Position numbers and translations under genes: made by a program. A stretch of 64,000 nucleotides of DNA from Truepera radiovictrix DSM 17093. GTDB taxonomy: Bacteria; Deinococcota; Deinococci; Deinococcales; Trueperaceae. The stretch covers positions 462,001 to 526,000 of the forward strand of contig NC_014221.1 of the NCBI RefSeq assembly GCF_000092425.1. Reading direction: 5' to 3'. Shown here piece after piece: positions 1 through 64,000 of the stretch (positions are counted from its first letter, which is position 1; the number at the start of each line of letters is the position of its first letter). The notes under the pieces were generated by a model that was not told the DNA's origin, did not search any database, and saw only the letters and a program-made list of their open reading frames with translations.

Positions 1-1497
1 GCTCTCGGTCGCGTACTGCACAAAGACCCGCAGCGGCCCCTGGCTGCTCAGCCGCAGCCGCGGGACCAGTGCGCCGCTTAAGAGCAGCCCGAGCGACACG
101 AGGTTGTACGCGCAGAGCGCGACCGTCATCAGCGGGTAGAACTTGCGCACGCCGAAGAGGTAGGCGAGCGCCCCCGCGACGAGCGCCCCGCCGAGCATCC
201 AGGCGAGGTTGCGCCTTAACGACTGCTCCTCGGCTTTACGCCAGGGCAGCAGCGGCCCGATGCCCATGAGCGCCAGGATACCGAGCCACAAGGGGAACGA
301 GACCTGGTTGAAAAAGGGCGCCCCGACGGTGACCTTTTCACCCGTCACGGCCTCGACGAGAAGCGGGAAGAGCGTTCCCAAAAGCACCGCGAAGGTCATC
401 GCCAAAAAGAGGACGTTGCCGAGCAGAAACGACCCCTCGCGGCTGACCACCGAGTCGAGGTCGGCGCGGTCGCGCACCTGGTCCCAGCGCAGGGCGAGCA
501 GGCCAAAGGAGACTGCCGAGACGAGGAGGAAAAAGCCGAGAAAGTAGGGCCCCACGGGACCGTCGCCGAAGGCGTGGACGGAGGAGATCACCCCCGCGCG
601 GATAATAAAGGTTCCGAGGATGGTGAGCGCAAAGGTCAGGATGATAAGGAGCAGGTTCCACGCTTTCAACATGCGGCGGCGCTCTTGGACCTGCACGCTG
701 TGGATAAAGGCGGTCGCGGTGAGCCAAGGCAAGATAGAGACGTTTTCGACGGGGTCCCAAGCCCAGTAGCCCCCCCAGCCGAGCACCTCGTAGCTCCACC
801 AACCGCCCGCGACCTTACCGAGCCCCAGAAAACCCCAACCGACGAGCGTCCAGGTGCGGGTCTGGGTCATCCACTCGCTGCCGGGGCGTTTGGTGATCAG
901 AGCGGACATGGCGTAGGCGAAGGGGACGGTGAGCCCGACGTAGCCCAGGTAGATGAGAATCGGGTGCACCGCCATCATCCAGTGGTTTTGCAAGAGCGGG
1001 TTGGGGCCGGGGCCCTCGAGCGGGGGGGTGGCGAGCGCGATAAAGGGGTTGGCGACGAGCCCGTTGACGCTGATGAAAAAGACGTTGACGGCGTTCATCA
1101 CCACGAGCGCCCAGGGGCGCAGGGCGTCGTTGGGGGCGACGAGCGCCAACAGCGCCGTGTAGCCGGCGGCGAACCACGCCCAGAGGAGGATCGAGCCCTC
1201 GAGCGCGGCCCACATGGTAGCGACCTTGACCCACGTCGGCGAGGTCGAGATGGAGTGCTCGGCGACGTACTTGACGCTAAAGTCGTCGGTCAACAGGGCC
1301 GTTTGCATCACCACGACGGCCGCGGTCATGGCGAAAAAGATGCCGACGGCGGCGTAGCGCGCCGAGGTCTGCAGCCGCGCGTCGTGCCGCGCCGCGCCGA
1401 GAGCGCCCACGAGCACCGCGTAGAGCGCGAGCCCGAGGGCGAGCAGCACGCTCCCGCTGCCTAGATACGCCAAACTAAGCTGTGTAGGGTCGAACAT
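1..1497 (-). CDS. ccmF: Cytochrome c heme lyase subunit CcmF (3' end missing)
   Basis: This is the heme lyase/transport subunit of system I cytochrome c maturation, a polytopic membrane protein that takes heme from CcmE and attaches it to apocytochrome c. I read 499 codons from ATG at 1497 without a stop before the window edge; the family is usually near 650 residues, so roughly a quarter is missing. The tryptophan-rich signature WGGYWAWDPVENVS lies at about residues 235-250, and many hydrophobic segments are visible. A GGGGGAAG ribosome binding site precedes the ATG, 8 bases after the ccmE stop. It is the last visible gene of the ccdA-ccmABCDEF run. Identification is firm; only the C-terminus is unseen. 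Confidence 0.95.
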   Translation of the reverse strand, partial: MFDPTQLSLAYLGSGSVLLALGLALYAVLVGALGAARHDARLQTSARYAAVGIFFAMTAAVVVMQTALLTDDFSVKYVAEHSISTSPTWVKVATMWAALEGSILLWAWFAAGYTALLALVAPNDALRPWALVVMNAVNVFFISVNGLVANPFIALATPPLEGPGPNPLLQNHWMMAVHPILIYLGYVGLTVPFAYAMSALITKRPGSEWMTQTRTWTLVGWGFLGLGKVAGGWWSYEVLGWGGYWAWDPVENVSILPWLTATAFIHSVQVQERRRMLKAWNLLLIILTFALTILGTFIIRAGVISSVHAFGDGPVGPYFLGFFLLVSAVSFGLLALRWDQVRDRADLDSVVSREGSFLLGNVLFLAMTFAVLLGTLFPLLVEAVTGEKVTVGAPFFNQVSFPLWLGILALMGIGPLLPWRKAEEQSLRRNLAWMLGGALVAGALAYLFGVRKFYPLMTVALCAYNLVSLGLLLSGALVPRLRLSSQGPLRVFVQYATES

Positions 1498-1505
1498 CTT
1501 CCCCC

Positions 1506-1928
1506 TTAACGCAACGCTTCTTTGAGCTCGTCGAGGTCGATCTCTTCGCCCTCGGCCGGTTCGTACACCTCGGTGTGTTTGACGAGCACCTCGTCGCCCA
1601 TAAAGGTGCCGTCTTCAAAGCTACCGACGACGACGACGCCGGTGTTTTCCCGCAGCAGCTCGGGGGGGGCGCCGCCGTAGCGCACGGGAAAGCTCTGCAC
1701 GCTGTCGGTGATGTCGAAAGCGAGTTGCAGCGCGTCGCTGTCAAACGTCAGGGTGCCCTTTTCGACGAGCCCGCCCAGACGGATGCGGCCGCTATAGCTC
1801 TCCGGCGCGCTCGCGTACTCGCTCGGCAGGATAAAGTACACCAAGCTGTTTGCCAGCGCCTGGTACAAAAAGGTCCCCGCAACGCCCAAAAGCGCCACCC
1901 CGGCGACGCTGTAGATCAGTCGTTTGAT
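1506..1928 (-). CDS. ccmE: Periplasmic heme chaperone CcmE, probable ATC start
   Basis: CcmE binds heme covalently outside the membrane and passes it to CcmF. With the start proposed here it is 140 residues: a basic N-terminus, one membrane anchor (about residues 6-28), a beta-rich domain and the heme-binding HxxxY motif (His118, Tyr122 in KHTEVYEP). The first conventional start is GTG at 1898, but that removes the basic residues before the anchor. Ten codons upstream, an ATC at 1928 begins IKRLIYSVAG, a normal CcmE N-terminus, and GGAGGA sits six bases before it. I therefore favour ATC; GTG 1898 or CTG 1919 are alternatives. The gene overlaps the end of ccmD by 13 bases. Confidence 0.88.
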   Translation of the reverse strand: MKRLIYSVAGVALLGVAGTFLYQALANSLVYFILPSEYASAPESYSGRIRLGGLVEKGTLTFDSDALQLAFDITDSVQSFPVRYGGAPPELLRENTGVVVVGSFEDGTFMGDEVLVKHTEVYEPAEGEEIDLDELKEALR

Positions 1929-2053
1929 AGCCGCTCCTCCAATCGCTTCAGGCGCCAGCGTACGAAAAGCCCATAACCGCCGTAGGTCACGAGGACTTGA
2001 GCCCAGGCCAGCGTGACCCAGTGCCAGTGCCCCCAGGTGGTGACGTCAAACAT
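1916..2053 (-). CDS. ccmD: Small heme exporter protein CcmD
   Basis: A 45-residue protein, easily missed. It starts MFDVTTWGHWHWVTLAW, has one membrane segment (about residues 12-31) and ends in a charged tail (RWRLKRLEERLSND). Size, the aromatic and His-rich N-terminus, the single membrane span and the basic helix after it match CcmD, which helps release holo-CcmE from the CcmABC complex. It overlaps the end of ccmC by 8 bases and the start of ccmE, exactly where ccmD lies in other bacteria. Identification rests on position and architecture, since the family is too short for strong motifs. Confidence 0.85.
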   Translation of the reverse strand: MFDVTTWGHWHWVTLAWAQVLVTYGGYGLFVRWRLKRLEERLSND

Positions 2054-2804
2054 GGATAACCTCCTGCGGCGCGCTCTGCAGCGTCTTTTCGCGTTCGGTC
2101 TCGAGCTGCGCCTCTAGGCGCCCGACGCGGGCGCGCTCCACCATGAAAAAGAGGTAGATAAGGGCCGCTGCCGCGACGTTGACGAGGAGCGCCTGGAGCA
2201 TCGAACCGTCCATCGTCACGCCGCCGCCATCTAAACGGATGCTCTTGGCGGGGTGCAGGGTGCGAAACCAGTTGGCCGCGAAATAGTTAAAGGGCAAGCT
2301 CGCCGCCGCGATGATGCTGACCACCGCGCTGACGCGGCCGCGCCGGTCGGGGTCCTCGAGCATACCGCGGACGATGAAATAGCCGACCAAAAGGGCGAAC
2401 AGGAGCGCCGTGAGGGTCAGCTTGGCGTCCCAGGTCCACCAGGTGTTCAGCGTCGGGCGGCTGTAGGTCATCCCACCGACTAGCGTCAGGGCCGCAAAGA
2501 CGAGCGCCAACTCGGCGTTGGCGAGCGCCCAGACGTCGAAGCTGCGGCGGCCGCTCCAGAGAAAGAGGGAACCGAAAAGCGCCGTTAAAAAGACCGCCAA
2601 AAAGCAGATCCAGGCGACCGAGACGTGGGCGTACATCACCCGGATGAGGTCGCCTTGGTTGATGTCGGCGGGGGAGGTGACGAGCGCCAGGTAGAGGCCG
2701 ACGCCAAAGAGCGCCAGCGCGGCGAGCCCGAGGAGGTTAAGCCACTTGGGGCGCGGCGGCACGCGGGGGGCGCGTCGAGGCGTGGAAGCGACGGGTCGGG
2801 TCAT
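2046..2804 (-). CDS. ccmC: Heme exporter membrane protein CcmC
   Basis: CcmC presents heme to CcmE at the outer face of the membrane. The 252-residue product has six likely membrane helices. It carries the tryptophan-rich loop TWWTWDAKLT at residues 121-130, flanked by the two expected heme-ligating histidines, His60 (MYAHVSVAW) and His182 (FRTLHPAKS). ATG at 2804 follows the ccmB stop by 15 bases, and AGGAGGAGCT precedes it. The N-terminal 20 residues are unusually Pro/Arg-rich. It belongs to the same operon as ccmB and ccmD. Confidence 0.95.
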   Translation of the reverse strand: MTRPVASTPRRAPRVPPRPKWLNLLGLAALALFGVGLYLALVTSPADINQGDLIRVMYAHVSVAWICFLAVFLTALFGSLFLWSGRRSFDVWALANAELALVFAALTLVGGMTYSRPTLNTWWTWDAKLTLTALLFALLVGYFIVRGMLEDPDRRGRVSAVVSIIAAASLPFNYFAANWFRTLHPAKSIRLDGGGVTMDGSMLQALLVNVAAAALIYLFFMVERARVGRLEAQLETEREKTLQSAPQEVIHV

Positions 2805-2819
2805 ACAGCTCCTCCTGCT

Positions 2820-3551
2820 TTACTCTTCAACGACGAAGGGGAAGATGGCACTACACACGACGAGATAGGCGAGGTTAAAACCCGCCAACAATTGTATCCA
2901 GCTGAGCGACGCGCTCGGGTCGCCCGCGAGCATCACCGACGCGCTCGAGCGCACCGCACCGACGATCACGGGGGCGATGACCGGAAAGATCAAAACAGGC
3001 AGCAGCGACTCGCGCGCGCGCAAGTTGGCGGTCAGCGCCGCGTAAAAGGTGGCGATGAGCGCGAAGCCAAAGGTGCCTAGCGCGACGGTGAGCAGCAGCC
3101 AAGGGAGGTGACGGGTGAGCGAGGCGTCAAACACGGCGGCGCTGACCGGCAAGAGCAGGGCGCCCAGGAGGGCTAAAAAGAGCCAGTTGGCGAGCAGCTT
3201 GCCGAGAAAGAGCGTCGCCCGCGGGACGGGGTAGAGCAGGAGGTGCTCAAAGGCCCCCTCCTCGAGCTCACTCGCGTAGCTCTGCGCCGCCGAGATCACG
3301 CCGGCAAACGCCAGCGCCACCCAGAACGCCCCGGCGGCAGCCTCGCGCAGCGTCCGGTCATCGGGTCCCAGAGCGAGCGCCAGGATACCGAGCACGAGCC
3401 CCGAAAAAAACAGCGTGGCGACCGTGACCTCTTTGCTGCGCAGCTCGAGCAGCAGGTCCTTGCGCGCCACCGCCCAGACGGCGACGGCGTCGCCCCAAGG
3501 GGTGCTCCCCGAAGCGGGGCGCGACGCCACTTTTGTGCGGGCCTTAACCAT
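2820..3551 (-). CDS. ccmB: Heme exporter ABC permease CcmB
   Basis: This is the membrane subunit of the CcmAB ABC complex, whose ATP hydrolysis drives release of holo-CcmE. The product is 243 residues from ATG 3551. A longer reading from GTG 3581 exists, but ATG 3551 gives an 8-base overlap with the ccmA stop, typical of translational coupling. Six hydrophobic segments are visible, and the N-terminal cytoplasmic part VARKDLLLELRSKE is a recognisable CcmB feature. It lies between ccmA and ccmC. Confidence 0.92.
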   Translation of the reverse strand: MVKARTKVASRPASGSTPWGDAVAVWAVARKDLLLELRSKEVTVATLFFSGLVLGILALALGPDDRTLREAAAGAFWVALAFAGVISAAQSYASELEEGAFEHLLLYPVPRATLFLGKLLANWLFLALLGALLLPVSAAVFDASLTRHLPWLLLTVALGTFGFALIATFYAALTANLRARESLLPVLIFPVIAPVIVGAVRSSASVMLAGDPSASLSWIQLLAGFNLAYLVVCSAIFPFVVEE

Positions 3552-4236
3552 GCGCCGCTCCCCGGGTCTTTGCCGCGTCACCCGTAAAGACCACGCTCAG
3601 GGCGCCATCCCGCAGCTCGAGCACGCTGTCGGCCAGGGGCGCGCTCCGCTCCAGGTCGTGTGAGGCCATCAGGACGGTTTTGCCCTGCGCTTTGGCCTCG
3701 AGCACGAGGCCGTCGACGAGCCCCTTGCCCGCTTCGTCGAGGGCCGCATAAGGCTCATCCAAAAGCCACAAGTCGGCCTCTGAGAGCAGCAGCCGCGCGA
3801 GCCCGAGGCGCTTTTTCATCCCGCTCGAAAAGCTGCGCACCAGCTTGTGCTGCGCCCCGCCGAGGCCGACGCGCTCCAAAAGCGCTGCGAGCTCCCCCGG
3901 GGCGGGCGCTCGGTTGTAGAGCTGCGCGGCGAGCGCGAGGTTCTCTAGCGGCGTCAACCCCCCGTAGGAGCCGCCGAAGACGCTCAGGTAGGCCACGCGC
4001 TCGCGCACCGCGTGCCCCTGTTTGACGAGGTCGAAGCCGAAGACCCGCCCGCTCCCCAAGCTCGGCCGCAGCCGCGTCGAGAGCACGCGCAAGAGCGTCG
4101 TCTTACCCGCGCCGTTGCCCCCCTTTAAGACCACGGTGCGCCCCGGCGCGACCTGCAAATTGACGCCCCGCAGCACGAACGACGCGCCGTAGCGCCGTCC
4201 GAGGTTGGTGAGCGCAACCGCGGGCACCGTGCTCAC
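3544..4236 (-). CDS. ccmA: Heme exporter ATP-binding protein CcmA
   Basis: The ATPase of the CcmAB complex, 230 residues. Walker A is GGNGAGKT at residues 39-46, the ABC signature is SFSSGMKKRLGLARLL, and Walker B is LWLLDEPYAALDEAG. I place the start at GTG 4236, whose GTGA overlaps the ccdA stop codon. A longer reading to 4359 adds about 40 residues with no domain similarity. The neighbours ccmB, ccmC and ccmD separate it from generic ABC ATPases. Confidence 0.93.
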   Translation of the reverse strand: MSTVPAVALTNLGRRYGASFVLRGVNLQVAPGRTVVLKGGNGAGKTTLLRVLSTRLRPSLGSGRVFGFDLVKQGHAVRERVAYLSVFGGSYGGLTPLENLALAAQLYNRAPAPGELAALLERVGLGGAQHKLVRSFSSGMKKRLGLARLLLSEADLWLLDEPYAALDEAGKGLVDGLVLEAKAQGKTVLMASHDLERSAPLADSVLELRDGALSVVFTGDAAKTRGAAHG

Positions 4237-4940
4237 AGGCGGCTCCAGAGCCAATCCGGCGTGAACTGCACGAGGTAGCTGTTGAGCACCGTATAAGACC
4301 CCGTGAGCATGAGCACCCCAGCGGCGACGAGAATCGCCCCCGAGGTGCGCTCGACCCACGGCAGGTAGCGGCGAAAGCGGAGCGAAAAGCGGCTAAAGGA
4401 CTCGAGCATCAAGGCGGCGAGCACAAAGGGCACCGCGAGCCCGAGCGCGTAGAACGCGAGCAGCGTCACCCCTAACCCGAGCGTCCCCGAGGCGCCGGCG
4501 ACGGTCAGCGCGGCTCCCAACACGGGACCGATGCAGGGCGTCCACCCCGCCGCAAACGCCATGCCCAGCAGCACCGCGCCGACGGGCGTACGCGTCTCGC
4601 CCTGAAAGCGCAGGCGCACGTCGCGCTGCAGCCACGGCAGGCGCAAGCCGAGCATAAAGAGCCCAAACCCCAAGATGAGTAACCCCCCCAAGCGCGACAG
4701 TTCGTAGCGGTAGGCGCTGAGAAGGCTCCCTAGAGCGCTCGCCGAGGCTCCTAAGGCGACGAAGATGAGCGAAAACCCCAAGACGAAAAGGAGGCTCCGG
4801 CTGAGGATCGCCCAGCGGGCACCGCTTCGCGCGTGGCTGCCGCCCACGTAGGCGAGATACGACGGTACGAGCGGCAGCACGCAGGGTGACAGAAACGACA
4901 GCACCCCAGCGACGAACGCCAGCGGCAAAGTTGGGGTCAT
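4233..4940 (-). CDS. ccdA: Cytochrome c biogenesis thiol-disulfide transporter CcdA
   Basis: CcdA carries reducing equivalents across the membrane to keep apocytochrome CxxCH cysteines reduced. The 235-residue product has six membrane helices. It shows the paired redox-cysteine regions of the family, LSFLSPCVLPLVPSYLAYVGG near the N-terminus and AAGWTPCIGPVLGAAL in the middle. ATG 4940 is preceded by TTTGGAGTGCCGCCC, which contains GGAG at good distance; the open frame extends 26 codons further upstream without similarity. It is first in the ccm operon. A possible -10 box (TACAAT) lies about 30 bases upstream of the ATG, without a clear -35. Confidence 0.93.
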   Translation of the reverse strand: MTPTLPLAFVAGVLSFLSPCVLPLVPSYLAYVGGSHARSGARWAILSRSLLFVLGFSLIFVALGASASALGSLLSAYRYELSRLGGLLILGFGLFMLGLRLPWLQRDVRLRFQGETRTPVGAVLLGMAFAAGWTPCIGPVLGAALTVAGASGTLGLGVTLLAFYALGLAVPFVLAALMLESFSRFSLRFRRYLPWVERTSGAILVAAGVLMLTGSYTVLNSYLVQFTPDWLWSRL

Positions 4941-5110
4941 GGGCGGCACTCCAAACTCACTAGAGCACTTATTGTACACCCCCCTACCGGGCCCCCGCGC
5001 ACGGACATTTGTCCTCAAGCCGCCCGCGCCCCGCGGACCCGTGAGGCGCTCTACGAACCCCGCATGAACGCGCGGTCGCGAGCCGCCCCCCAGCGGCGTT
5101 GCCGGGAGGC

Positions 5111-5139
5111 TTGACAGGTTCGGCTGCGGTCCATATACT
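5111..5139 (+). promoter_or_regulatory. Near-consensus promoter of the tRNA cluster
   Basis: TTGACA at 5111-5116 and TATACT at 5134-5139 are separated by exactly 17 bases. Transcription would start about ten bases before tRNA-Lys at 5149. This is the strongest sigma-70-type promoter seen in the window and fits a stable RNA operon. Confidence 0.85.
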
Positions 5140-5148
5140 AGCGGAGTT

Positions 5149-5224
<76 letters not shown>

Positions 5225-5228
5225 CCGA

Positions 5229-5303
5229 GGCCCCTTCGACTAGCGGTTAGGTCACCACCCTTTCAAGGTGGCGGCACGGGTTCGAATCCCGTAGGGGTCA
5301 CCA
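5229..5303 (+). tRNA. tRNA-Glu(TTC)
   Basis: A 75-base cloverleaf. The acceptor GGCCCCT pairs with AGGGGTC (one G-T pair), the anticodon stem CCACC/GGTGG encloses CTTTCAA with anticodon TTC, and the T-loop is GGTTCGAATCC. CCA is encoded. It lies 4 bases after tRNA-Lys, so co-transcription is likely. Confidence 0.96.
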
Positions 5304-5316
5304 CTGAAAGCCACGC

Positions 5317-5352
5317 AACTGGTATCATCAGTGAAAGCTGGTGATACCAGTT
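5317..5352. repeat. 15-bp inverted repeat between two tRNA genes
   Basis: AACTGGTATCATCAG at 5317-5331 and CTGGTGATACCAGTT at 5338-5352 form a 15-base stem with one G-T pair around the loop TGAAAG. It has no T-tract, so it is probably not a terminator. As RNA it could be a processing signal between tRNA-Glu and tRNA-Val; as DNA it could be a protein or recombination site. Confidence 0.7.
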
Positions 5353-5358
5353 ACCCTT

Positions 5359-5434
5359 GGGCGATTAGCTCAGCTGGAAGAGCGCTTCCCTTACAAGGAA
5401 GATGTCGGCGGTTCGAGCCCGTCATCGCCCACCA
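5359..5434 (+). tRNA. tRNA-Val(TAC)
   Basis: A 76-base cloverleaf. The acceptor GGGCGAT pairs with ATCGCCC, the anticodon stem CTTCC/GGAAG encloses CTTACAA with anticodon TAC, and the T-loop is GGTTCGAGCC. CCA is encoded. A decayed tyrosine integrase lies directly downstream on the other strand, so the 3' end of this tRNA is the likely attachment site of the element beyond it. Confidence 0.97.
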
Positions 5435-5451
5435 AACCGACGTACTAGACG

Positions 5452-5481
5452 CAAAAAGAAGCCCCGGCAAACTGCCGGGGC
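5452..5481. terminator. Terminator between tRNA-Val and the integrase remnant
   Basis: GCCCCGGC (5461-5468) and GCCGGGGC (5474-5481) form an 8-bp GC stem. On the minus strand it is followed by TTCTTTTT, a good intrinsic terminator for the integrase. On the plus strand the following CGTTCTGTT is a weaker U-tract, but it could still end the tRNA transcript. Confidence 0.7.
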
Positions 5482-5526
5482 CGTTCTGTTGAGGAAGATT
5501 TGCACCTTATGTGCACCTACGGGGTT

Positions 5527-6680
5527 TCAGTTCGCCGTACTCGGGTCGCTCTTAGGCAAGAAGTCGAGTAGGCTCACGGCGGCGTTCACCCGCCGCTCTT
5601 CAAACAGGTGGGTGTAAACGTCTAAGGTAAACGAGGCGCGGCTATGGCCCAGGCGGTCGGCTAGCATGGGGCCTACGCCGCTCTTGATCGCGCCATAGAT
5701 GCGTGAAGGTGGCGCAGATCGTGGAGCCTTACTTGGGGCACTCCGGCGGCTCTCATGAGTTGGATACGCAAGCGCGTCAGGTTGTCGGGGTTCAGCGGCG
5801 TACCCGTTTCAGAGACGAAAACAAGCCCGTTGTCAGGCCACGAAGATAGACGCTCGGCGTCTTGGCGTTGACGGTGTCGTAGCAGCACCTCGAGCACATC
5901 GGGCGAGAGAGACGCGCCGTGTGCCCTTGGCCGTTTTGGGAGTGCTCAGCACGAGCTTGCCTTTTGCCTTCACGAGCGTCTGCTTAACGTGCAGCACGTT
6001 CCCTGTGATGTCATCCCAGCGCAGCCCTAGCAGCTCGCCGCGGCGTAGCCCCGTCGCCATGCCCAAGTAGAAGAGGGCGTAGAGACGATGCGAGCGGGCT
6101 GTGTCGAGAAAGCGTGCGGCGTCTTGGGGCGTCCACAGCGACAGCTCACGGCGTGTCTCTTGGTAGGCGCTCACCGCTTCGATAGGGTTACGCGGTACGA
6201 GTTGCCATTTCACGGCTTGCTTCATGGCGCTGAAGAGTACCCGGCGCGCTTTGTTCGCGGCGGCCACACCTCGCCACACCTCGGTTGTCTGCAATTTCGT
6301 TGAGGGCGGTCTGGGCTTATAGGGGCGTTAGCTTGTCGAGTCGGACGCGCCCGATGTGAGGGTACAAGCAGCGCGTTCCGTCATCATTACGCCATGTGGG
6401 TAGAGGGCTTGATGTGCCGCTCCTTCTCCGCTAGCCACTGCTCTAGGTACCCCCTCACCGTGAGCTTCGTGTCCGAGTAGGTGCCGTTCGCTAGGCGCTG
6501 CTTCAGCTCAGCGACCTTGGCGAGCGCTTCGGCTTGCGTCTTGCCGCTCACTCACCGAAAGCGCTGCTTCCCGGCTTCGTCGTAACCCACCGTCACCTTG
6601 CCGCGCCAGGTGCCGTTAGGCAGTTCGAACACAGAGCCTTCGCCCTTGCCGCGTTTCGTGTTGCGCTTACGCTTTGGCAT
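5527..6680 (-). pseudogene. Degraded tyrosine site-specific integrase
   Basis: Phage/ICE-type integrase that would have recombined at the adjacent tRNA-Val. From ATG 6680, an AP2-like arm-binding domain is readable (EGSVFELPNGTWRGKVTV), then the core-binding region (VRGYLEQWLAEKERHIKPST). The catalytic domain follows in pieces: GLRRGELLGLRW, VRLHDLRHLHAS, and LGHSRASFTLDVYTHL with the tyrosine. It is broken by an in-frame TGA (6554-6552), a TAA (6389-6387), and frame changes near 6380-6300, about 5930 and about 5690. It ends at TGA 5527. It lies 3 bases after the RelE toxin gene. With several independent lesions, sequencing error is unlikely; the element is probably immobile. Confidence 0.9.
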
Positions 6681-6683
6681 CGT

Positions 6684-6992
6684 CTACCCCTTTCGTAACC
6701 GCTTGCTCGCCACTCGGTACACGTCGCGCTTATCGCCTTCCTTACGAATGCCGATGACGACCACCGTCACCACGCCCTCGAGCATCCCGACTTGGTAGAC
6801 GATCCGGTAGCGCTGCCCCGCGGCCCGGACGCTCCGGTAGTCTCTGAGATCGTCAGCGAGCGCCTTACCGCGTTTGTCCGGGTCGGTCGTCAGTTCGTCG
6901 ATCTTGCGTTCTATCGCCTCATAGGTGCGGGTGTCGCTGATACCGTCCAGGTCGGCTTGCGCGTCGGCTGTGAGGATGATGCTGAAGCGCAC
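6684..6992 (-). CDS. RelE/ParE-family toxin
   Basis: 102 residues with the compact RelE/ParE fold: start RFSIILTADAQADLDGISD, central RKIDELTTDPDKRGKAL, then RSVRAAGQRYRIVYQV and the C-terminal VVVIGIRKEGDKRDVY. In RelE-type toxins this family cleaves mRNA on the ribosome; ParE relatives poison gyrase, and I cannot separate the two. It starts at GTG 6992 immediately after the stop of the upstream antitoxin gene, so the pair is translated together. Some residues between the toxin and its antitoxin are lysine- and arginine-rich at the C-terminus, as expected for an RNA-binding toxin. Confidence 0.85.
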   Translation of the reverse strand: MRFSIILTADAQADLDGISDTRTYEAIERKIDELTTDPDKRGKALADDLRDYRSVRAAGQRYRIVYQVGMLEGVVTVVVIGIRKEGDKRDVYRVASKRLRKG

Positions 6993-7346
6993 CTAGAGCC
7001 CACGCTTTGCACGCTGCTCTGCTTTGACTTGCTCCCAGGGGATGAGTTTCACCTCGCCGCGCTCGAAGCGCCCTATGCGCTCCCGGAGGTCATCGGGTAC
7101 GCCGTCCGAAAACTCGTGCTCTTCCACCTCGCGCTCTAAGACATCGGTGACATTCACGCGCTGCCCGGTGAGCTTGTCGAGGGTATCGAGCACCGTTTGC
7201 AAGGTGTCTAAGCTCACGCGCTGCGCTTCGCCTCGAGCCAGCGGATAGATCGTGTTCACGCTGAGCCCCGACGCTTTAGCGAGTTGGTAGGCGGTTAGGC
7301 CATGCCGGTTTAGGTATTCCTTCAACGTCCATCTCATAGCACACAT
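6993..7346 (-). CDS. XRE-type antitoxin of the RelE/ParE pair
   Basis: 117 residues. The N-terminal helix-turn-helix is LTAYQLAKASGLSVNTIYPL (about residues 17-36), of the Cro/C1 type, followed by an acidic C-terminal part (DVLEREVEEHEFSDGVPDD) likely to bind the toxin. It begins at ATG 7346, or ATG 7337 in frame. It directly precedes the toxin. An inverted repeat upstream (7349-7395) is a plausible autoregulatory operator, since such antitoxins normally repress their own promoter. Confidence 0.8.
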   Translation of the reverse strand: MCAMRWTLKEYLNRHGLTAYQLAKASGLSVNTIYPLARGEAQRVSLDTLQTVLDTLDKLTGQRVNVTDVLEREVEEHEFSDGVPDDLRERIGRFERGEVKLIPWEQVKAEQRAKRGL

Positions 7347-7348
7347 AA

Positions 7349-7399
7349 TAGCATATAACTTGTTAGCCTATTGCGTGTTTAGCAGGTATATGCTACTAT
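7349..7399. promoter_or_regulatory. Inverted repeat operator and divergent promoter region
   Basis: TAGCATATA at 7349-7357 and TATATGCTA at 7387-7395 are perfect inverted 9-mers 29 bases apart. On the plus strand TTGCGT (7371-7376) and TACTAT (7394-7399) sit 17 bases apart, making a promoter for the ORF at 7457. The repeats flank the starts of both directions, as expected for an antitoxin-bound operator. Confidence 0.5.
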
Positions 7400-7456
7400 A
7401 AGGGCAGTTAGGGGCTCAGCCCTGAGAAGCGTCCCCTAACTAGAACGGAGTTCCAC

Positions 7457-7912
7457 ATACAATCTACCACCTCCAGACAAGCCCAGCTCCTAGGCGCCAC
7501 CGTCAAAGGCCTCGGCGTCGTCACCGCCGTCTCTGCCCACCCCGGCAACGTCTACGCCCTCATCACGGACGCTGACGGGTACGAGCACCACCGCTTCGTG
7601 CCCTGCCTGAAGCGCCATGAAGTCGTCTTCACGGCCCCTCAGCCCTTCAAGCGCACCACGCGTCGCGTCGGGTACGGGGTGTGGGACGAGGTGCTCGAGC
7701 TGACGGACGTGGACGCGGTGCTTCGGCACCGCACGGTTAGCGCCACTAGGCGCCGGGCTAGTGCCCGTGACCGCACGGTTAGCGCCACTAGGCGCCGGGC
7801 TAGTGCCCGTGACCGCGTGTGGGGGCGGCGGCGTGATCGCCTACCGCGCCGCCCTACGCCAATGGTGGGCGTGCCACCGCGCAGCAAAAGCAACTCTGAA
7901 GCGTGCGCGTAG
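7457..7912 (+). CDS. Unrecognised island protein with internal 14-residue repeat, possible ATA start
   Basis: I do not recognise this protein. The frame is open through QSTTSRQAQLLGATVKGL, then VVTAVSAHPGNVYALITDAD and VGYGVWDEVLELTDVDAVL, with the balanced composition of a real protein. It is then interrupted by two copies of a 14-residue Arg-rich unit (TVSATRRRASARDR) encoded by a 42-bp tandem repeat. No ATG, GTG or TTG precedes the conserved-looking part. GGAG at 7447-7450 lies six bases before an ATA at 7457, which is the proposed start; the first conventional codon is GTG 7598. It may equally be a decaying gene. The promoter at 7371-7399 points into it. Confidence 0.4.
   Translation: MQSTTSRQAQLLGATVKGLGVVTAVSAHPGNVYALITDADGYEHHRFVPCLKRHEVVFTAPQPFKRTTRRVGYGVWDEVLELTDVDAVLRHRTVSATRRRASARDRTVSATRRRASARDRVWGRRRDRLPRRPTPMVGVPPRSKSNSEACA
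7728..7811 (+). repeat. Two perfect tandem copies of a 42-bp unit
   Basis: Copies at 7728-7769 and 7770-7811 are identical (beginning ACCGCACGGTTAGCGCCACT, ending CTAGTGCCCGTG), with the first bases of a third copy following. The unit is a multiple of three and stays in frame. Its core CCACTAGGCGCCGGGCTAGT contains the inverted pair CACTAG/CTAGTG and recurs in similar form at the 3' end of the DUF1902 gene (8240-8270). Confidence 0.9.
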
Positions 7913-7946
7913 GCTTCTGGCTAGGCTCGAGGCGCTGGAAAGCTAG
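7761..7946 (+). CDS. Possible small basic protein overlapping the repeat ORF
   Basis: A 61-codon frame from GTG 7761 to TAG 7946, in a different frame from the ORF at 7457. The C-terminal part (YRAALRQWWACHRAAKATL, then LKRARRLLARLEALES) looks like a normal basic helix, while the N-terminal part is repeat-derived. It could be a separate small gene, or the displaced C-terminus of the preceding ORF after insertion of the repeats. Weakly supported. Confidence 0.25.
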   Translation: MPVTARLAPLGAGLVPVTACGGGGVIAYRAALRQWWACHRAAKATLKRARRLLARLEALES

Positions 7947-7975
7947 CCCTTTCTCCACGCTTGGGCTATAAACCG

Positions 7976-8000
7976 CCCCCGGCTCGTCACCGGGGGTTTC
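7976..8000 (+). terminator. Intrinsic terminator
   Basis: CCCCCGG (7976-7982) and CCGGGGG (7990-7996) form a 7-bp stem around CTCGTCA, followed by TTTCTCTCT. It ends plus-strand transcription from the island ORF. The convergent HicA gene ends 28 bases further on. Confidence 0.75.
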
Positions 8001-8027
8001 TCTCTGCCTATACCTGCCTATACCGCT

Positions 8028-8222
8028 TCAGAACGCTTTAGGCAAACCGGCCTGTTTCAGCACACCGTTAGCGGTATGGTGTGATTTGATCTTGCTGTCT
8101 ACCGGAAAGTAGTGCTTGCTCAGCGGGCTGTACCACACCTCGTGGTCGCCTTTGCCCTGCCGGTGGAAGCTGCACCCCGCCTCTTTGAGTAAGCGCTTGA
8201 GCTGTGGCGCGTAGTCCGCCAC
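8028..8222 (-). CDS. hicA: HicA-family mRNA interferase toxin
   Basis: 64 residues. The family pattern is clear: LKRLLKEAGCSFHRQGKGDHEVWYSP split as a helix, a strand and the catalytic histidine in GDHEVWY, ending with VLKQAGLPKAF. HicA toxins have a double-stranded-RNA-binding fold and cleave mRNA. It starts at GTG 8222 and lies 28 bases after its partner gene on the same strand. The gap is filled by a copy of the dispersed CTAGG repeat. Confidence 0.82.
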   Translation of the reverse strand: MADYAPQLKRLLKEAGCSFHRQGKGDHEVWYSPLSKHYFPVDSKIKSHHTANGVLKQAGLPKAF

Positions 8223-8234
8223 TACAGCGCGTGT

Positions 8235-8278
8235 AAGAGTACTAGGCCCACTAGGGCCGGGCTGGTGCCCGTACTAGG
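8235..8278. repeat. Dispersed GC-rich element at the end of the antitoxin gene
   Basis: The stretch CCCACTAGGGCCGGGCTGGT followed by GCCCGTACTAG closely matches the core of the 42-bp unit at 7728-7811 (CCACTAGGCGCCGGGCTAGT, GCCCGTGA). It forms the last codons (LVRAPARP) and the stop of the antitoxin gene, so insertion probably replaced the original C-terminus. The outer TAGTAC-like ends are inverted. Confidence 0.6.
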
Positions 8279-8493
8279 GTGCGCTCAGCCTTCAGGTTGA
8301 CCGTGGGGGCGCCCAGAAGCTCAGGCGCGTTCAGCTCCAAGAGTTCGGGGATAAGGTGCTCGAGCTTGGCAGCTAGCTGCTCCACGGTTTCGGCTTCAGT
8401 CACAAGGCCGGGTACATGGTCGCTCTCTGCCACCCATACGCCCGCCTCTTCATCCCAGAAAGCGTGTACCTCTATCGCCCGATCCGCAACCAT
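8251..8493 (-). CDS. DUF1902 HicB-like antitoxin
   Basis: 80 residues with the DUF1902 pattern IEVHAFWDEEAGVWVAESDH, then VPGLVTEAETVEQLAAKLEH and LIPELLELN. DUF1902 proteins are HicB-like and are commonly paired with HicA toxins. Here it lies just upstream of the HicA gene on the same strand, so it should bind and neutralise it. The last 10 residues look repeat-derived (see 8235-8278). ATG 8493 has AAGGGGGC about 9 bases upstream. Confidence 0.75.
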   Translation of the reverse strand: MVADRAIEVHAFWDEEAGVWVAESDHVPGLVTEAETVEQLAAKLEHLIPELLELNAPELLGAPTVNLKAERTLVRAPARP

Positions 8494-8661
8494 CTTCGCT
8501 TGCCCCCTTTTGCTCTATATGGCCTTGTTTCGCCCCGTTCTTTTGAGTCTAGCACATTTTGTTGAGGTGCCGGTAACAAGCTGGGGGCTTTTTCGTCGGG
8601 CGAGCCCTCGCACGCGGGGAGAGCCCCGACAAGCTGCACCATTTGTCACGACCGGCTTGTT

Positions 8662-8680
8662 ATAAAACGGGCTAAGCCCG
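8662..8680 (-). terminator. Terminator of CRISPR array 1 transcript
   Basis: Read on the minus strand, CGGGCTTAGCCCG (8680-8668) is a perfect hairpin followed by TTTTAT. It lies about 25 bases beyond the leader-distal repeat, where the array transcript should stop. It supports minus-strand transcription of the array. Confidence 0.7.
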
Positions 8681-8704
8681 AGCCTTGAAAGGCTTCGGCC
8701 ACGC

Positions 8705-9348
8705 GTTTCAATCCCCTGACGGGGCAGACCCTTTTGCAACACATTCTCATGCCCCGTGTCTCTAACGCCCAGTTGAAGGGTTTCAATCCCCTGACGGGGC
8801 AGACCCTTTTGCAACCCCACCGCCTCCGCGCCCGTGGGGAGGTCACGCTCACCTGGTTTCAATCCCCTGACGGGGCAGACCCTTTTGCAACCGAGATATC
8901 AACGACCATCGTGCTCATCAGTTGCCTCCTGGTTTCAATCCCCTGACGGGGCAGACCCTTTTGCAACTGGCTCTGGCTCTGGCTGCGCAGCAACCGCGAC
9001 GCGACCAGCGGTTTCAATCCCCTGACGGGGCAGACCCTTTTGCAACCATGCGAAAAATCGTCCCCGGGGCCCTGGTCCGCCTCAAGTTTCAATCCCCTGA
9101 CGGGGCAGACCCTTTTGCAACAATTAAAGCGCTGGTGGACCGAGCAATTAATAAATTGTTTCAATCCCCTGACGGGGCAGACCCTTTTGCAACAAGACCC
9201 TGGTCGAGAACCCCCACCGTATCCTCCGCTACCACCGGTTTCAATCCCCTGACGGGGCAGACCCTTTTGCAACTCCGGTTTGCCGTCGGGCGTCTCGGGG
9301 GGCTGGGCGTTGGTTTCAATCCCCTGACGGGGCAGACCCTTTTGCAAC
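8705..9348 (-). CRISPR. CRISPR array 1: nine 36-bp repeats, eight spacers
   Basis: Repeats start at 8705, 8780, 8856, 8932, 9011, 9086, 9158, 9238 and 9313, all identical. On the plus strand each begins GTTTCAATCCCCTGACGGGG and ends CAGACCCTTTTGCAAC. Spacers are 39, 40, 40, 43, 39, 36, 44 and 39 bases. The complement ends in ATTGAAAC, the usual 5' handle of type III and some type I crRNAs, and contains a short CCCC/GGGG hairpin for Cas6. The leader is therefore at the high-coordinate side, next to cas2. Spacer targets are unknown; I see no spacer matching elsewhere in the window. Confidence 0.99.
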
Positions 9349-9535
9349 TCTACCCTTTGGGAGAGCTGTCTTACAAGGGGTTTTTGAGGGGTCATTTGAC
9401 ACCCCCCCAAGTTATCCACAGCTTGGCCTGTGGATAACCCCAAAAGGACGAGGCGCGGGCTGTGGACAACCGCTAAAGACGACTGACAAACGCTGAAACG
9501 TTCTCGGCTAGCGTGGGTTGTCAAGGTGCGCGCCC
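9349..9535 (-). promoter_or_regulatory. Leader of CRISPR array 1 with three DnaA-box-like sites
   Basis: This sequence is nearly identical to the flank of array 2 (15080-15262), so it is the leader. It holds TTATCCACA (9412-9420) and its complement TGTGGATAA (9429-9437) in an 11-bp palindrome (GTTATCCACAG / CTGTGGATAAC, 6-base centre), and a third site TGTGGACAA (9461-9469). TTGACA on the minus strand (9525-9520) is a possible -35 element with no clear -10. TCTACCCT directly abuts the first repeat in both leaders. New spacers should be added at this end. Confidence 0.85.
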
Positions 9536-9587
9536 CCTTCGGCAGGAAAACCATACCACGAGCAGGTATCATTTGGTTGGAGATGCC

Positions 9588-9652
9588 CTTACACTAATAA
9601 AAATTCGCTCGGCACGTTCCGAGATGCTACCGGTAGCAACGTTTCGCGAAAC
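9588..9652 (-). terminator. cas2 terminator and adjoining palindromes
   Basis: On the minus strand CTCGG-AACGTG-CCGAG (9623-9608) is followed by CGAATTTTTATT, an intrinsic terminator for the cas operon. Just before it lie two perfect 12-bp palindromes, GTTTCGCGAAAC (9641-9652) and GCTACCGGTAGC (9626-9637). The terminator separates cas transcription from the array leader. Confidence 0.65.
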
Positions 9653-9666
9653 GGCTGCAGCTAGAG

Positions 9667-9936
9667 CTAGAACATAAATAGGCGCGCGTCTTCGGTTGGC
9701 GATCCTGACCCCAACACCTCTACGGGAGAACCGACGGGGTAGATGCGCACGCTGTCCTCGCGTTCGTTGAGGCGCGCCTCGAGCTTTTGGCGCAGCTCCC
9801 GCAGCTCGCGCGGCTCGAGCCAGCACTCGAAAACCGAATACTGCACCCGTTCGCCGAAGCTTTTAAGCACGTTGGCGAGCTTGACGCGCCGGTTGTCGTT
9901 GGGGATGTCGTACGAGACGGTGTAGAGTCCGGCCAT
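9667..9936 (-). CDS. cas2: CRISPR adaptation protein Cas2
   Basis: 89 residues. Ferredoxin-like fold with the conserved Asp10 at the end of the first strand (LYTVSYDIPNDNRR), then FGERVQYSVFECWLEP and VRIYPV. Cas2 dimers bridge two Cas1 dimers in the spacer-integration complex. It starts 20 bases after the cas1 stop with AAAGGAG upstream, so it is the last gene of the operon. Its 3' end faces the array 1 leader, the usual position for an adaptation module. Confidence 0.97.
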   Translation of the reverse strand: MAGLYTVSYDIPNDNRRVKLANVLKSFGERVQYSVFECWLEPRELRELRQKLEARLNEREDSVRIYPVGSPVEVLGSGSPTEDARLFMF

Positions 9937-9956
9937 CTAACGCTCCTTTGGGCCCT

Positions 9957-10949
9957 TTAGGTAGGGCGAGCGCTCAGGTAGAAGGGGCTGTAGGGACGGC
10001 GACCCTCGAGCGCGGCGGCGAGGCGCCGCGCTTGCCGCTCAATCAGCGTTCGGTAGGGGCACGCGCCCCCCTCCGGAGGCTTGGCCTCCGCGTCAAGTCG
10101 GGCCTCTAGAAGGGGCACCAAGACCTTGCGACCGGCGTCGCTCAGATAGATGCCGCCCGCCTCGTCCCGAAAGTGCTGCGTGGGGTGAAGGGCGCCGCTC
10201 AAAAAGGCGCGAAACACCGTGAGGTCGACGACGGGCACCCGAAACTCCTCCATGAGGTCGAGGCTCATCGCGGGGTTGCGGCGGCTCTCGGCGTGGAGCA
10301 GCCCCACCTCGGGGTGCAGCCCCGCCGAGAGCGTCGCGAGCTGCACCTGGGCGAGCAGGAGGGCGTAGCCGTACGAGAGGGCGGCGTTGACGGGGTCGCG
10401 CGGTGGGCGGCGGTTGCGCCCCGTAAAGCCGTAGGCCGCGAGCGGCCGTTGGAGCGCGGCGTAGTAGAGGCGCGCGCAGAGCCCCTCAAAGCCGCGCAGC
10501 CGCTCGAGCTCCGTGCAGGCGGCTACTTTGCCGCCGAGCGCGTGCAGCTGCGCCGCCGCCGCGGCAAGTTCGGGGCGCGTGCGCCGAAAGGCGGTGAGGA
10601 CGGCGAGCGACGAACGCAGCTTGGCGAGGACGAAAAGCTGCGCGATCCCAGCCCCTACGGCCGAGGTCGCGGCGGCGAACTGGGCGCGCAGCCGCGCGGG
10701 GGGCGCGAGCGCGCACGAGCTGGCGACGCCGTGGAGCGCCCCTTTGAGCGAGACGTAGAGCACCGGCACCCCGTTACCCAGAAAAAACTGCAGCGCAGGG
10801 GTCGTGAGCCGCACGTTGCCGTGCAGCGCGACCTGCCGCACCTTGCGTGCAGGCACCTCCCCGAGGGCGTGGCCGTCGAGCTCAACGCAGATGCGCCCCG
10901 CCCTTAGGCGCGCGGTCGCACCCTGCTCGAGGAGGTGGAGCACGGCCAT
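9957..10949 (-). CDS. cas1: CRISPR integrase Cas1
   Basis: 330 residues. Cas1 inserts new spacers at the leader-proximal repeat. The N-terminal beta domain covers about residues 1-80. The helical catalytic domain shows the metal-binding residues Glu155 (RGFEGLCAR), His219 (GLLHAES) and the acidic cluster in SLDLMEEFR (about residues 229-236). The motif PVVDLTVFRAFLSGAL is also typical. ATG 10949 lies five bases after the stop of the upstream CARF gene. Length is normal for the family. Confidence 0.97.
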   Translation of the reverse strand: MAVLHLLEQGATARLRAGRICVELDGHALGEVPARKVRQVALHGNVRLTTPALQFFLGNGVPVLYVSLKGALHGVASSCALAPPARLRAQFAAATSAVGAGIAQLFVLAKLRSSLAVLTAFRRTRPELAAAAAQLHALGGKVAACTELERLRGFEGLCARLYYAALQRPLAAYGFTGRNRRPPRDPVNAALSYGYALLLAQVQLATLSAGLHPEVGLLHAESRRNPAMSLDLMEEFRVPVVDLTVFRAFLSGALHPTQHFRDEAGGIYLSDAGRKVLVPLLEARLDAEAKPPEGGACPYRTLIERQARRLAAALEGRRPYSPFYLSARPT

Positions 10950-10953
10950 AGCC

Positions 10954-12417
10954 TTAAGGCAGCGGCACCGCTGACGCGGGGCACCTTTCGCTGCGGCCCT
11001 CTAGCTGCAAGAGCGCTTCGTGTAGGGGTGAGAGAAGGCTGGCGAGCTTGCGGTACGCTTTTTCGGAGATCGGTTTGTACCCGTGAATCCACAGCGACTG
11101 GTTGCGCAGCTCAGCGAGGCCCATGAGGTCGTTTTGGCGGTGAACGAGCGCCTTGACGAGGGGATCTTCAAGCGCGCCGAGGAGCAGATAACTCTCGAAC
11201 AGGGGGACGGGCTGTCCCTGTGGGGGGAGGGGGCGGGGTGAAGCCGCTTGTTTTTTGGACGCTACCTTCTGCCAGGCCGCGGTGTAGGCGTCTTGAAGGA
11301 CGTCTTGGGGTACGGGGAGCGCGGGATAGTTCGCGGCGAGGCTGTCGAAGCGGTAGGTGGCAAGCCGGTGTTGAGAGGTCACTTCTAGGCTCCGGTAGCA
11401 GAGAAGTCCGGCAGCGGTAAAGTTGCCAGCCTCGGCGAAACGGCTTTGCATCAGCTCGAGGCTAGCGAGAAGCCACAACACGAGCGCCGCGTCCGAGAGG
11501 GTGGCGACGCGCTTCGCCGGGTCATCGTAAGCGTCTACCAGCTTCGTAAGTAACAGCACCCCGTCGTGCTGCTGCTTTAGGACTGGTAGCTGCTCGCGCA
11601 GGGGGTGGGTTTGAAAGCCGGGTTTGTCGAGCTCGGAAAAAAGCCCCTCGAAGGCGTGAGCTGCACTCTCAAAGCGGTTGCTGAGCCAGGCGGCGTACGC
11701 TTCTGACAGTTTGGCGTAGGGTGAAAACCGCCTCACGTCCCCCGTACGGTCGGCGATACGTATAAACTCCCGCGCCGCTAACGTGTATTCCTGTGCGTTG
11801 TAGAGGGCCTTGGCCGTCTGATACTCGAGGTCGCCAAAAGCGCCCAGGGGGTCGTTAATCTGAATCAGCGCTTCGCTACCCGCACGCGGTCGGCGCGCAG
11901 CGGGATCAAACTCACCGTTGACGTAAAAAACGCGGAGCTTGTAGCCAAAGGTCATCGCAGAGAAGGCGGCCGCTCCCAGTCCCGTCACCATCGGCTTGGT
12001 ACCGCTTGTAATGTCGACGGCGATGTCCGCGTGAGGGTACCGTTGCAAGACGTCCTGAAACCTTTGATATATGGTCGTGGGGTCGTCTTTGCTGACGTTG
12101 TACGCCCAAACGCGTTTGCCGAGTTCCGCCTCAACCCGGTCGAGATACTTTTCCGACTCGTCGGTGTAAAAGATGTAGATCTGCTCGCTCCGTAAGGCTG
12201 TGGCGGCGAGGATAAGGGCTTCGGGGCTGGTGCCTAGCGTGTGGAGGGAGAGGTTGCACCTTGGCCCGTGGTCTTGCGCGCGCCAGCGCAGCAGCAGGGA
12301 GGGCCACACGTGCTGGTCGTAAAAGTCGTTGGCTGCTTCGAGTCCTTGGGAAGCGTGCATCTCCTTGAACTGCTGCCACAAGTCGTTTAGTTCTACCGGC
12401 TCTACCACCTCGGCCAC
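10954..12417 (-). CDS. CARF-HEPN ribonuclease, Cas02710 (Csm6/Csx1-like) type, copy A
   Basis: 487 residues. The CARF domain shows the nucleotide-binding loops LHTLGTSPEALIL (about 59-70) and DITSGTKPMVTGLG (135-148), the TIGR02710 signature. The middle is helical. The C-terminal HEPN domain has the RNase motif RNQSLWIH (Arg438, His445; R-x6-H). Such proteins are activated by cyclic oligoadenylate made by Cas10 in type III CRISPR and cleave RNA. The start GTG 12417 overlaps the next CARF gene by 16 bases. About 50 residues precede the CARF strand, longer than usual. No Cas10 is in the window, so the signal must come from elsewhere. Confidence 0.88.
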   Translation of the reverse strand: MAEVVEPVELNDLWQQFKEMHASQGLEAANDFYDQHVWPSLLLRWRAQDHGPRCNLSLHTLGTSPEALILAATALRSEQIYIFYTDESEKYLDRVEAELGKRVWAYNVSKDDPTTIYQRFQDVLQRYPHADIAVDITSGTKPMVTGLGAAAFSAMTFGYKLRVFYVNGEFDPAARRPRAGSEALIQINDPLGAFGDLEYQTAKALYNAQEYTLAAREFIRIADRTGDVRRFSPYAKLSEAYAAWLSNRFESAAHAFEGLFSELDKPGFQTHPLREQLPVLKQQHDGVLLLTKLVDAYDDPAKRVATLSDAALVLWLLASLELMQSRFAEAGNFTAAGLLCYRSLEVTSQHRLATYRFDSLAANYPALPVPQDVLQDAYTAAWQKVASKKQAASPRPLPPQGQPVPLFESYLLLGALEDPLVKALVHRQNDLMGLAELRNQSLWIHGYKPISEKAYRKLASLLSPLHEALLQLEGRSERCPASAVPLP

Positions 12418-13607
12418 CCTTCCGCCGCGCGCAACCCCTGCGCCTCGAGGTAGGCGCGCAGCGCCTCGTAGTCGCCCGCGCCGACCGAACGCAAACCGTG
12501 TGCCAAGACGCTCTCGTGCCGCCGCGCCAGGAGCGGTTTGAGCTGCTTCGGGTAGTCGTCCCGCAGCCGCTGCGCGAGCGTGCCGTTTTTGCCGAAAAAG
12601 AGGTCGATGTCAGAGGCGAGGTCGAGCGTCTCTTTAAGCCCCAACAGGGTACCCGCGCGGCGCTTTAACTCCGGCGACAGCTCGGGCCACGTCGCGGCAA
12701 CTTTGAGGTGAAATCCGTAGCGCTCGGCGATGTCGACCTCGGCGGCGAGCTCGACGCCGCGGTAGAGCCGCGCGAGGGCGTCGTCAAAGCGACCGGCAAA
12801 GGCGCGCCGCTCGGCGTTGGCGAGCAGGTCGCCGAGGAGCGCGCGCGTCGGGCGCTGGCGCTGCGTCAGCGCTTGGAGCTCCCCTTGGCGGGCGAAGAGC
12901 GCCCCCAAGACCCGCACCTTGGCGCCGTGCCGCCACGCTTCGGCGATGCTTAGGGCGGGCTCGAGGTGCGTTTGCAAAAGCCCCAACGCCTCGTCGTGGT
13001 GAAAGCTGTCCCAGGCGTTGAGCCCCGCGCACACCCCGCTGAGGTGGCGAAAAAAGCGCGCGTTGGAGGCCGACAGGGGCTGCGCGCAGATCAGCGCGAC
13101 GATGCTCTGCGCCTCGCGAAAGCGCCAGCCGTTCCAGGCGCGGGTAAACGCCTCCCACTCGCGCACGAAAAAGCGCGCCGTGGGGTCTTCGAGCAGCCGC
13201 AAGCGCTCGCTACCGCTCTGCACGCGCCCATAAGCGTCGCGGGCGCTCCCCCCCACATACGAAAACGTCACCCCCTGCCCCGTGAGGGCGAGCGCCAGCC
13301 CCGCAACCATCGGCTTGGTACCCCCCGTGAGATCGGCGGTAATAGCCCGCGCCTCCCACTCGAGCGCCTTGGCAAGCGCCCGCTGCGCCGCTTCGTAGGC
13401 CTCGCTCAAGCTCTCGGCATCATCGAGCAAAATGGTGTAGACCTCGAGCCCTAACGCCTCTTTGACCTGGGCCGCTACCTGCTGCGTCTCCTGGCTGGCG
13501 ATAAACACGGCCCGTTCCGGAGCGTGCTCGAGGGCCGCTGTCACGATGGGCTCAGGCGTTGCGCCCACCGTCGCAATCAGCACCTGCGCGACCCCACTTG
13601 CTGGCAT
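12402..13607 (-). CDS. CARF-HEPN ribonuclease, Cas02710 type, copy B
   Basis: 401 residues from ATG 13607 (an in-frame start at 13622 adds five). The CARF domain starts at once, VLIATVGATPEPIV (about 9-22), with the second loop DLTGGTKPMVAGLAL (92-106). The C-terminal HEPN motif is RHESVLAHG (Arg363, His370). It differs strongly from copy A in sequence and length, so this is not a recent duplication. Overlapping reading frames imply coupled, roughly equal synthesis of A and B. It is the first clear gene of the cas1-cas2 operon. Confidence 0.88.
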   Translation of the reverse strand: MPASGVAQVLIATVGATPEPIVTAALEHAPERAVFIASQETQQVAAQVKEALGLEVYTILLDDAESLSEAYEAAQRALAKALEWEARAITADLTGGTKPMVAGLALALTGQGVTFSYVGGSARDAYGRVQSGSERLRLLEDPTARFFVREWEAFTRAWNGWRFREAQSIVALICAQPLSASNARFFRHLSGVCAGLNAWDSFHHDEALGLLQTHLEPALSIAEAWRHGAKVRVLGALFARQGELQALTQRQRPTRALLGDLLANAERRAFAGRFDDALARLYRGVELAAEVDIAERYGFHLKVAATWPELSPELKRRAGTLLGLKETLDLASDIDLFFGKNGTLAQRLRDDYPKQLKPLLARRHESVLAHGLRSVGAGDYEALRAYLEAQGLRAAEGWPRW

Positions 13608-13649
13608 AAGGTACCCTAACACGCCCAGGCCGCTACCGACCCCAAGGTG

Positions 13650-13970
13650 CTATGGCCCCTCGGACGCCGCTAGCCCATACGCCCATAGGGACACTACCGG
13701 CTCGCACCACCATGTCCGGTACCCCTCCAGGCTGAGCCTCCGTACGAGCTGCTGGGCGCCCCTGTAGCGCATCAAAACGCTTCCGGAGCCCTCGTCGCCC
13801 GTGCCCGTAAGGGGGTGTCGGGGGTTCTCGGTAGGCACTTCCAACCACGCCGCGAGAACCGTTTCCGGCGTGGCCCTCTGCTGCGCTCCAGCAGCCAGCA
13901 CGCCAACCCGCCGAAAAAGCGCGCCCCTGTCAACAAGGTCTTTGCCTCGAGTCCATCGTAACCTCTCCAC
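13650..13970 (-). CDS. Hypothetical ORF upstream of the CARF genes
   Basis: A 106-codon frame from GTG 13970, same strand as the cas operon and ending 43 bases before copy B. Segments such as GSGSVLMRYRGAQQLVRRLS and GYRTWWCEPVVSLWAYGLA look protein-like, but I recognise no family, there is no strong ribosome binding site, and other frames are also open here. It may be a remnant or chance. If real, it is the first gene of the operon. Confidence 0.3.
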   Translation of the reverse strand: MERLRWTRGKDLVDRGALFRRVGVLAAGAQQRATPETVLAAWLEVPTENPRHPLTGTGDEGSGSVLMRYRGAQQLVRRLSLEGYRTWWCEPVVSLWAYGLAASEGP

Positions 13971-13975
13971 AGCAA

Positions 13976-14067
13976 CCTTCGGCCCCCGAGCGCAGCGAGG
14001 CGAAGCTTACGAAGCGCTCGCGGGGCACGGTTTTAGCCTTCGGCCCCCGAGCGCAGCGAGGCGAAGC
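13976..14067. repeat. Direct repeat, two 31-bp copies 61 bp apart
   Basis: Copies at 13976-14006 and 14037-14067 are identical, beginning CCTTCGGCCCCCGAGCGCAG and ending CGAGGCGAAGC. Each has self-complementary ends (CTTCG/CGAAG). They sit between the cas operon and the trailer end of array 2. Function unknown. Confidence 0.8.
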
Positions 14068-14284
14068 CGTCAGGTGCGAGCGCTTGTCGGACAGAACCGT
14101 GCTCACCCTTGTTCACGACGCAAATGAGCCGCGCCCCACAGCTTGACGACCAGCCCTGCAACTGCCAGAAAGCCAATCATGAATCCGCTGGTAGGCAAAT
14201 CCAACTTCATGCTGGGCGTGGCTGACCAAATAGACCAATTCATCGAGGTACGCGTCAAGATGGCCGCTAGACGGTGGGCTCCCT
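14068..14284. other. Non-coding or decayed stretch beyond the distal end of array 2
   Basis: About 217 bases between the direct repeats and the leader-distal repeat of array 2. Short frames are open on both strands (for example a minus frame containing FMIGFLAVAGLVVKLWGAA), but none has a convincing start. No CRISPR repeat remnant or clear terminator is seen. It may hold a decayed gene. Confidence 0.3.
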
Positions 14285-15079
14285 GTTTCAATCCCCTGAC
14301 GGGGCAGACCCTTTTGCAACGAGAATTTTTGTTTAGAATAGGGAAAAATTTCCTATTGTTTCAATCCCCTGACGGGGCAGACCCTTTTGCAACCGGAGAG
14401 CGTCTACGCCCTTCTGCACTCCTGGTCAGACGTTTCAATCCCCTGACGGGGCAGACCCTTTTGCAACACAACGAGCGTCCGGAGCCCCTCGGAAGCAGCG
14501 TAAATGGGTTTCAATCCCCTAACGGGGCAGACCCTTTTGCAACCAAGAGGCCATTCGAGTGGATAACCACCCTGGCCTCCGGCAAGTTTCAATCCCCTGA
14601 CGGGGCAGACCCTTTTGCAACTGGTGACTATTGACCGCCACGCCATGCGGGTGTGGCTGTTTCAATCCCCTGACGGGGCAGACCCTTTTGCAACCCAGCT
14701 TGAAGACCGTCCGCCCCGCCGCCCTGCCCAAACGGGTCAAGTTTCAATCCCCTGACGGGGCAGACCCTTTTGCAACAACAGACTACGTGCCGGTGGGGGT
14801 CGGGGACCTCATTCGGTTTCAATCCCCTGACGGGGCAGACCCTTTTGCAACTCAGGTTCATTAGGGTTGACCAGAATCAGGAATAGCGTTCAGAAGTTTC
14901 AATCCCCTGACGGGGCAGACCCTTTTGCAACAGGCCCCCGTACTGCGCCGCCATCCCCGCGCGGAAGGGTTTCAATCCCCTGACGGGGCAGACCCTTTTG
15001 CAACTGAGATTTACAAACTTAAACATGATGTCCCTTTCTGCCCGTTTCAATCCCCTGACGGGGCAGACCCTTTTGCAAC
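14285..15079 (-). CRISPR. CRISPR array 2: eleven 36-bp repeats, ten spacers
   Basis: Same repeat as array 1, starting at 14285, 14358, 14432, 14508, 14586, 14659, 14741, 14816, 14896, 14969 and 15044. All are identical except the fourth, where CCCCTGACGGGG reads CCCCTAACGGGG (change at 14521). Spacers are 37, 38, 40, 42, 37, 46, 39, 44, 37 and 39 bases. The first spacer is strikingly AT-rich for this genome. Orientation is as in array 1, with the leader at 15080. The shared repeat and leader mean both arrays can use the same Cas1-Cas2 and Cas6. Confidence 0.99.
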
Positions 15080-15262
15080 TCTACCCTCTGAGAGGGCCGT
15101 CTGGCAAGGGGTTTTTGAGGGGTCATTTGACACCCCCCAAGTTATCCACAGCTTGGCCTGTGGATAACCCCAAAAGGACGAGGCGCGGGCTGTGGATAAC
15201 CGCTAAAGATGACTGACAAACGCTGAAACGTTCTTGGCTAACGCGGGTTGTCAAGGTGCGCG
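15080..15262 (-). promoter_or_regulatory. Leader of CRISPR array 2 with three perfect DnaA-box-like sites
   Basis: Nearly identical to the array 1 leader over about 180 bases. It contains TTATCCACA at 15142-15150 and TGTGGATAA at 15159-15167 as a palindrome, and a third TGTGGATAA at 15191-15199. Here all three match the DnaA box consensus exactly, whereas the third site in leader 1 has one change. TTGACA on the minus strand is retained (15252-15247). Confidence 0.85.
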
Positions 15263-15282
15263 TCACGCTAAGGGGCGTGACG
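15261..15282. repeat. 8-bp inverted repeat between cas6 and leader 2
   Basis: CGTCACGC (15261-15268) and GCGTGACG (15275-15282) can form a hairpin with loop TAAGGG just after the cas6 3' end on the minus strand. There is no T-tract. It marks the end of leader conservation and may be a weak terminator or a protein site upstream of the array promoter. Confidence 0.5.
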
Positions 15283-15308
15283 GTATAAGAATAACATACG
15301 CTGCGGGG

Positions 15309-16052
15309 TTATGCACCTGGGGTGGGGCGGTACGGGCGCACCTGGCCGAAGCCGAGGGTGGTCTTGGCGCCGACGCCGCTATAGAAGGCGAAGCGGCCGA
15401 GGATGGCGAGCCAGTGGGCCTCGTCGGCGCTGGCGCCGCGGAGGTGAAAGGTGACGCGGCCGAGAAAGCCGGTAAAGGGGTCGTGGGCGTAGACGGTGCG
15501 GCTGCGCAGTTCAAAAAAGCGGGGCACGCACCCCTCGGTCAGGCGTGAGGCGACCTCGGAGGGGACCGCTAGGGGGGCGTAGAGGTTCCAGCGCTCGATC
15601 AGCGACCCGAGCACGAGGCGGGGTTCGGGGAGCGGGTAGTTGGCGCCGTGGCGACGAAAGACCGTGGGGGTGGCGAAGTGCAGCGACAAGTCGGCGTCCC
15701 CGGGCGTTTGAAAGAGGCGGGGGTAGGTGGTCGCTCCGGCCCAAGGGTGGCCCTCTTGGAGCACGTCGGTGACGGTGTAGGTGCGGTCGCCGAGACTCAG
15801 GGGGCGCCGCGGGAGGTCGTGGAGGGCGGGGGCGAGCGCGGTGTAGAGGGGTTCGCTCAAAAACGTCAGGCGGATAAAGGGCGGGTGGTCCTTTGCCGCA
15901 CCCCCTACGGAGACGGTAAAGGGTTTGAGGTCTTGGCGGTCGTGGAGTTCGGGCGCGTGCTCCTTGAGAAGGGCGTAGAGGGCGCCGCGGACGTGGACGG
16001 CTTCGGGTTTTTGGGCGCCGGTGAGCGGGAGAACGAGGGCGACGAGGGACAT
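15309..16052 (-). CDS. cas6: CRISPR repeat endoribonuclease Cas6
   Basis: 247 residues. Cas6 cuts the pre-crRNA within each repeat, leaving the 8-base handle. The tandem RRM-like arrangement is visible: N-terminal VALVLPLTG with YALLKEHAPELHD, middle LTFLSEPLY, and the C-terminal glycine-rich loop FAFYSGVGAKTTLGFGQVR typical of the family. It lies 230 bases upstream of array 2 and 22 bases after the DOMON gene, apart from the other cas genes and apparently at the end of a housekeeping transcript. Confidence 0.93.
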   Translation of the reverse strand: MSLVALVLPLTGAQKPEAVHVRGALYALLKEHAPELHDRQDLKPFTVSVGGAAKDHPPFIRLTFLSEPLYTALAPALHDLPRRPLSLGDRTYTVTDVLQEGHPWAGATTYPRLFQTPGDADLSLHFATPTVFRRHGANYPLPEPRLVLGSLIERWNLYAPLAVPSEVASRLTEGCVPRFFELRSRTVYAHDPFTGFLGRVTFHLRGASADEAHWLAILGRFAFYSGVGAKTTLGFGQVRPYRPTPGA

Positions 16053-16074
16053 GCGTCAGGGGTGCGGGTGAGGG

Positions 16075-17034
16075 CTAGACGGCTTGGGGTTCGGCATGGG
16101 CTTCCTCGAGCTCGGCAGCGGGCTCGTCGGGGGTGTCGGCGGTGGGGGGCGGTTGTGGAGCGGGCGCTTCGGGCCGCCTGACGACCAGCACCCGCGGGCG
16201 CACGCGGGCGGGGGTGGGGGGCGTCGGGGTGTCGGTCGGCGTGTCGGTGGGCGCTTCGGTCGGCGCGTCGGGGCGGACGCTGAGGCGCGCGGCGAGACCC
16301 AGAAGGGCTACCACGACGCCCGCGCCCGCGACCAGCAGCCACCCTTCCCGAATGACCGGTGCGCGGATCTCGGGGAGCACCCCCTGGTCGATCGCCGCTC
16401 GCTGCTGCGCGTAGGCGTCGGTGAGCACGTCCAAGACGTTGACCGTCTGCTCGGTGCTGGAAAAGCTCCACGGTGCGGGTTCGGTGCGCAGGGCGCGCCA
16501 ACCCGTCTCGCTAAAGGGGTCGTAGACCCCCGTCATGCCGTAGAGGCTAAAGCGCCTCGGGGTGGGCGCTGCGGTCGTCAGGGTAAGGGTGTTGCCCTCG
16601 CGCCTCACGCGCGCGCCGAGCGCGGCGGTGACGTCGCGGGGAAAAGCGTCCTCGGCGGCGGGGCCTTCGGGGGAGAAAGCCCAGACGCGTTCGCCCACGA
16701 AGCGAAAGGCGAGGTGCCAGCCCCGCCCCTCGGGGAGGCGCATCCCGGAGCCCGGGAGCAGCGCCGCGCGGCCCGGCTCCCCCCTGGCGGCGGCGTCGGC
16801 GTCGTGCACGTAGAGCTCGGTGATGGCTTGGGGAAAGGCGTCCGCGGGGGGGATGAGGGCGTACTCGAGGGTGACGCCGAAGGTGTCGGCGTCGGGGACC
16901 GTGATGCGGGTGAGGTCAAAGGGGTCGGTGCTGCGAAAGGCGCTCGCGGTCGGCGCGGCGAGGGTGCCGTTGCCGACCGCGTCGCCGGCGGGGTCTTGCA
17001 GGGTGAGCAAGCTGGCTAAGACGAACGCGAGCAT
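16075..17034 (-). CDS. Membrane-anchored protein with glucodextranase C-terminal (DOMON-like) domain
   Basis: 319 residues. A short signal sequence (about 1-13) precedes a beta-rich domain starting LQDPAGDAVGNGTLAAPTA and DPFDLTRITV, the pattern of the glucodextranase C-terminal domain, probably a carbohydrate- or surface-binding module. One membrane segment follows (LLVAGAGVVVALLGLAARL, about 240-258), then a Pro/Thr/Glu-rich cytoplasmic tail with DTPTDTPTPPTP repeats. It starts one base after the yvcK stop, so it is co-transcribed with it. No catalytic motif is seen, so the role is probably structural. Confidence 0.75.
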   Translation of the reverse strand: MLAFVLASLLTLQDPAGDAVGNGTLAAPTASAFRSTDPFDLTRITVPDADTFGVTLEYALIPPADAFPQAITELYVHDADAAARGEPGRAALLPGSGMRLPEGRGWHLAFRFVGERVWAFSPEGPAAEDAFPRDVTAALGARVRREGNTLTLTTAAPTPRRFSLYGMTGVYDPFSETGWRALRTEPAPWSFSSTEQTVNVLDVLTDAYAQQRAAIDQGVLPEIRAPVIREGWLLVAGAGVVVALLGLAARLSVRPDAPTEAPTDTPTDTPTPPTPARVRPRVLVVRRPEAPAPQPPPTADTPDEPAAELEEAHAEPQAV

Positions 17035-17035
17035 G

Positions 17036-18358
17036 CTAGGCGGTGATCTTGAGGTTTTTGGAGAAGGCGTAGAGCCACCTGGCGAGGCGTTCGGAGTCGT
17101 GTCCGGCCTGCGCCCCGCCGCTCAGCAGGTCGAGCGCGGCGACCTGGATACCGGCCGCCTCGAAGGGGGCGGGGTCGAACGCGACCACCTCGGCGCCCTC
17201 GGCGCGGTAGCGCTCGAGGCGCTCTGCGTTGACCGGCGCGGTATTCACCACCACCCAATCGGGGTAACGCCCCAGGTGGCGGTAGATCGCCTCGACGTGG
17301 TCCCAGGCGCTAAAACCGTCCGTTTCGCCGGCTTCGGTCATGACGTTGCAGACGTAGACGACGGGCGCCGTCGCGGCCAGCACCGCCGCGCGGCTGCCCG
17401 GTACGAGTAGGGGCGGCAGCGTGCTGGTAAAGAGGCTGCCCGGCCCCAACACAATCAGGTCGGCGGCGCTGATAGCGAGCCCCACGTCGGGGACGAGCTC
17501 GGGGTCGGCGGGTTCGATGGTGACCTCGGCGACCGCGCCGGGGACGTTGCGCACGTTGCTCTCGCCGCACACCACGGCGCCCGAACGCTTGCGCACCTTA
17601 AGGACGGTGGCGGCGGTGGTAACGGGGTAGACCGCCCCGCAGATGTTAAGCAGCGAGTTGAGCACCCGCACCGCCTGCGCAAAGTCGCCCTCGACTTCGG
17701 TCAGCGTGGTGATGAGGAGGTTGCCGAAGGTGTGGCCTCTAAGCTCCTCGCCACGGGCGTAGCGGTGCTCCAAAAGGCGGCTGACGTGAAGCTCGTTGTC
17801 CGAAAGCGCCGCCAAGCAGTCGGTGAGGTCGCCGGGGGCGGGGATGCCGAAGGCTTCGCGCAGCCGCCCCGATGAGCCGCCGTCGTCGCTGACCGACACG
17901 ACGGCGGTGATGTTCGAGGTGTAGTGGCGCAGCCCGCGCAGCAGGTTCGAGAGCCCGGAGCCGCCGCCAAAGGCCACGATGCGCGGCCCCTTGGCGAGCG
18001 AGACGCGGCGGTGGAGCAAGATCGCCGCGTCTTTGGGTTTGGGCATCCAGTTCGAGAGCAGCGAGCGGTTGAGGCGGACGATCGCCCAGACGGCGAGCAC
18101 GAGGCCGACCGTGAGGAGCGCGAGCGCCACCCACCCCCCCCAGGCGTTCCACCAAGAGGCTCGCAGCACCGCCTCGAGGGGGCGGAGCACGCGGTAGGGG
18201 TAAGCGCCGTCGCTGCGGAGCCAGAGCACGCCCAAGCTCGCGCCCGTCATCAGCACGCAGAGCCCCAGCGCGACCACCACGACGTGCCGTTTGACCCCCA
18301 TGCCCGGCGTCAGCCAGAGGCGGGCGGTGCTGATGCGCCGGAAGTCTAACCTAGCCAC
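17036..18358 (-). CDS. yvcK: YvcK/CofD-like protein, N-terminally membrane-anchored
   Basis: 440 residues from GTG 18358, which overlaps the rapZ stop; ATG 18301 is an alternative. Two hydrophobic segments at the N-terminus are followed by the YvcK domain: FGGGSGLSNLLRGLRH, VVSVSDDGGSSGRLREAFG, PGDLTDCLAALSD. YvcK proteins bind UDP-sugars and are needed for cell shape and growth on gluconeogenic carbon. Neighbour rapZ upstream is the classic arrangement (rapZ-yvcK-whiA in Gram-positives; no whiA is seen here). Confidence 0.93.
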   Translation of the reverse strand: MARLDFRRISTARLWLTPGMGVKRHVVVVALGLCVLMTGASLGVLWLRSDGAYPYRVLRPLEAVLRASWWNAWGGWVALALLTVGLVLAVWAIVRLNRSLLSNWMPKPKDAAILLHRRVSLAKGPRIVAFGGGSGLSNLLRGLRHYTSNITAVVSVSDDGGSSGRLREAFGIPAPGDLTDCLAALSDNELHVSRLLEHRYARGEELRGHTFGNLLITTLTEVEGDFAQAVRVLNSLLNICGAVYPVTTAATVLKVRKRSGAVVCGESNVRNVPGAVAEVTIEPADPELVPDVGLAISAADLIVLGPGSLFTSTLPPLLVPGSRAAVLAATAPVVYVCNVMTEAGETDGFSAWDHVEAIYRHLGRYPDWVVVNTAPVNAERLERYRAEGAEVVAFDPAPFEAAGIQVAALDLLSGGAQAGHDSERLARWLYAFSKNLKITA

Positions 18359-19274
18359 GGTTGACCTGCGCGGTATCGGCCCCTTGCGCGCCGCTCTCGG
18401 GCGCCCCCGCGGCGGGGGCGTGTTCGGCGAGCGCTTGGGCGAGGTCGCGGTGTTCGGCGTAGGTGGCAAACGCCTCGGCGAGGTCGTGTTTGAGGCGTTC
18501 GGCGAAGGCCACCGAGCGGTGTTGACCGCCGGTGCAGCCGAGCGCCACGGTGTAGCTCGAGCGCCCCGTAACGAGCGCCCGACCCGCTAGGAGCCGGACG
18601 AACTCGCGCAGCTCGGTGTAAAAGGCCATCCCCTCGGCTGAAAAGACGTACGCCGCGACGTCGGCGTCGCGCCCGTCTTTGACGCGTAGTGCCGGGTCGT
18701 AGTAGGGGTTGGGGAGCGAGCGCAGGTCAAAGACGTTGTCGGCGTCGATGGGTACCCCCCGTTTAAAGCCGAACGAGGTGAGCCGCAGCCGAAAGCGGCG
18801 GTCGGCGCCGAAGCGCGCCCACAGCTCCTCGGTGAGCGCGCGGGCGGAGAAGTTGGAGGTGTCGAGCACGGTGTCGGCGACCGAGCGCAGCTCGCCCAAA
18901 ACCTCGCGCTCTTTGGCGATGTCTTGGATCAGGGGGGCGTAGCCCAAGGGGTGGGTGCGCCGGGTAAAGTTGTAGCGCCGGATAAGGGTCTCGTTCGAGG
19001 CGTCCAAAAACACGATCTCGGGGCGGATGCCGCGCGCTTGCAGCTGCGCGAGCGCCTCCGGCAAGCGGTCTAAAAACGCCTCCGTGCGGATGCCGACGCC
19101 GACCGCGAGGCGCGCCGCTTCGCCCTCGCGCCCCCGCGTCTGCGCCTGTTCGACGAGCGCGCTCCAGAGGGCGGGGGGCAGGTTGTCGGCGGTGAAGTAG
19201 CCGAGGTCCTCGAGGGCCGCGAGCGCCGTGGTGCGCCCCGCGCCGCTTAACCCCGTGAGCACGACAAACCTCAT
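18351..19274 (-). CDS. rapZ: RapZ-family nucleotide-binding protein
   Basis: 307 residues from ATG 19274, with GAGGAGG eight bases upstream. N-terminal P-loop VLTGLSGAGRTTALAALEDL (residues 4-23) and C-terminal CTGGQHRSVAFAERL are family signatures. In enterobacteria RapZ binds small RNA and glucosamine-6-phosphate; in other bacteria its role is less clear. The usual lysine of Walker A (GAGK) is arginine here, so ATP hydrolysis may be altered. It precedes yvcK with overlapping ends. Confidence 0.93.
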   Translation of the reverse strand: MRFVVLTGLSGAGRTTALAALEDLGYFTADNLPPALWSALVEQAQTRGREGEAARLAVGVGIRTEAFLDRLPEALAQLQARGIRPEIVFLDASNETLIRRYNFTRRTHPLGYAPLIQDIAKEREVLGELRSVADTVLDTSNFSARALTEELWARFGADRRFRLRLTSFGFKRGVPIDADNVFDLRSLPNPYYDPALRVKDGRDADVAAYVFSAEGMAFYTELREFVRLLAGRALVTGRSSYTVALGCTGGQHRSVAFAERLKHDLAEAFATYAEHRDLAQALAEHAPAAGAPESGAQGADTAQVNRG

Positions 19275-19323
19275 GAAGACCTCCTCGTCGACCGCAAAGC
19301 TTACGCCGCCCGGCTGCCGCGCG

Positions 19324-19986
19324 CTAGGGCAACACGAGCCGCAGCGCAAAGACCTCCTGGCCCAACTGTACAACTGCCGCCCCCCGCGACGTCCAGAGCA
19401 GCTCACCGGCGGCGATGAGCAGCGAGCCGCCCGCGAGGTCGGCGCGGACGAGCGGGCGGCCGCGGCTGCGCGTGGCGCGGTAGTGGGCGTGGAGCGTCCC
19501 GGCGGGCAGCCCGGCGCTCGGCGCGTGGGTCTCGGCGTCGCTCTGCGCGACCCGCCAGCGGCCGTCGAAGACGAGGTAGCGCGGCGGGTCGCCGACGCGA
19601 AAGCTCACGCGCTCGGCGCCGCTGTGGGCGAGCTCCCAACGCGGCGGCGGGATAAACCCCAACTCGCGCACGGCGCAGACGCTCGCCCCCGCCCCGGGGG
19701 AGAAGGGGACGATGAGCGCGTCCGCCGACACGCGCGCCCGGACGTCGGCCAAGAGCCCCTCGGCGTCCGCTCGAGCGCCGAAGCAGCCGATGCGGACCTG
19801 CACCCAGCGGCTGCCCGGCGGCGTTTCGGTGTAGGCGTCGAAGCCGTAGGTGCGCAGCCGCTCGGCGACCCGCTGCGCGTGCGCGGGGTCGCCGAAGGCG
19901 AAGACCTGCAGGGCAAAGGCCCCGGAGGGCGGTTGCGCCCAGGCGAGGCCGAGGGCGAAGCAAAAACAGCAAAGCGCGGCGCGCAC
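19324..19986 (-). CDS. Secreted SPOR-domain protein
   Basis: 220 residues from GTG 19986; TAGGAT five bases before it may be a -10 box of a leaderless transcript. A signal peptide (about 1-17, ending AWAQ) precedes a SPOR-like domain: ALQVFAFGDPAHAQRVAERL, YTETPPGSRWVQVRIGCFG, then ADAEGLLADVRARV. SPOR domains bind denuded peptidoglycan glycan strands at division sites. The C-terminal 100 residues are unassigned and beta-rich. It is followed downstream by rapZ after 49 bases. Confidence 0.75.
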   Translation of the reverse strand: MRAALCCFCFALGLAWAQPPSGAFALQVFAFGDPAHAQRVAERLRTYGFDAYTETPPGSRWVQVRIGCFGARADAEGLLADVRARVSADALIVPFSPGAGASVCAVRELGFIPPPRWELAHSGAERVSFRVGDPPRYLVFDGRWRVAQSDAETHAPSAGLPAGTLHAHYRATRSRGRPLVRADLAGGSLLIAAGELLWTSRGAAVVQLGQEVFALRLVLP

Positions 19987-20037
19987 ACATCATCCTACCA
20001 AGAGTAAGGTGTGGCGTCGGTGAGGGGTGCGGGGGCG

Positions 20038-20690
<653 letters not shown>

Positions 20691-20691
<1 letters not shown>

Positions 20692-21290
20692 TAGAGCACC
20701 CCTTTGGTCGAGGGCAGGGTGTCGGAGACGACGCGCGTCGCCTCGCGCAGGGCGCGCGCGAACGCCTTGACGACCGCTTCGCAGACGTGGTGGACCTCGA
20801 GGCCCGAGAGCACGCGCACGTGCATGGTGACGCCCGCGTGGTTGCAAAAGCCGCGCAGCAGCTCGCGCAGGTGGTGCACGTTAAAGCCGCCCGCATCCCC
20901 CTCGAAACCGCCCGGTTCGAACATCAGGTAGGGCCGGCCGGAGAGGTCGACCACGACGTGCGCAAGCGTCTCATCCATCGGTACCCAGGCGTCGGCGTAG
21001 CGCTGCACCCCGCGCCGGTCGCCGAGCGCGCGGGCAAACGCCTGGCCGAGGGTGATGCCGGTGTCCTCGGCGAGGTGGTGCGGGTCGATGTGCAGGTCGC
21101 CCTCGCCGGTGATCTCGAGCGCAAACGACCCGTGGCGCACGAGCTGCTCGAGCATGTGGTCCAAAAAGCCGTGGCCGGTCGCCGCGCGGCCGCCGGCGGG
21201 GGCGTCGAGGTCGAGCCTAACGCGCAGGTGCGTCTCGGCGGTGCGGCGCTCGACGTCGGCGCTGCGGTGCGTCTCGGCGGGCTCAGCCAC
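20691..21290 (-). CDS. hisB: Imidazoleglycerol-phosphate dehydratase
   Basis: 199 residues, a monofunctional HisB that dehydrates imidazole glycerol phosphate. The metal-binding His-rich motifs GHGFLDHMLEQLVRHG, IDPHHLAEDTGI and HHLRELLRGFCNHAGV are intact. The start GTG 21290 overlaps the hisC stop by 8 bases (GTGGCTGA), so hisC, hisB and hisH form one translation-coupled unit. Confidence 0.97.
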
Positions 21291-22374
21291 GGGTGCCCTC
21301 CAGGGCCGCTTCGGCGGGGTGCCCGAGCGCTGCGGCCGCGGCGCGCGCCGCCGCCAAAAAGGCCCCGTTTTCAGCTGGCGTGCCGACCGAGACGCGCAAG
21401 CAGCCCGCGAGCCCCGGCAGGTGGTCTTGGCGCCGCACGAGCACCCCCGCGCCGAGCAGGTGGTCGAAAAAAGCCGCCGCGTCCCCGACCCGAAAGAGCA
21501 GGAAGTTGGTCTGCGAGGGGAACACCTCGACCCCGGGGAGCGCCTCGAGGCCGCGCTGCAGGCGTTCGCGCTCGAGCCGCACCTCCTTGGCCCGCGCGGC
21601 GACGTACTCGGGCGCCTCGAGGACGGTAAGGCCCACCGCGAGCTGCAGCGCCGAGACCGAAAAGGGCAGCAGCAGCTTCTGCACCTCTCGGGCGAGGTCG
21701 GGGCTGGTGAGCGCGTAGCCGAGCCGCACCCCCCCCAACCCGAAGGCCTTGCTCAGGGTGCGCAGCGAGGCGGCGTTCGGGTGCGCGCGCACGAGCGGCA
21801 GGAGGTCGCGCTCGGCGAACTGGTGATAGGCCTCGTCGAGGACCACCGTCCAGGTGCCCGCAGCCTCGAAGAGCGCCCGCACGTCGGCCTCGGCAAAAGC
21901 GTTGCCGGTCGGGGCGGCGGGGTTGGCGAGGAAGAGGACGCCGGGTCCCCGTTGCAGCTCGCGCCGAAGCGCCTCGACGGGGAGCGCAAAGCCCGCCGCT
22001 AGCGGCACCTCGGTGAGGGGCGCGCCCAACAGCCGCGCCTGGTCGCTATAGACCGAAAAGGTCGGGGCGACGCTGAGGACGCGCTGCGTCAGGCCGCACG
22101 CCGCTACGAACGCCTGGATGAGCACGTTCGAACCGCCCGCCACCACCACCCCTGCTTCGTCCCAACCGTGATAGGCGGCGAGCGCGGCGCGCAGCGACTC
22201 GGCGCCGAGCTCCGGGTAGCGGTTCCAGGGGAGCTCGGCGAGGCGCGCGAGCGCCCGCGCTTTTAGCGCCTCCGGCAGGTCGTAGGGCGATTCGTTCTGG
22301 TCGAGTTTGATGGGGGCGGGGCGGGGGGTGAAGTGGTAGGACCGCGCCGCGCGCACCTCGGGTCGCACGCTCAT
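21283..22374 (-). CDS. hisC: Histidinol-phosphate aminotransferase
   Basis: 363 residues, PLP-dependent class II aminotransferase. KLDQNESPYDLP near the N-terminus, the PLP-lysine motif TLSKAFGLGGVRLGY (Lys near 210) and the C-terminal NFLLFRV are typical of HisC. ATG 22374 has no Shine-Dalgarno sequence; TAAGAT lies six bases upstream, consistent with a leaderless mRNA. First gene of the hisCBH run. Confidence 0.96.
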   Translation of the reverse strand: MSVRPEVRAARSYHFTPRPAPIKLDQNESPYDLPEALKARALARLAELPWNRYPELGAESLRAALAAYHGWDEAGVVVAGGSNVLIQAFVAACGLTQRVLSVAPTFSVYSDQARLLGAPLTEVPLAAGFALPVEALRRELQRGPGVLFLANPAAPTGNAFAEADVRALFEAAGTWTVVLDEAYHQFAERDLLPLVRAHPNAASLRTLSKAFGLGGVRLGYALTSPDLAREVQKLLLPFSVSALQLAVGLTVLEAPEYVAARAKEVRLERERLQRGLEALPGVEVFPSQTNFLLFRVGDAAAFFDHLLGAGVLVRRQDHLPGLAGCLRVSVGTPAENGAFLAAARAAAAALGHPAEAALEGTRG

Positions 22375-22380
22375 GGGGCT

Positions 22381-22386
22381 ATCTTA
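22381..22386 (-). promoter_or_regulatory. Candidate -10 box for leaderless hisC transcript
   Basis: TAAGAT read on the minus strand ends six bases before the hisC ATG (22374). There is no ribosome binding site. It matches the TANNNT box about 7 bases before starts seen in leaderless genes of Deinococcus. Confidence 0.5.
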
Positions 22387-22407
22387 TCGAGCCCGCGGCC
22401 CGGGGCG

Positions 22408-22454
22408 CGTGGCGTGTGGGCGATGGGCGCTCTCGCCACAAGCCACACGCCACG
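22408..22454. repeat. 12-bp inverted repeat between the TPR gene and hisC
   Basis: CGTGGCGTGTGG (22408-22419) and CCACACGCCACG (22443-22454) are perfect inverted copies with a 23-base centre. They lie just beyond the 3' end of the TPR gene (minus strand). This is the likely transcript end, though a T-tract is lacking. Confidence 0.6.
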
Positions 22455-22464
22455 AACCACACGC

Positions 22465-24687
22465 TTACTGTGCGCTCTGCCGCGCCTGGTCGACGAGCTC
22501 GGGCAGGAGCAGGGGCTCGCCGTCGCCGGGGTCGACGCGCAGCTCGGCCAGGTCGGGGTTGCGCTCGAGCGCCCGCTCGAGCGGGGCGACCGCCTGGGCG
22601 AAGCGGCCGAGATCAAAGAGCACGAGCCCCAGGTTGAGCTGCGCCTCGCTGTTGTCGGGGTCGGCCTGGGTGGCGCGCGTGAGGTAGTCGAGCGCGCGGT
22701 CAAAGCGGCCCAGGCGGAAGTAGGCGAAGCCCGCGTTGTTCAGAACCGTCGCGCTCTCCGGCAGCCCCTCGAGCGCCCGCTCGTAGTGCTCGACGGCGCC
22801 GCGCAGATCCCCCTGGAGCTGCCGCGCGTAGCCCTGGTAAAAGGCGATCGTCCCCGCTTCGGCGCCCGCTTCGTCGGCGACGTCCGCTTGCAGCTCGGCG
22901 GCGCGGTCGAACTCGCGCTGCGCCGCCGCCAGCTCATCGGCTTGCAGCGCCGAGAGGCCCGCGCCGAACACCGCCGCGACGTCCGGGTCAAACGCCAGGC
23001 GCTCGGCGCCGGTGAGCCGCTGGTTCTGTTCGACAAGCCGCCGCGCGTTCTGCGCGTCTTGCGACGTCGGCGCTAAGCGCAGCGCCTCGTCGAGCGCGTT
23101 AAGCGCCTGGTCGAAGCGGCCCGCCCCGCCGAGGGCGAGGCCGTAGAGGGTGTAGAGCTCGGGGTCGCCCGCGTCGCGCGCCAAAAGCGGTTCGAGCACC
23201 CCGATGGCGGCCTCGTTCTGGCCCGCCTCGAGCAGCAGCTGCGCGAGGTTGCGCTCCAACACCCCCCTGGCCTGCGGGTTCTGCGCGAGGGCCGCCTCGA
23301 GGGTGGCGCGCGCCTCGTCCGTTCTGCCCGCCTGCGCCTGGGTGATGGCGAGCTGGTTGGCGAGCTCGGGGTTGGTGGGGGCGGCGTCCAAGGCCTCCTG
23401 CAAGACCGCCTCGGCCGCCTCGAGGTTCCCCGTGCCGCGCAGCACCTCGGCCTCGGCGAGCGCGAGCGCCGCGTCTTGGGGGTAGCGCTGGCGGCCCTCG
23501 CGGAGGATCTCCAGGGCGCGCGCGCTCTGCGCTTCGCCGAGCGCGCTGGCGAGCGCGTAGGCGCTGGGGTCGGGGTCGGCTGCCAGGCGCGCCTCGAGGA
23601 CCGCGAGCGCTTCGTCCCCCTCGCCGCGGCGCACGAGCTCGCCGATCAGCGCCGCGTGCAGGCTGGCCGATTCGGGGACGCGCTCGACCGCCTCGCGGAG
23701 CGTTATCAGGGCCCCCTCGGCGTCGTCCGTGCGGCGCTGCAGCGCCGCGAGCTCTAAGTAGGCCGCCGCGTAGCGCGGGTACGCCTTCAGGGCGCGCGTC
23801 AGCGCCGCTCGGGCCGCTTCGGGTTCGGCGAAGCGGGCGCTGCCGGCGAGCGCGACGGCGTGCGCGGGGTTGAGCGCGAGCGCCGCCGCGAAGGCCTCGC
23901 GCGCGGTCGCCGCGTCGCCCGCCGCGGCGAGCACCACACCGCGTTTGACGAGCGCCTCGACGTCTTCGGGGGCGGCCTCGATAGCGGCGAGCGACGCCGC
24001 TAGCGCCGGCTCGAGCTCCCCGGCGGCGGCGAGAGCTTCGGCGCGCTCCGAGAGCACCCAGCTCGAGCCCGCGTCGCGTTCGGCCGCCGCTTGCAGCTCG
24101 GGGGTGTCGCGCGCCTCGAGCCCCAAGGCCGCCTCGCCGACCGCGCCGAGCGACGCCAGCGAGGGGGTCTGCGCGACGACCGCGGCGACCTGCGCTTCGT
24201 CGTCGGCCGAGAGGGTGAGCTCGAGCTCCGTGACGACCGCCTCGACGACGCTCGCCAACAGGGCGGCGGGGTTGTCAGCCGGTCCGCTGACGGGGACGCG
24301 CCGGACGGCGTCGTCGGGGCCGGCGAAGACGAGGTCGATGACGAGGCCCTCGCCGTCGCCGCTCAGGCCGACGAGCCCGCTGACGAGCGCGCGGGCGCCG
24401 AAGGCTTCGGCGAAGGTGGCGGTGTCGAGCGTGCCCTGCGCCTCGGCGCGTTGCGCGACGAGCAGGGTGTCGCCGACGGGGGGGGCGTAGACGCCGTCGA
24501 TGACGTTAAGCGCCCGCTGAAGCCCGGTGGCGAGCCCCAAGCGGTAGGGGGAGTCGGTCTCGTCGGCGTCGAAGGCGAGGACGACGAGGCGGTCGACCGC
24601 GCCCTCGTGCGCGGGCGGTTGCGCCCAAGCGAGCGGCGCTGCGAGGGCGAGGAGGGCGAAAAGCTGCAGAAGGGGAGCGCGTTTCAT
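22465..24687 (-). CDS. Large secreted TPR-repeat protein
   Basis: 740 residues. A signal peptide (1-22, ending AWAQP) is followed by a domain of about 150 residues (VDRLVVLAFDADETDSPYRL) and then many TPR units. Examples are LEAALAQNPQARGVLERNLA, the 34-residue series from LYTLYGLALGGAGRFDQALN, and a run near the C-terminus with NAGFAYFRLGRFDRALDYL. TPRs form scaffolds for protein contacts in the cell envelope; the partner is unknown. TATACT lies seven bases before ATG 24687 with no Shine-Dalgarno, so the mRNA is probably leaderless. A 17-bp tandem repeat lies immediately upstream. Confidence 0.85.
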   Translation of the reverse strand: MKRAPLLQLFALLALAAPLAWAQPPAHEGAVDRLVVLAFDADETDSPYRLGLATGLQRALNVIDGVYAPPVGDTLLVAQRAEAQGTLDTATFAEAFGARALVSGLVGLSGDGEGLVIDLVFAGPDDAVRRVPVSGPADNPAALLASVVEAVVTELELTLSADDEAQVAAVVAQTPSLASLGAVGEAALGLEARDTPELQAAAERDAGSSWVLSERAEALAAAGELEPALAASLAAIEAAPEDVEALVKRGVVLAAAGDAATAREAFAAALALNPAHAVALAGSARFAEPEAARAALTRALKAYPRYAAAYLELAALQRRTDDAEGALITLREAVERVPESASLHAALIGELVRRGEGDEALAVLEARLAADPDPSAYALASALGEAQSARALEILREGRQRYPQDAALALAEAEVLRGTGNLEAAEAVLQEALDAAPTNPELANQLAITQAQAGRTDEARATLEAALAQNPQARGVLERNLAQLLLEAGQNEAAIGVLEPLLARDAGDPELYTLYGLALGGAGRFDQALNALDEALRLAPTSQDAQNARRLVEQNQRLTGAERLAFDPDVAAVFGAGLSALQADELAAAQREFDRAAELQADVADEAGAEAGTIAFYQGYARQLQGDLRGAVEHYERALEGLPESATVLNNAGFAYFRLGRFDRALDYLTRATQADPDNSEAQLNLGLVLFDLGRFAQAVAPLERALERNPDLAELRVDPGDGEPLLLPELVDQARQSAQ

Positions 24688-24694
24688 CTAGGGG

Positions 24695-24700
24695 AGTATA
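24695..24700 (-). promoter_or_regulatory. Candidate -10 box of the TPR gene
   Basis: TATACT on the minus strand ends seven bases before the ATG at 24687. There is no Shine-Dalgarno sequence, so transcription probably starts at or next to the start codon. The upstream side runs into the 17-bp repeats, whose TTCTCACCTGG could act as the -35 region. Confidence 0.6.
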
Positions 24701-24706
24701 CCTAGG

Positions 24707-24808
24707 CCCAGGTGAGAACCGGACCCAGGTGAGAACCGGACCCGGGTGAGAACCGGGCTCACGCGAGAGCCGGACCCACGCGAGAACCGGGCGCGCGTAA
24801 GAAGCGGC
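24707..24808. repeat. Six tandem 17-bp units upstream of the TPR gene
   Basis: Units start at 24707, 24724, 24741, 24758, 24775 and 24792. The first two are identical (CCCAGGTGAGAACCGGA), the third to fifth carry a few changes, and the sixth (CGCGCGTAAGAAGCGGC) is degenerate. The array fills the gap between the cdd stop and the TPR promoter exactly. A minisatellite here could change promoter spacing or bind a regulator repeatedly. Confidence 0.9.
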
Positions 24809-25215
24809 TAGCGGGGCGCGCGCAGCCGAAACCCCCCCGGCAAAAGCTCGGCGACGCGCCAGCGCCGCACCGTGCCGCGGTCGTTGACCAGGTAGACGGT
24901 CGCGTCCTCGCTAAACTCGAAGAGCACCTGGCGGCAAGCGCCGCAGGGGCTCGCCGGTTCGGGGGCGGTGGTGTAGACGACGAGCTCGCTAAAGGTGCGC
25001 TCGCCGGCCGAGACGAGCGCCTGCACCGCCGACTGCTCGGCGCAGCGGCTGAGGCCGTAGGAGGCGTTTTCGACGTTGGCGCCGGCGTAGATGGCGCCGC
25101 TAGGGGCGCGCAGCGCGGCGCCGACGTGAAACCCCGAGTAGGGCGCGTAGGCGCTGGCGTGCGCGCGCCGCGCCGCTTCGAGGAGGTCGGCGGGGGGCTC
25201 CGGAGGGAGGTTCAT
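24808..25215 (-). CDS. cdd: Cytidine deaminase
   Basis: 135 residues from ATG 25215; a frame extension to 25278 has no family similarity. Zinc-binding and catalytic motifs are SRCAEQSAV (Cys and the catalytic Glu) and PCGACRQVL, and the N-terminal SAYAPYSGFHVGAAL binds substrate. It deaminates cytidine and deoxycytidine for pyrimidine salvage. TAAACT lies five bases before the ATG with no Shine-Dalgarno directly at hand. The position after dgkA matches Bacillus. Confidence 0.95.
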   Translation of the reverse strand: MNLPPEPPADLLEAARRAHASAYAPYSGFHVGAALRAPSGAIYAGANVENASYGLSRCAEQSAVQALVSAGERTFSELVVYTTAPEPASPCGACRQVLFEFSEDATVYLVNDRGTVRRWRVAELLPGGFRLRAPR

Positions 25216-25220
25216 GGGGT

Positions 25221-25226
25221 AGTTTA
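25221..25226 (-). promoter_or_regulatory. Candidate -10 box of cdd
   Basis: TAAACT on the minus strand ends five bases before the cdd ATG (25215). It lies in the 20-base gap after dgkA, so cdd may have its own leaderless transcript besides operon read-through. Confidence 0.4.
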
Positions 25227-25235
25227 CCGGAGCGG

Positions 25236-25646
25236 CTAGCCGAAGACCACGCGCCACAAGGGGGGACCGAGCACCCACAACCCCACCAACACGGCGAAGA
25301 GCGCCGCGACGAGGACCGCCCCGGCGGCGGCGTCTTTGGCGCGTTTGACGAGCGGGTGAAACTCGGGGGAGACGAGGTCGAGGGTGCTCTCGAGGGCGCT
25401 ATTGACGAGCTCGAGGGCGAGCACGAGCGCGCAGACGAGAAACAAGGGGACGAGCTCGGCGCCGACCGCTAGACCGACGCCGAGGGCGAGCGCCGCGCCA
25501 AGGACCTGGATGCGGAAGTTGCCCTCGGTGCGCCAGACCGCCCCCACCCCCGCGAAGGCGGCCCGAAAGGCGGCCTCTAGGCGCGTTCGCGAGAGCGTTC
25601 GAGGAGCGCCGCGGCGCGCGCCTGGTTTTGGCGGAAGGTCGTCCAC
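25236..25646 (-). CDS. dgkA: Diacylglycerol/undecaprenol kinase family protein
   Basis: 136 residues, a small membrane kinase that phosphorylates undecaprenol or diacylglycerol. Three membrane helices are visible, with catalytic-region motifs ELVNSALESTLDLV and KRAKDAAAGAVLV. The GTG start at 25646 overlaps ybeY by 70 bases; no later start keeps the conserved RLEAAFRAAFAGVGAVWRTE helix. In Bacillus the equivalent gene also sits between ybeY and cdd. Confidence 0.88.
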   Translation of the reverse strand: MDDLPPKPGARRGAPRTLSRTRLEAAFRAAFAGVGAVWRTEGNFRIQVLGAALALGVGLAVGAELVPLFLVCALVLALELVNSALESTLDLVSPEFHPLVKRAKDAAAGAVLVAALFAVLVGLWVLGPPLWRVVFG

Positions 25647-26020
25647 GCTTCCTCCGTCGGGTGGTCGAAGCCGAGCAGGTGGGTGAGCCCGTGGGCGGCC
25701 AGGGTGACGACCTCGAGCTCTAAGGTGTGCCCCTGCGCCGCGGCTTGGCGCGCGGCGGTGTCTAGGCTGATGACGATGTCGCCTAGGTGCGGCACCTCGG
25801 GAAAGCCCGCGTCGTCGGGTTCGGCGAGCGGGTACGAGAGCACGTCGGTGGGGGCGTCCTCCCCGCGGTGCGCGCGGTTGAGCTCCCGGATCTTCGGGTC
25901 GTCGACCAAGACGATCGTGAGCTCCTTGTCGCCGGCGCCAAGCTCGGCTTTCAGCGCGGTGACCACCGCCTGGAGCCGCTTACGGAAGGGGTACGGACGC
26001 TCGGCGAGAATCTCGATCAC
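25577..26020 (-). CDS. ybeY: Endoribonuclease YbeY
   Basis: 147 residues. YbeY is a zinc-dependent RNase required for 16S rRNA 3' maturation and ribosome quality control. The metal site HGLTHLLGFDH is intact, and LNRAHRGEDAPTDVLSYPL is the other family signature. GTG 26020 overlaps the end of pgpH by 41 bases, and an in-frame TAA two codons upstream excludes a longer start. Confidence 0.95.
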   Translation of the reverse strand: MIEILAERPYPFRKRLQAVVTALKAELGAGDKELTIVLVDDPKIRELNRAHRGEDAPTDVLSYPLAEPDDAGFPEVPHLGDIVISLDTAARQAAAQGHTLELEVVTLAAHGLTHLLGFDHPTEEAWTTFRQNQARAAALLERSRERA

Positions 26021-27953
26021 GCTTTAATCTATCAAGTTCCTCCCCCGAGGGGTAACTCACGCGGCGGTGCAAGACGGCCGTCAGGAGGCGTTCGAAGGTG
26101 CTAGCGATCACCTCCAGGTCGTGAAAGTTTAGGGGGCTCTGGGCGAGCTGGTCGTCTTGGAGGCGCTGCTCGATAAGCCGGTCGATCATCGCGCGGACGC
26201 TCCCCTGGGTGGGTTCGGCGAGCGACCGCGAGGCCGACTCGACGGCGTCGGCGAGCATCAACACGGCCGTTTCGCGCGACTGCGGGCGCGGCCCGGCGTA
26301 GCGGAAGTTGAGCTCGTCGACGCGCTCGGAGCTCTCCAGCGCGCGTTTGTAGAAGTACGCGAGCACCGTCGTGCCGTGGTGCTCGGTGACAAAGGGCTCG
26401 AGCGCCGCCGGCAGGCCGTACTCGCGCAGCAGCTCGACGCCGTCGCGGACGTGGCTGGTGATGATCAGGTAGCTTAGGTGCGGCGAGATGCGGTCGTGCG
26501 GGTTCTCCCCGGCAAACTGGTTTTCGGTGAAAAACTGCGGCCGCCGCAGCTTGCCGACGTCGTGGTAGAGCGCCCCGACGCGCGCCAAGAGGGGGTCGCC
26601 GCCGATGTTGGCGACCGCCTGGGCGACCAAGTTGGAGATAATGAGCGAGTGCTGGTACGTCCCCGGCGCCTCTAAGAGGAGCTTTTGCAGGAGCGGGTTG
26701 GAGGGGCTGGTGAGTTCGAGGAGCCGGAACTCGGTCAAAAAGCCCAGGTTGCTCTCGGCGAGTGGGAGCGCGGCCAGCGCGAGCATCCCCGCGAGCACCC
26801 CGCCCCCCAAAAGCCACGCGAGCGCCCCGAGCGCCCCCAGGTTGCCGAGCCCGCCGACGAGCGCGCTGCCGAGGGCGAACGTCACGGCGGCGACCGCCCC
26901 GCTTAAAAGCCCCGTAATGAGTAGCGCCGGGCGGGCGTGAAAGGTGCGGGCGAACAGGGCCGCCGTGGTGCCGCCGGTGAGCGCCGCCAGGGGGTGAAAG
27001 GGGGTGTCGCTGGGGCTCAGGAGCGCCGTGATGACCGCCAACCAGACGGCGAGCACGAAAGCGGCGCGTTCGCTGGTGAGCACCGCCACGAGCAGCGGCA
27101 AAAAGGCGATAAAGAGGAGGTAGGGGCTCGCCAAAAAGGCGAGCCGCTGCAGCACGAGCCCGAGCGCCCAGAGGAGCACGAGAAAGGCGAGCTGCCCGAC
27201 GGTGAGGCGCGCGCGGAGGCTGCGGTAGAAGTGGAGGAGCGGCAGGGTCAGGAAAAGGGCCAAAAGGGCGCAGACGAGCGCGAGCACGAGGCTCTGCTCG
27301 AGCCGGTCGCTGCGGGGGGTGTAGAGCCCGGCGGCTTCGAGCACCCGCAGCGCGTCGTCGGTCAAGGGGTCGCCCCGCCGGACGATCACGTCGCCGGCCT
27401 CGAGCACGCGCATCACCGGTTCAACGCTCTCGGCAGCCGCGGCGCGCGCCGCCTCGGTGAGGCGCGCGCTCGGTTCGGTGGTACTGATCAAGAGGCGCTG
27501 CAGCGTCGCCGCGACGGCTTCGCCATCCCCCGCGAGCGCGGCGGCCTCCCGGATGAGGTTGGGGAGCTCCGCTTCGCTCACCCCGTCGGGGTGGCTATAG
27601 GCCTCGGTTAAAAAGCGCCGCACCCTTTCGGGGAGCTCGGCGGCGGCGAGTTCGGAGAGCACGAGGCGCTGCCTCTCGGGCGAGGTGCTGTAAAGGACGC
27701 CGATCTGCGCGCGCGCGGCGCTCCGCGCGCGTTCGGTGGCGACGCGGTCGACCGCCACGAGGTCGAAAGGGGCGCGGAAGGTCTGGGGGCTGGGGTCGCC
27801 GACGCGCAGCGCCGGTGCCGGGCTAGACCCGTAGACGCTGTATAGCAGCCCCGCCAGGGTCGCGGCAAAGAGCAGCGCGGACCAGAACAGGCGGCGCGGC
27901 GGCAGGTCGCGCCGCGGCCTTCGCGGCGCTTTGGGGGCGGAGGTGGCGGTCAT
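25980..27953 (-). CDS. pgpH: 7TM-HD phosphohydrolase, c-di-AMP phosphodiesterase PgpH type
   Basis: 657 residues. One N-terminal membrane helix (about 25-43), an extracytoplasmic 7TMR-HDED domain (about 60-220), seven membrane helices, then a cytoplasmic HD domain: TYQHSLIISNLV, LYHDVGKLRRPQFF, and ADAVESASRSLAEPT. In Listeria and Bacillus this family hydrolyses the signal c-di-AMP; activity here is inferred. Immediately after phoH and before ybeY, as in Bacillus (yqfF). Confidence 0.92.
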   Translation of the reverse strand: MTATSAPKAPRRPRRDLPPRRLFWSALLFAATLAGLLYSVYGSSPAPALRVGDPSPQTFRAPFDLVAVDRVATERARSAARAQIGVLYSTSPERQRLVLSELAAAELPERVRRFLTEAYSHPDGVSEAELPNLIREAAALAGDGEAVAATLQRLLISTTEPSARLTEAARAAAAESVEPVMRVLEAGDVIVRRGDPLTDDALRVLEAAGLYTPRSDRLEQSLVLALVCALLALFLTLPLLHFYRSLRARLTVGQLAFLVLLWALGLVLQRLAFLASPYLLFIAFLPLLVAVLTSERAAFVLAVWLAVITALLSPSDTPFHPLAALTGGTTAALFARTFHARPALLITGLLSGAVAAVTFALGSALVGGLGNLGALGALAWLLGGGVLAGMLALAALPLAESNLGFLTEFRLLELTSPSNPLLQKLLLEAPGTYQHSLIISNLVAQAVANIGGDPLLARVGALYHDVGKLRRPQFFTENQFAGENPHDRISPHLSYLIITSHVRDGVELLREYGLPAALEPFVTEHHGTTVLAYFYKRALESSERVDELNFRYAGPRPQSRETAVLMLADAVESASRSLAEPTQGSVRAMIDRLIEQRLQDDQLAQSPLNFHDLEVIASTFERLLTAVLHRRVSYPSGEELDRLKRDRDSRRASVPLP

Positions 27954-28118
27954 CGTAGGGTCATAGGGTTCTGTACGTCAGGGGGTGGGCGCGTGGCTCC
28001 GGGCGCACCCCGAAACACCCCCGTCTTGGCCAACTGTAGCAGGTTGGGCGTTGGTGCGGGCGACCCCTCGGGCCGCACGCTCGAGCGCCCTGGCGAGACC
28101 CGTCGGCGGCGGTCGCCG

Positions 28119-29051
28119 TCAGGTGTACTGGTCGTAGGCTTTGACGATCCGCGCAACCAGCGGGTGGCGCACCACGTCGGCCTCGGTAAAGGTGACGAAG
28201 CGGATGCCCTCGATACCCCTCAAGATGCGCTCGGCGACGCGTAGACCGCTCTCGACGTTTTGCGGCAGGTCGGTCTGGGTGATGTCGCCGGTGACGACCA
28301 CGCGGCTATTAAAGCCCATCCGGGTGAGAAACATCTTCATCTGCTCGGGGGTGGTGTTTTGCGCCTCGTCGAGGATGATAAAGGCGTCGTTGAGGGTGCG
28401 GCCCCGCATAAAGGCCAGCGGCGCGACCTCGATGGTGCCGTTTTGAAAGAGCTGCTCGCTCTTGTCGCCGTCGAGCATGTCGTAGAGCGCGTCGTAAAGG
28501 GGGCGCAAGTAGGGGTCGATCTTCGCCTGCAGGTCGCCGGGAAGAAACCCGAGCTTTTCGCCCGCCTCGACCGCGGGCCGCGTCAGCACGATGCGTTTAA
28601 TCCGCCGCTCTTTAAGGGCCTGCACGGCCATGGCCACGGCGAGGTAGGTCTTACCCGTACCGGCCGGGCCGACGCCGAAGGTGATCTCGTTATGCTCGAT
28701 GGCGCTGACGTACGCGCGCTGCCCCGCCGTCTTGGGGCGGGCGCGCCGCGGCAGGCGTTCGGCGGCCCCCTCGGGTACCGGCCCCGCGTCGCTCACGAGC
28801 GTCTCCAAAGGGGTGTGCTCGAGCTCGGTGAGGCTGATCTTCTCACCCCGCCGGATGCTCGCTAGAAGCGCCGAAAAGGTCCGTTCAGCCTCGGCGACCG
28901 CGAGCTCTTCGCCGGAGAGCCGGAGCTCGTCGCCGCGGGCCACCACTTTGGCCGAGAGTTTGCTGCGCAGCAGTTTGAGGTTTTCGTCGTTGTGCCCAAA
29001 GAGCATCATCGCCTCGGCGGGCGAACGAAGTTTCAGGGTCAGGGTCGCTAT
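28119..29051 (-). CDS. phoH: PhoH-family ATPase, probable ATA start
   Basis: 310 residues as drawn. PhoH domain with Walker A GVGPAGTGKTYLA, Walker B AFIILDEAQNTT and the sensor region VVVTGDITQTDLP. Its cellular role is unsettled, probably RNA metabolism. The first ATG (29009) removes the N-terminal strand. From ATA 29051 the frame reads [20 protein letters not shown], the normal PhoH N-terminus, with AGGAGGAG upstream (29064-29057). The ATA overlaps the preceding stop as ATAG, the exact analogue of an ATGA coupling. ATG 29009 is the conservative alternative. Confidence 0.93.
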   Translation of the reverse strand: MATLTLKLRSPAEAMMLFGHNDENLKLLRSKLSAKVVARGDELRLSGEELAVAEAERTFSALLASIRRGEKISLTELEHTPLETLVSDAGPVPEGAAERLPRRARPKTAGQRAYVSAIEHNEITFGVGPAGTGKTYLAVAMAVQALKERRIKRIVLTRPAVEAGEKLGFLPGDLQAKIDPYLRPLYDALYDMLDGDKSEQLFQNGTIEVAPLAFMRGRTLNDAFIILDEAQNTTPEQMKMFLTRMGFNSRVVVTGDITQTDLPQNVESGLRVAERILRGIEGIRFVTFTEADVVRHPLVARIVKAYDQYT

Positions 29052-29602
29052 CGGCGTCTCCTCCTAGAGAGCGTAGCGGGTCGCTTGGCGCGCGGCGGTG
29101 AGAGCACCTGGTGCCAGATAAACCCCTGTAGGGTCGCCGTCGGGTCGGTAAAGGGCCCGCGCCCCGCTCTCGAGGTGATTGTAACGCGTTTCGGGGCCTC
29201 CAGGCGTTGTACACGCATAGCGGGTGCGACCTCGAGCGGCGGGCTGGGGGGCGTCGCAGGACGTTCGTCGCTCGGGCGCCTGGGGGGTGCCGAGGGGGGC
29301 TGAGGGACGGGCGCGCGCGGGGGCGCGCTGGGCGGCGGCGCCGGTGCGCGTCCGCCGCGCCTGGAGCGCTCCTGCGCCGCCGCCTCCTGCACGCGCCGGC
29401 GCGCCTCCTCTAAGCGGCGCTGCAGGGCGTCGTCGCCCGGAGGGCGCGCTGCGGGGGCGGCGTCGGGGTTGGTGCCCTCGCGGGGACGCCCCCCCGCTGG
29501 AGGGCGGGGCGGGGGGCGTTTGCCGAGGAGGTTGCCGAGCGCGGGGAGGAGGAAAAACAGCGCGATCAGGAGGAGCTCGAAGGGGATGTTGGGCAGGTTC
29601 AC
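29048..29602 (-). CDS. Hypothetical membrane-anchored proline-rich protein
   Basis: 184 residues. One membrane helix at the N-terminus ([20 protein letters not shown]), then a long Pro/Arg-rich low-complexity region with a short charged helix ([21 protein letters not shown]), and a C-terminal patch [17 protein letters not shown] ending in [11 protein letters not shown] recognise no family. ATG 29602 overlaps the floA stop by four bases. It occupies the slot taken by yqfB-yqfD in Bacillus. Its C-terminus overlaps the phoH start. Confidence 0.75.
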
Positions 29603-30576
29603 GCCCCGTCCTCACCCCCACCGGCGGCGCGCCCGATGTTGCCGCGCATCCGCGTGTCGGCCTGGAGGTTCTCGAGGTTGTAGTAGTCCATCACACCGAG
29701 GTTGCCGCTGCGAAACGCCTCGGCGATCGCGCGCGGCACCTCCGCCTCGGCTTCGACCACCTTCGCGCGCATCGCCTCGACCATGGCGCGGTTTTCCTGC
29801 TCGACGGCGACCGCCATCGCGCGGCGCTCCTCGGCTTTGGCCTGCGCGACCCGTTTGTCGGCCTCGGCCTGGTCGGTCTGCAGGGTCGCGCCGATGTTTT
29901 TCCCGACATTGACGTCGGCGATGTCAATCGACAGGATTTCAAAGGCGGTCCCCGAGTCGAGGCCGCGCTCGAGCACCGCTTTGGAGATGATGTCGGGGCT
30001 CTCCAGCACCTGCTTGTGGTTTTCCGACGAACCGATCGACGAGATGATCCCCTCGCCGACGCGGGCGATGATGGTGTCCTCACCCGCCCCCCCGACGAGG
30101 CGCTCGAGGTTGGCGCGCACCGTCACGCGGGCGGTGCCGATCAGTTCGATGCCGTCTTTTGCGACCGCGGCGATGCTCGGCGTGGTGATGACGCGCGGGT
30201 TGACCGAGACCTTGACCGCGTCGAGCACGTCGCGGCCCGCGAGGTCAATAGCGGCGGCGCGGTCAAAAGGCAGCGCGATGCGCGCCTTGTCGGCGGCGAT
30301 CAGCGCGTCGACGACGCGGTCGACGTTACCGCCGGCGAGGTAGTGGGCCTCGAGGAGGTCTTGGGTCACCTCGATGCCCGCCTTGTCGGCTTTGATGAGC
30401 GGCAAGATGATGCGGTTGGGTGGGATGCGGCGCAGGCGCATGGCCACGAGGCTCGTCAAGCTGACGCGCACCCCCGCCGCGACGGCCGAGATCCACAACC
30501 CGACGGGCACGAACGAGAAGAGGACGATAAAAAAGAGGACGACGATACCGGCGATGATGAGAACACCGAAATCCAT
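29599..30576 (-). CDS. floA: Flotillin-like protein FloA
   Basis: 325 residues. An N-terminal hydrophobic hairpin (about 5-30) is followed by the FloA/YqfA domain ([58 protein letters not shown]). An Ala/Glu-rich coiled coil follows ([20 protein letters not shown]). Flotillins organise membrane microdomains. The gene lies 74 bases after nfeD, the usual partner. AAGGAGCGCT precedes the ATG. Confidence 0.95.
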
Positions 30577-30649
30577 AGCGCTCCTTTGGCGTTGGGGTGA
30601 GAAGGGTGTAAGGTGGCAGCGGGTAGGGGGGGCCCTAGGCGGCGCCGGG

Positions 30650-32149
30650 TCACGCCTCGGCTCGGGGGGCGGGGTCGGTCGCCTCTAGGTCAACGCCGCT
30701 AGGCGTCCCGGCGGAGCCGGTAACCTCTAGGTCAGCGCCGCTAGGCGTCCCGGCGGAGCCGGTAACCTCCAGGTCAACGCCGCTAGGCGTCCCGGCGGAG
30801 CCGGTAACCTCGCGCACGGTGACGCGGTTGCCCTCGACGCGCAGCACCTCGACCGCGCTCCCGCGCGGTACGAACCCCCCCTCGCTCAGCACGTCGACGC
30901 GCCTCTCGCCGAAGCGCGCCACGCCGGTCGGCCGCAGGTCGGTCAGGGTCACGCCGCGTTGCCCGCGCAGCTCGGCGAGCGCCGGCGTGGCCTCGAGTGG
31001 GAGCCCTGGCGTCTGGGCGCCGAGGCCGCCCGAGAGCCGCGTGGAGAGGGTCAGCGGGCGGCTAAAGCGGGAGTTGGGGAGCAGCCAGAGGGCGAGCGCC
31101 AAAAGCGCCCCACCGATGATGGTGGTGTAGCCGAGCATGGTGAGCGCGTCCCCCTGGAAGATGCGGGCGACGCCCCAGGCGACCGCGGCAAACCCCAACA
31201 GGCCGAAGACGCCGAAGCCGGGCAGTACAAAGACCTCGACGGCGATCAGCAGCAGCCCGACGACGAGCAGCACCAGGTCGAGGGTGCCGGGCGGCGACCC
31301 CAAAAACGAACCGCCGAAAAAGAGCAGCAGCGCCACCAGACCGACCGCCCCGGGGATGCCGAAGCCGGGGGTAAAGATCTCGACGGCGAGCCCGATCAGC
31401 CCGACGGCGAGGAGTACGGCGGCTAGCAGGGGGTTGGCCAGGGCGCTCGCGAAGCGCTCCGCGGGGCTCGGCGCCAGCGTCTCGGTGGCGACGTCGCCGT
31501 AGCCGAGCTGCCGCAAAGCGTCGGTGAGGCTGCTCGCTTGCAGGTCGGCGATGTCGTACTCGACGGCCTGCGCGGCGCTTAACGTGATGAGCTCCTGGGC
31601 GGTCGACAACCCGGGGATCTCAATGCTCTCGGAGACCATCCCCTCGGCGACGCGCGCGTTGCGCCCGCGCGCCTCGGCGACGGAGCGAAAGCGCCCGCGC
31701 CAGACGGAGCTGATCTTTTCGGGCGCCGCCTCGCCGGTAAGGGCGTTGATCGCGGTTGCGGCGCCGATCGCCGACCCCGGCAGCATCGCGACCTGCTCGG
31801 CGCTCATGGCGACTAGCGCGCCCGCGCTGATCGCCTGCTCGACGACCGCGATGGTGGGGACGCGCGCCCGCAAGATGGCGCTCGAGATCCGCTCGGCCGC
31901 CTCGACGCTGCCCCCCGGCGTGTCGATGGTGAACACCACGGCGAGCGGCCCCTCGGCGTTCGCGCGCGCCAGCCGGTCTTCGACGTAGCGCGCCGTCGCG
32001 GTGGTGATGGTTGCGTCGATCGGCACGATCCAGACGGCGCTCGGGCTCTGGGCCCAAGCCACCCCCCCCGTGCCGAGGAGCGCTCCGCCAAGCAGCAGCG
32101 CCAGCACGACCCAGCGAAAGACCCGCGTGCGGGGGACGAGGTAGGTCAT
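30650..32149 (-). CDS. nfeD: NfeD-family membrane protein with ClpP-like serine protease domain
   Basis: 499 residues from ATG 32149; the frame extends upstream without similarity. A signal peptide (about 1-33) precedes a ClpP-class protease domain ([17 protein letters not shown], with the likely catalytic Ser in [17 protein letters not shown]). Four or more membrane helices follow, then a C-terminal OB-fold ([20 protein letters not shown]). NfeD works with flotillin next door. The C-terminus carries three tandem 14-residue units ([14 protein letters not shown]). TATACT lies nine bases upstream of ATG. Confidence 0.93.
30687..30812 (-). repeat. Three tandem 42-bp units in the 3' end of nfeD
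   Basis: Copies at 30687-30728, 30729-30770 and 30771-30812 differ by one or two bases (plus-strand start AGGTCAACGCCGCTAGGCGT). They encode 14-residue repeats in the C-terminal tail. Unit length and the GCCGCTAGGCGTC core resemble the 42-bp repeat at 7728-7811. Confidence 0.9.
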
Positions 32150-32158
32150 GGTCTCTCT

Positions 32159-32164
32159 AGTATA
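32159..32164 (-). promoter_or_regulatory. Candidate -10 box of the nfeD-floA operon
   Basis: TATACT on the minus strand lies nine bases before the nfeD ATG. No convincing -35 is seen. A start so near the ATG implies a leaderless or very short leader mRNA. Confidence 0.5.
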
Positions 32165-32366
32165 GCCCACGGGGCCCCGCCGCCCTTTTTCACAGCTTGC
32201 AGGGCGTTCGCCACGTGCTTGCCGCGGCCCCGCCGAGCTGCGGGCCAGACCCTTCGCCGGCTGCCAGGGGCGGCGCAGCGTGGGGTCTAAGGGTGCGGTA
32301 TAAAGGGGTGTTGCAGGCGCCTCCCCCATGCTGGTGACAGACCCTCGGGGCGCCTGGGAGGAAACG

Positions 32367-32612
32367 ATGCTCTTTCTCGCCGTTATCTGTTTTGTCCTCG
32401 CCGGTTTCGGGGTGCTCTGGACGGTCCGTTCGTTCGCCACGAAAGACAAGACGCCCACCGAACGCGCCGACCTCGACAAGGCCGGGGGGATCATCTTTAC
32501 CCTCGTGAGCCTCGCCGTCGGTGGGGTGGCGCTCTACCTCTACGCGAGCGGGTTTTTGGCCCCCGACCCGGGGCTAGACCCCAGCACGGCGCTCGCGCAG
32601 CTGCTCGCTTAG
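32367..32612 (+). CDS. Small two-helix membrane protein
   Basis: 81 residues from ATG 32367, with GGGAGGAAACG upstream. Two membrane segments (MLFLAVICFVLAGFGVLW at the start and IIFTLVSLAVGGVALYLYA in the middle) are separated by a charged loop (RSFATKDKTPTERADLDK). No family recognised. TATAAA about 70 bases upstream may be its -10. It is divergent from nfeD. Confidence 0.7.
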   Translation: MLFLAVICFVLAGFGVLWTVRSFATKDKTPTERADLDKAGGIIFTLVSLAVGGVALYLYASGFLAPDPGLDPSTALAQLLA

Positions 32613-32628
32613 CGCAGGCCGACAGGAC

Positions 32629-32877
32629 TTAGCTCCCCTCGAGGCCCCTCTCCACAAGGGGCAGCGCGCCGGCCCCAAGGGGTGCGAGCGCCTCCCCCGA
32701 ACCGGGGTGCGCGCGGGGCGGGGCCGCTTGCAGGTCGTCGAACACCTGCCCCGAGAGCAGGTAGATGATGTCGGTGAGGTCGACCCCCTCCTCGAGGCAG
32801 CTCAGTTCGATGTCGAGCCGTTTGGCCGCGGGGAGCGACCACCACCAGCAGAGAGCGTCGTGGCTTAAGCGTTTCAT
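32629..32877 (-). CDS. Hypothetical 82-residue protein
   Basis: From ATG 32877 the frame reads MKRLSHDALCWWWSLPAAKR then LDIELSCLEEGVDLTDIIYL, a plausible small globular protein rich in acidic residues, with a Pro/Ala-rich tail. I recognise no family. It lacks a Shine-Dalgarno sequence; TACTAAT lies about nine bases upstream, possibly a leaderless promoter. It converges on the plus-strand gene ending at 32612. Confidence 0.5.
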   Translation of the reverse strand: MKRLSHDALCWWWSLPAAKRLDIELSCLEEGVDLTDIIYLLSGQVFDDLQAAPPRAHPGSGEALAPLGAGALPLVERGLEGS

Positions 32878-32978
32878 GAAAATGAGATTAGTACGGCGTC
32901 GCGCCGCACCGTGGGTCATATTTGGCATCGCCTGAGCGGGCGCCGGAGGTGTGAAATCTTTACCCGCCAGCCCGCCCG

Positions 32979-34493
32979 TTACGAACGAGCGGCGTCCTCT
33001 GCAACAGCGGTGTACAGCGCCCGAAAGCGCGCGAACGCGGCGTCGTAGCGCCGCCGCTCGGCCTCCCGCGGGGTAAAGCGCCGCGGCCTCGCGGCGGCGG
33101 GGTGCGGCGCGCGCCCCAGCGGGAGGCCGCACTGCGCGGCCCAAGCGAGCGCGGCGGCGCCGACGGCGGAGGCGTCGGCGACCCCGACCACCTCTAGCGG
33201 GGTCCCCAAAACGTCGGCGACGAGCTGCGCCCAGAAGGGCGAACGGCTCAGCCCGCCGGTGAGCTGCACGGGGCGCTCGGCCGTCTGGGGGGGCGCAGCG
33301 CCCTGGGCGCTCGTCCCGAGCACCTCCCAGACGTCTTTGAGGCAAAACGCTACCCCCTCGAGCGCCGCGCGGGCGAAGTCGGCGCGCGTGTGCGCCTCGC
33401 TGAGGCCGAAGACCGCCCCGCGCAGGGCGGCGTTGTAGTGCGGGCTGCGTTCGCCGGTGAGGTAGGGGAGCACCATAAGCCCCTCCGCCTTGGCCGCGGC
33501 CGCTTCGTCGAGGAGCCGAGCGAAGCCCTCCGCTTTGGGGAGCTCGCCGTAGAGGGTGCGGCGGACCCACTCGAGGGTGAGCCCGCCGTTGCTGACCGCG
33601 CCGCCGGCGAGAAAGCGTCCCGCGAAAAAGCGGTAACACCAGGTGCGCGCCTCCGGGTCGAGCAGCGGTGCGGCGGTCACCCGCCGCACCGCGCCGCTCG
33701 TACCGACCGTCAGGGCGGTGCTGCCGGGGCTGCGCACCCCCGCGCCGAAGTTGGCGAGCGCGCCGTCGGAGCTGCCGACGAAGACCGGTAGCCCCGGCGG
33801 TAGCCCGCACGCGCGCGCGACCTCGGCGCGGAGGGGGCCGAGGGGGTCGGTCGGCTCGGCGAGTTCGGGGAGCCGCGCCGCGGTGACGCCGGCGAGCTCG
33901 AGCGCGAGGTCGCTCCAGCGGCCCGTGCGCAGCTCGAGGAGCCCCGTCGTCGAGGCGTAGCCGCGGTCGGTGCGCAGCGCGCCCGTCAGCTGGTAGCCGA
34001 GCCAGTCTTTGAGGCTGACGAAGTGCGCCGCGCGCCCGAACACCGCTGGCTCGGCCGCGCGCAGCCAGCGCAACCGCGCGGGGTGGTACGGGGCGACGAG
34101 CGGACAGCCGGTCGCCTCGTAGAGCCCTGCGGGGTTCTCCCGGCGGAGCTCGGCGAGCGCCGTTGCGGCGCGGGTGTCGGCCCAGGTCGTCGCGCGCCCG
34201 AGCGCTTCGCCGCGCCCGCTTAGGGCGAGCAAGCTGTGCATCGCCCCGCTGAGGGCGAGCGCGACGGGTCGCGCGCCGCCGAGCCCTTCGGCGAGCGCCC
34301 TGAGCGCCGCCTGGACCGCGCGCCAGAGGTCGGCGGCGTCTTGCTCGGCAGCGCCCGCGGTGTCGCTTAGGAGCGGATAGGTCGCCGACGCCTCGGCGCA
34401 CACGCGCCCCGCGGCGCTCAGGGCGACGGCCTTGCACCCCGTGGTGCCGGCGTCGAGGCCGATACAGACCTCCTGTGGGGCCGCCCCCTTCAC
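32979..34493 (-). CDS. FGGY-family carbohydrate kinase (xylulokinase or gluconokinase type)
   Basis: 504 residues from GTG 34493; an extension to 34655 lacks similarity. The two actin-like ATPase domains show GLDAGTTGCKAVALS (N-terminal phosphate loop), TWADTRAA, the substrate region FVSLKDWLGYQLTG, VGTSGAVRR and the adenosine motif LTGGLSRSPFWAQLVADVLG. FGGY kinases phosphorylate sugars such as xylulose, gluconate or glycerol. The phrase LPYLTGERSPHYN favours the gluconokinase/xylulokinase branch. No sugar genes adjoin it, so the substrate is open. Confidence 0.85.
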   Translation of the reverse strand: MKGAAPQEVCIGLDAGTTGCKAVALSAAGRVCAEASATYPLLSDTAGAAEQDAADLWRAVQAALRALAEGLGGARPVALALSGAMHSLLALSGRGEALGRATTWADTRAATALAELRRENPAGLYEATGCPLVAPYHPARLRWLRAAEPAVFGRAAHFVSLKDWLGYQLTGALRTDRGYASTTGLLELRTGRWSDLALELAGVTAARLPELAEPTDPLGPLRAEVARACGLPPGLPVFVGSSDGALANFGAGVRSPGSTALTVGTSGAVRRVTAAPLLDPEARTWCYRFFAGRFLAGGAVSNGGLTLEWVRRTLYGELPKAEGFARLLDEAAAAKAEGLMVLPYLTGERSPHYNAALRGAVFGLSEAHTRADFARAALEGVAFCLKDVWEVLGTSAQGAAPPQTAERPVQLTGGLSRSPFWAQLVADVLGTPLEVVGVADASAVGAAALAWAAQCGLPLGRAPHPAAARPRRFTPREAERRRYDAAFARFRALYTAVAEDAARS

Positions 34494-34682
34494 CGTCTTT
34501 GCTCGAGGGGTCGCGCCCCCTCCAAACGTCCCTGTAAGCGTCCTCCGGCGCGTGGTGGCTGCATGAAGGCCGTTATACCAGGTTCCGGGGCGGGCTACGC
34601 CCCTTTGGCCGGTCGTGTCGGTGCCGGCCCGGTTCGGGCCCCAACGTGGACGCACGTCACGGGTCGCGGCGAAGGGGGGCTT

Positions 34683-34688
34683 TATAGT
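34683..34688 (+). promoter_or_regulatory. Candidate -10 box of the PKD lipoprotein gene
   Basis: TATAGT ends six bases before the ATG at 34695. No ribosome binding site is present, so a leaderless transcript is likely. Confidence 0.5.
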
Positions 34689-34694
34689 GACCCT

Positions 34695-35369
34695 ATGGCG
34701 ACCTCACGATTGTTGGCAAGTCGGCGCGTCGCGACCCGGCGGGTGGCGTCGGTCGCGCTCGTTGGGCTCTTTCTGGGCGCGTGCGGCCCGCTCCCCGGCG
34801 GCAGCGGCGCCCTACCCGACCCCGTCATCGAGCTCGAGGCTGAGAACGCGCGGGGCGAGTGGCCGCTCGTGGTGACCTTGACCGCGCGCACCGCCGAGCT
34901 GGCGCGGCCCGTCACCGCCTACCGCTGGGATTTCGGCGCCGGTGAGGCGATCGGCGCCCCGACCGAAGGGGGGGCGCGCCGCACCGTCGTCTACACCGAA
35001 GCGGGCACCTACACGGCGCGCGTCGAGGTCGTAGCGGGCGCCCAGACGGGCGAGGCGAGCACGCAGATCGAGGTGCTGCCGCGCAGCGCCCCCCGCGACA
35101 TCAACAACCTACCGCCCACGGTGACGCTCGAGGCCGACGTCACCGAGGGCTCGGCTCCCCTCGAGGTCACCCTGAGCGCGACCGCCGAGGACCCCAACGC
35201 CGACGCGCTGACGACGACGCTCTTTTTCGGCGACGGCACCCGCACCCTCGCGTCGGAGGCGACGCACGTCTACACCGAACCCGGCACCTACGTCGCGACG
35301 GCCGTCGTGACCGATGGCCGCGGCGGGGTGGCGGCGGCGGACGTCGTCATCACGGTCGCGTCGCCGTAG
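34695..35369 (+). CDS. Lipoprotein with two PKD domains
   Basis: 224 residues from ATG 34695. An Arg-rich N-terminus and lipobox VGLFLGACG (Cys near residue 29) mark a lipoprotein. Two PKD-type beta domains follow: the first has YRWDFGAGEAIGAPTEGG and VVYTEAGTYTARVEV, the second has LFFGDGTRTLASEATHVYTE and PGTYVATAVVTDG. PKD domains mediate protein or polysaccharide contacts outside the cell. It is a single-gene unit divergent from the kinase. Confidence 0.85.
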   Translation: MATSRLLASRRVATRRVASVALVGLFLGACGPLPGGSGALPDPVIELEAENARGEWPLVVTLTARTAELARPVTAYRWDFGAGEAIGAPTEGGARRTVVYTEAGTYTARVEVVAGAQTGEASTQIEVLPRSAPRDINNLPPTVTLEADVTEGSAPLEVTLSATAEDPNADALTTTLFFGDGTRTLASEATHVYTEPGTYVATAVVTDGRGGVAAADVVITVASP

Positions 35370-35546
35370 CGGGCGTCGGCTGGCTGGGTGCGGTTGGCGC
35401 TGTGCTTGGCGCCGTGGTTGACGTTGTGCCCTGAGGGTTGCAAAGACCGTTTCCGCAGGGACAGCTACAGCGCGCAGCCCGTAGACCGCCCGTAGGCGAC
35501 GCGCTAGGCACCGTTGCCGGACGCCAAACCTGAGTGGGGGGGCGCG

Positions 35547-36296
35547 CTAGCGCACGACGCGGGTGCCGACCTCGCCGCGCAAGCTCGCCTCGAGCTGCTC
35601 GGGGACGCGCCCATCGGCGATGATGGCGACGGGCGCGCCGGCACGGAGCGCGCCGAGCGCGGCCTCGACTTTGGGGATCATCCCGCCGGCGATGCGCCCG
35701 TCGGCGATGCGCGCCGCGATGTCGCGCGCGCTGAGCGTCGCGAGGCGGCTTTCGGGGACTGCCGGGTCCTCGAGCACCCCCGGTACGTCGCTTAAAAACA
35801 CCACGGGCGCCGCGAGCGCCCCCGCGACTGCCCCCGCGGCGCTATCGGCGTTGACGTTGAGCACCCCGCGGCGGTCTGGAGTGGCGGCGAGACAAGCGAC
35901 GACGGGGGTGAGGCCCAAACCGAGCAGCCCCGTGAGCAGCGCGCGGTTGACCTCTACGACCTCGCCGACAAACCCCAACTCGGCGCCTAGCGGTTCGGCG
36001 ACGAGCAGTCTCGCGTCGCGCCCTTGCAGCCCGACGGCGTCGCCGATCTCCTGGGCGAGCACCTTCGAGAGCCGCGTCAGGGTGCGTTCGATGACCGCCA
36101 AGCTCGGTGCGTCCGTGACCCGCAGACCGCGGACGAAGTGGCTCTTGAGCCCCGCGTCGCGCAGCGCCTGGGCGATAAAGGGGCCGCCGCCGTGCACAAC
36201 GACGGTCTCTGGGAGCGCCGCGAGACGCTGCGCCATCTGCCGTCGCACCTCGGGGTCGGTCATGGCACTGCCGCCATACTTGATCACCGTCGGCAT
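35547..36296 (-). CDS. argB: Acetylglutamate kinase (or LysZ-like amino-acid kinase)
   Basis: 249 residues. Amino-acid kinase fold with the N-terminal KYGGSAM, the ATP loop VVVHGGGPFIAQAL, VNADSAAGAVAGAL, LSDVPGVLEDP and GGMIPKVEAALGAL. ArgB phosphorylates N-acetylglutamate for arginine synthesis. In Thermus and Deinococcus relatives, a paralogue (LysZ) acts on the LysW-bound lysine intermediate, and no neighbour here decides between them. TAGACT five bases before ATG suggests a leaderless mRNA. Confidence 0.85.
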   Translation of the reverse strand: MPTVIKYGGSAMTDPEVRRQMAQRLAALPETVVVHGGGPFIAQALRDAGLKSHFVRGLRVTDAPSLAVIERTLTRLSKVLAQEIGDAVGLQGRDARLLVAEPLGAELGFVGEVVEVNRALLTGLLGLGLTPVVACLAATPDRRGVLNVNADSAAGAVAGALAAPVVFLSDVPGVLEDPAVPESRLATLSARDIAARIADGRIAGGMIPKVEAALGALRAGAPVAIIADGRVPEQLEASLRGEVGTRVVR

Positions 36297-36301
36297 AGGG
36301 C

Positions 36302-36307
36302 AGTCTA
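36302..36307 (-). promoter_or_regulatory. Candidate -10 box of argB
   Basis: TAGACT on the minus strand ends five bases before the argB ATG at 36296. No Shine-Dalgarno sequence. The divergent phosphohexomutase promoter lies about 65 bases away. Confidence 0.45.
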
Positions 36308-36370
36308 CCGCAGCGCGTCACGGGGCGGTCTAGGGGGCCCCTCCCTTCTCCCGGCTGGGAGCGGGTTTGC

Positions 36371-36376
36371 TATGCT
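36371..36376 (+). promoter_or_regulatory. Candidate -10 box of the phosphohexomutase gene
   Basis: TATGCT ends eight bases before the ATG at 36385, again without a ribosome binding site. Confidence 0.45.
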
Positions 36377-36384
36377 GGCACCTC

Positions 36385-37806
36385 ATGGACACCCTCGTTT
36401 TCGGCACCGACGGTTGGCGCGACGTGATCGGCGACAAGTTCACCTTCCTCAACGTGGCGCGGGCGGCGCAGGCGTACGCGGACTTTCTCAACGCCCAGGG
36501 TACGCCGAGCGCCGTGGTCGGTTACGACACCCGCTTTAACGGCGCCCTCTTCGCGCGGCGCGTGGCGGAGGTGCTCGCGGCCAACGGCATCGACACCCGC
36601 CTCTCGGCGAGCTACCTGCCGACCCCCGCGCTCTCGTTCGCCGTCAAGCACTACGGGGTCGGCGGCGGGGTGATGCTCACCGCCTCGCACAACCCGCCCC
36701 CCTATAGCGGCTTTAAGCTTAAAGGTCCTTACGGCGGCACCGCCACGGAGGACATCTATAGGGCGGTCGCCGCGCGCGTCGCTACGGTGAGCGAACGTGA
36801 GGTTCGCCGCGACGGGGGGGCGAAGCGCATCGAGACCTTCGACGTGCGCGCCGCCTACTACGACGCGTTGGCGCAGCTCGTCGACCTCGAGGCGCTGCGG
36901 CGCTTTGACGGCACCTTGGTGCACGACGCGATGGGTGGCGCGGCGGCGGGGTGGCTCACGGGGTTTGTCGCCCACGCCGAGCTGCCGTGGCGTTTGGTGG
37001 CGCTGCGCGGCGAACCGACGCCGACCTTTTACGGCGTCAATCCGGAGCCGCTGCCGCAAAACCTCGCCGCCACGATGGCCTACATGAAAGAGCAAGGCGC
37101 CCTTTTCGCCTCCGCCACCGACGGCGACGGTGACCGCCTCGGTTTGGTGCTGCCGGGGGGGACGTTTTTCAACTCGCACCAGATCTTCGCGCTGCTCTTA
37201 AACATGCTCGCCGAGCGGGGCGGAACGGGGCGCGTGGTCAAGACCTTTACCGTCTCGCGCCTTATCGAGCGGCTGGCCGAAAAGCGCGGCCTAGCGGTGC
37301 AGGAGACGCCGGTGGGCTTTAAGTACATCGTCGACGCCATGCTGGGGGGGGACGTGCTGATCGGCGGCGAGGAGTCGGGCGGCATCGGCGTCGCGGGGCA
37401 CATCCCCGAGCGCGACGGGCTGGCCAACACGCTGCTCGTGCTAGAGGCGGTGGTCAAAGCGGGGCGGACGGTGAGCGAACTCTTTGCCGAGCTCGAGCGG
37501 GAGGCCGGGTGGCGCCACGCCTACGACCGGCTCGACCTGCACCTTTCGGGCAACGCCCTCAAAGACGCCGTTTTGGGTGCGCTGGCCTCCCCGCCCGACA
37601 CCTTTGCCGGGCGCGCGTTGGAGCGCGTCGAAACCCTCGACGGGGTCAAGCTCAACCTCTCCGGCAACGCCTGGCTGCTCTTTCGCGCCTCCGGTACCGA
37701 GCCGGTCCTGCGCATCTACTGCGAAGCGCCGAGCGCGGGCGAAGTCGCAGAGATCCTGAGCTCGGCGCAGCGCTTCGTGAGCGGCTTGGAGGCCCCGGGA
37801 AGCTAG
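36385..37806 (+). CDS. Phosphoglucomutase/phosphomannomutase family protein
   Basis: 473 residues. Alpha-D-phosphohexomutase with all four signatures: the phosphoserine loop MLTASHNPPPYSGFKLKG, the metal loop ATDGDGDRLGLV, the sugar-binding loop IGGEESGGIGV, and the phosphate loop FRASGTEPVLRIY. It interconverts sugar 1- and 6-phosphates. GEESGGIG favours phosphoglucomutase; mannose and glucosamine specificities cannot be excluded. A terminator-like hairpin follows at 37860. Confidence 0.92.
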   Translation: MDTLVFGTDGWRDVIGDKFTFLNVARAAQAYADFLNAQGTPSAVVGYDTRFNGALFARRVAEVLAANGIDTRLSASYLPTPALSFAVKHYGVGGGVMLTASHNPPPYSGFKLKGPYGGTATEDIYRAVAARVATVSEREVRRDGGAKRIETFDVRAAYYDALAQLVDLEALRRFDGTLVHDAMGGAAAGWLTGFVAHAELPWRLVALRGEPTPTFYGVNPEPLPQNLAATMAYMKEQGALFASATDGDGDRLGLVLPGGTFFNSHQIFALLLNMLAERGGTGRVVKTFTVSRLIERLAEKRGLAVQETPVGFKYIVDAMLGGDVLIGGEESGGIGVAGHIPERDGLANTLLVLEAVVKAGRTVSELFAELEREAGWRHAYDRLDLHLSGNALKDAVLGALASPPDTFAGRALERVETLDGVKLNLSGNAWLLFRASGTEPVLRIYCEAPSAGEVAEILSSAQRFVSGLEAPGS

Positions 37807-37859
37807 CGGGTGCGCGACGCGCCTAAGGGAGCCAGAGACGAGCGCCAAATGCAACGGAA

Positions 37860-37887
37860 ACAAGCCACGCTTTTGGGCGTGGCTTGT
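37860..37887 (+). terminator. Hairpin after the phosphohexomutase gene
   Basis: ACAAGCCACGC (37860-37870) and GCGTGGCTTGT (37877-37887) form an 11-bp stem around TTTTGG, without a strong T-tract. It is the probable transcript end. The next 200 bases to 38090 hold no convincing gene; a short plus frame near 37955-38094 (ending VLFTVHAEAEDATDLA) may be a gene remnant. Confidence 0.55.
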
Positions 37888-38090
37888 ATCGCTCCCTGCG
37901 TGGAGATCTTTCTGCGGCGGTGTGTCAGGGCTTCCAACCGCGTCTCGAGCGGCGTTTAGGGGCCGCCACCAACAGCCGAGGCTTGGTTCCAGCCCCCGCG
38001 TAGCCCGCGGGTGATCCACGAGCTGCGCGCCACGGGACACCAAGTCCTCTTTACAGTTCACGCGGAAGCCGAGGATGCGACAGACCTAGC

Positions 38091-38663
38091 CTAGTGCCCC
38101 CCTCCGGGTTGCGCCACCGGTTCGGGGGTAGCGGGAGCTGATGGGATCGGTGCAGTCTGCTCGGGTGCAGCGTGCGTCCCCTCGGCGGGTTCGCTCATCG
38201 CGGGCTCCGTCATGGCCGGTTCCGTCACCGCGGGCTCCGTGGCGGGCTCGCTCTCGGGCGCTTGTCTGCGCGCCTCGAGCGCCCCCTCGAGCTCCTCGCG
38301 GGCGGCTTGCTCGAGCGCCCGGTCGGCGACCCGCTGCGCGTCGTCGGTGGCGCTCTGCGCGCTCTCGATGGAGCGGCCGAGTTCGCTGGCGCGCGCTTGC
38401 ACCCGCTCGGCGCTCCTTTCAAAGGCGTCGAGGCGGCTGCGGAGCTCCTCGCGTTGGGTCTCTAAAAGCACGGTGATGGTCGAAAGCTGCGCCATCAGCT
38501 CGTCGTTCGCCGCGCGTAAGCTCTCGGCCTCGGCGCGCAGCGCGTTGACCTCGCGTTGGAGCGACTGGCGTTCGCGGGCGAGCGACTCGGCGCTCAGCTG
38601 ATTGTCACACGCCCCCAAAAAAAGCGTTGCTGCGACCAAAACCCCTACGCTGCACCTCTTCAT
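38091..38663 (-). CDS. Coiled-coil lipoprotein
   Basis: 190 residues. Lipobox VAATLFLGACDNQ (Cys near 19) is followed by about 100 residues of heptad-rich helix (LARERQSLQREVNALRAEAE, LRSRLDAFERSAERVQARAS). A low-complexity Pro/Glu/Ala tail with repeated TEPAM/SEPA follows. The layout resembles Lpp/OmpA-independent spacer lipoproteins of the envelope, but no family is recognised. The gene stands alone. Confidence 0.75.
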   Translation of the reverse strand: MKRCSVGVLVAATLFLGACDNQLSAESLARERQSLQREVNALRAEAESLRAANDELMAQLSTITVLLETQREELRSRLDAFERSAERVQARASELGRSIESAQSATDDAQRVADRALEQAAREELEGALEARRQAPESEPATEPAVTEPAMTEPAMSEPAEGTHAAPEQTAPIPSAPATPEPVAQPGGGH

Positions 38664-38866
38664 GTTCGTTCCCTTCGTCTGCCAAACTCATGTGCGTAGC
38701 TGCACAACGGCGTAAAGAGCGTGTTGGGTACACGCTGACCCCTAGGCAGCATATGCCAAGGCGGCCTGCTTTTCAAAGCGTCTCCCCCCAAAGCCTCGGG
38801 CATCTCCACCGCTCTCGGAGCCTTTCGCTACTCTAGCGCGGCGCCGCAGCGCCCGCAATCGGATGC

Positions 38867-39931
38867 CTAGAGCCGAAGCAGCGCCTTTGGGCTCCCGGAG
38901 AGCCGTTCGCACCCCGCGTCGGTGACGACTACGAGGTCTTCGATGCGCACCCCCGCGTCGCCGGGCCGGTATACTCCCGGTTCGACGGTGACGACCATGC
39001 CGGGGCGGAGGGTGTCCTGTGAGAGCCGAGACAACCGCGGCCGCTCGTGAACCTCCAGACCGACGCCGTGGCCGAGGCCGTGGGTAAACCCCTCCGCCAA
39101 ACCCGCGGCGGCCAAGCTGTCGCGGGCGACCGCGTCGACCGCGCGCCCCTCCGCGTTGGGGGCGACGGCCGCAAGGGCCGCCTCCTGCGCCCTCAGCACC
39201 GCGTCGTAGAGCCGTTCGTGCGCTTCGCTCACCTCCCCGAGGGCGACCGTGCGGGTCATGTCGGCGTGATAGCCCGCCACTTTGGCGCCGAAGTCGAGGG
39301 TGACGAGCTCGCCGCGTGCGAGCGGTTTGCTCGAGGCTACCCCGTGGGGCATCGCGCTGCGCACACCCGAAGCGACGATGATCGCAAACGACGCCCCTTC
39401 GGCGCCCGCGCGGCGCATAAAGCGCTCGAGCTCCAGAGCGACGTCGACTTCACGCAGCCCCGGTCGAATGACGTCGAGGATGTGCGCAAACGCCTCGTCG
39501 GTGATGCGCGCGGCCTCGCGTAGGGTTGCGATCTCGGCGGGCGACTTGACGAGGCGCAGCTCGCTGACGAGCCCCTTGGTCGGCACCGGTTCGCTGCCGA
39601 GCGCCTCGCGCAGCTCCGCAAAGAGCGCGTAGGGGGTGCTCTCGGCCTCGAAGGCGAGCCGAGGGCCGCCCAGAACGTCTTTGACGTGCGTGCAGAGCTG
39701 CTCTACCCACGTCGACCCCGTATCGGTGATCACGACCTCGAGGCGCGACTCCTCGCGGGCTTGTTGGATGTAGCGCCCGTCGGTCCAGAGCTGCAAGCCC
39801 TTGTCGGAGAGCAGCACGCGGCCGTCTTCGGGCGACGAAAACCCCGACAAGTAGCGCACGTTGGCGGGGTGTGTCACCAGCAAGGCGTCCGCCCCCGCCG
39901 CGCGCAAGCCCTCCCAGACGGGCGCTAGCAT
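38867..39931 (-). CDS. M24-family Xaa-Pro aminopeptidase
   Basis: 354 residues from ATG 39931, which overlaps the tpiA stop by seven bases. N-terminal creatinase-like domain ([13 protein letters not shown]) and C-terminal pita-bread domain with the dinuclear metal ligands in [35 protein letters not shown] and VVTVEPGVY. It removes N-terminal residues before proline, in protein turnover. The frame runs further upstream inside tpiA without similarity. Confidence 0.92.
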
Positions 39932-40677
39932 GCCGCGGCGATCTGGGCGAGCGACCGAGCGTCCAAGCTGGCGCTGCCCACGAGCCCGCCCTGGATGTCG
40001 GGTTGCGCGAGCAGCCCGGCGGCGTTGTCGCCCTTCATCGAGCCGCCGTAGAGGATGCGAACCGCCCCCCCTAGCTCCGGCAAGAGCTCTTTGAGCGCCG
40101 CGCGGATGGCGCCGCACATCTCCTGAGCGTCGGCGTCGGTCGCGGTCTTGCCGGTGCCGATGGCCCACACGGGTTCGTAAGCGACCACGAGCCCACCAGC
40201 GTTGCCCAGCGCGACCCCCTCTAGCGCACCCCGGAGTTGCCCGAGCGTCACCTCCCGCGCGCGCCCCCCTTCGCGCTCCTGCAGGGTCTCACCGACGCAG
40301 AGGATCGGGGTCATACCGCTTTCGAGCACCCGCTCGAGCTTGCCCCGCACCAGCGCGTCGTCTTCGTGGTGATAGGCGCGCCTCTCGGAGTGCCCCACGA
40401 TGACGTAGCGCACGCCGAGGTCTTTAAGCATCGCGGCGGAGACCTCGCCGGTGTAGGCCCCCTCGGCGTGAGAGCTTACGTCCTGAGCGCCGACGGCGAC
40501 GCCCGTACCGTCGAGCGCCGCGGCGAGCGCGCTGAGGTGCGTAAAGGGCGCGCAGATAGCGAGATCGAAACGGCTGCGGTCGGTGTCCGCTAGCGCCGCC
40601 TCAAAGTCGCTTGCCCAAGCGGTGACCTCGCTCGGGAGTTTGTGCATCTTCCAGTTGGCTGCGATGAGGGGTTTCAT
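39925..40677 (-). CDS. tpiA: Triosephosphate isomerase
   Basis: 250 residues from ATG 40677 (MKPLIAANWKMHK). Catalytic residues are intact: Lys in NWKMHK, His in VIVGHSERR, Glu in VAYEPVWAIGTG, and the phosphate loop LYGGSMKGDN. It acts in glycolysis, converting DHAP to glyceraldehyde 3-phosphate. TATTGT lies seven bases before the ATG with no Shine-Dalgarno. Co-transcribed with the downstream peptidase. Confidence 0.97.
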   Translation of the reverse strand: MKPLIAANWKMHKLPSEVTAWASDFEAALADTDRSRFDLAICAPFTHLSALAAALDGTGVAVGAQDVSSHAEGAYTGEVSAAMLKDLGVRYVIVGHSERRAYHHEDDALVRGKLERVLESGMTPILCVGETLQEREGGRAREVTLGQLRGALEGVALGNAGGLVVAYEPVWAIGTGKTATDADAQEMCGAIRAALKELLPELGGAVRILYGGSMKGDNAAGLLAQPDIQGGLVGSASLDARSLAQIAAAC

Positions 40678-40684
40678 GGAGCCC

Positions 40685-40690
40685 ACAATA
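40685..40690 (-). promoter_or_regulatory. Candidate -10 box of tpiA
   Basis: TATTGT on the minus strand ends seven bases before the tpiA ATG at 40677, with no Shine-Dalgarno sequence, fitting a leaderless transcript. Confidence 0.5.
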
Positions 40691-40832
40691 ACGCACGGCT
40701 CTCGCAGCGCGTTTGGGGGCGGGGGTACACAGCGAGCCGCCGCCCTCGAGGCGGGGATCTAGAACTGGGAGCTCGCCAGCGTGAAACAGGGACGCGCGTG
40801 GCGTCCCCGGTGAGGTTGGGGTATGCGCCGCG

Positions 40833-41144
40833 CTACAAGCAGTAGACGCGGGCGGTTCGCGGGGAGTAGATGCCGCCCGTGACAAACGACAGAATGCTGT
40901 CTAGAACAGTCGTCTCGGTCTCGACGCGGGCGACGCGGTCAGCGCCGCCACAGACTGCTGCAGCGTCGATGAGCGTGCTCTGGCTGACACCGCCGACGAA
41001 AAACGGTTGGCTCTCCTCGACGGTCGCTTGGCCGGGGGAGGTAGGGGTAAGGGGCGGGTTGATGTCAAACGACTGCGTGGCGCAACCGGCGAGCAACGTC
41101 ACGGTGAGCACTCCGGCGAAGAGGACGGCCGACGGACGTTTCAT
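40833..41144 (-). CDS. Bor-like lipoprotein
   Basis: 103 residues from ATG 41144, with AGGAGGTAGGT upstream. Lipobox VTLLAGCATQSF (Cys near 21). The mature part, FFVGGVSQSTLIDAAAVCGG followed by RVETETTVLDSILSFVTGGI and YSPRTARVYCL, lines up closely with the phage lambda Bor protein. Both conserved cysteines and the GIY(S/T)P..ARVYC ending are present. In E. coli Bor is an outer-membrane lipoprotein linked to serum resistance; its role here is unknown. It stands alone. Confidence 0.75.
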   Translation of the reverse strand: MKRPSAVLFAGVLTVTLLAGCATQSFDINPPLTPTSPGQATVEESQPFFVGGVSQSTLIDAAAVCGGADRVARVETETTVLDSILSFVTGGIYSPRTARVYCL

Positions 41145-41454
41145 ACCTACCTCCTTGACGCTCTCACTGTAGCCCAAAGGCTGCGGGGGCGCAAGGTCGC
41201 GCTCGGGTACGTCTTCGTGCACGCCCGTGGCCGTTGAGGCCACAAATACAAAGGTGTTTTGCTACTGACTCTAGGTCACAGATGCTTTGAGAGCGCTCTA
41301 TTCGCTTGCGAATTGGGTGCGAGTGTTTGAAGCCAGTAGCCGATATAAATCTATGCGGGACGAGCAACCTCATGCGATGGCCGAACGTCCCGCTGGTATG
41401 ACGCAGTTCGACACCAAACTAAACGGAAGGTCGGGTAAACTCCGTTACAGTCCG
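41145..41454. other. Intergenic region, relatively AT-rich
   Basis: About 310 bases with lower GC than the surroundings. A 69-codon plus frame (41287-41496) is open, but its composition and lack of start signal argue against a gene. I see no hairpin with a T-tract. Nothing assigned. Confidence 0.4.
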
Positions 41455-41934
41455 CTATCTTCTAAAGTGGAAGTTTGTGCCGAACCTACCTCCTAGTACA
41501 ACCACGCCCGTTTGGAGAAAGAACCGTGGTGTAGCTTCGGCAAAGAGGCTAGCTGACTCAGAGAGACCGAAGTCGACACCGGCAACACCTTGAGCGAATG
41601 GGCCCGCGAAACCGAATAGGCTAATCGCCCCCAAACCTGCTCCCCCATAAAACCGTGTATCACCTCCCGAGGCAAACAGGATATCGCCAGACCCGCTGAG
41701 AAAACCTGAAATGGGGGTTACGCTAAAGTCAAACGCGCCTCGTAACCCGACAGGACCTAAAAGGTCGTATGAACCTACATGCCCTCCGAAGAAGCCGATG
41801 GTGAGGTCGGCGCCGACTTGATTCGCGGTGGGGAGATAAAGACCCGACAGGGAAGCACCAGCAAATCCCCCCTGAGCGGAACCGAGGCTCGAAAGAGCGA
41901 AGCAAAGAATAGAAGCCCCTAACAATTTACGCAT
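41455..41934 (-). CDS. Small secreted protein, probably an outer-membrane beta-barrel
   Basis: 159 residues from ATG 41934, with GGGAGGCGCTAGTA upstream. A signal peptide (1-20, ending SAQG) precedes alternating hydrophobic/polar strands rich in Gly and Phe (GADLTIGFFGGHVGSYDLLG, TRFYGGAGLGAISLFG) and ends in FHFRR. This suggests an 8-strand barrel, but no family is recognised. GC is lower than that of its neighbours. Confidence 0.6.
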   Translation of the reverse strand: MRKLLGASILCFALSSLGSAQGGFAGASLSGLYLPTANQVGADLTIGFFGGHVGSYDLLGPVGLRGAFDFSVTPISGFLSGSGDILFASGGDTRFYGGAGLGAISLFGFAGPFAQGVAGVDFGLSESASLFAEATPRFFLQTGVVVLGGRFGTNFHFRR

Positions 41935-42018
41935 TACTAGCGCCTCCCAGATGATCTTCTTCCTGACTTGACCATAAGGTAAAGCGCCCCTGCTACCGAA
42001 AGATTCACAGCGGGACCG

Positions 42019-42046
42019 AAAAAAGCCCACCTGTGCAAGGTGGGCT
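42019..42046 (-). terminator. Intrinsic terminator of lon
   Basis: On the minus strand AGCCCACCT-TGCAC-AGGTGGGCT (42046-42024) is followed by TTTTTT. It starts about 20 bases after the lon stop. A strong, classical terminator. Confidence 0.9.
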
Positions 42047-42066
42047 GGTGAGTGACGGGCCGACCG

Positions 42067-44520
<2,454 letters not shown>

Positions 44521-44543
44521 GTCAAGCTCCTTTTCAAATGCGC

Positions 44544-44573
44544 ACTATACAAATCTTAGCGCCAATGTATCAA
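44544..44573 (-). promoter_or_regulatory. Promoter of lon
   Basis: On the minus strand TTGATA (44573-44568) and TATAGT (44549-44544) are 18 bases apart. The start site would lie about 17-20 bases before the GTG, leaving room for the ribosome binding site. Confidence 0.75.
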
Positions 44574-44972
44574 GTTTACCGGTTATCCACGTCGGGGCTG
44601 GAAGCTGGCTTACATGGCGGGGGCGGGAACAGGTGAGCTCTACTTTACGCCCAAACGCGCCCGCGTACGGTGAGGTGGGCTCGCAAAGAGGTGGCTTGCC
44701 GTGAGGTGGGCTGGCAGTAGGGCTTCGACCGCGGGGCCACACCGTTCTCAAGCTTCGCGCGTCGTGTGGCGGTGCGTCGCTAGACCCAGAGAGCTCCGTG
44801 CGCGCACCGCAGCGCTGTCGGCAAGCGCAGCGGTACCAAACACCGACCCAAGCGCCATCTGCCTCCTGTCTCCTGTCTGCCCCGCAGTGTCGTCGTGAAA
44901 AGCGGTTGCGCCTTCAGAAAGCGCGCCTCCAGGAGGTGAGGCGGCCTCAAAACGCGTGATAGCGTTGAGGCT
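44574..44972. other. Gap between divergent lon and argS
   Basis: About 400 bases without a supported gene. It contains one DnaA-box-like site, TTATCCACG (44583-44591), and a run of CCTGTCTCCTGTCTG-type short repeats near 44870. No riboswitch or T-box is recognisable. The argS start has GAGG a few bases upstream. Confidence 0.4.
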
Positions 44973-46796
44973 ATGGACGTCAAGATCCAGCTGAAAGCGG
45001 CGTTGGAGCGGGCTGTAAGGGCCCTTGGAACGGAGGCCGAGGTGACGGTGCAGGCGGTGCCGGAGGGCAAAGCGGGCGACTACGGCTCGCCGGTCGCCTT
45101 CGGGCTCGCTAGAGTGCTCCGGAAAAACCCGGCGGCGATCGCCCAGGAGCTTGTGGAGCGGCTCGAGCTGCCCGCGGGCGTCGCGCGCGCCGAGGCGGTA
45201 GGGCCGTACCTCAACTTCCACCTCGACCCCGGCGCTTTCGTGCGGGGGGTCGTCGAGGGGGAGCTGGCTCTGCCCGAGCGCGGCAAAAAGGTGATCGTCG
45301 AGCACACGAGCGTCAACCCCAACAAAGAGGCGCACGTCGGGCACCTGCGTAACATCGTCCTCGGCGACGCGGTCGCCCGCATCCTGCGCGCGGCCGGGTA
45401 TGAGGTCGAGGTGCAGAACTACATCGACGACACGGGCCGTCAGGCCGCCGAGTCGCTCTTCGCGGTAGGCTACTTCGGCGCGACGTACGACGGTGCGGAA
45501 AAGTACGACCACTGGCTCGGCAAGCTCTACGTGCGCCTGACGCAGGCCAAGGAGACCGACGCCGAGACCATCGAGCGGGGCGTGTCACAGACCATGCACC
45601 GGCTCGAGCGCGGCGAGCTGCGCGGCGAGATCGAGCGGGTGCTGCGCGCGCAGCTAGAGACCTACCACGCGCTAGGCGCCGAGTACGACCTTCTGGTGTG
45701 GGAGTCCGACATCGTTAAAAGCGGCTTTTTGGCGCGCGCTCTAGAGGTGCTGAAGCGCAGCGAGGACGTCTTTACCCCCAGCGAGGGCAAATACGCGGGC
45801 GCTCTCGTAATGGACGTGTCCAAGCTCATCCCGGGGCTCGAGGAACCTCTAGTGGTGCTCGTGCGCAGCGACGGCAACGCCATGTACGTCGCCAAAGACA
45901 TCGGCACCCAGTTCTGGAAAGTCGGGCTCTTCGAGGGGCTGCGGTTCCGGCGCTTTCACCGCCAGCCCTCGGGCAAACCGCTCTACACGAGCGCGCCGGA
46001 GGGCGACCTCCACCCCGACGGGCGCACCTTCGCCCACGCCGACGCGGTCGTCAACGTCATCGACACCCGCCAGAGCCACCCGCAGATGATCGTCAAAGCG
46101 GCGCTCGAGATGGCCGACGCCGCTAGGGGCGCCGACGCCTCGCACCACCTCGCCTACGAGGTCGTGACCTTAGAAGGTCAGGCGATGAGCGGCCGCAAGG
46201 GGATCACGTTGGCGATCGACACGGTGTTGGCGGAGGCGGCGAAGCGCGCGCGCGCCGTGGTCGAGGAGAAAAACCCGGGGCTTAAAGCGGTCGACGAGGT
46301 CGCGCGGCAGGTCGGCGTCGGCGCCCTGCGCTTTGCCATGCTTAAAAGCGAGGCGCGCCGCGTGATCGACTTTCGCTGGGAGCAAGCGCTCAGCCTCCAG
46401 GGCGACTCGGCGCCGTACGTCCAGTACGCGCACGCTCGGGCGTGCAGCATCCTGCGCGCCGCCTGTGAGGCGGGCGTCGGGGAGAGCGGGGCGGTTTGGG
46501 AGCGGCTTGGCCCCCTAGAGGTCAAGCTGGCCCAGGAATTAGCCCGTCTGCCGGAGATCATCGGGAGCGCCGCGCGCGACTTCGCCCCACACCTCGTCGG
46601 GCAGTACTGCCTCGACGTCGCGACCGCCTGGAACGCCTACTACAACCATAGAGGCGCCGACGGCAAACCGGACACGCAGGTCTTAAAAGCCGAGCCGGGG
46701 CTCCGCGAGGCGCGCCTTGCGCTCGTGCGCAAAGTCAAGGAGACGCTCGCGACCAGTTTGGGGCTGTTGGGGATCGAAGCGCCCGAGGAGATGTAG
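44973..46796 (+). CDS. argS: Arginine-tRNA ligase
   Basis: 607 residues. Class I synthetase with the HIGH-type motif VNPNKEAHVGHLRN, KMSKS-type motif QAMSGRKG, an N-terminal Add-1 domain and a C-terminal DALR anticodon-binding domain (SAPYVQYAHARACSILR). It charges tRNA-Arg. ATG 44973 is preceded by TTGAGGCT. Confidence 0.98.
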   Translation: MDVKIQLKAALERAVRALGTEAEVTVQAVPEGKAGDYGSPVAFGLARVLRKNPAAIAQELVERLELPAGVARAEAVGPYLNFHLDPGAFVRGVVEGELALPERGKKVIVEHTSVNPNKEAHVGHLRNIVLGDAVARILRAAGYEVEVQNYIDDTGRQAAESLFAVGYFGATYDGAEKYDHWLGKLYVRLTQAKETDAETIERGVSQTMHRLERGELRGEIERVLRAQLETYHALGAEYDLLVWESDIVKSGFLARALEVLKRSEDVFTPSEGKYAGALVMDVSKLIPGLEEPLVVLVRSDGNAMYVAKDIGTQFWKVGLFEGLRFRRFHRQPSGKPLYTSAPEGDLHPDGRTFAHADAVVNVIDTRQSHPQMIVKAALEMADAARGADASHHLAYEVVTLEGQAMSGRKGITLAIDTVLAEAAKRARAVVEEKNPGLKAVDEVARQVGVGALRFAMLKSEARRVIDFRWEQALSLQGDSAPYVQYAHARACSILRAACEAGVGESGAVWERLGPLEVKLAQELARLPEIIGSAARDFAPHLVGQYCLDVATAWNAYYNHRGADGKPDTQVLKAEPGLREARLALVRKVKETLATSLGLLGIEAPEEM

Positions 46797-46810
46797 GGGG
46801 CGCGAGAGGT

Positions 46811-47284
46811 TCAGCGCCCCATCCCCGCTAACAGCCGCTCCGCCTCCGCGGCAACCTCGTCGTCGACCATCACGTGGTAGCGCTCGGCCTCCATGTTGCG
46901 CACCGACGAGAAGTCGCGTTGGCCGCCCGTCATACCATAGCCGATGGCGGCGAAGAGCGCCCCCGAGATCGCCCCGACGATAAGGCCGTAGAGCACAAAG
47001 GTCAGCACCGGGACGACGAGGCTAAAGAGCCCGAAGACGAGGCCGATGAGCACCCCCGTGAGCGCGCCGCTCCCCGAACCGTTGAGTAGGACGCGGCCCC
47101 AGTTGAGGCGGCCCGTGACCTGTTCGACGAAGCGCAACCCCTCGGCGACGATGGCGGTGCGTTCGACGGGGAACCCTTTGTCGGAGAGGTGGTCGACCGC
47201 CCGCTGCGCGTCGGCGTAGACGCTGTAGGTGGCGACGGTGGTGCGGTGGGGCCTCGTGGCCCCTTGGGCGGGGATCCTGTCCAT
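46811..47284 (-). CDS. General stress protein 17M-like membrane protein
   Basis: 157 residues from ATG 47284, with GAGGAGG upstream. The N-terminal domain is of the YflT/17M type (VYADAQRAVDHLSDKGFPVE, VAEGLRFVEQVTGRLNWGRV). Two glycine-rich membrane segments follow (GALTGVLIGLVFGLFSLVV, GLIVGAISGALFAAIGYGM), then a short regulatory tail (YHVMVDDEVAAEAERLL). Function unknown; members of the family are stress-induced in Bacillus. It converges on argS with 14 bases between stops. Confidence 0.8.
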   Translation of the reverse strand: MDRIPAQGATRPHRTTVATYSVYADAQRAVDHLSDKGFPVERTAIVAEGLRFVEQVTGRLNWGRVLLNGSGSGALTGVLIGLVFGLFSLVVPVLTFVLYGLIVGAISGALFAAIGYGMTGGQRDFSSVRNMEAERYHVMVDDEVAAEAERLLAGMGR

Positions 47285-47375
47285 GGCGAACCTCCTCGCC
47301 CTAACATAGTGTTTTGGCTCACGTAGCACTCGGCGGTAGCTCACAGAGCGTGGTCGCGCGAAGGGTTCGGCCAAA

Positions 47376-47401
47376 GCGGGCGAGGTTGTAACCTCGCCCG
47401 C
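47376..47401. terminator. GC-rich hairpin downstream of the VWA lipoprotein gene
   Basis: GCGGGCGAGG (47376-47385) and CCTCGCCCGC (47392-47401) form a perfect 10-bp stem around TTGTAA. There is no long T-tract on either side. It lies 75 bases after the VWA gene stop and upstream of the stress-protein gene, so it probably separates the two transcripts. Confidence 0.55.
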
Positions 47402-47475
47402 TTCACCTGTCGCTACGTTTGGGTGCTGCGACGTAGACCCAACGCAGACCTCCTAATGCAGACCTAACGCAGACC

Positions 47476-48465
47476 CTAGATCGTGAAAGCGTAGTCGACC
47501 GTGAAGTCCTCGCCGTTGACGGTAAACGACAGCGTGCCCCGGACGAGCGACCCTGGGGGCGGGATGGGCGAGATGCTGAGCGTGATGGTCCCCGAGGCGC
47601 GGATGGCGTTAAAGGCCCTCTGGAAGAGTTCCTCGAGCTCCGCGGCGCTCGCGACGTTGGCGAACGTCCCGCCCGTTTCGGCGGCGAGCTCCTGCAGCTC
47701 GGCGGTGTCGATGTCGCTGCCCAGGCCGATGGTAAAGACCCGCACGTCGCTCTCCAGCGCGGCTGCGAGGGCTTCGCCGAAGGCCACCTGACCGCCCTCG
47801 CGCTCACCGTCGGTAAAGAGCAGCACCACGCGCGAGGCGCCCTGCCCCCCCTCGTCGGCGGCGTGGAGGTCGAGGGTGTCGAGCAGTGAATCCCAGATGG
47901 GGGTGTTGCCGCGCTGCCCGACCCTGTCGAGGGCGGCTTCTAAGAGGGCTTTGTCGCTCGTAAAGCCCTGCAGCAGCGTCGAAGCGCGAAAGCCCGACGA
48001 CTGCCCTGGAAACTCCATCACCGCGATGCGGTCTTCCGGGGTGACGCGCTCCAGAAAGCTCTTGGCGGCGTCTACACGGAGGCGCTCCGGGTCGTTGAGC
48101 CGCATGCTGCCGCTGCGGTCCATGTTCAATACGGCGTTGATGACCTCCTGCACGGTGATGTCGACAGTGATGGTGGCAGTCGCGGTGTAGCGCTGCGCGG
48201 CGGCGAGGCCGGGGAGGGGCGTCACGCTGGTGACGGTCGCGCGCGGGTTGCTGAGCCTGCCGGCGATGGGCTCGCCGGCGCTGTCTAGGGCGCTGACGTT
48301 GAGGGCCACGTTGCCGGTCGGGTCGCCGTTCGCGTCGCGCTCGACGGTGTAGCCGTTGATGACCGCGTCTGCGGGGGTGACGACGTCATCAATGATACTT
48401 TGCACGCGGTCGCAACCGCCAAGCAGCGCGAGCACCGCGACGAGGGGGAGCCAAAAGCGTTTCAT
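47476..48465 (-). CDS. Lipoprotein with von Willebrand factor A domain
   Basis: 329 residues from ATG 48465, with AAGGAG five bases upstream. Lipobox VLALLGGCDR (Cys near 18). A beta-rich domain (about 25-110) precedes the VWA domain with the metal-ion motif NMDRSGSMRLN (DxSxS), the second site in GNTPIWDSLLDTL, and LLFTDGEREGG. VWA domains bind proteins through a bound metal ion. The C-terminus is again beta-rich. Single-gene unit. Confidence 0.88.
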   Translation of the reverse strand: MKRFWLPLVAVLALLGGCDRVQSIIDDVVTPADAVINGYTVERDANGDPTGNVALNVSALDSAGEPIAGRLSNPRATVTSVTPLPGLAAAQRYTATATITVDITVQEVINAVLNMDRSGSMRLNDPERLRVDAAKSFLERVTPEDRIAVMEFPGQSSGFRASTLLQGFTSDKALLEAALDRVGQRGNTPIWDSLLDTLDLHAADEGGQGASRVVLLFTDGEREGGQVAFGEALAAALESDVRVFTIGLGSDIDTAELQELAAETGGTFANVASAAELEELFQRAFNAIRASGTITLSISPIPPPGSLVRGTLSFTVNGEDFTVDYAFTI

Positions 48466-48521
48466 CGGCACTCCTTTGAGGGTGAGGTGTTGAGTGCGAG
48501 GTGCACGCGCCCAGTAGAGCG

Positions 48522-48552
48522 CGCGCGGCTTAAGGGGAGCTTAAGCCGCGCG
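48522..48552 (-). terminator. Hairpin after the FAD/Fe-S oxidoreductase gene
   Basis: CGCGCGGCTTAAG (48522-48534) and CTTAAGCCGCGCG (48540-48552) make a perfect 13-bp stem with a GGGAG loop. It lies about 70 bases after the oxidoreductase stop. The T-tract is weak (CGCTCTACT), but stem stability supports termination. Confidence 0.6.
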
Positions 48553-48624
48553 GTGGGGCTGGGTTATTGGGGGCGCGTGGCGCGCCGTTGGTGGCCCGTG
48601 GGCGGCCGGGCGATACACGACGCG

Positions 48625-51600
48625 CTACGGGAGCTCCGCGCACGCTTCGGATGACGGGACCGAGCGGGAGCTGTCACCGTCACTTTCCGGGAGCGCTTCG
48701 GCGAGGAGCTCGACGAGGTGCTTCGCGCGTTTGCCGGTGCCGTCGCGGATCTGGTGGCGGCAGGAAAAGCCGCACGCCACGGTTTCGCCCGCATGTTCAC
48801 GTACGGCGGGGAAGAGCCGACGCTCGCCGATCTGCATCGAGATGTCATAGTGGCCGTAACCGAACGAGCCCGCCATCCCGCAGCAGCCCGAATCGACCTC
48901 GAAGACGTCTGGCGACACCCAACCGAGCACCGCTTTGGTGCTGCTGGTCCCCTGGATCGCGCGCTGCTGGCAGTGGCCGTGGAGCATGATGTGGCGCTCC
49001 CCCTTGCGAAAGACCCTACCCGGCTCGAGGTCGCCTTTGGTCCACGCCTTGGCCAGAAACTGGTCGATCATTTTGACGTGCGCTGCGACCGCCTCCGTCG
49101 CCTCCCCCGGGACGAGGTCGCGGTAGTCGTCCTGAAAGGCGGTGACGCAGCTCGGCTCGAGCCCCACGACCGGCACCCCCCGCGCGACATAGGCGTGCAG
49201 CGCCGCGACGTTTTTCCGCGCGCGCGCCCTCGCCTCGCGCAGCAACCCCTTGGAGATCTGCGGGCGCCCACAGCAGCCGTAGGGTACGTGCTCGACCTCG
49301 AAGCCGAGCGCCTCTAGCACCCGCGTGGCGGCGACGCCGACCTCGGGTTCGTTGTACATCGTCCAGGTGTCGGCAAACAGAGCTACTTTGGGTTTATCAG
49401 CGGCGTGCGCGGGCGCTCCGAGCGCGCGGCGCTCCTCCTCACGCCGCGCCTCGCGCTGGCGCACCCACTGGTGAAACGAGGCGTTGGCGTACGGCGGGAG
49501 CGCGCGCCGCCGGTCGATACCCGCCGTTTTCTCCATGAGCCAGCGCACCGGCGCGAGCGGCAGGAGGGCGTTGGCGAGGGGCGCGAAAAAGCGGCCCACG
49601 GGGGCGACCACAGCGGCGTGGCCGAGGGCTCGAGCCGACAGGGGGGTGCCGTGGTCGTCGTAGAAGTGCTGCAGAAACTCGTACTTGAGCTTCGCCATGT
49701 CGACGCGGCTGGGGCACTCGGCTTTGCAGGCCTTGCACTCCAAGCAGAGGTCGAGGGCGTTATAGACCTCCTGGCTCGTGAGCCCACCGGGCAGGCGCCC
49801 GTTCATGGCGTCGCGCAGCAGGTTCGCCCGCCCGCGCGTCGAGTGCTCCTCGTCGCGGGTGACCATGTACGAGGGGCACATCGTCCCGGTGGTCGTTTTG
49901 CGGCAGGCGCCGACCCCCGTGCACATCTCGATCGCACCCATAAAGCCGTCGTCTTTGGAGAAGTCGAAGTGGGTGGCGATAGGCAGCACCGTGTAACCCT
50001 CGCCGTAGCGTAGGTTCTCGGTGATGGGGGGCGCGTCGACGATCTTGCCGGGGTTCATGAGCCCCTCGGGGTCGAACGCGCGTTTGAGCTCGCGGAACGC
50101 CTCGTAGAGCGTATCGCCGAAGAGCTCGCGGTTTTTGTACGAGCGGATGAGCCCGTCGCCGTGCTCGCCCGACCACGACCCGCCGAAGCGCCGCACCAGC
50201 GCGAACGTCTCCTCGCTGATCTTGCGGTAAGCCTCGAGCCCCTCGCGCGTCTTGAGGTCCAAAATGGGCCGCACGTGGATCACCCCGACCGAGGCGTGCC
50301 CGTAGGAGACCATCCTGACGCCGTGCTTCGCGCAGATCGCCGCGACGGCGGGGATGTACTCGGCCAGGTGTTCGGGTGGGATGGCCGCGTCCTCGATAAA
50401 GGGCGTCGGTTTGGCGGCGCCTTTGATGGTGTTAAAGACCCCCAAACCCGCCTTGCGCACCTCCCAGACCTCCGCTTGCTCCTGGGCGCCGTAGGCGACG
50501 TGGAGCGCGTAGGCGAGCTCCATCACCGCCGGGTCGGCCTGCATGCTCTGGAGCCCGGCGAGCATCTGCGCCTCGCTCTCGCCGTCGAACTCGACCATCA
50601 AGACGGCGGCGGGGCGACCCTGGAGCCAGCTCAAGAGGGGTGCGAGGTTGGGGTTCTCGAGCCCGAGCTCTAAAAGCGTGTCGTCTAGGGTCTCGACCGC
50701 CGCGGGGCCGTGGCGGTTGATGTGCTGCACCGCCCGCAACGACTTTTCGAGCGTGTCGAAGTGCAAGAGCGCGAGGCACTTGTACGCGGGGATGGGGAAG
50801 AGCTTGAGCGTGACGTCCAGGATGAAAGCGAGCGTGCCCTCGGAGCCGGCCACCAGCTTGGCGAGGTTGAAGGGTTTGCCGGTCGTGAGTTCGTCTAAGT
50901 TGTACCCGCCGACGCGGCGCATGACCTTGGGAAAGCGCGCGTGAATCTCCGCTTCGTGCTCCCGCACCAAGCGGTGGGTGGTGCGGTAGATGTGACCCTC
51001 GAGCCCCGGCGCCCGCAGCTTCTGCTGCAGCTCGTCGGGGTCGAGGTCGCGAAACGTGGTCACCGTCCCGTCGGCGAGCAAGACCGTCATGGCGACGACC
51101 TGATCGACCGCTTTGCCGTACTTGATGCTCCGCGTGCCCGCCGAGTTGTTGGCGACGATCCCGCCGATGTTCGCGCGGTTCGTGGTCGAGACGTCGGGGG
51201 TAAACTGCAGCTTGTAGGGCTTTAGGAACAAATTGAGGTTGTCGCGCACCACCCCCGGTTCGACCGTGACGGTGCGCGCGGCCTCGTCGAAAGCCAGCAC
51301 CCTGTCTAGGTACTTCGACACGTCCACGACGAGCGCCCGCCCGACCGTCTGGCCGGCCAACGAGGTGCCGCCCCCCCGCGGCAGCACGGGCAGGCGGTAG
51401 CGCCGCGCGACCTCCAGGGTGCGCCGGACGTCCTCACGGGTTTTGGGTAGCACCACGCCGTAGGGTTTGATCTCGTAGGGGCTCGCGTCGGTCGCGTAGA
51501 GGACGCGGGCCGCCTCGTCGAAGCGCACCTCGCCCTCGAGGCTCGCCCTAAGCTCCTCGTAGGCGCGCGCGAGGTCGGGCTCGGGCGCGGTCGGGTCGGG

Positions 51601-51645
51601 GGTCGGCGTGAGGGGTGCGGGGGCCTTGGGGGCGGGTACGGTCAT
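48625..51645 (-). CDS. FAD-binding and iron-sulfur oxidoreductase (GlcD/D-lactate dehydrogenase-GlpC fusion)
   Basis: 1006 residues. The N-terminal FAD domain has PRGGGTSLAGQTVGRALVVD and NIGGIVANNSAGTRSIKYGK; the C-terminal FAD-oxidase domain covers about 240-560. A ferredoxin-like module carries two 4Fe-4S motifs (CTGVGACRKTTTGTMCPSY and CLECKACKAECPSRVD). The last third has two CCG domains of the GlpC/HdrB type (HGHCQQRAI, VDSGCCGMAGSFGYG). Such fusions oxidise D-lactate, glycolate or 2-hydroxyglutarate and pass electrons to the respiratory chain. The substrate is not decided by sequence. No operon partner. Confidence 0.92.
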   Translation of the reverse strand: MTVPAPKAPAPLTPTPDPTAPEPDLARAYEELRASLEGEVRFDEAARVLYATDASPYEIKPYGVVLPKTREDVRRTLEVARRYRLPVLPRGGGTSLAGQTVGRALVVDVSKYLDRVLAFDEAARTVTVEPGVVRDNLNLFLKPYKLQFTPDVSTTNRANIGGIVANNSAGTRSIKYGKAVDQVVAMTVLLADGTVTTFRDLDPDELQQKLRAPGLEGHIYRTTHRLVREHEAEIHARFPKVMRRVGGYNLDELTTGKPFNLAKLVAGSEGTLAFILDVTLKLFPIPAYKCLALLHFDTLEKSLRAVQHINRHGPAAVETLDDTLLELGLENPNLAPLLSWLQGRPAAVLMVEFDGESEAQMLAGLQSMQADPAVMELAYALHVAYGAQEQAEVWEVRKAGLGVFNTIKGAAKPTPFIEDAAIPPEHLAEYIPAVAAICAKHGVRMVSYGHASVGVIHVRPILDLKTREGLEAYRKISEETFALVRRFGGSWSGEHGDGLIRSYKNRELFGDTLYEAFRELKRAFDPEGLMNPGKIVDAPPITENLRYGEGYTVLPIATHFDFSKDDGFMGAIEMCTGVGACRKTTTGTMCPSYMVTRDEEHSTRGRANLLRDAMNGRLPGGLTSQEVYNALDLCLECKACKAECPSRVDMAKLKYEFLQHFYDDHGTPLSARALGHAAVVAPVGRFFAPLANALLPLAPVRWLMEKTAGIDRRRALPPYANASFHQWVRQREARREEERRALGAPAHAADKPKVALFADTWTMYNEPEVGVAATRVLEALGFEVEHVPYGCCGRPQISKGLLREARARARKNVAALHAYVARGVPVVGLEPSCVTAFQDDYRDLVPGEATEAVAAHVKMIDQFLAKAWTKGDLEPGRVFRKGERHIMLHGHCQQRAIQGTSSTKAVLGWVSPDVFEVDSGCCGMAGSFGYGHYDISMQIGERRLFPAVREHAGETVACGFSCRHQIRDGTGKRAKHLVELLAEALPESDGDSSRSVPSSEACAELP

Positions 51646-51935
51646 GCTTTAGTATCGCACGCGGCTCCGGGCACGCTAAAGCGCGCTGTTACCTTGCGCG
51701 CGCCCCCCTCTTGTTTTCGCTGGGTTGCGTGCGTCTGCAGAAAGCGTGACCACCGACTCGACCCGACCGATTTCAAGAGGTGTTAGCACCCGCTTGGATA
51801 TGCACGTCGTGCTGCACAGTTGTGTGCATGTGTGCAGCTGCGTGCGAGCCGTGCGTATGCTGCGCGTTATACACATCCACCAAAGTTGCACCGTAGCGGA
51901 CGCACTTACTCTTGAGGCGATAAGACGATGCCCCC
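51646..51935. other. Intergenic region with short GTGC-rich repeats
   Basis: 290 bases between the oxidoreductase promoter side and the 3' end of the sugar regulator. It contains an irregular run of TGTGCA/GTGCGT words (51820-51865) and one DnaA-box-like TTATACACA (51867-51875). No gene or clear terminator found. Confidence 0.4.
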
Positions 51936-53054
51936 CTACCGTCCTTTTGTAGAGGCGCGCAGGTTTTGCCCGCAGGTCGCTCGCACCACGAGGTGCGTGG
52001 GCAAGATGACGTGCTGTGGCGGCCCCCCCTTGCCCTCAATGCGGTCGATGAGGAGGTGGGCGGCGCGCAGACCGATCTCCCGACTGGGCTGCGCCACGGT
52101 CGTCAGGGCGAACTCGGCGGCTAGTGGCAGGTCGTCGAAGCCAACGAGCGCGATCTCCTCGGGCACCCTGACCCCGGCTTTGGTTGCGACGTCTAGAAAC
52201 TTCAGGGCGGTGTGGTCGTTTGCAGCTACGACCGCGTCGACTTGGGAGGTCAGGGCCAAAAAGGCTTTTGGATCGGCATTACGCGCGATCTCCACGAGCC
52301 AAGAGCTTTCAAACGGCACTGCGTGGGCAGTGAGCGCTGCTCGGTAGCCTCTATACCGTTCTTTGACCGTAGAGGGCGCCTGGTCAAGGCTAGGGTTTCG
52401 GTGTATAAAGCCGATGTGCCTATGGCCTAGACCGATAAGGTGCTCAGTGACGGTAAAGCTGGCGCTGACGTTATCCACGCCGACGAAGTCACTCGGTGCT
52501 GCCTCGAACTTCTGGTCGATGTACACGAACGGGTAGGTGTTTGCTACAAGCTCGCGAAAGAGGGTCGGATCGTCGTGAGGTAGCACTAAGACACCGCCGA
52601 AACCGGCGCTACGCATCCGCGACACTTCAGCGCGCTCGACCGCACTGCTAAAGTGCGAGTAACCGAACGCTGCGTGATAGCCCCGTTCGCGACACGCCGT
52701 CTGTACACCTTTCATAATGTCTAGACAGAAAGCGTCGTGCGTCTGTGGAAAGACAACCCCGATAATGCGCCGTGCCGAGACAGCTGGCTGCGGCGGGGAC
52801 TGCACCACCGTACCGATCTTTGTCGTGCGCCGCACGAGACCCGCTTCGTGAAGTCCTCGGAGCGCCTCACGTACGGTTCCACGACTGACCCCATGCTTGG
52901 CCATCAGCTCGAGCTCGGTTGGCAGGCGACTACCTACGGGTAGAACGCCGCCCTCTATTAGCTGCCGGTAATGCTCACAAAGTTGCTGATGCAGGGGTTT
53001 TTGGGAGCTTCGGTCGACGGCGAAGTTGTTGCCTTGCGCGGGGGGAGCAGTCAT
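51936..53054 (-). CDS. AraR-type transcriptional regulator (GntR DNA-binding plus LacI-type sensor domain)
   Basis: 372 residues from ATG 53054. N-terminal GntR winged helix (PLHQQLCEHYRQLIEGGVL, PTELELMAKHGVSRGTVREA; about 15-80). The C-terminal periplasmic-binding-like domain (IIGVVFPQTHDAFCLDIMKG, VGVDNVSASFTVTEHLIGLG, IALVGFDDLPLAAEFALTTV) senses a sugar. This fusion is the AraR architecture, a repressor released by its sugar. It is divergent from the ABC transporter operon whose promoter carries a matching operator at 53166. Confidence 0.9.
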   Translation of the reverse strand: MTAPPAQGNNFAVDRSSQKPLHQQLCEHYRQLIEGGVLPVGSRLPTELELMAKHGVSRGTVREALRGLHEAGLVRRTTKIGTVVQSPPQPAVSARRIIGVVFPQTHDAFCLDIMKGVQTACRERGYHAAFGYSHFSSAVERAEVSRMRSAGFGGVLVLPHDDPTLFRELVANTYPFVYIDQKFEAAPSDFVGVDNVSASFTVTEHLIGLGHRHIGFIHRNPSLDQAPSTVKERYRGYRAALTAHAVPFESSWLVEIARNADPKAFLALTSQVDAVVAANDHTALKFLDVATKAGVRVPEEIALVGFDDLPLAAEFALTTVAQPSREIGLRAAHLLIDRIEGKGGPPQHVILPTHLVVRATCGQNLRASTKGR

Positions 53055-53137
53055 GCGTTTATCACTTTGCCTTATCTGCTTGCACCTTGTTGTAATGCTG
53101 CGCGCTAATGAGTGCCTGGCATGTCCTTGGGCAACTC

Positions 53138-53179
53138 TTGACAAGCGCCCTAGCTAACGCTACATTTTGTCTAAACAAA
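53138..53179 (+). promoter_or_regulatory. Promoter and overlapping operator of the sugar operon
   Basis: TTGACA (53138-53143) and TACATT (53161-53166) are 17 bases apart. TTTGT-CTAA-ACAAA (53166-53179) begins on the last base of the -10 box. The half-site and 4-base centre follow the Bacillus AraR operator pattern (TTTGT-N4-ACAAA). Binding of the neighbouring AraR-type regulator here would block transcription. Confidence 0.75.
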
Positions 53180-53313
53180 TATCAAGCAAGACCGCCTCAT
53201 TGGGGCAGGGTCGGGGCAAACGGGGCGTCCAAGCGCTAGAAAGGGGGACTAAACCATCCGCTGGCACACGCTTTCCTGATTATTCATTGGTTTAAGAGCA
53301 CGAGGAGGTCGTC

Positions 53314-54618
53314 GTGAAGCTGCTCAAGTCCTTGGTTCTTCTTTCGCTGTCGCTTTTTGCTGCCGGTCAAGCCCAAGAGGTTCGCGAAGTGACGTTCTGG
53401 ACTGCGCACGGTGAACCCGACCTAAGCGCACTAAGGCAGATTGTCGATAACTTTAACGCCGAGCACGATGACATTCAGGTCACCCTGTCGCAGATTCCAC
53501 CGGGTGCAGAGACCGACGTTACGCGCCTCATGACAGCTGTGCGCGGCGGTACCGGTCCGGACGTCTATATGCTCGACCGCTTTATCGTGGCGCAGCGCGC
53601 TGCCGACGGCTTGTTGCAAGACCTTAGCCCTTACATGGACGGGGAGGACGTACTCGCCAACTACCTAGAGTTCGCCCGCGAAGAGGCGATGTTGGCGGGC
53701 GTGCCCTACGCGCTCCCCTTCGACACCGACGCCCGCGCGCTGTACTACAACATCGACTTGCTCGAGGAAGCCGGGGTCGATACGAGCGAGCTCGACCCCG
53801 AGAACGGCCCCCTTACCTTGGCGCGAATTCAGGAGATCGCCTCGATGGTCGATCAAAAGAACGCCCAAGGAAACTTTGAGCGCATGGGCTTTATCCCGTG
53901 GCACGAGCAGGGCTGGCACTACACCTACGGCTTCGCGTTCGGAGGCGACTTCTACGACGAAGTGGCCTGTCAGGTGACGCCGACTGACGACAACATCGTC
54001 CGGGCGTTTGAGTGGATCTACGACTACGCCGCGCAGGAGGGGCCGCAGCAGGTGCAGACCTTCAGGCAGGCGTTTACCCGCCCCGACTTGCCGCCGCAGC
54101 AAAACCCCTTTATCGCGGGGCAGCTAGCTATGATCATCACCGGCGACTGGATGATCGGCAACTTGGAGCGCTACGCCCCCGACATGAATTACGGCATCAC
54201 CTATATCCCCGTACCCGAAGAGGGGGACGCGTCGGTCACCTGGGCGGGGGGGTGGTCCATGGTGATGCCCCAAGGTGCCAGGGAGCCCGAAGCCGCCTTT
54301 GAGTTTATGAAGTACATCGCGGGCGAACCGGGACAGCGCGTCTACGTCCAGGAGACGCGGCACATGCCGACGCTAACGAGCTTGCTTGACGACGCCGAGC
54401 TCTTCGAGGGGCGTCACCAATTCTTTAGAGACCTGCTCCCGACAGCCCGTAACCGCCCCCCGCTGCCCATCGGCGCACTCTACTGGGACGAACTCACCGA
54501 CGCCTGGGAGAGGGTCTACCTGAACCAGCAGGAGCCGAGAGCGGCCCTCGAGCAGGTCGCCGCGCGCGTACAACCGCAGCTCGAGCCCTTCTGTGCGCAG
54601 CTGCAGGCGGAGAACTGA
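53314..54618 (+). CDS. Sugar ABC transporter substrate-binding protein
   Basis: 434 residues from GTG 53314, preceded by GAGGAGG. A signal peptide (about 1-20, ending AGQAQ) without a lipobox cysteine is followed by an extracellular solute-binding family 1 fold (VREVTFWTAHGEPDLSALRQ, GTGPDVYMLDRF, MIITGDWMIGNLERYAP). It binds a sugar outside the membrane for the two permeases downstream. First gene of the operon controlled by the promoter at 53138. Confidence 0.93.
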   Translation: MKLLKSLVLLSLSLFAAGQAQEVREVTFWTAHGEPDLSALRQIVDNFNAEHDDIQVTLSQIPPGAETDVTRLMTAVRGGTGPDVYMLDRFIVAQRAADGLLQDLSPYMDGEDVLANYLEFAREEAMLAGVPYALPFDTDARALYYNIDLLEEAGVDTSELDPENGPLTLARIQEIASMVDQKNAQGNFERMGFIPWHEQGWHYTYGFAFGGDFYDEVACQVTPTDDNIVRAFEWIYDYAAQEGPQQVQTFRQAFTRPDLPPQQNPFIAGQLAMIITGDWMIGNLERYAPDMNYGITYIPVPEEGDASVTWAGGWSMVMPQGAREPEAAFEFMKYIAGEPGQRVYVQETRHMPTLTSLLDDAELFEGRHQFFRDLLPTARNRPPLPIGALYWDELTDAWERVYLNQQEPRAALEQVAARVQPQLEPFCAQLQAEN

Positions 54619-54683
54619 CCTTCACCTCGCCGCTGCGTGTCATTTGCAGCGTCGTGTAACCGCGCTTATCGGTTGTGTCTCTC

Positions 54684-54711
54684 GGGTGCCGAAGCTTCCG
54701 CTTCGGCACCC
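54684..54711 (+). promoter_or_regulatory. Stable hairpin between binding protein and permease genes
   Basis: GGGTGCCGAAGC (54684-54695) and GCTTCGGCACCC (54700-54711) form a perfect 12-bp stem with loop TTCC and no T-tract. Such hairpins often protect the upstream binding-protein mRNA from 3' decay, giving more binding protein than permease. The permease ribosome binding site lies just after it. Confidence 0.75.
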
Positions 54712-54725
54712 CGTCTGGAGGTTCG

Positions 54726-55625
54726 ATGCGGCGTCGCTTCCTCTCCCCCCTCGAGCGCCGCAAGCTGGCGCTCGGCCTTCTCTTTATCTCCCCGTGGATC
54801 GTCGGCTTTCTCGCCTTTACGCTCTACCCCATCCTCTACACCCTAAGGATCAGCTTTACCCGCTATAGCGGCTTCGGTGAACCCGTCTGGATCGGCCTAG
54901 CCAACTACCGGGCGCTCTGGAGTGACACCGTGTTCTGGCAGTCGCTCGGCAACACCCTCTATTACACTGCCCTAGCGGTGCCGATCGGCATCGTTGTAGC
55001 GCTGGCGATGGCGATCGCGATGAATCAACCCCTCAAAGAGATCCCCTTCTACCGCGCGGCGCTCTACTTGCCCTCGGTGCTGCCGCTCTTCGCGGTGTCG
55101 TTTATCTTTATCGCGCTCCTAGACCCCAACCGGGGCATCGTCAACCAGCTCATGGTGTCTTTAGGGCTCCCCAACATCAACTGGTTCGGCGACCCGCGCT
55201 ACGCCAAACTGGGGCTCGTGCTCCTGGCCCAGCTGGGGGCGGGCAACACCGCGCTGGTCTTTTTAGCGGGCCTTAAAGCCATCCCCAAGACGCTCTACGA
55301 AGCGGCGGTGCTCGACGGCGCGGGTCCCTTGCGGCGTTTTTGGAGCGTCACGCTGCCGCTCATGACCCCCGTCATCTTGTACTCGCTCATCTTGGGCCTC
55401 AGCCTAGGGCTGCAGGTGTTCGCGCAAGCCTACATCATTACCAACGGCGGCCCCGCCAACGCGACCAACTTCTACGTCTTCTACCTCTACAACCAAGCCT
55501 TCCGCTACAGTCAGATGGGGGTAGCGTCCGCGATGGCTTGGGTGCTCTTCGTCATCACCTTGGTGCTGGCCCTGCTGATCTTTCGCACCTCGAAGCGCTG
55601 GGTCAACTACGAGACGGTGGCGTGA
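54726..55625 (+). CDS. Sugar ABC transporter permease (MalF/UgpA type)
   Basis: 299 residues from ATG 54726, with TGGAGG seven bases before it. Six membrane helices; the EAA loop contacting the ATPase is YEAAVLDGAGPLRRFWSVTL. The N-terminal FISPWIVGFLAFTLYPILY is typical of the MalF-like partner. It overlaps the next permease gene at TGATG. Confidence 0.94.
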   Translation: MRRRFLSPLERRKLALGLLFISPWIVGFLAFTLYPILYTLRISFTRYSGFGEPVWIGLANYRALWSDTVFWQSLGNTLYYTALAVPIGIVVALAMAIAMNQPLKEIPFYRAALYLPSVLPLFAVSFIFIALLDPNRGIVNQLMVSLGLPNINWFGDPRYAKLGLVLLAQLGAGNTALVFLAGLKAIPKTLYEAAVLDGAGPLRRFWSVTLPLMTPVILYSLILGLSLGLQVFAQAYIITNGGPANATNFYVFYLYNQAFRYSQMGVASAMAWVLFVITLVLALLIFRTSKRWVNYETVA

Positions 55626-56500
55626 TGGCGGCGCCAGCCAAGACCTTCCGCGAGGTGCCCGCGCGCCGAAGCCGGTTTAAGGGCAAAAAGCTGCAGGTGT
55701 GGGTTTCGCGGCTTCTCCTGCTCCTCTTCTGCGCCGCCTTTTTGCTGCCCCTTTACTGGATGATCGTCACCGCCCTCAAGAGCGACCAGGAGCTGGCGCT
55801 CTTCCCGCCCACCCTGTTTCCGCTCGAACCCCAGTGGGGCAACTTTAGAGAAGCAGTCACCTACATCCCCTTTTTCAGATTTTTAAACAACACCCTGATC
55901 GTCACTGCCCTTACCGTGGTGGGCGCCGTGATCTCAAACCCGCTCATCGCCTACGGCTTTGCGCGGCTCGAGTGGCCAGGGCGCGACAAGGTCTTTTTGC
56001 TCGTGATGGCGACCGTTTTCATCCCCTTCCCCGTGGTGATCATCGCGCTTTTCGACATCTTCGCGGGGCTGGGGTGGATCAACACCTTTTTGCCGCTCGT
56101 GGTGCCCATGTTTTTCGGCTCCGCCTTCTGGATCTTTCTGATGCGGCAGTTTCTCATGCAGATCCCCATGGAGGTCTCCGATGCGGCGCGCATCGACGGC
56201 GCCAACGAGTTTCAGGTCTTTAGCCAGGTCGTCTTGCCGCTTACGCTGCCCGCCGTGGGCGTCATCGGGATTTTCGCTGCGCTCCACGCCTGGAACGACT
56301 TTATCGGCCCCTTGATCTACCTGCAAGACGAGAGCCTCTACACGCTCGCCATCGGCCTCACGTTTTTCCGCTCCCAGTATGACGTGCAGTTTAACCTGCT
56401 GATGGCGGCCTCTACGCTCATCGTCTTGCCGGTCGTGGTGATCTTTCTGCTCTTTCAGCGGGCGTTTTTGGAGGGCATCACGTTGGGCAGCGTCAAGTAG
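55625..56500 (+). CDS. Sugar ABC transporter permease (MalG/UgpE type)
   Basis: 291 residues from ATG 55625, which shares the last base of the preceding stop. Six membrane helices; EAA loop MEVSDAARIDGANEFQVFSQ, and the MalG-like ending AFLEGITLGSVK. It forms the channel with the first permease. No ATPase gene follows, so a shared MsiK/UgpC-type ATPase encoded elsewhere is expected. Confidence 0.94.
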   Translation: MAAPAKTFREVPARRSRFKGKKLQVWVSRLLLLLFCAAFLLPLYWMIVTALKSDQELALFPPTLFPLEPQWGNFREAVTYIPFFRFLNNTLIVTALTVVGAVISNPLIAYGFARLEWPGRDKVFLLVMATVFIPFPVVIIALFDIFAGLGWINTFLPLVVPMFFGSAFWIFLMRQFLMQIPMEVSDAARIDGANEFQVFSQVVLPLTLPAVGVIGIFAALHAWNDFIGPLIYLQDESLYTLAIGLTFFRSQYDVQFNLLMAASTLIVLPVVVIFLLFQRAFLEGITLGSVK

Positions 56501-57083
56501 CGAGGCGTTTTAGGGTGCGATGACAGAGCCAGTAGGTGAGGTGCGCGACCCCGACGCCGCTGAGCAGCAGGGTCGGCGGAAAGAGCCAGAAGGCGCCGGC
56601 GGCGAGCGCAACCGCAAGCACGCAGAGCAGGGTTGTCCCGAGCTGTGACATGCCCAAGATCACCGCGGCTCGAGCGCTGGCCCAAACCCCCAGCTCCGTG
56701 CTGACCCGCACGGGGAAGATAAACGCGCTCGCGGCTGTGTAGAGTACGGCGGCGAGCGACAAGGAGGCGAAAGCGATGAGGCGCGCGGGCAGCGCCAACT
56801 GTGGCAGCAACACCGCATTGATGAGCAGCAGCGCGCCGATGAGCAGCCAAAGTAGCCCGAGGAGCGCGTCGCTGACGAAGCGTGCGCGGAGTCGCCCGAA
56901 AAAGGGCAGGTAGAAAGCGTCGTCGGGATTGTCTTGCCACGCCCGGAACACGGCGAAGAGAGCCGCGGTAGCCGGGAAGAAGGTGACGACAGGAGAGGAG
57001 AGAAGGAGCCACAAGCCCCCCAGCAGCACGTAGCTGCTCAGGCGGTTGAGCCACCAGTAGAGACGGCTGTCGAGAAGTCTCAT
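56493..57083 (-). CDS. YesL-family (DUF624) membrane protein
   Basis: 196 residues with five membrane helices. The pattern SSYVLLGGLWLLLSSPVVTF, ATAALFAVFRAWQDNPDDAF and FGRLRARFVSDALLGLLWLL is that of DUF624/YesL, a family often found inside polysaccharide and sugar ABC clusters. Function unknown. It converges with the permease gene (8-base overlap) and starts divergently from the mannosidase. Confidence 0.85.
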   Translation of the reverse strand: MRLLDSRLYWWLNRLSSYVLLGGLWLLLSSPVVTFFPATAALFAVFRAWQDNPDDAFYLPFFGRLRARFVSDALLGLLWLLIGALLLINAVLLPQLALPARLIAFASLSLAAVLYTAASAFIFPVRVSTELGVWASARAAVILGMSQLGTTLLCVLAVALAAGAFWLFPPTLLLSGVGVAHLTYWLCHRTLKRLAT

Positions 57084-57164
57084 GACTTACCGCAGTGTAC
57101 GCCAGCGCCGCTCCGCTCCGAAACCTCGTCAGGCGACCCCTTTTCATACCCCTAGGAGAGTCTT

Positions 57165-60233
<3,069 letters not shown>

Positions 60234-60302
60234 GCCGCTACCCTCGCCCAGCGGCGAGGACCGCGCACCTGCTGATGCGCCTCCGAGACGAGAGGGGACG
60301 CT

Positions 60303-61367
60303 ATGCCCACTCCAACGACAGCTTCCACCACGAGCAAGGTCAAGTTAGCCCTGATCGGTGCTGGCAACATCGCGGCCTTTCACCTTCGGGGCCTCCTGGC
60401 GCACGCCGACAAAGCCGAGTGCGTCGCGCTCTGCGACGTTTCAGACGCCAACCTGGCGCTTTGCGCCCAACGGCTGAGGACGAGTCCCGCGCGCTACCAC
60501 GACTGGAACAGGCTCTTCAGTGAGCAAGACGTCGACGCGGTGATCATCGCCCTGCCCCACCACCTCCACGCTCCGGCCATCCTCGCCGCGGCGGCGGCGG
60601 GCAAGCACATCCTGTGCGAGAAACCGATGTGCACGACGCTCGCCGAAGCGGACGCCATCCTGGGGGCCGTGAAGCGCGCCGGTGTCACCTACATGTCGGC
60701 CCACAACCAGCTCTTTAGCCCCGTGGTGAGGGAGGCCAAGCGGCTTCTCGACGAGGGCGCCATCGGCGGCTTGCGTTGGCTTCGCACCCAGGACGCCTTC
60801 CTCGCCGAAGCGGCCTCCATGCGGGACACCTGGCGAGGAGACGCCGCGTCACAGGGGGGCGGCGAACTCATCGATACGGGGTACCACCCCTCGTATCTCC
60901 TGCTCTACCTCGCCGCCGCACCCGTCGCAGCGGTGGGCGCGAGCATGAGCCGGTTTCACATGATGATCGAGGGCGAGGACACCGCCAGCGTCCAGGTGCG
61001 CTTTCAAAACGGGGTTTTGGGTGAGATCTTGACCTCGTGGGCGATGGAGCGGCCCTACGGCACCCATCAGATCCACCTGGTGGGGGACAGGGGCGAGCTC
61101 TTCGGCTCCGACAACGAACTCTTCTACCGGCCGCGCGGCTTTGACACCCCCGCGCGGCGGACGCTGCCGCCAGTCGACACCTTCACCGAAGAGATCGGGC
61201 ACTTCGTCACCTGTTTGCTGACCGAGGAGCGCCCCCTCCACGGCGCCGAGGAGGGGCGGGCGGTGCTCGAGTTGATTCTAAGAGCGACCGAGAGCGCTGC
61301 GGGCTGGCAGAGCACCGCGCCCAAAGCGGCCCCCGAGCGGCAGGGCCGATTGGAGGCGACCCCATGA
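60303..61367 (+). CDS. Gfo/Idh/MocA-family oxidoreductase
   Basis: 354 residues. N-terminal Rossmann motif KLALIGAGNIAAFHLRGLL, the family signature AGKHILCEKPMCTTLAEADA (EKP lysine), and the C-terminal GELIDTGYHPSYLLLYL. These enzymes oxidise or reduce sugars and inositols with NAD(P). GAGAGGGGACGCT precedes the ATG. Gene order after the mannosidase and before an isomerase-like pseudogene suggests a role in mannose or mannoside breakdown; the exact substrate is unknown. Confidence 0.92.
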   Translation: MPTPTTASTTSKVKLALIGAGNIAAFHLRGLLAHADKAECVALCDVSDANLALCAQRLRTSPARYHDWNRLFSEQDVDAVIIALPHHLHAPAILAAAAAGKHILCEKPMCTTLAEADAILGAVKRAGVTYMSAHNQLFSPVVREAKRLLDEGAIGGLRWLRTQDAFLAEAASMRDTWRGDAASQGGGELIDTGYHPSYLLLYLAAAPVAAVGASMSRFHMMIEGEDTASVQVRFQNGVLGEILTSWAMERPYGTHQIHLVGDRGELFGSDNELFYRPRGFDTPARRTLPPVDTFTEEIGHFVTCLLTEERPLHGAEEGRAVLELILRATESAAGWQSTAPKAAPERQGRLEATP

Positions 61368-61932
61368 GCCACACGGCGACGGCGGCTTTCCCATCGGCTT
61401 CCGTTTGGGACCGCTCTCCTCTTGGAAGGACGACCTCTCCGGGGTGAGCGCTTGGGCGCGTGACAACGGGTTCTCTGCCCTCGACCTCGGGGTCGTCGAG
61501 GGCGAAGCGGCCAAAGCCGTGCAGGGCGGCAAGCTGCGCCTCGGTTCCGTCGACCTTCCAGAGTGGCAGCCCATGCTGTCGCTCGACCCGTCTAAGCGGC
61601 GGGAGGCCGTCGCCCGAAACGTGGCCTACGTAGGGGCGTGTGTCGAGGCGTGCGGCGCCGCTGGACCCTTGAATTTTTTCGTGGTGATGCTCTCCGAAGA
61701 CCCCCACGCGCCGCCACGCGAGGTCTTTGACGCGATGGTCGCCAACTACCGCGATCTGGCGCCGGTGCTCGAGGCCCACGGGGCGCGGCTCGAGCAGGGC
61801 GTGCTCGGTCTCGCAGCGCAGGGCAATGTCGCTAAGGCGGAGGGTGCAGGCAGCGTCGCCTACATAACCCCGAAGCCTCGAGCCCCGCAGTTGTTCTGTC
61901 GCTTCCCTAACGCCCTCCACTTTTTTTGTTAG
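61364..61932 (+). pseudogene. Broken sugar phosphate isomerase/epimerase
   Basis: A TIM-barrel of the xylose isomerase-like family seems to have started at ATG 61364 overlapping the previous stop (ATGA). That frame closes at 61449. The conserved sequence (FPIGFRLGPLSSWKDDLSGV, FSALDLGVVEGEAAKAV, NFFVVMLSEDPHAPPREVF) continues in another frame with no conventional start except TTG 61405. After about residue 140 it loses family resemblance and ends at 61932, roughly half the usual 280-300 residues. So a 5' frameshift and a 3' truncation are inferred. A functional short form from TTG is possible but unlikely. Confidence 0.65.
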
Positions 61933-62020
61933 AGTTACTCACGGAGCTCTCAAGTGATGGGTGCGCGCCACCTGACAGGGCGCAACCTCGGCACGCTCAC
62001 GGTTCGATTGAGAGGTTAAG

Positions 62021-62623
62021 GTGCACAAATTCGCTCTCACACCTACGCTGAGTGCTGCGCGCTATACACTGCCCCTACTTCTCAGCGCCGCTCTGATCGG
62101 CTGCCAGAGTTCGGCGACGTCTGAGGGCGGGCCTCAGGGTGAACGTCCCCAGCACCCTACCTACGAACGCTCCGACTACACGATTCCCTGCCTCGAGGTC
62201 GCGCTAGACGCACCCGATGAGGTGAAGGTGGGCACGGGAGTGACCTTCGCCGTTTCCGCGACCAACACCTGCGAAGAGCCTCTAAAGCTAGAGCACATCC
62301 CGACCCCGCAGCGGTTTTTCGTCCTCGACGGTGATCAGATCGTCTGGGACTCTTGGCCTGCGGGAGCTGAACCGAGCGCAGTCGCTTATGAGCTGACGTT
62401 GGGGCCGGGCGAAAGCGCTTCGTGGGAGTTCCCGAGCCCAGACTTTGGCAAGGCGCCGTTCAGCGGTATCAGTGATGACGGCACCGCCCTTGCTGAGGGA
62501 GCGTATACGGTTGTCGGTCGGTTGATGAACTTCCACCCCGCCCTAGAAGAGGGGGCAACCCAGGGACCTCCAATCGTCCCAGGCCTCGACACCGAGCTTC
62601 AACCGATTAAAATCGTTCGCTAG
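62021..62623 (+). CDS. BsuPI-like lipoprotein, copy 1
   Basis: 200 residues from GTG 62021 after GAGGTTAAG. Lipobox LLSAALIGCQSS (Cys near 29). The mature part has YERSDYTIPCLEVALDAPDE, FAVSATNTCEEPLKLEH, then RFFVLDGDQIVWDSW, LTLGPGESASWEFPS and AEGAYTVVGRLM. This order matches the BsuPI-type intracellular protease-inhibitor domain, an Ig-like fold. Two conserved cysteines may pair. Function unknown; the next gene is a diverged duplicate. Confidence 0.7.
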   Translation: MHKFALTPTLSAARYTLPLLLSAALIGCQSSATSEGGPQGERPQHPTYERSDYTIPCLEVALDAPDEVKVGTGVTFAVSATNTCEEPLKLEHIPTPQRFFVLDGDQIVWDSWPAGAEPSAVAYELTLGPGESASWEFPSPDFGKAPFSGISDDGTALAEGAYTVVGRLMNFHPALEEGATQGPPIVPGLDTELQPIKIVR

Positions 62624-62721
62624 ACGGTCGAAGTCTATATAGAGGGACGTGCTACACGCGCATCCCTCCGCACATGATTGAGCGCGACCTCATCATCACG
62701 GTTAGATAGAAGTGTGGGCAG

Positions 62722-63330
62722 ATGCAGAAGCGGACGTTGCTGGTAGTGAGCAGCTTGCTCTTGGGGACCGCCCTAGTTGGTTGCCAGCGGACGGGTGGCG
62801 CGCTTGACCCAGGGGGCGACCCTAGTGAGCCGGAGCCGGTCTACGAGCGCTCGGACTTTATGATCCCCTGCCTCGAGGTCGCGCTGGATGCGGACGGCGA
62901 CGCCCCCTACACCCTAGAGGTTGGTTCGGAGCTGACGCTCGAGCTCCTCGCGACCAACGTCTGTGACGAACCGCTCGGGCTCGAGTACGACGCCAGCCCC
63001 ACGCAGACGCAGCTTTTGGTGCTTGACGCCGACGGGCGCGTCGTGTGGAGCGCCCCGCGGTCGAACCTGCCCTACCCCGATGTCCTTTTGCGCGTCACGC
63101 TGGCACCCGGTGAGACGATGAGCTGGCCCAACCGGGACGACCCGACGGGAGCTGGACGGCATGCGCCCGTGGTCTTTACCGGGCTCGACAACGCGGGGAG
63201 GGCCCTCGCGGCGGGGGCGTACACGCTCGTGGGGCGGCTCAGCGTGGGGCAGGTCGAGGTAGGGCCACCGTCCGAGGCCCCGGAGCCGGGGACCATCGAC
63301 ACGGAGCCGCAGCCGCTCACGTTGCGCTGA
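62722..63330 (+). CDS. BsuPI-like lipoprotein, copy 2
   Basis: 202 residues from ATG 62722. Lipobox LLLGTALVGCQRT (Cys near 21). It shares YERSDFMIPCLEVALDA, TNVCDEPLGLEYD, LLVLDADGRVVWS, TLAPGETMSWPNRD and AAGAYTLVGRL with copy 1, in the same order, so the pair arose by duplication. About half of the residues differ. A bidirectional terminator follows at 63341. Confidence 0.7.
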   Translation: MQKRTLLVVSSLLLGTALVGCQRTGGALDPGGDPSEPEPVYERSDFMIPCLEVALDADGDAPYTLEVGSELTLELLATNVCDEPLGLEYDASPTQTQLLVLDADGRVVWSAPRSNLPYPDVLLRVTLAPGETMSWPNRDDPTGAGRHAPVVFTGLDNAGRALAAGAYTLVGRLSVGQVEVGPPSEAPEPGTIDTEPQPLTLR

Positions 63331-63340
63331 CGCTCGCAGC

Positions 63341-63371
63341 GCCCGTACGGTGAAGCTTGGGCCGTACGGGC
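63341..63371. terminator. Bidirectional hairpin between the lipoprotein gene and recJ
   Basis: GCCCGTACGG (63341-63350) and CCGTACGGGC (63362-63371) form a perfect 10-bp stem, followed by CCTTCGTTGG on the plus strand. It sits between two convergent genes 61 bases apart, so it can serve both. Confidence 0.7.
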
Positions 63372-63390
63372 CCTTCGTTGGGTGTGGCGG

Positions 63391-64000
63391 TTACGTGCGC
63401 TTCGGCCCGGCCTCCGAAGGGCCAAAGAGCGTCCAGACCGTCTCCGCGAACGCCACGTCCGAGAGGGCGCGGTAGGCCTTGAGAAAGCCCTGCAATTTGT
63501 AGCGCTCCAAAAGCCCTTTGACGAAGCTCTCGGAGCTGTAAGGGTCGCGCTTCTGGCCCCGGAGGGCGTGGCCCGAAGGGCCGACCAGCTCCAACTCCTC
63601 CAAGATCCGCCGGCAGAGCTGCGCCTTGGGGGTGTCCGCGGGCAAAGGGGTGCCGCGCCGCAGGCAGACGAAAGCGCGGCGCACCTCGCTCAAAGTCGGT
63701 GGGAGGGGGAGCGCCGCTAGGCGCCCCAGCTCCGCCTCGGGGAGGTCGAAAGAGAGGGGCTCGCCGCGCCGCACGAGCGCCGCCAAAGGTGCGGTGAGCT
63801 GCAGGAGGTCGGCGCTCAAGGGGACTTCGCGCACCCACCGCGCGTCGACCCCTTCGGGGGGTGGGCCGCGGTAGAGCGGTCGCCGCACCGCGGAGGGGGT
63901 GCTTAGCTCGAGCGGCGCGGCGGGGCGCACGTCGTCGGCCAGGAGCTCGAGCTGCGTTTTGCCCTGCCAGGTGTTCTCGCGCAGGGTGACGGCCGCATTG
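63391..64000 (-). CDS. recJ: Single-stranded-DNA exonuclease RecJ, C-terminal part
   Basis: Only the last 203 residues are in the window; the start lies beyond 64000. The visible part begins NAAVTLRENTWQGKTQLELL followed by ADDVRPAAP, which is the end of the RecJ OB-fold region. A C-terminal extension follows (LSADLLQLTAPLAALVRRGE, RRILEELELVGPSGHALRG, LLERYKLQGFLKAYRALSD), as found in Deinococcus RecJ. RecJ degrades single strands 5' to 3' in RecF-pathway repair. Identification rests on the short OB-fold piece and tail style, so it is probable rather than certain. Confidence 0.75.
   Translation of the reverse strand, partial: NAAVTLRENTWQGKTQLELLADDVRPAAPLELSTPSAVRRPLYRGPPPEGVDARWVREVPLSADLLQLTAPLAALVRRGEPLSFDLPEAELGRLAALPLPPTLSEVRRAFVCLRRGTPLPADTPKAQLCRRILEELELVGPSGHALRGQKRDPYSSESFVKGLLERYKLQGFLKAYRALSDVAFAETVWTLFGPSEAGPKRT

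Follow-up and report, generated by a model that had tools for sequence, protein, structure and literature searches.

Facing pairs of predicted DnaA boxes form a conserved element of CRISPR leaders in Truepera and other Deinococcota

Why would a CRISPR leader be built around what look like binding sites for the replication initiator DnaA? The question is raised by the window analysed here, a 64,000-nucleotide stretch of the Truepera radiovictrix DSM 17093 genome, in which the leader of one array carries GTTATCCACAG-CTTGGC-CTGTGGATAAC at 9411-9438, an 11-bp perfect inverted repeat around a 6-base centre, just as a first-pass annotation of this DNA had described it. The same annotation placed a third site at 9461, and a site is indeed present there, albeit as the one-mismatch form TTGTCCACA and not as a perfect box. 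The array locus is laid out as follows, with DnaA boxes named by their match to the consensus.

8704 to 9348, minus strand: CRISPR array 1, nine repeats GTTGCAAAAGGGTCTGCCCCGTCAGGGGATTGAAAC
9349 to 9535, minus strand: leader of array 1, flanked by cas2 on one side and by the array on its left
9411 to 9421, no strand assigned: array-proximal extended DnaA box, GTTATCCACAG on the plus strand and reading CTGTGGATAAC toward the array; 9-mer at 9412-9420
9422 to 9427: centre between the leader 1 boxes, CTTGGC
9428 to 9438, no strand assigned: distal extended DnaA box, facing the proximal one, CTGTGGATAAC on the plus strand; 9-mer at 9429-9437
9461 to 9469, minus strand: third box of leader 1, TTGTCCACA, one mismatch from the DnaA consensus, 32 bp from the distal box
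9667 to 9936, minus strand: cas2 (TIGR01573, above cut-off)
9957 to 10949, minus strand: cas1 (TIGR00287, above cut-off)
10954 to 13622, minus strand: two CARF-domain proteins (10954-12417 and 12402-13622; TIGR02710, above cut-off)
14285 to 15079, minus strand: CRISPR array 2, eleven repeats of the same sequence as in array 1, one with a single substitution
15078 to 15107, minus strand: candidate promoter TTGCCA-18-TAGAGT, abutting the first repeat of array 2; weak, a consensus match only
15080 to 15262, minus strand: leader of array 2
15142 to 15150, plus strand: proximal DnaA box of leader 2, TTATCCACA
15159 to 15167, minus strand: distal DnaA box of leader 2, TTATCCACA
15191 to 15199, minus strand: third DnaA box of leader 2, TTATCCACA
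15309 to 16052, minus strand: cas6 (TIGR01877, above cut-off)

Both leaders sit directly upstream of a first repeat and are common to arrays with the same repeat, as CRISPR leaders are; leaders 1 and 2 share 96% identity over 9403-9532, and the conserved Truepera leader in full spans about 200 bp, read on the minus strand. At the level of the whole genome, the presence of RAMP genes points to a type III system. Elsewhere in the window, at 6684-7346, lie a RelE/StbE-like gene and an adjoining HipB-like antitoxin gene, both weak matches below curated cut-offs.

To place the leader boxes in their genomic context, we evaluated the distribution of the consensus, which revealed six copies of TTATCCACA in the window against 0.09 expected from shuffles, and 41 in the genome (a single contig of 3,260,398 bp) against 3 for the pattern read backwards. 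Nine of these 41 belong to oriC (dnaA-dnaN), 14 to five CRISPR leaders, eight to two other clusters, and ten are single. The genome holds five arrays of one repeat type, and the pair is present in 5/5 of their leaders, the third box being a perfect TTATCCACA in the four leaders other than leader 1. Scattering of the palindrome over unrelated loci had been named in the first-pass annotation as an outcome that would refute its reading. A whole-genome search gave no such refutation: the exact facing pair, its 9-mers set 8 bases apart, turned up nowhere but at the five CRISPR leaders.

Two further box clusters were noted. One (G000:C1:31153-31348, L032), between trpF-like and carboxyl transferase genes, has four TTATCCACA sites, two of them facing across a 14-base gap; G027 (L243) also has facing boxes separated by 14 bases, and these lie 1.4 kb away from a group of TTATCCACA sites next to dnaN. 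The second (G000:C1:2850308-2850433, L036), between NifU-like and FabH-like genes, has four TTATCCACA sites in the same direction, and some Meiothermus-like genomes have a three-box cluster elsewhere, amid genes not homologous to the L036 surroundings. Compared between genera, these other DnaA-box clusters do not lie at homologous genes.

Looking beyond Truepera, we recovered homologous leaders with a pattern tying GTGGATAA to the repeat start and with BLAST of a Meiothermus-type leader, which together yielded 47 leaders with a facing pair in six genera of three Deinococcota families (Truepera, one further genus of its family, one genus of family f4 and three Thermaceae genera; named contigs in the set include Truepera sp. 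CROMO_A_191 and Meiothermus sp. KatS3mg071). The gap between the facing 9-mers is 6 or 7 in Thermaceae, 8 in Truepera, 9 in genome G096 and 10 in genome G009, while the end of the proximal box lies 61-66 bp from the first repeat across all 47; the third box, 32 bp further out, is a Truepera addition to the pair. Over the last 60 leader bases, ungapped identity is 72% between Truepera and G009 and 52% between Truepera and G096, falling to 25% between Truepera and Meiothermus and to 18% between Meiothermus and G009 or G096, such that the pair is kept even where the remaining leader can barely be aligned. A CAGGACGG-like block about 30 bp before the first repeat is common to most leaders of all these families.

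Searches in the opposite direction, from pairs to leaders, gave a matching picture. Across 111 genomes, 44 of 48 exact pairs lie at leaders (gaps of 5-12, those of 5-7 being sought in Thermaceae only). In a pattern search that ignored leader sequence, 36 of 38 exact pairs with gaps of 5-11 in 50 Thermaceae-family genomes coincided with leaders found by BLAST, and 8 of 10 with gaps of 8-12 in all 111 genomes of the phylum lie at leaders, the remaining two being an oriC-like box cluster (G001) and a site with no adjoining array (G008). The association follows repeat type as well: the pair accompanies 2/2 arrays of the box-bearing repeat type in G023 and 4/4 in G009, two of the latter with one mismatch, and arrays of other repeat types in G009 and G023 have no pair. 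A scan of genome contigs with the repeat form GTTNCAA...GGATTG, which covers that form only and misses Meiothermus repeats starting GTCGCAA, gave 50 matches with only two arrays, both from Deinococcota. Viral contigs gave six matches, none with a visible array after them, and among plasmids BLAST with the Meiothermus leader matched only Thermus, outside the box region, and BLAST with the Truepera leader matched nothing. Judged by sequence, the boxes are a signature of leaders and not scattered sites.

Which protein might read this signature? Comparison with the origins revealed that the leader arms equal the extended 9-mer oriC boxes of the same genome, flanks included, and that TTGTCCACA and CTATCCACA, two variants seen in leaders, are present in the oriC regions of these genera too. 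This comparison used six origin regions holding boxes, three other fetched stretches being without an origin. Arrangement differs in that exact boxes at oriC point apart whereas those in leaders are turned toward one another; the six box-holding origin regions contained no facing pair within 40 bp. One protein with the DnaA C-terminal domain was found per genome in 7/7 genomes, and a DnaA was also matched by TIGR00362.

A different leader-binding protein could instead recognise a palindrome that resembles a DnaA box by chance, which we consider very improbable. On its side stand the thought that all leaders may be one evolutionary event and our own estimate, near 0.001, of the probability that a 9-mer conserved among about 100 leader positions is a DnaA box by chance; against it, the flanking bases match the oriC boxes as well, and Truepera has an additional, separate copy of the box. 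The DnaA reading has to bear the point that all leaders may share one ancestor, and therefore that the origin of the motif may count as a single event. By every sequence criterion examined, the earlier identification of the sites as DnaA boxes stands, with a 9-mer and flanks like those of the cell's own oriC, a single DnaA gene, conservation across six genera, and no compensatory changes in the arms.

That last observation also bears on the suggestion, likewise made in the first-pass annotation, that the palindrome forms an RNA hairpin. Such a hairpin, with a stem of 11 bp and a loop of 6 bases, would work in the leader transcript, for instance in processing or attenuation. Leader RNA does fold better than shuffles (z -3.35), in a fold that contains the palindrome stem, but a perfect palindrome yields a stem whatever its function. 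Among the arms of the 47 leaders we counted 0 compensatory changes, 15 pair-breaking cells and 5 one-sided changes that keep a pair, with variation mostly at the flanks, where oriC boxes vary too, and the third box kept in Truepera has no pairing partner. Because compensatory changes are absent and pair-breaking ones are not, a protein site fits better than a hairpin, and the RNA alternative is disfavoured to the point of being very unlikely. Within 27 non-redundant Thermaceae leaders, each of the nine distal-box positions is 100% conserved and the proximal box reaches 99%, compared with a mean of 80% over the remaining leader. In that alignment TCTCATAAA and GGGGTATGCT owe part of their conservation to how leaders were parsed; the boxes, though part of the BLAST query that found the leaders, were not used for parsing.

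The leader probably carries a functional element, predicted from sequence, at which DnaA binds the pair, a confidence that belongs to the element itself and not to the choice between its possible effects. We found no paper describing DnaA boxes in a CRISPR leader in a literature search. DnaA-regulated promoters and double boxes of E. coli (nrdA, mioC, purH; PMC11317965) likewise place TTATCCACA-like pairs away from oriC, and for E. coli DnaA a preference is reported for boxes spaced by 2-3 bp, with wider spacing weakening the binding (PMC11317965). The leaders described here differ, a point against the DnaA reading: their boxes face each other across a varying gap of 6-10 bp, and none of the 47 has the E. 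coli-type spacing. In the mechanism that we propose, the cell's single DnaA would bind the pair as two cooperating subunits and bend the leader there, and leader use would presumably change with the level and nucleotide state of DnaA.

What such binding would achieve is a more tentative matter. The likeliest effect, to which we would give a little short of an even chance, is that DnaA controls how the array is transcribed, from a promoter that would lie between the first repeat and the boxes; a promoter scan of leader 1 returned no clear promoter, and array 2 offers the weak candidate listed above. This effect is ranked, less firmly, above an architectural role in Cas1-Cas2 integration. Leaders of E. 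coli type I-E and of type I-F systems are IHF-dependent. Those leaders likewise hold a site for a host DNA-bending protein at a fixed distance from the first repeat, but the leaders described here have the DnaA-box consensus in place of an IHF consensus, which was absent from all 54 leaders searched, and no protein in the genomes searched passed the cut-off for IHF-alpha, the only IHF family included.

The pair could thus be a docking site at which DnaA takes over the role of IHF in E. coli, so that the leader is bent and Cas1-Cas2 can locate the first repeat, perhaps for the most part once replication has started, a possibility we take seriously while thinking it rather doubtful. Consistent with it, IHF/HU-like matches number one per genome with none over the IHF-alpha cut-off, the distance from proximal box to first repeat is nearly fixed while the gap between boxes drifts, and the pair is kept in some single-repeat leaders, which would make little or no crRNA and could accept spacers. 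E. coli Cas1-Cas2 foci depend on DnaA-driven replication, though this was attributed to forks (PMC10359635, PMC13244154). Weighing against it are the Meiothermus-like array G028, which has at least 17 repeats despite a mutated proximal box, and spacer acquisition in Thermus without boxes (PMC7515739).

The Thermus leaders are instructive in their own right, being homologous downstream of the box region and joined to the same kind of repeat, with a conserved TTATWCGSCRTGTGYATATTCC (L188-L196, L200) instead of the pair that sister genera have in that place; the two Thermus origins examined use TTATCCACA. Transcription of the type III arrays of T. thermophilus HB27c is reported, as is spacer acquisition by two of these arrays (PMC7515739), and so the element is not generally required: in Thermus it is dispensable or replaced.

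Less eventful readings, in which the sites serve to titrate DnaA or have been carried along passively as the leader was copied to new places in the genome, draw on the several leader copies per genome and on Truepera arrays that mostly lack neighbouring cas genes. We regard them as unlikely, as the boxes are near-perfectly conserved amid divergence in both their spacing and the remaining leader sequence, and the leaders hold 14 of the 41 genome boxes, fewer than oriC and the other clusters combined.

Where spacers are placed and when an array is read depend on host factors at the leader, and a replication initiator in that position would suggest one way in which bacteria lacking IHF could mark their leaders. 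Our wider proposal, offered tentatively and with limited confidence, is that DnaA may serve IHF-less Deinococcota as a dedicated CRISPR-leader factor that, when bound to the facing pair, would permit spacer integration by Cas1-Cas2, or transcription of the array, in time with the initiation of replication. With a replication initiator at leaders, adaptive immunity and the cell cycle would be coupled through direct contact and, if true, immunisation would be tied to that cycle. For these genera the box pair offers a simple signature for finding leaders, and its strict conservation in leaders of several heat- and radiation-hardy genera suggests that immune memory is connected with the replication cycle in a way not described so far.
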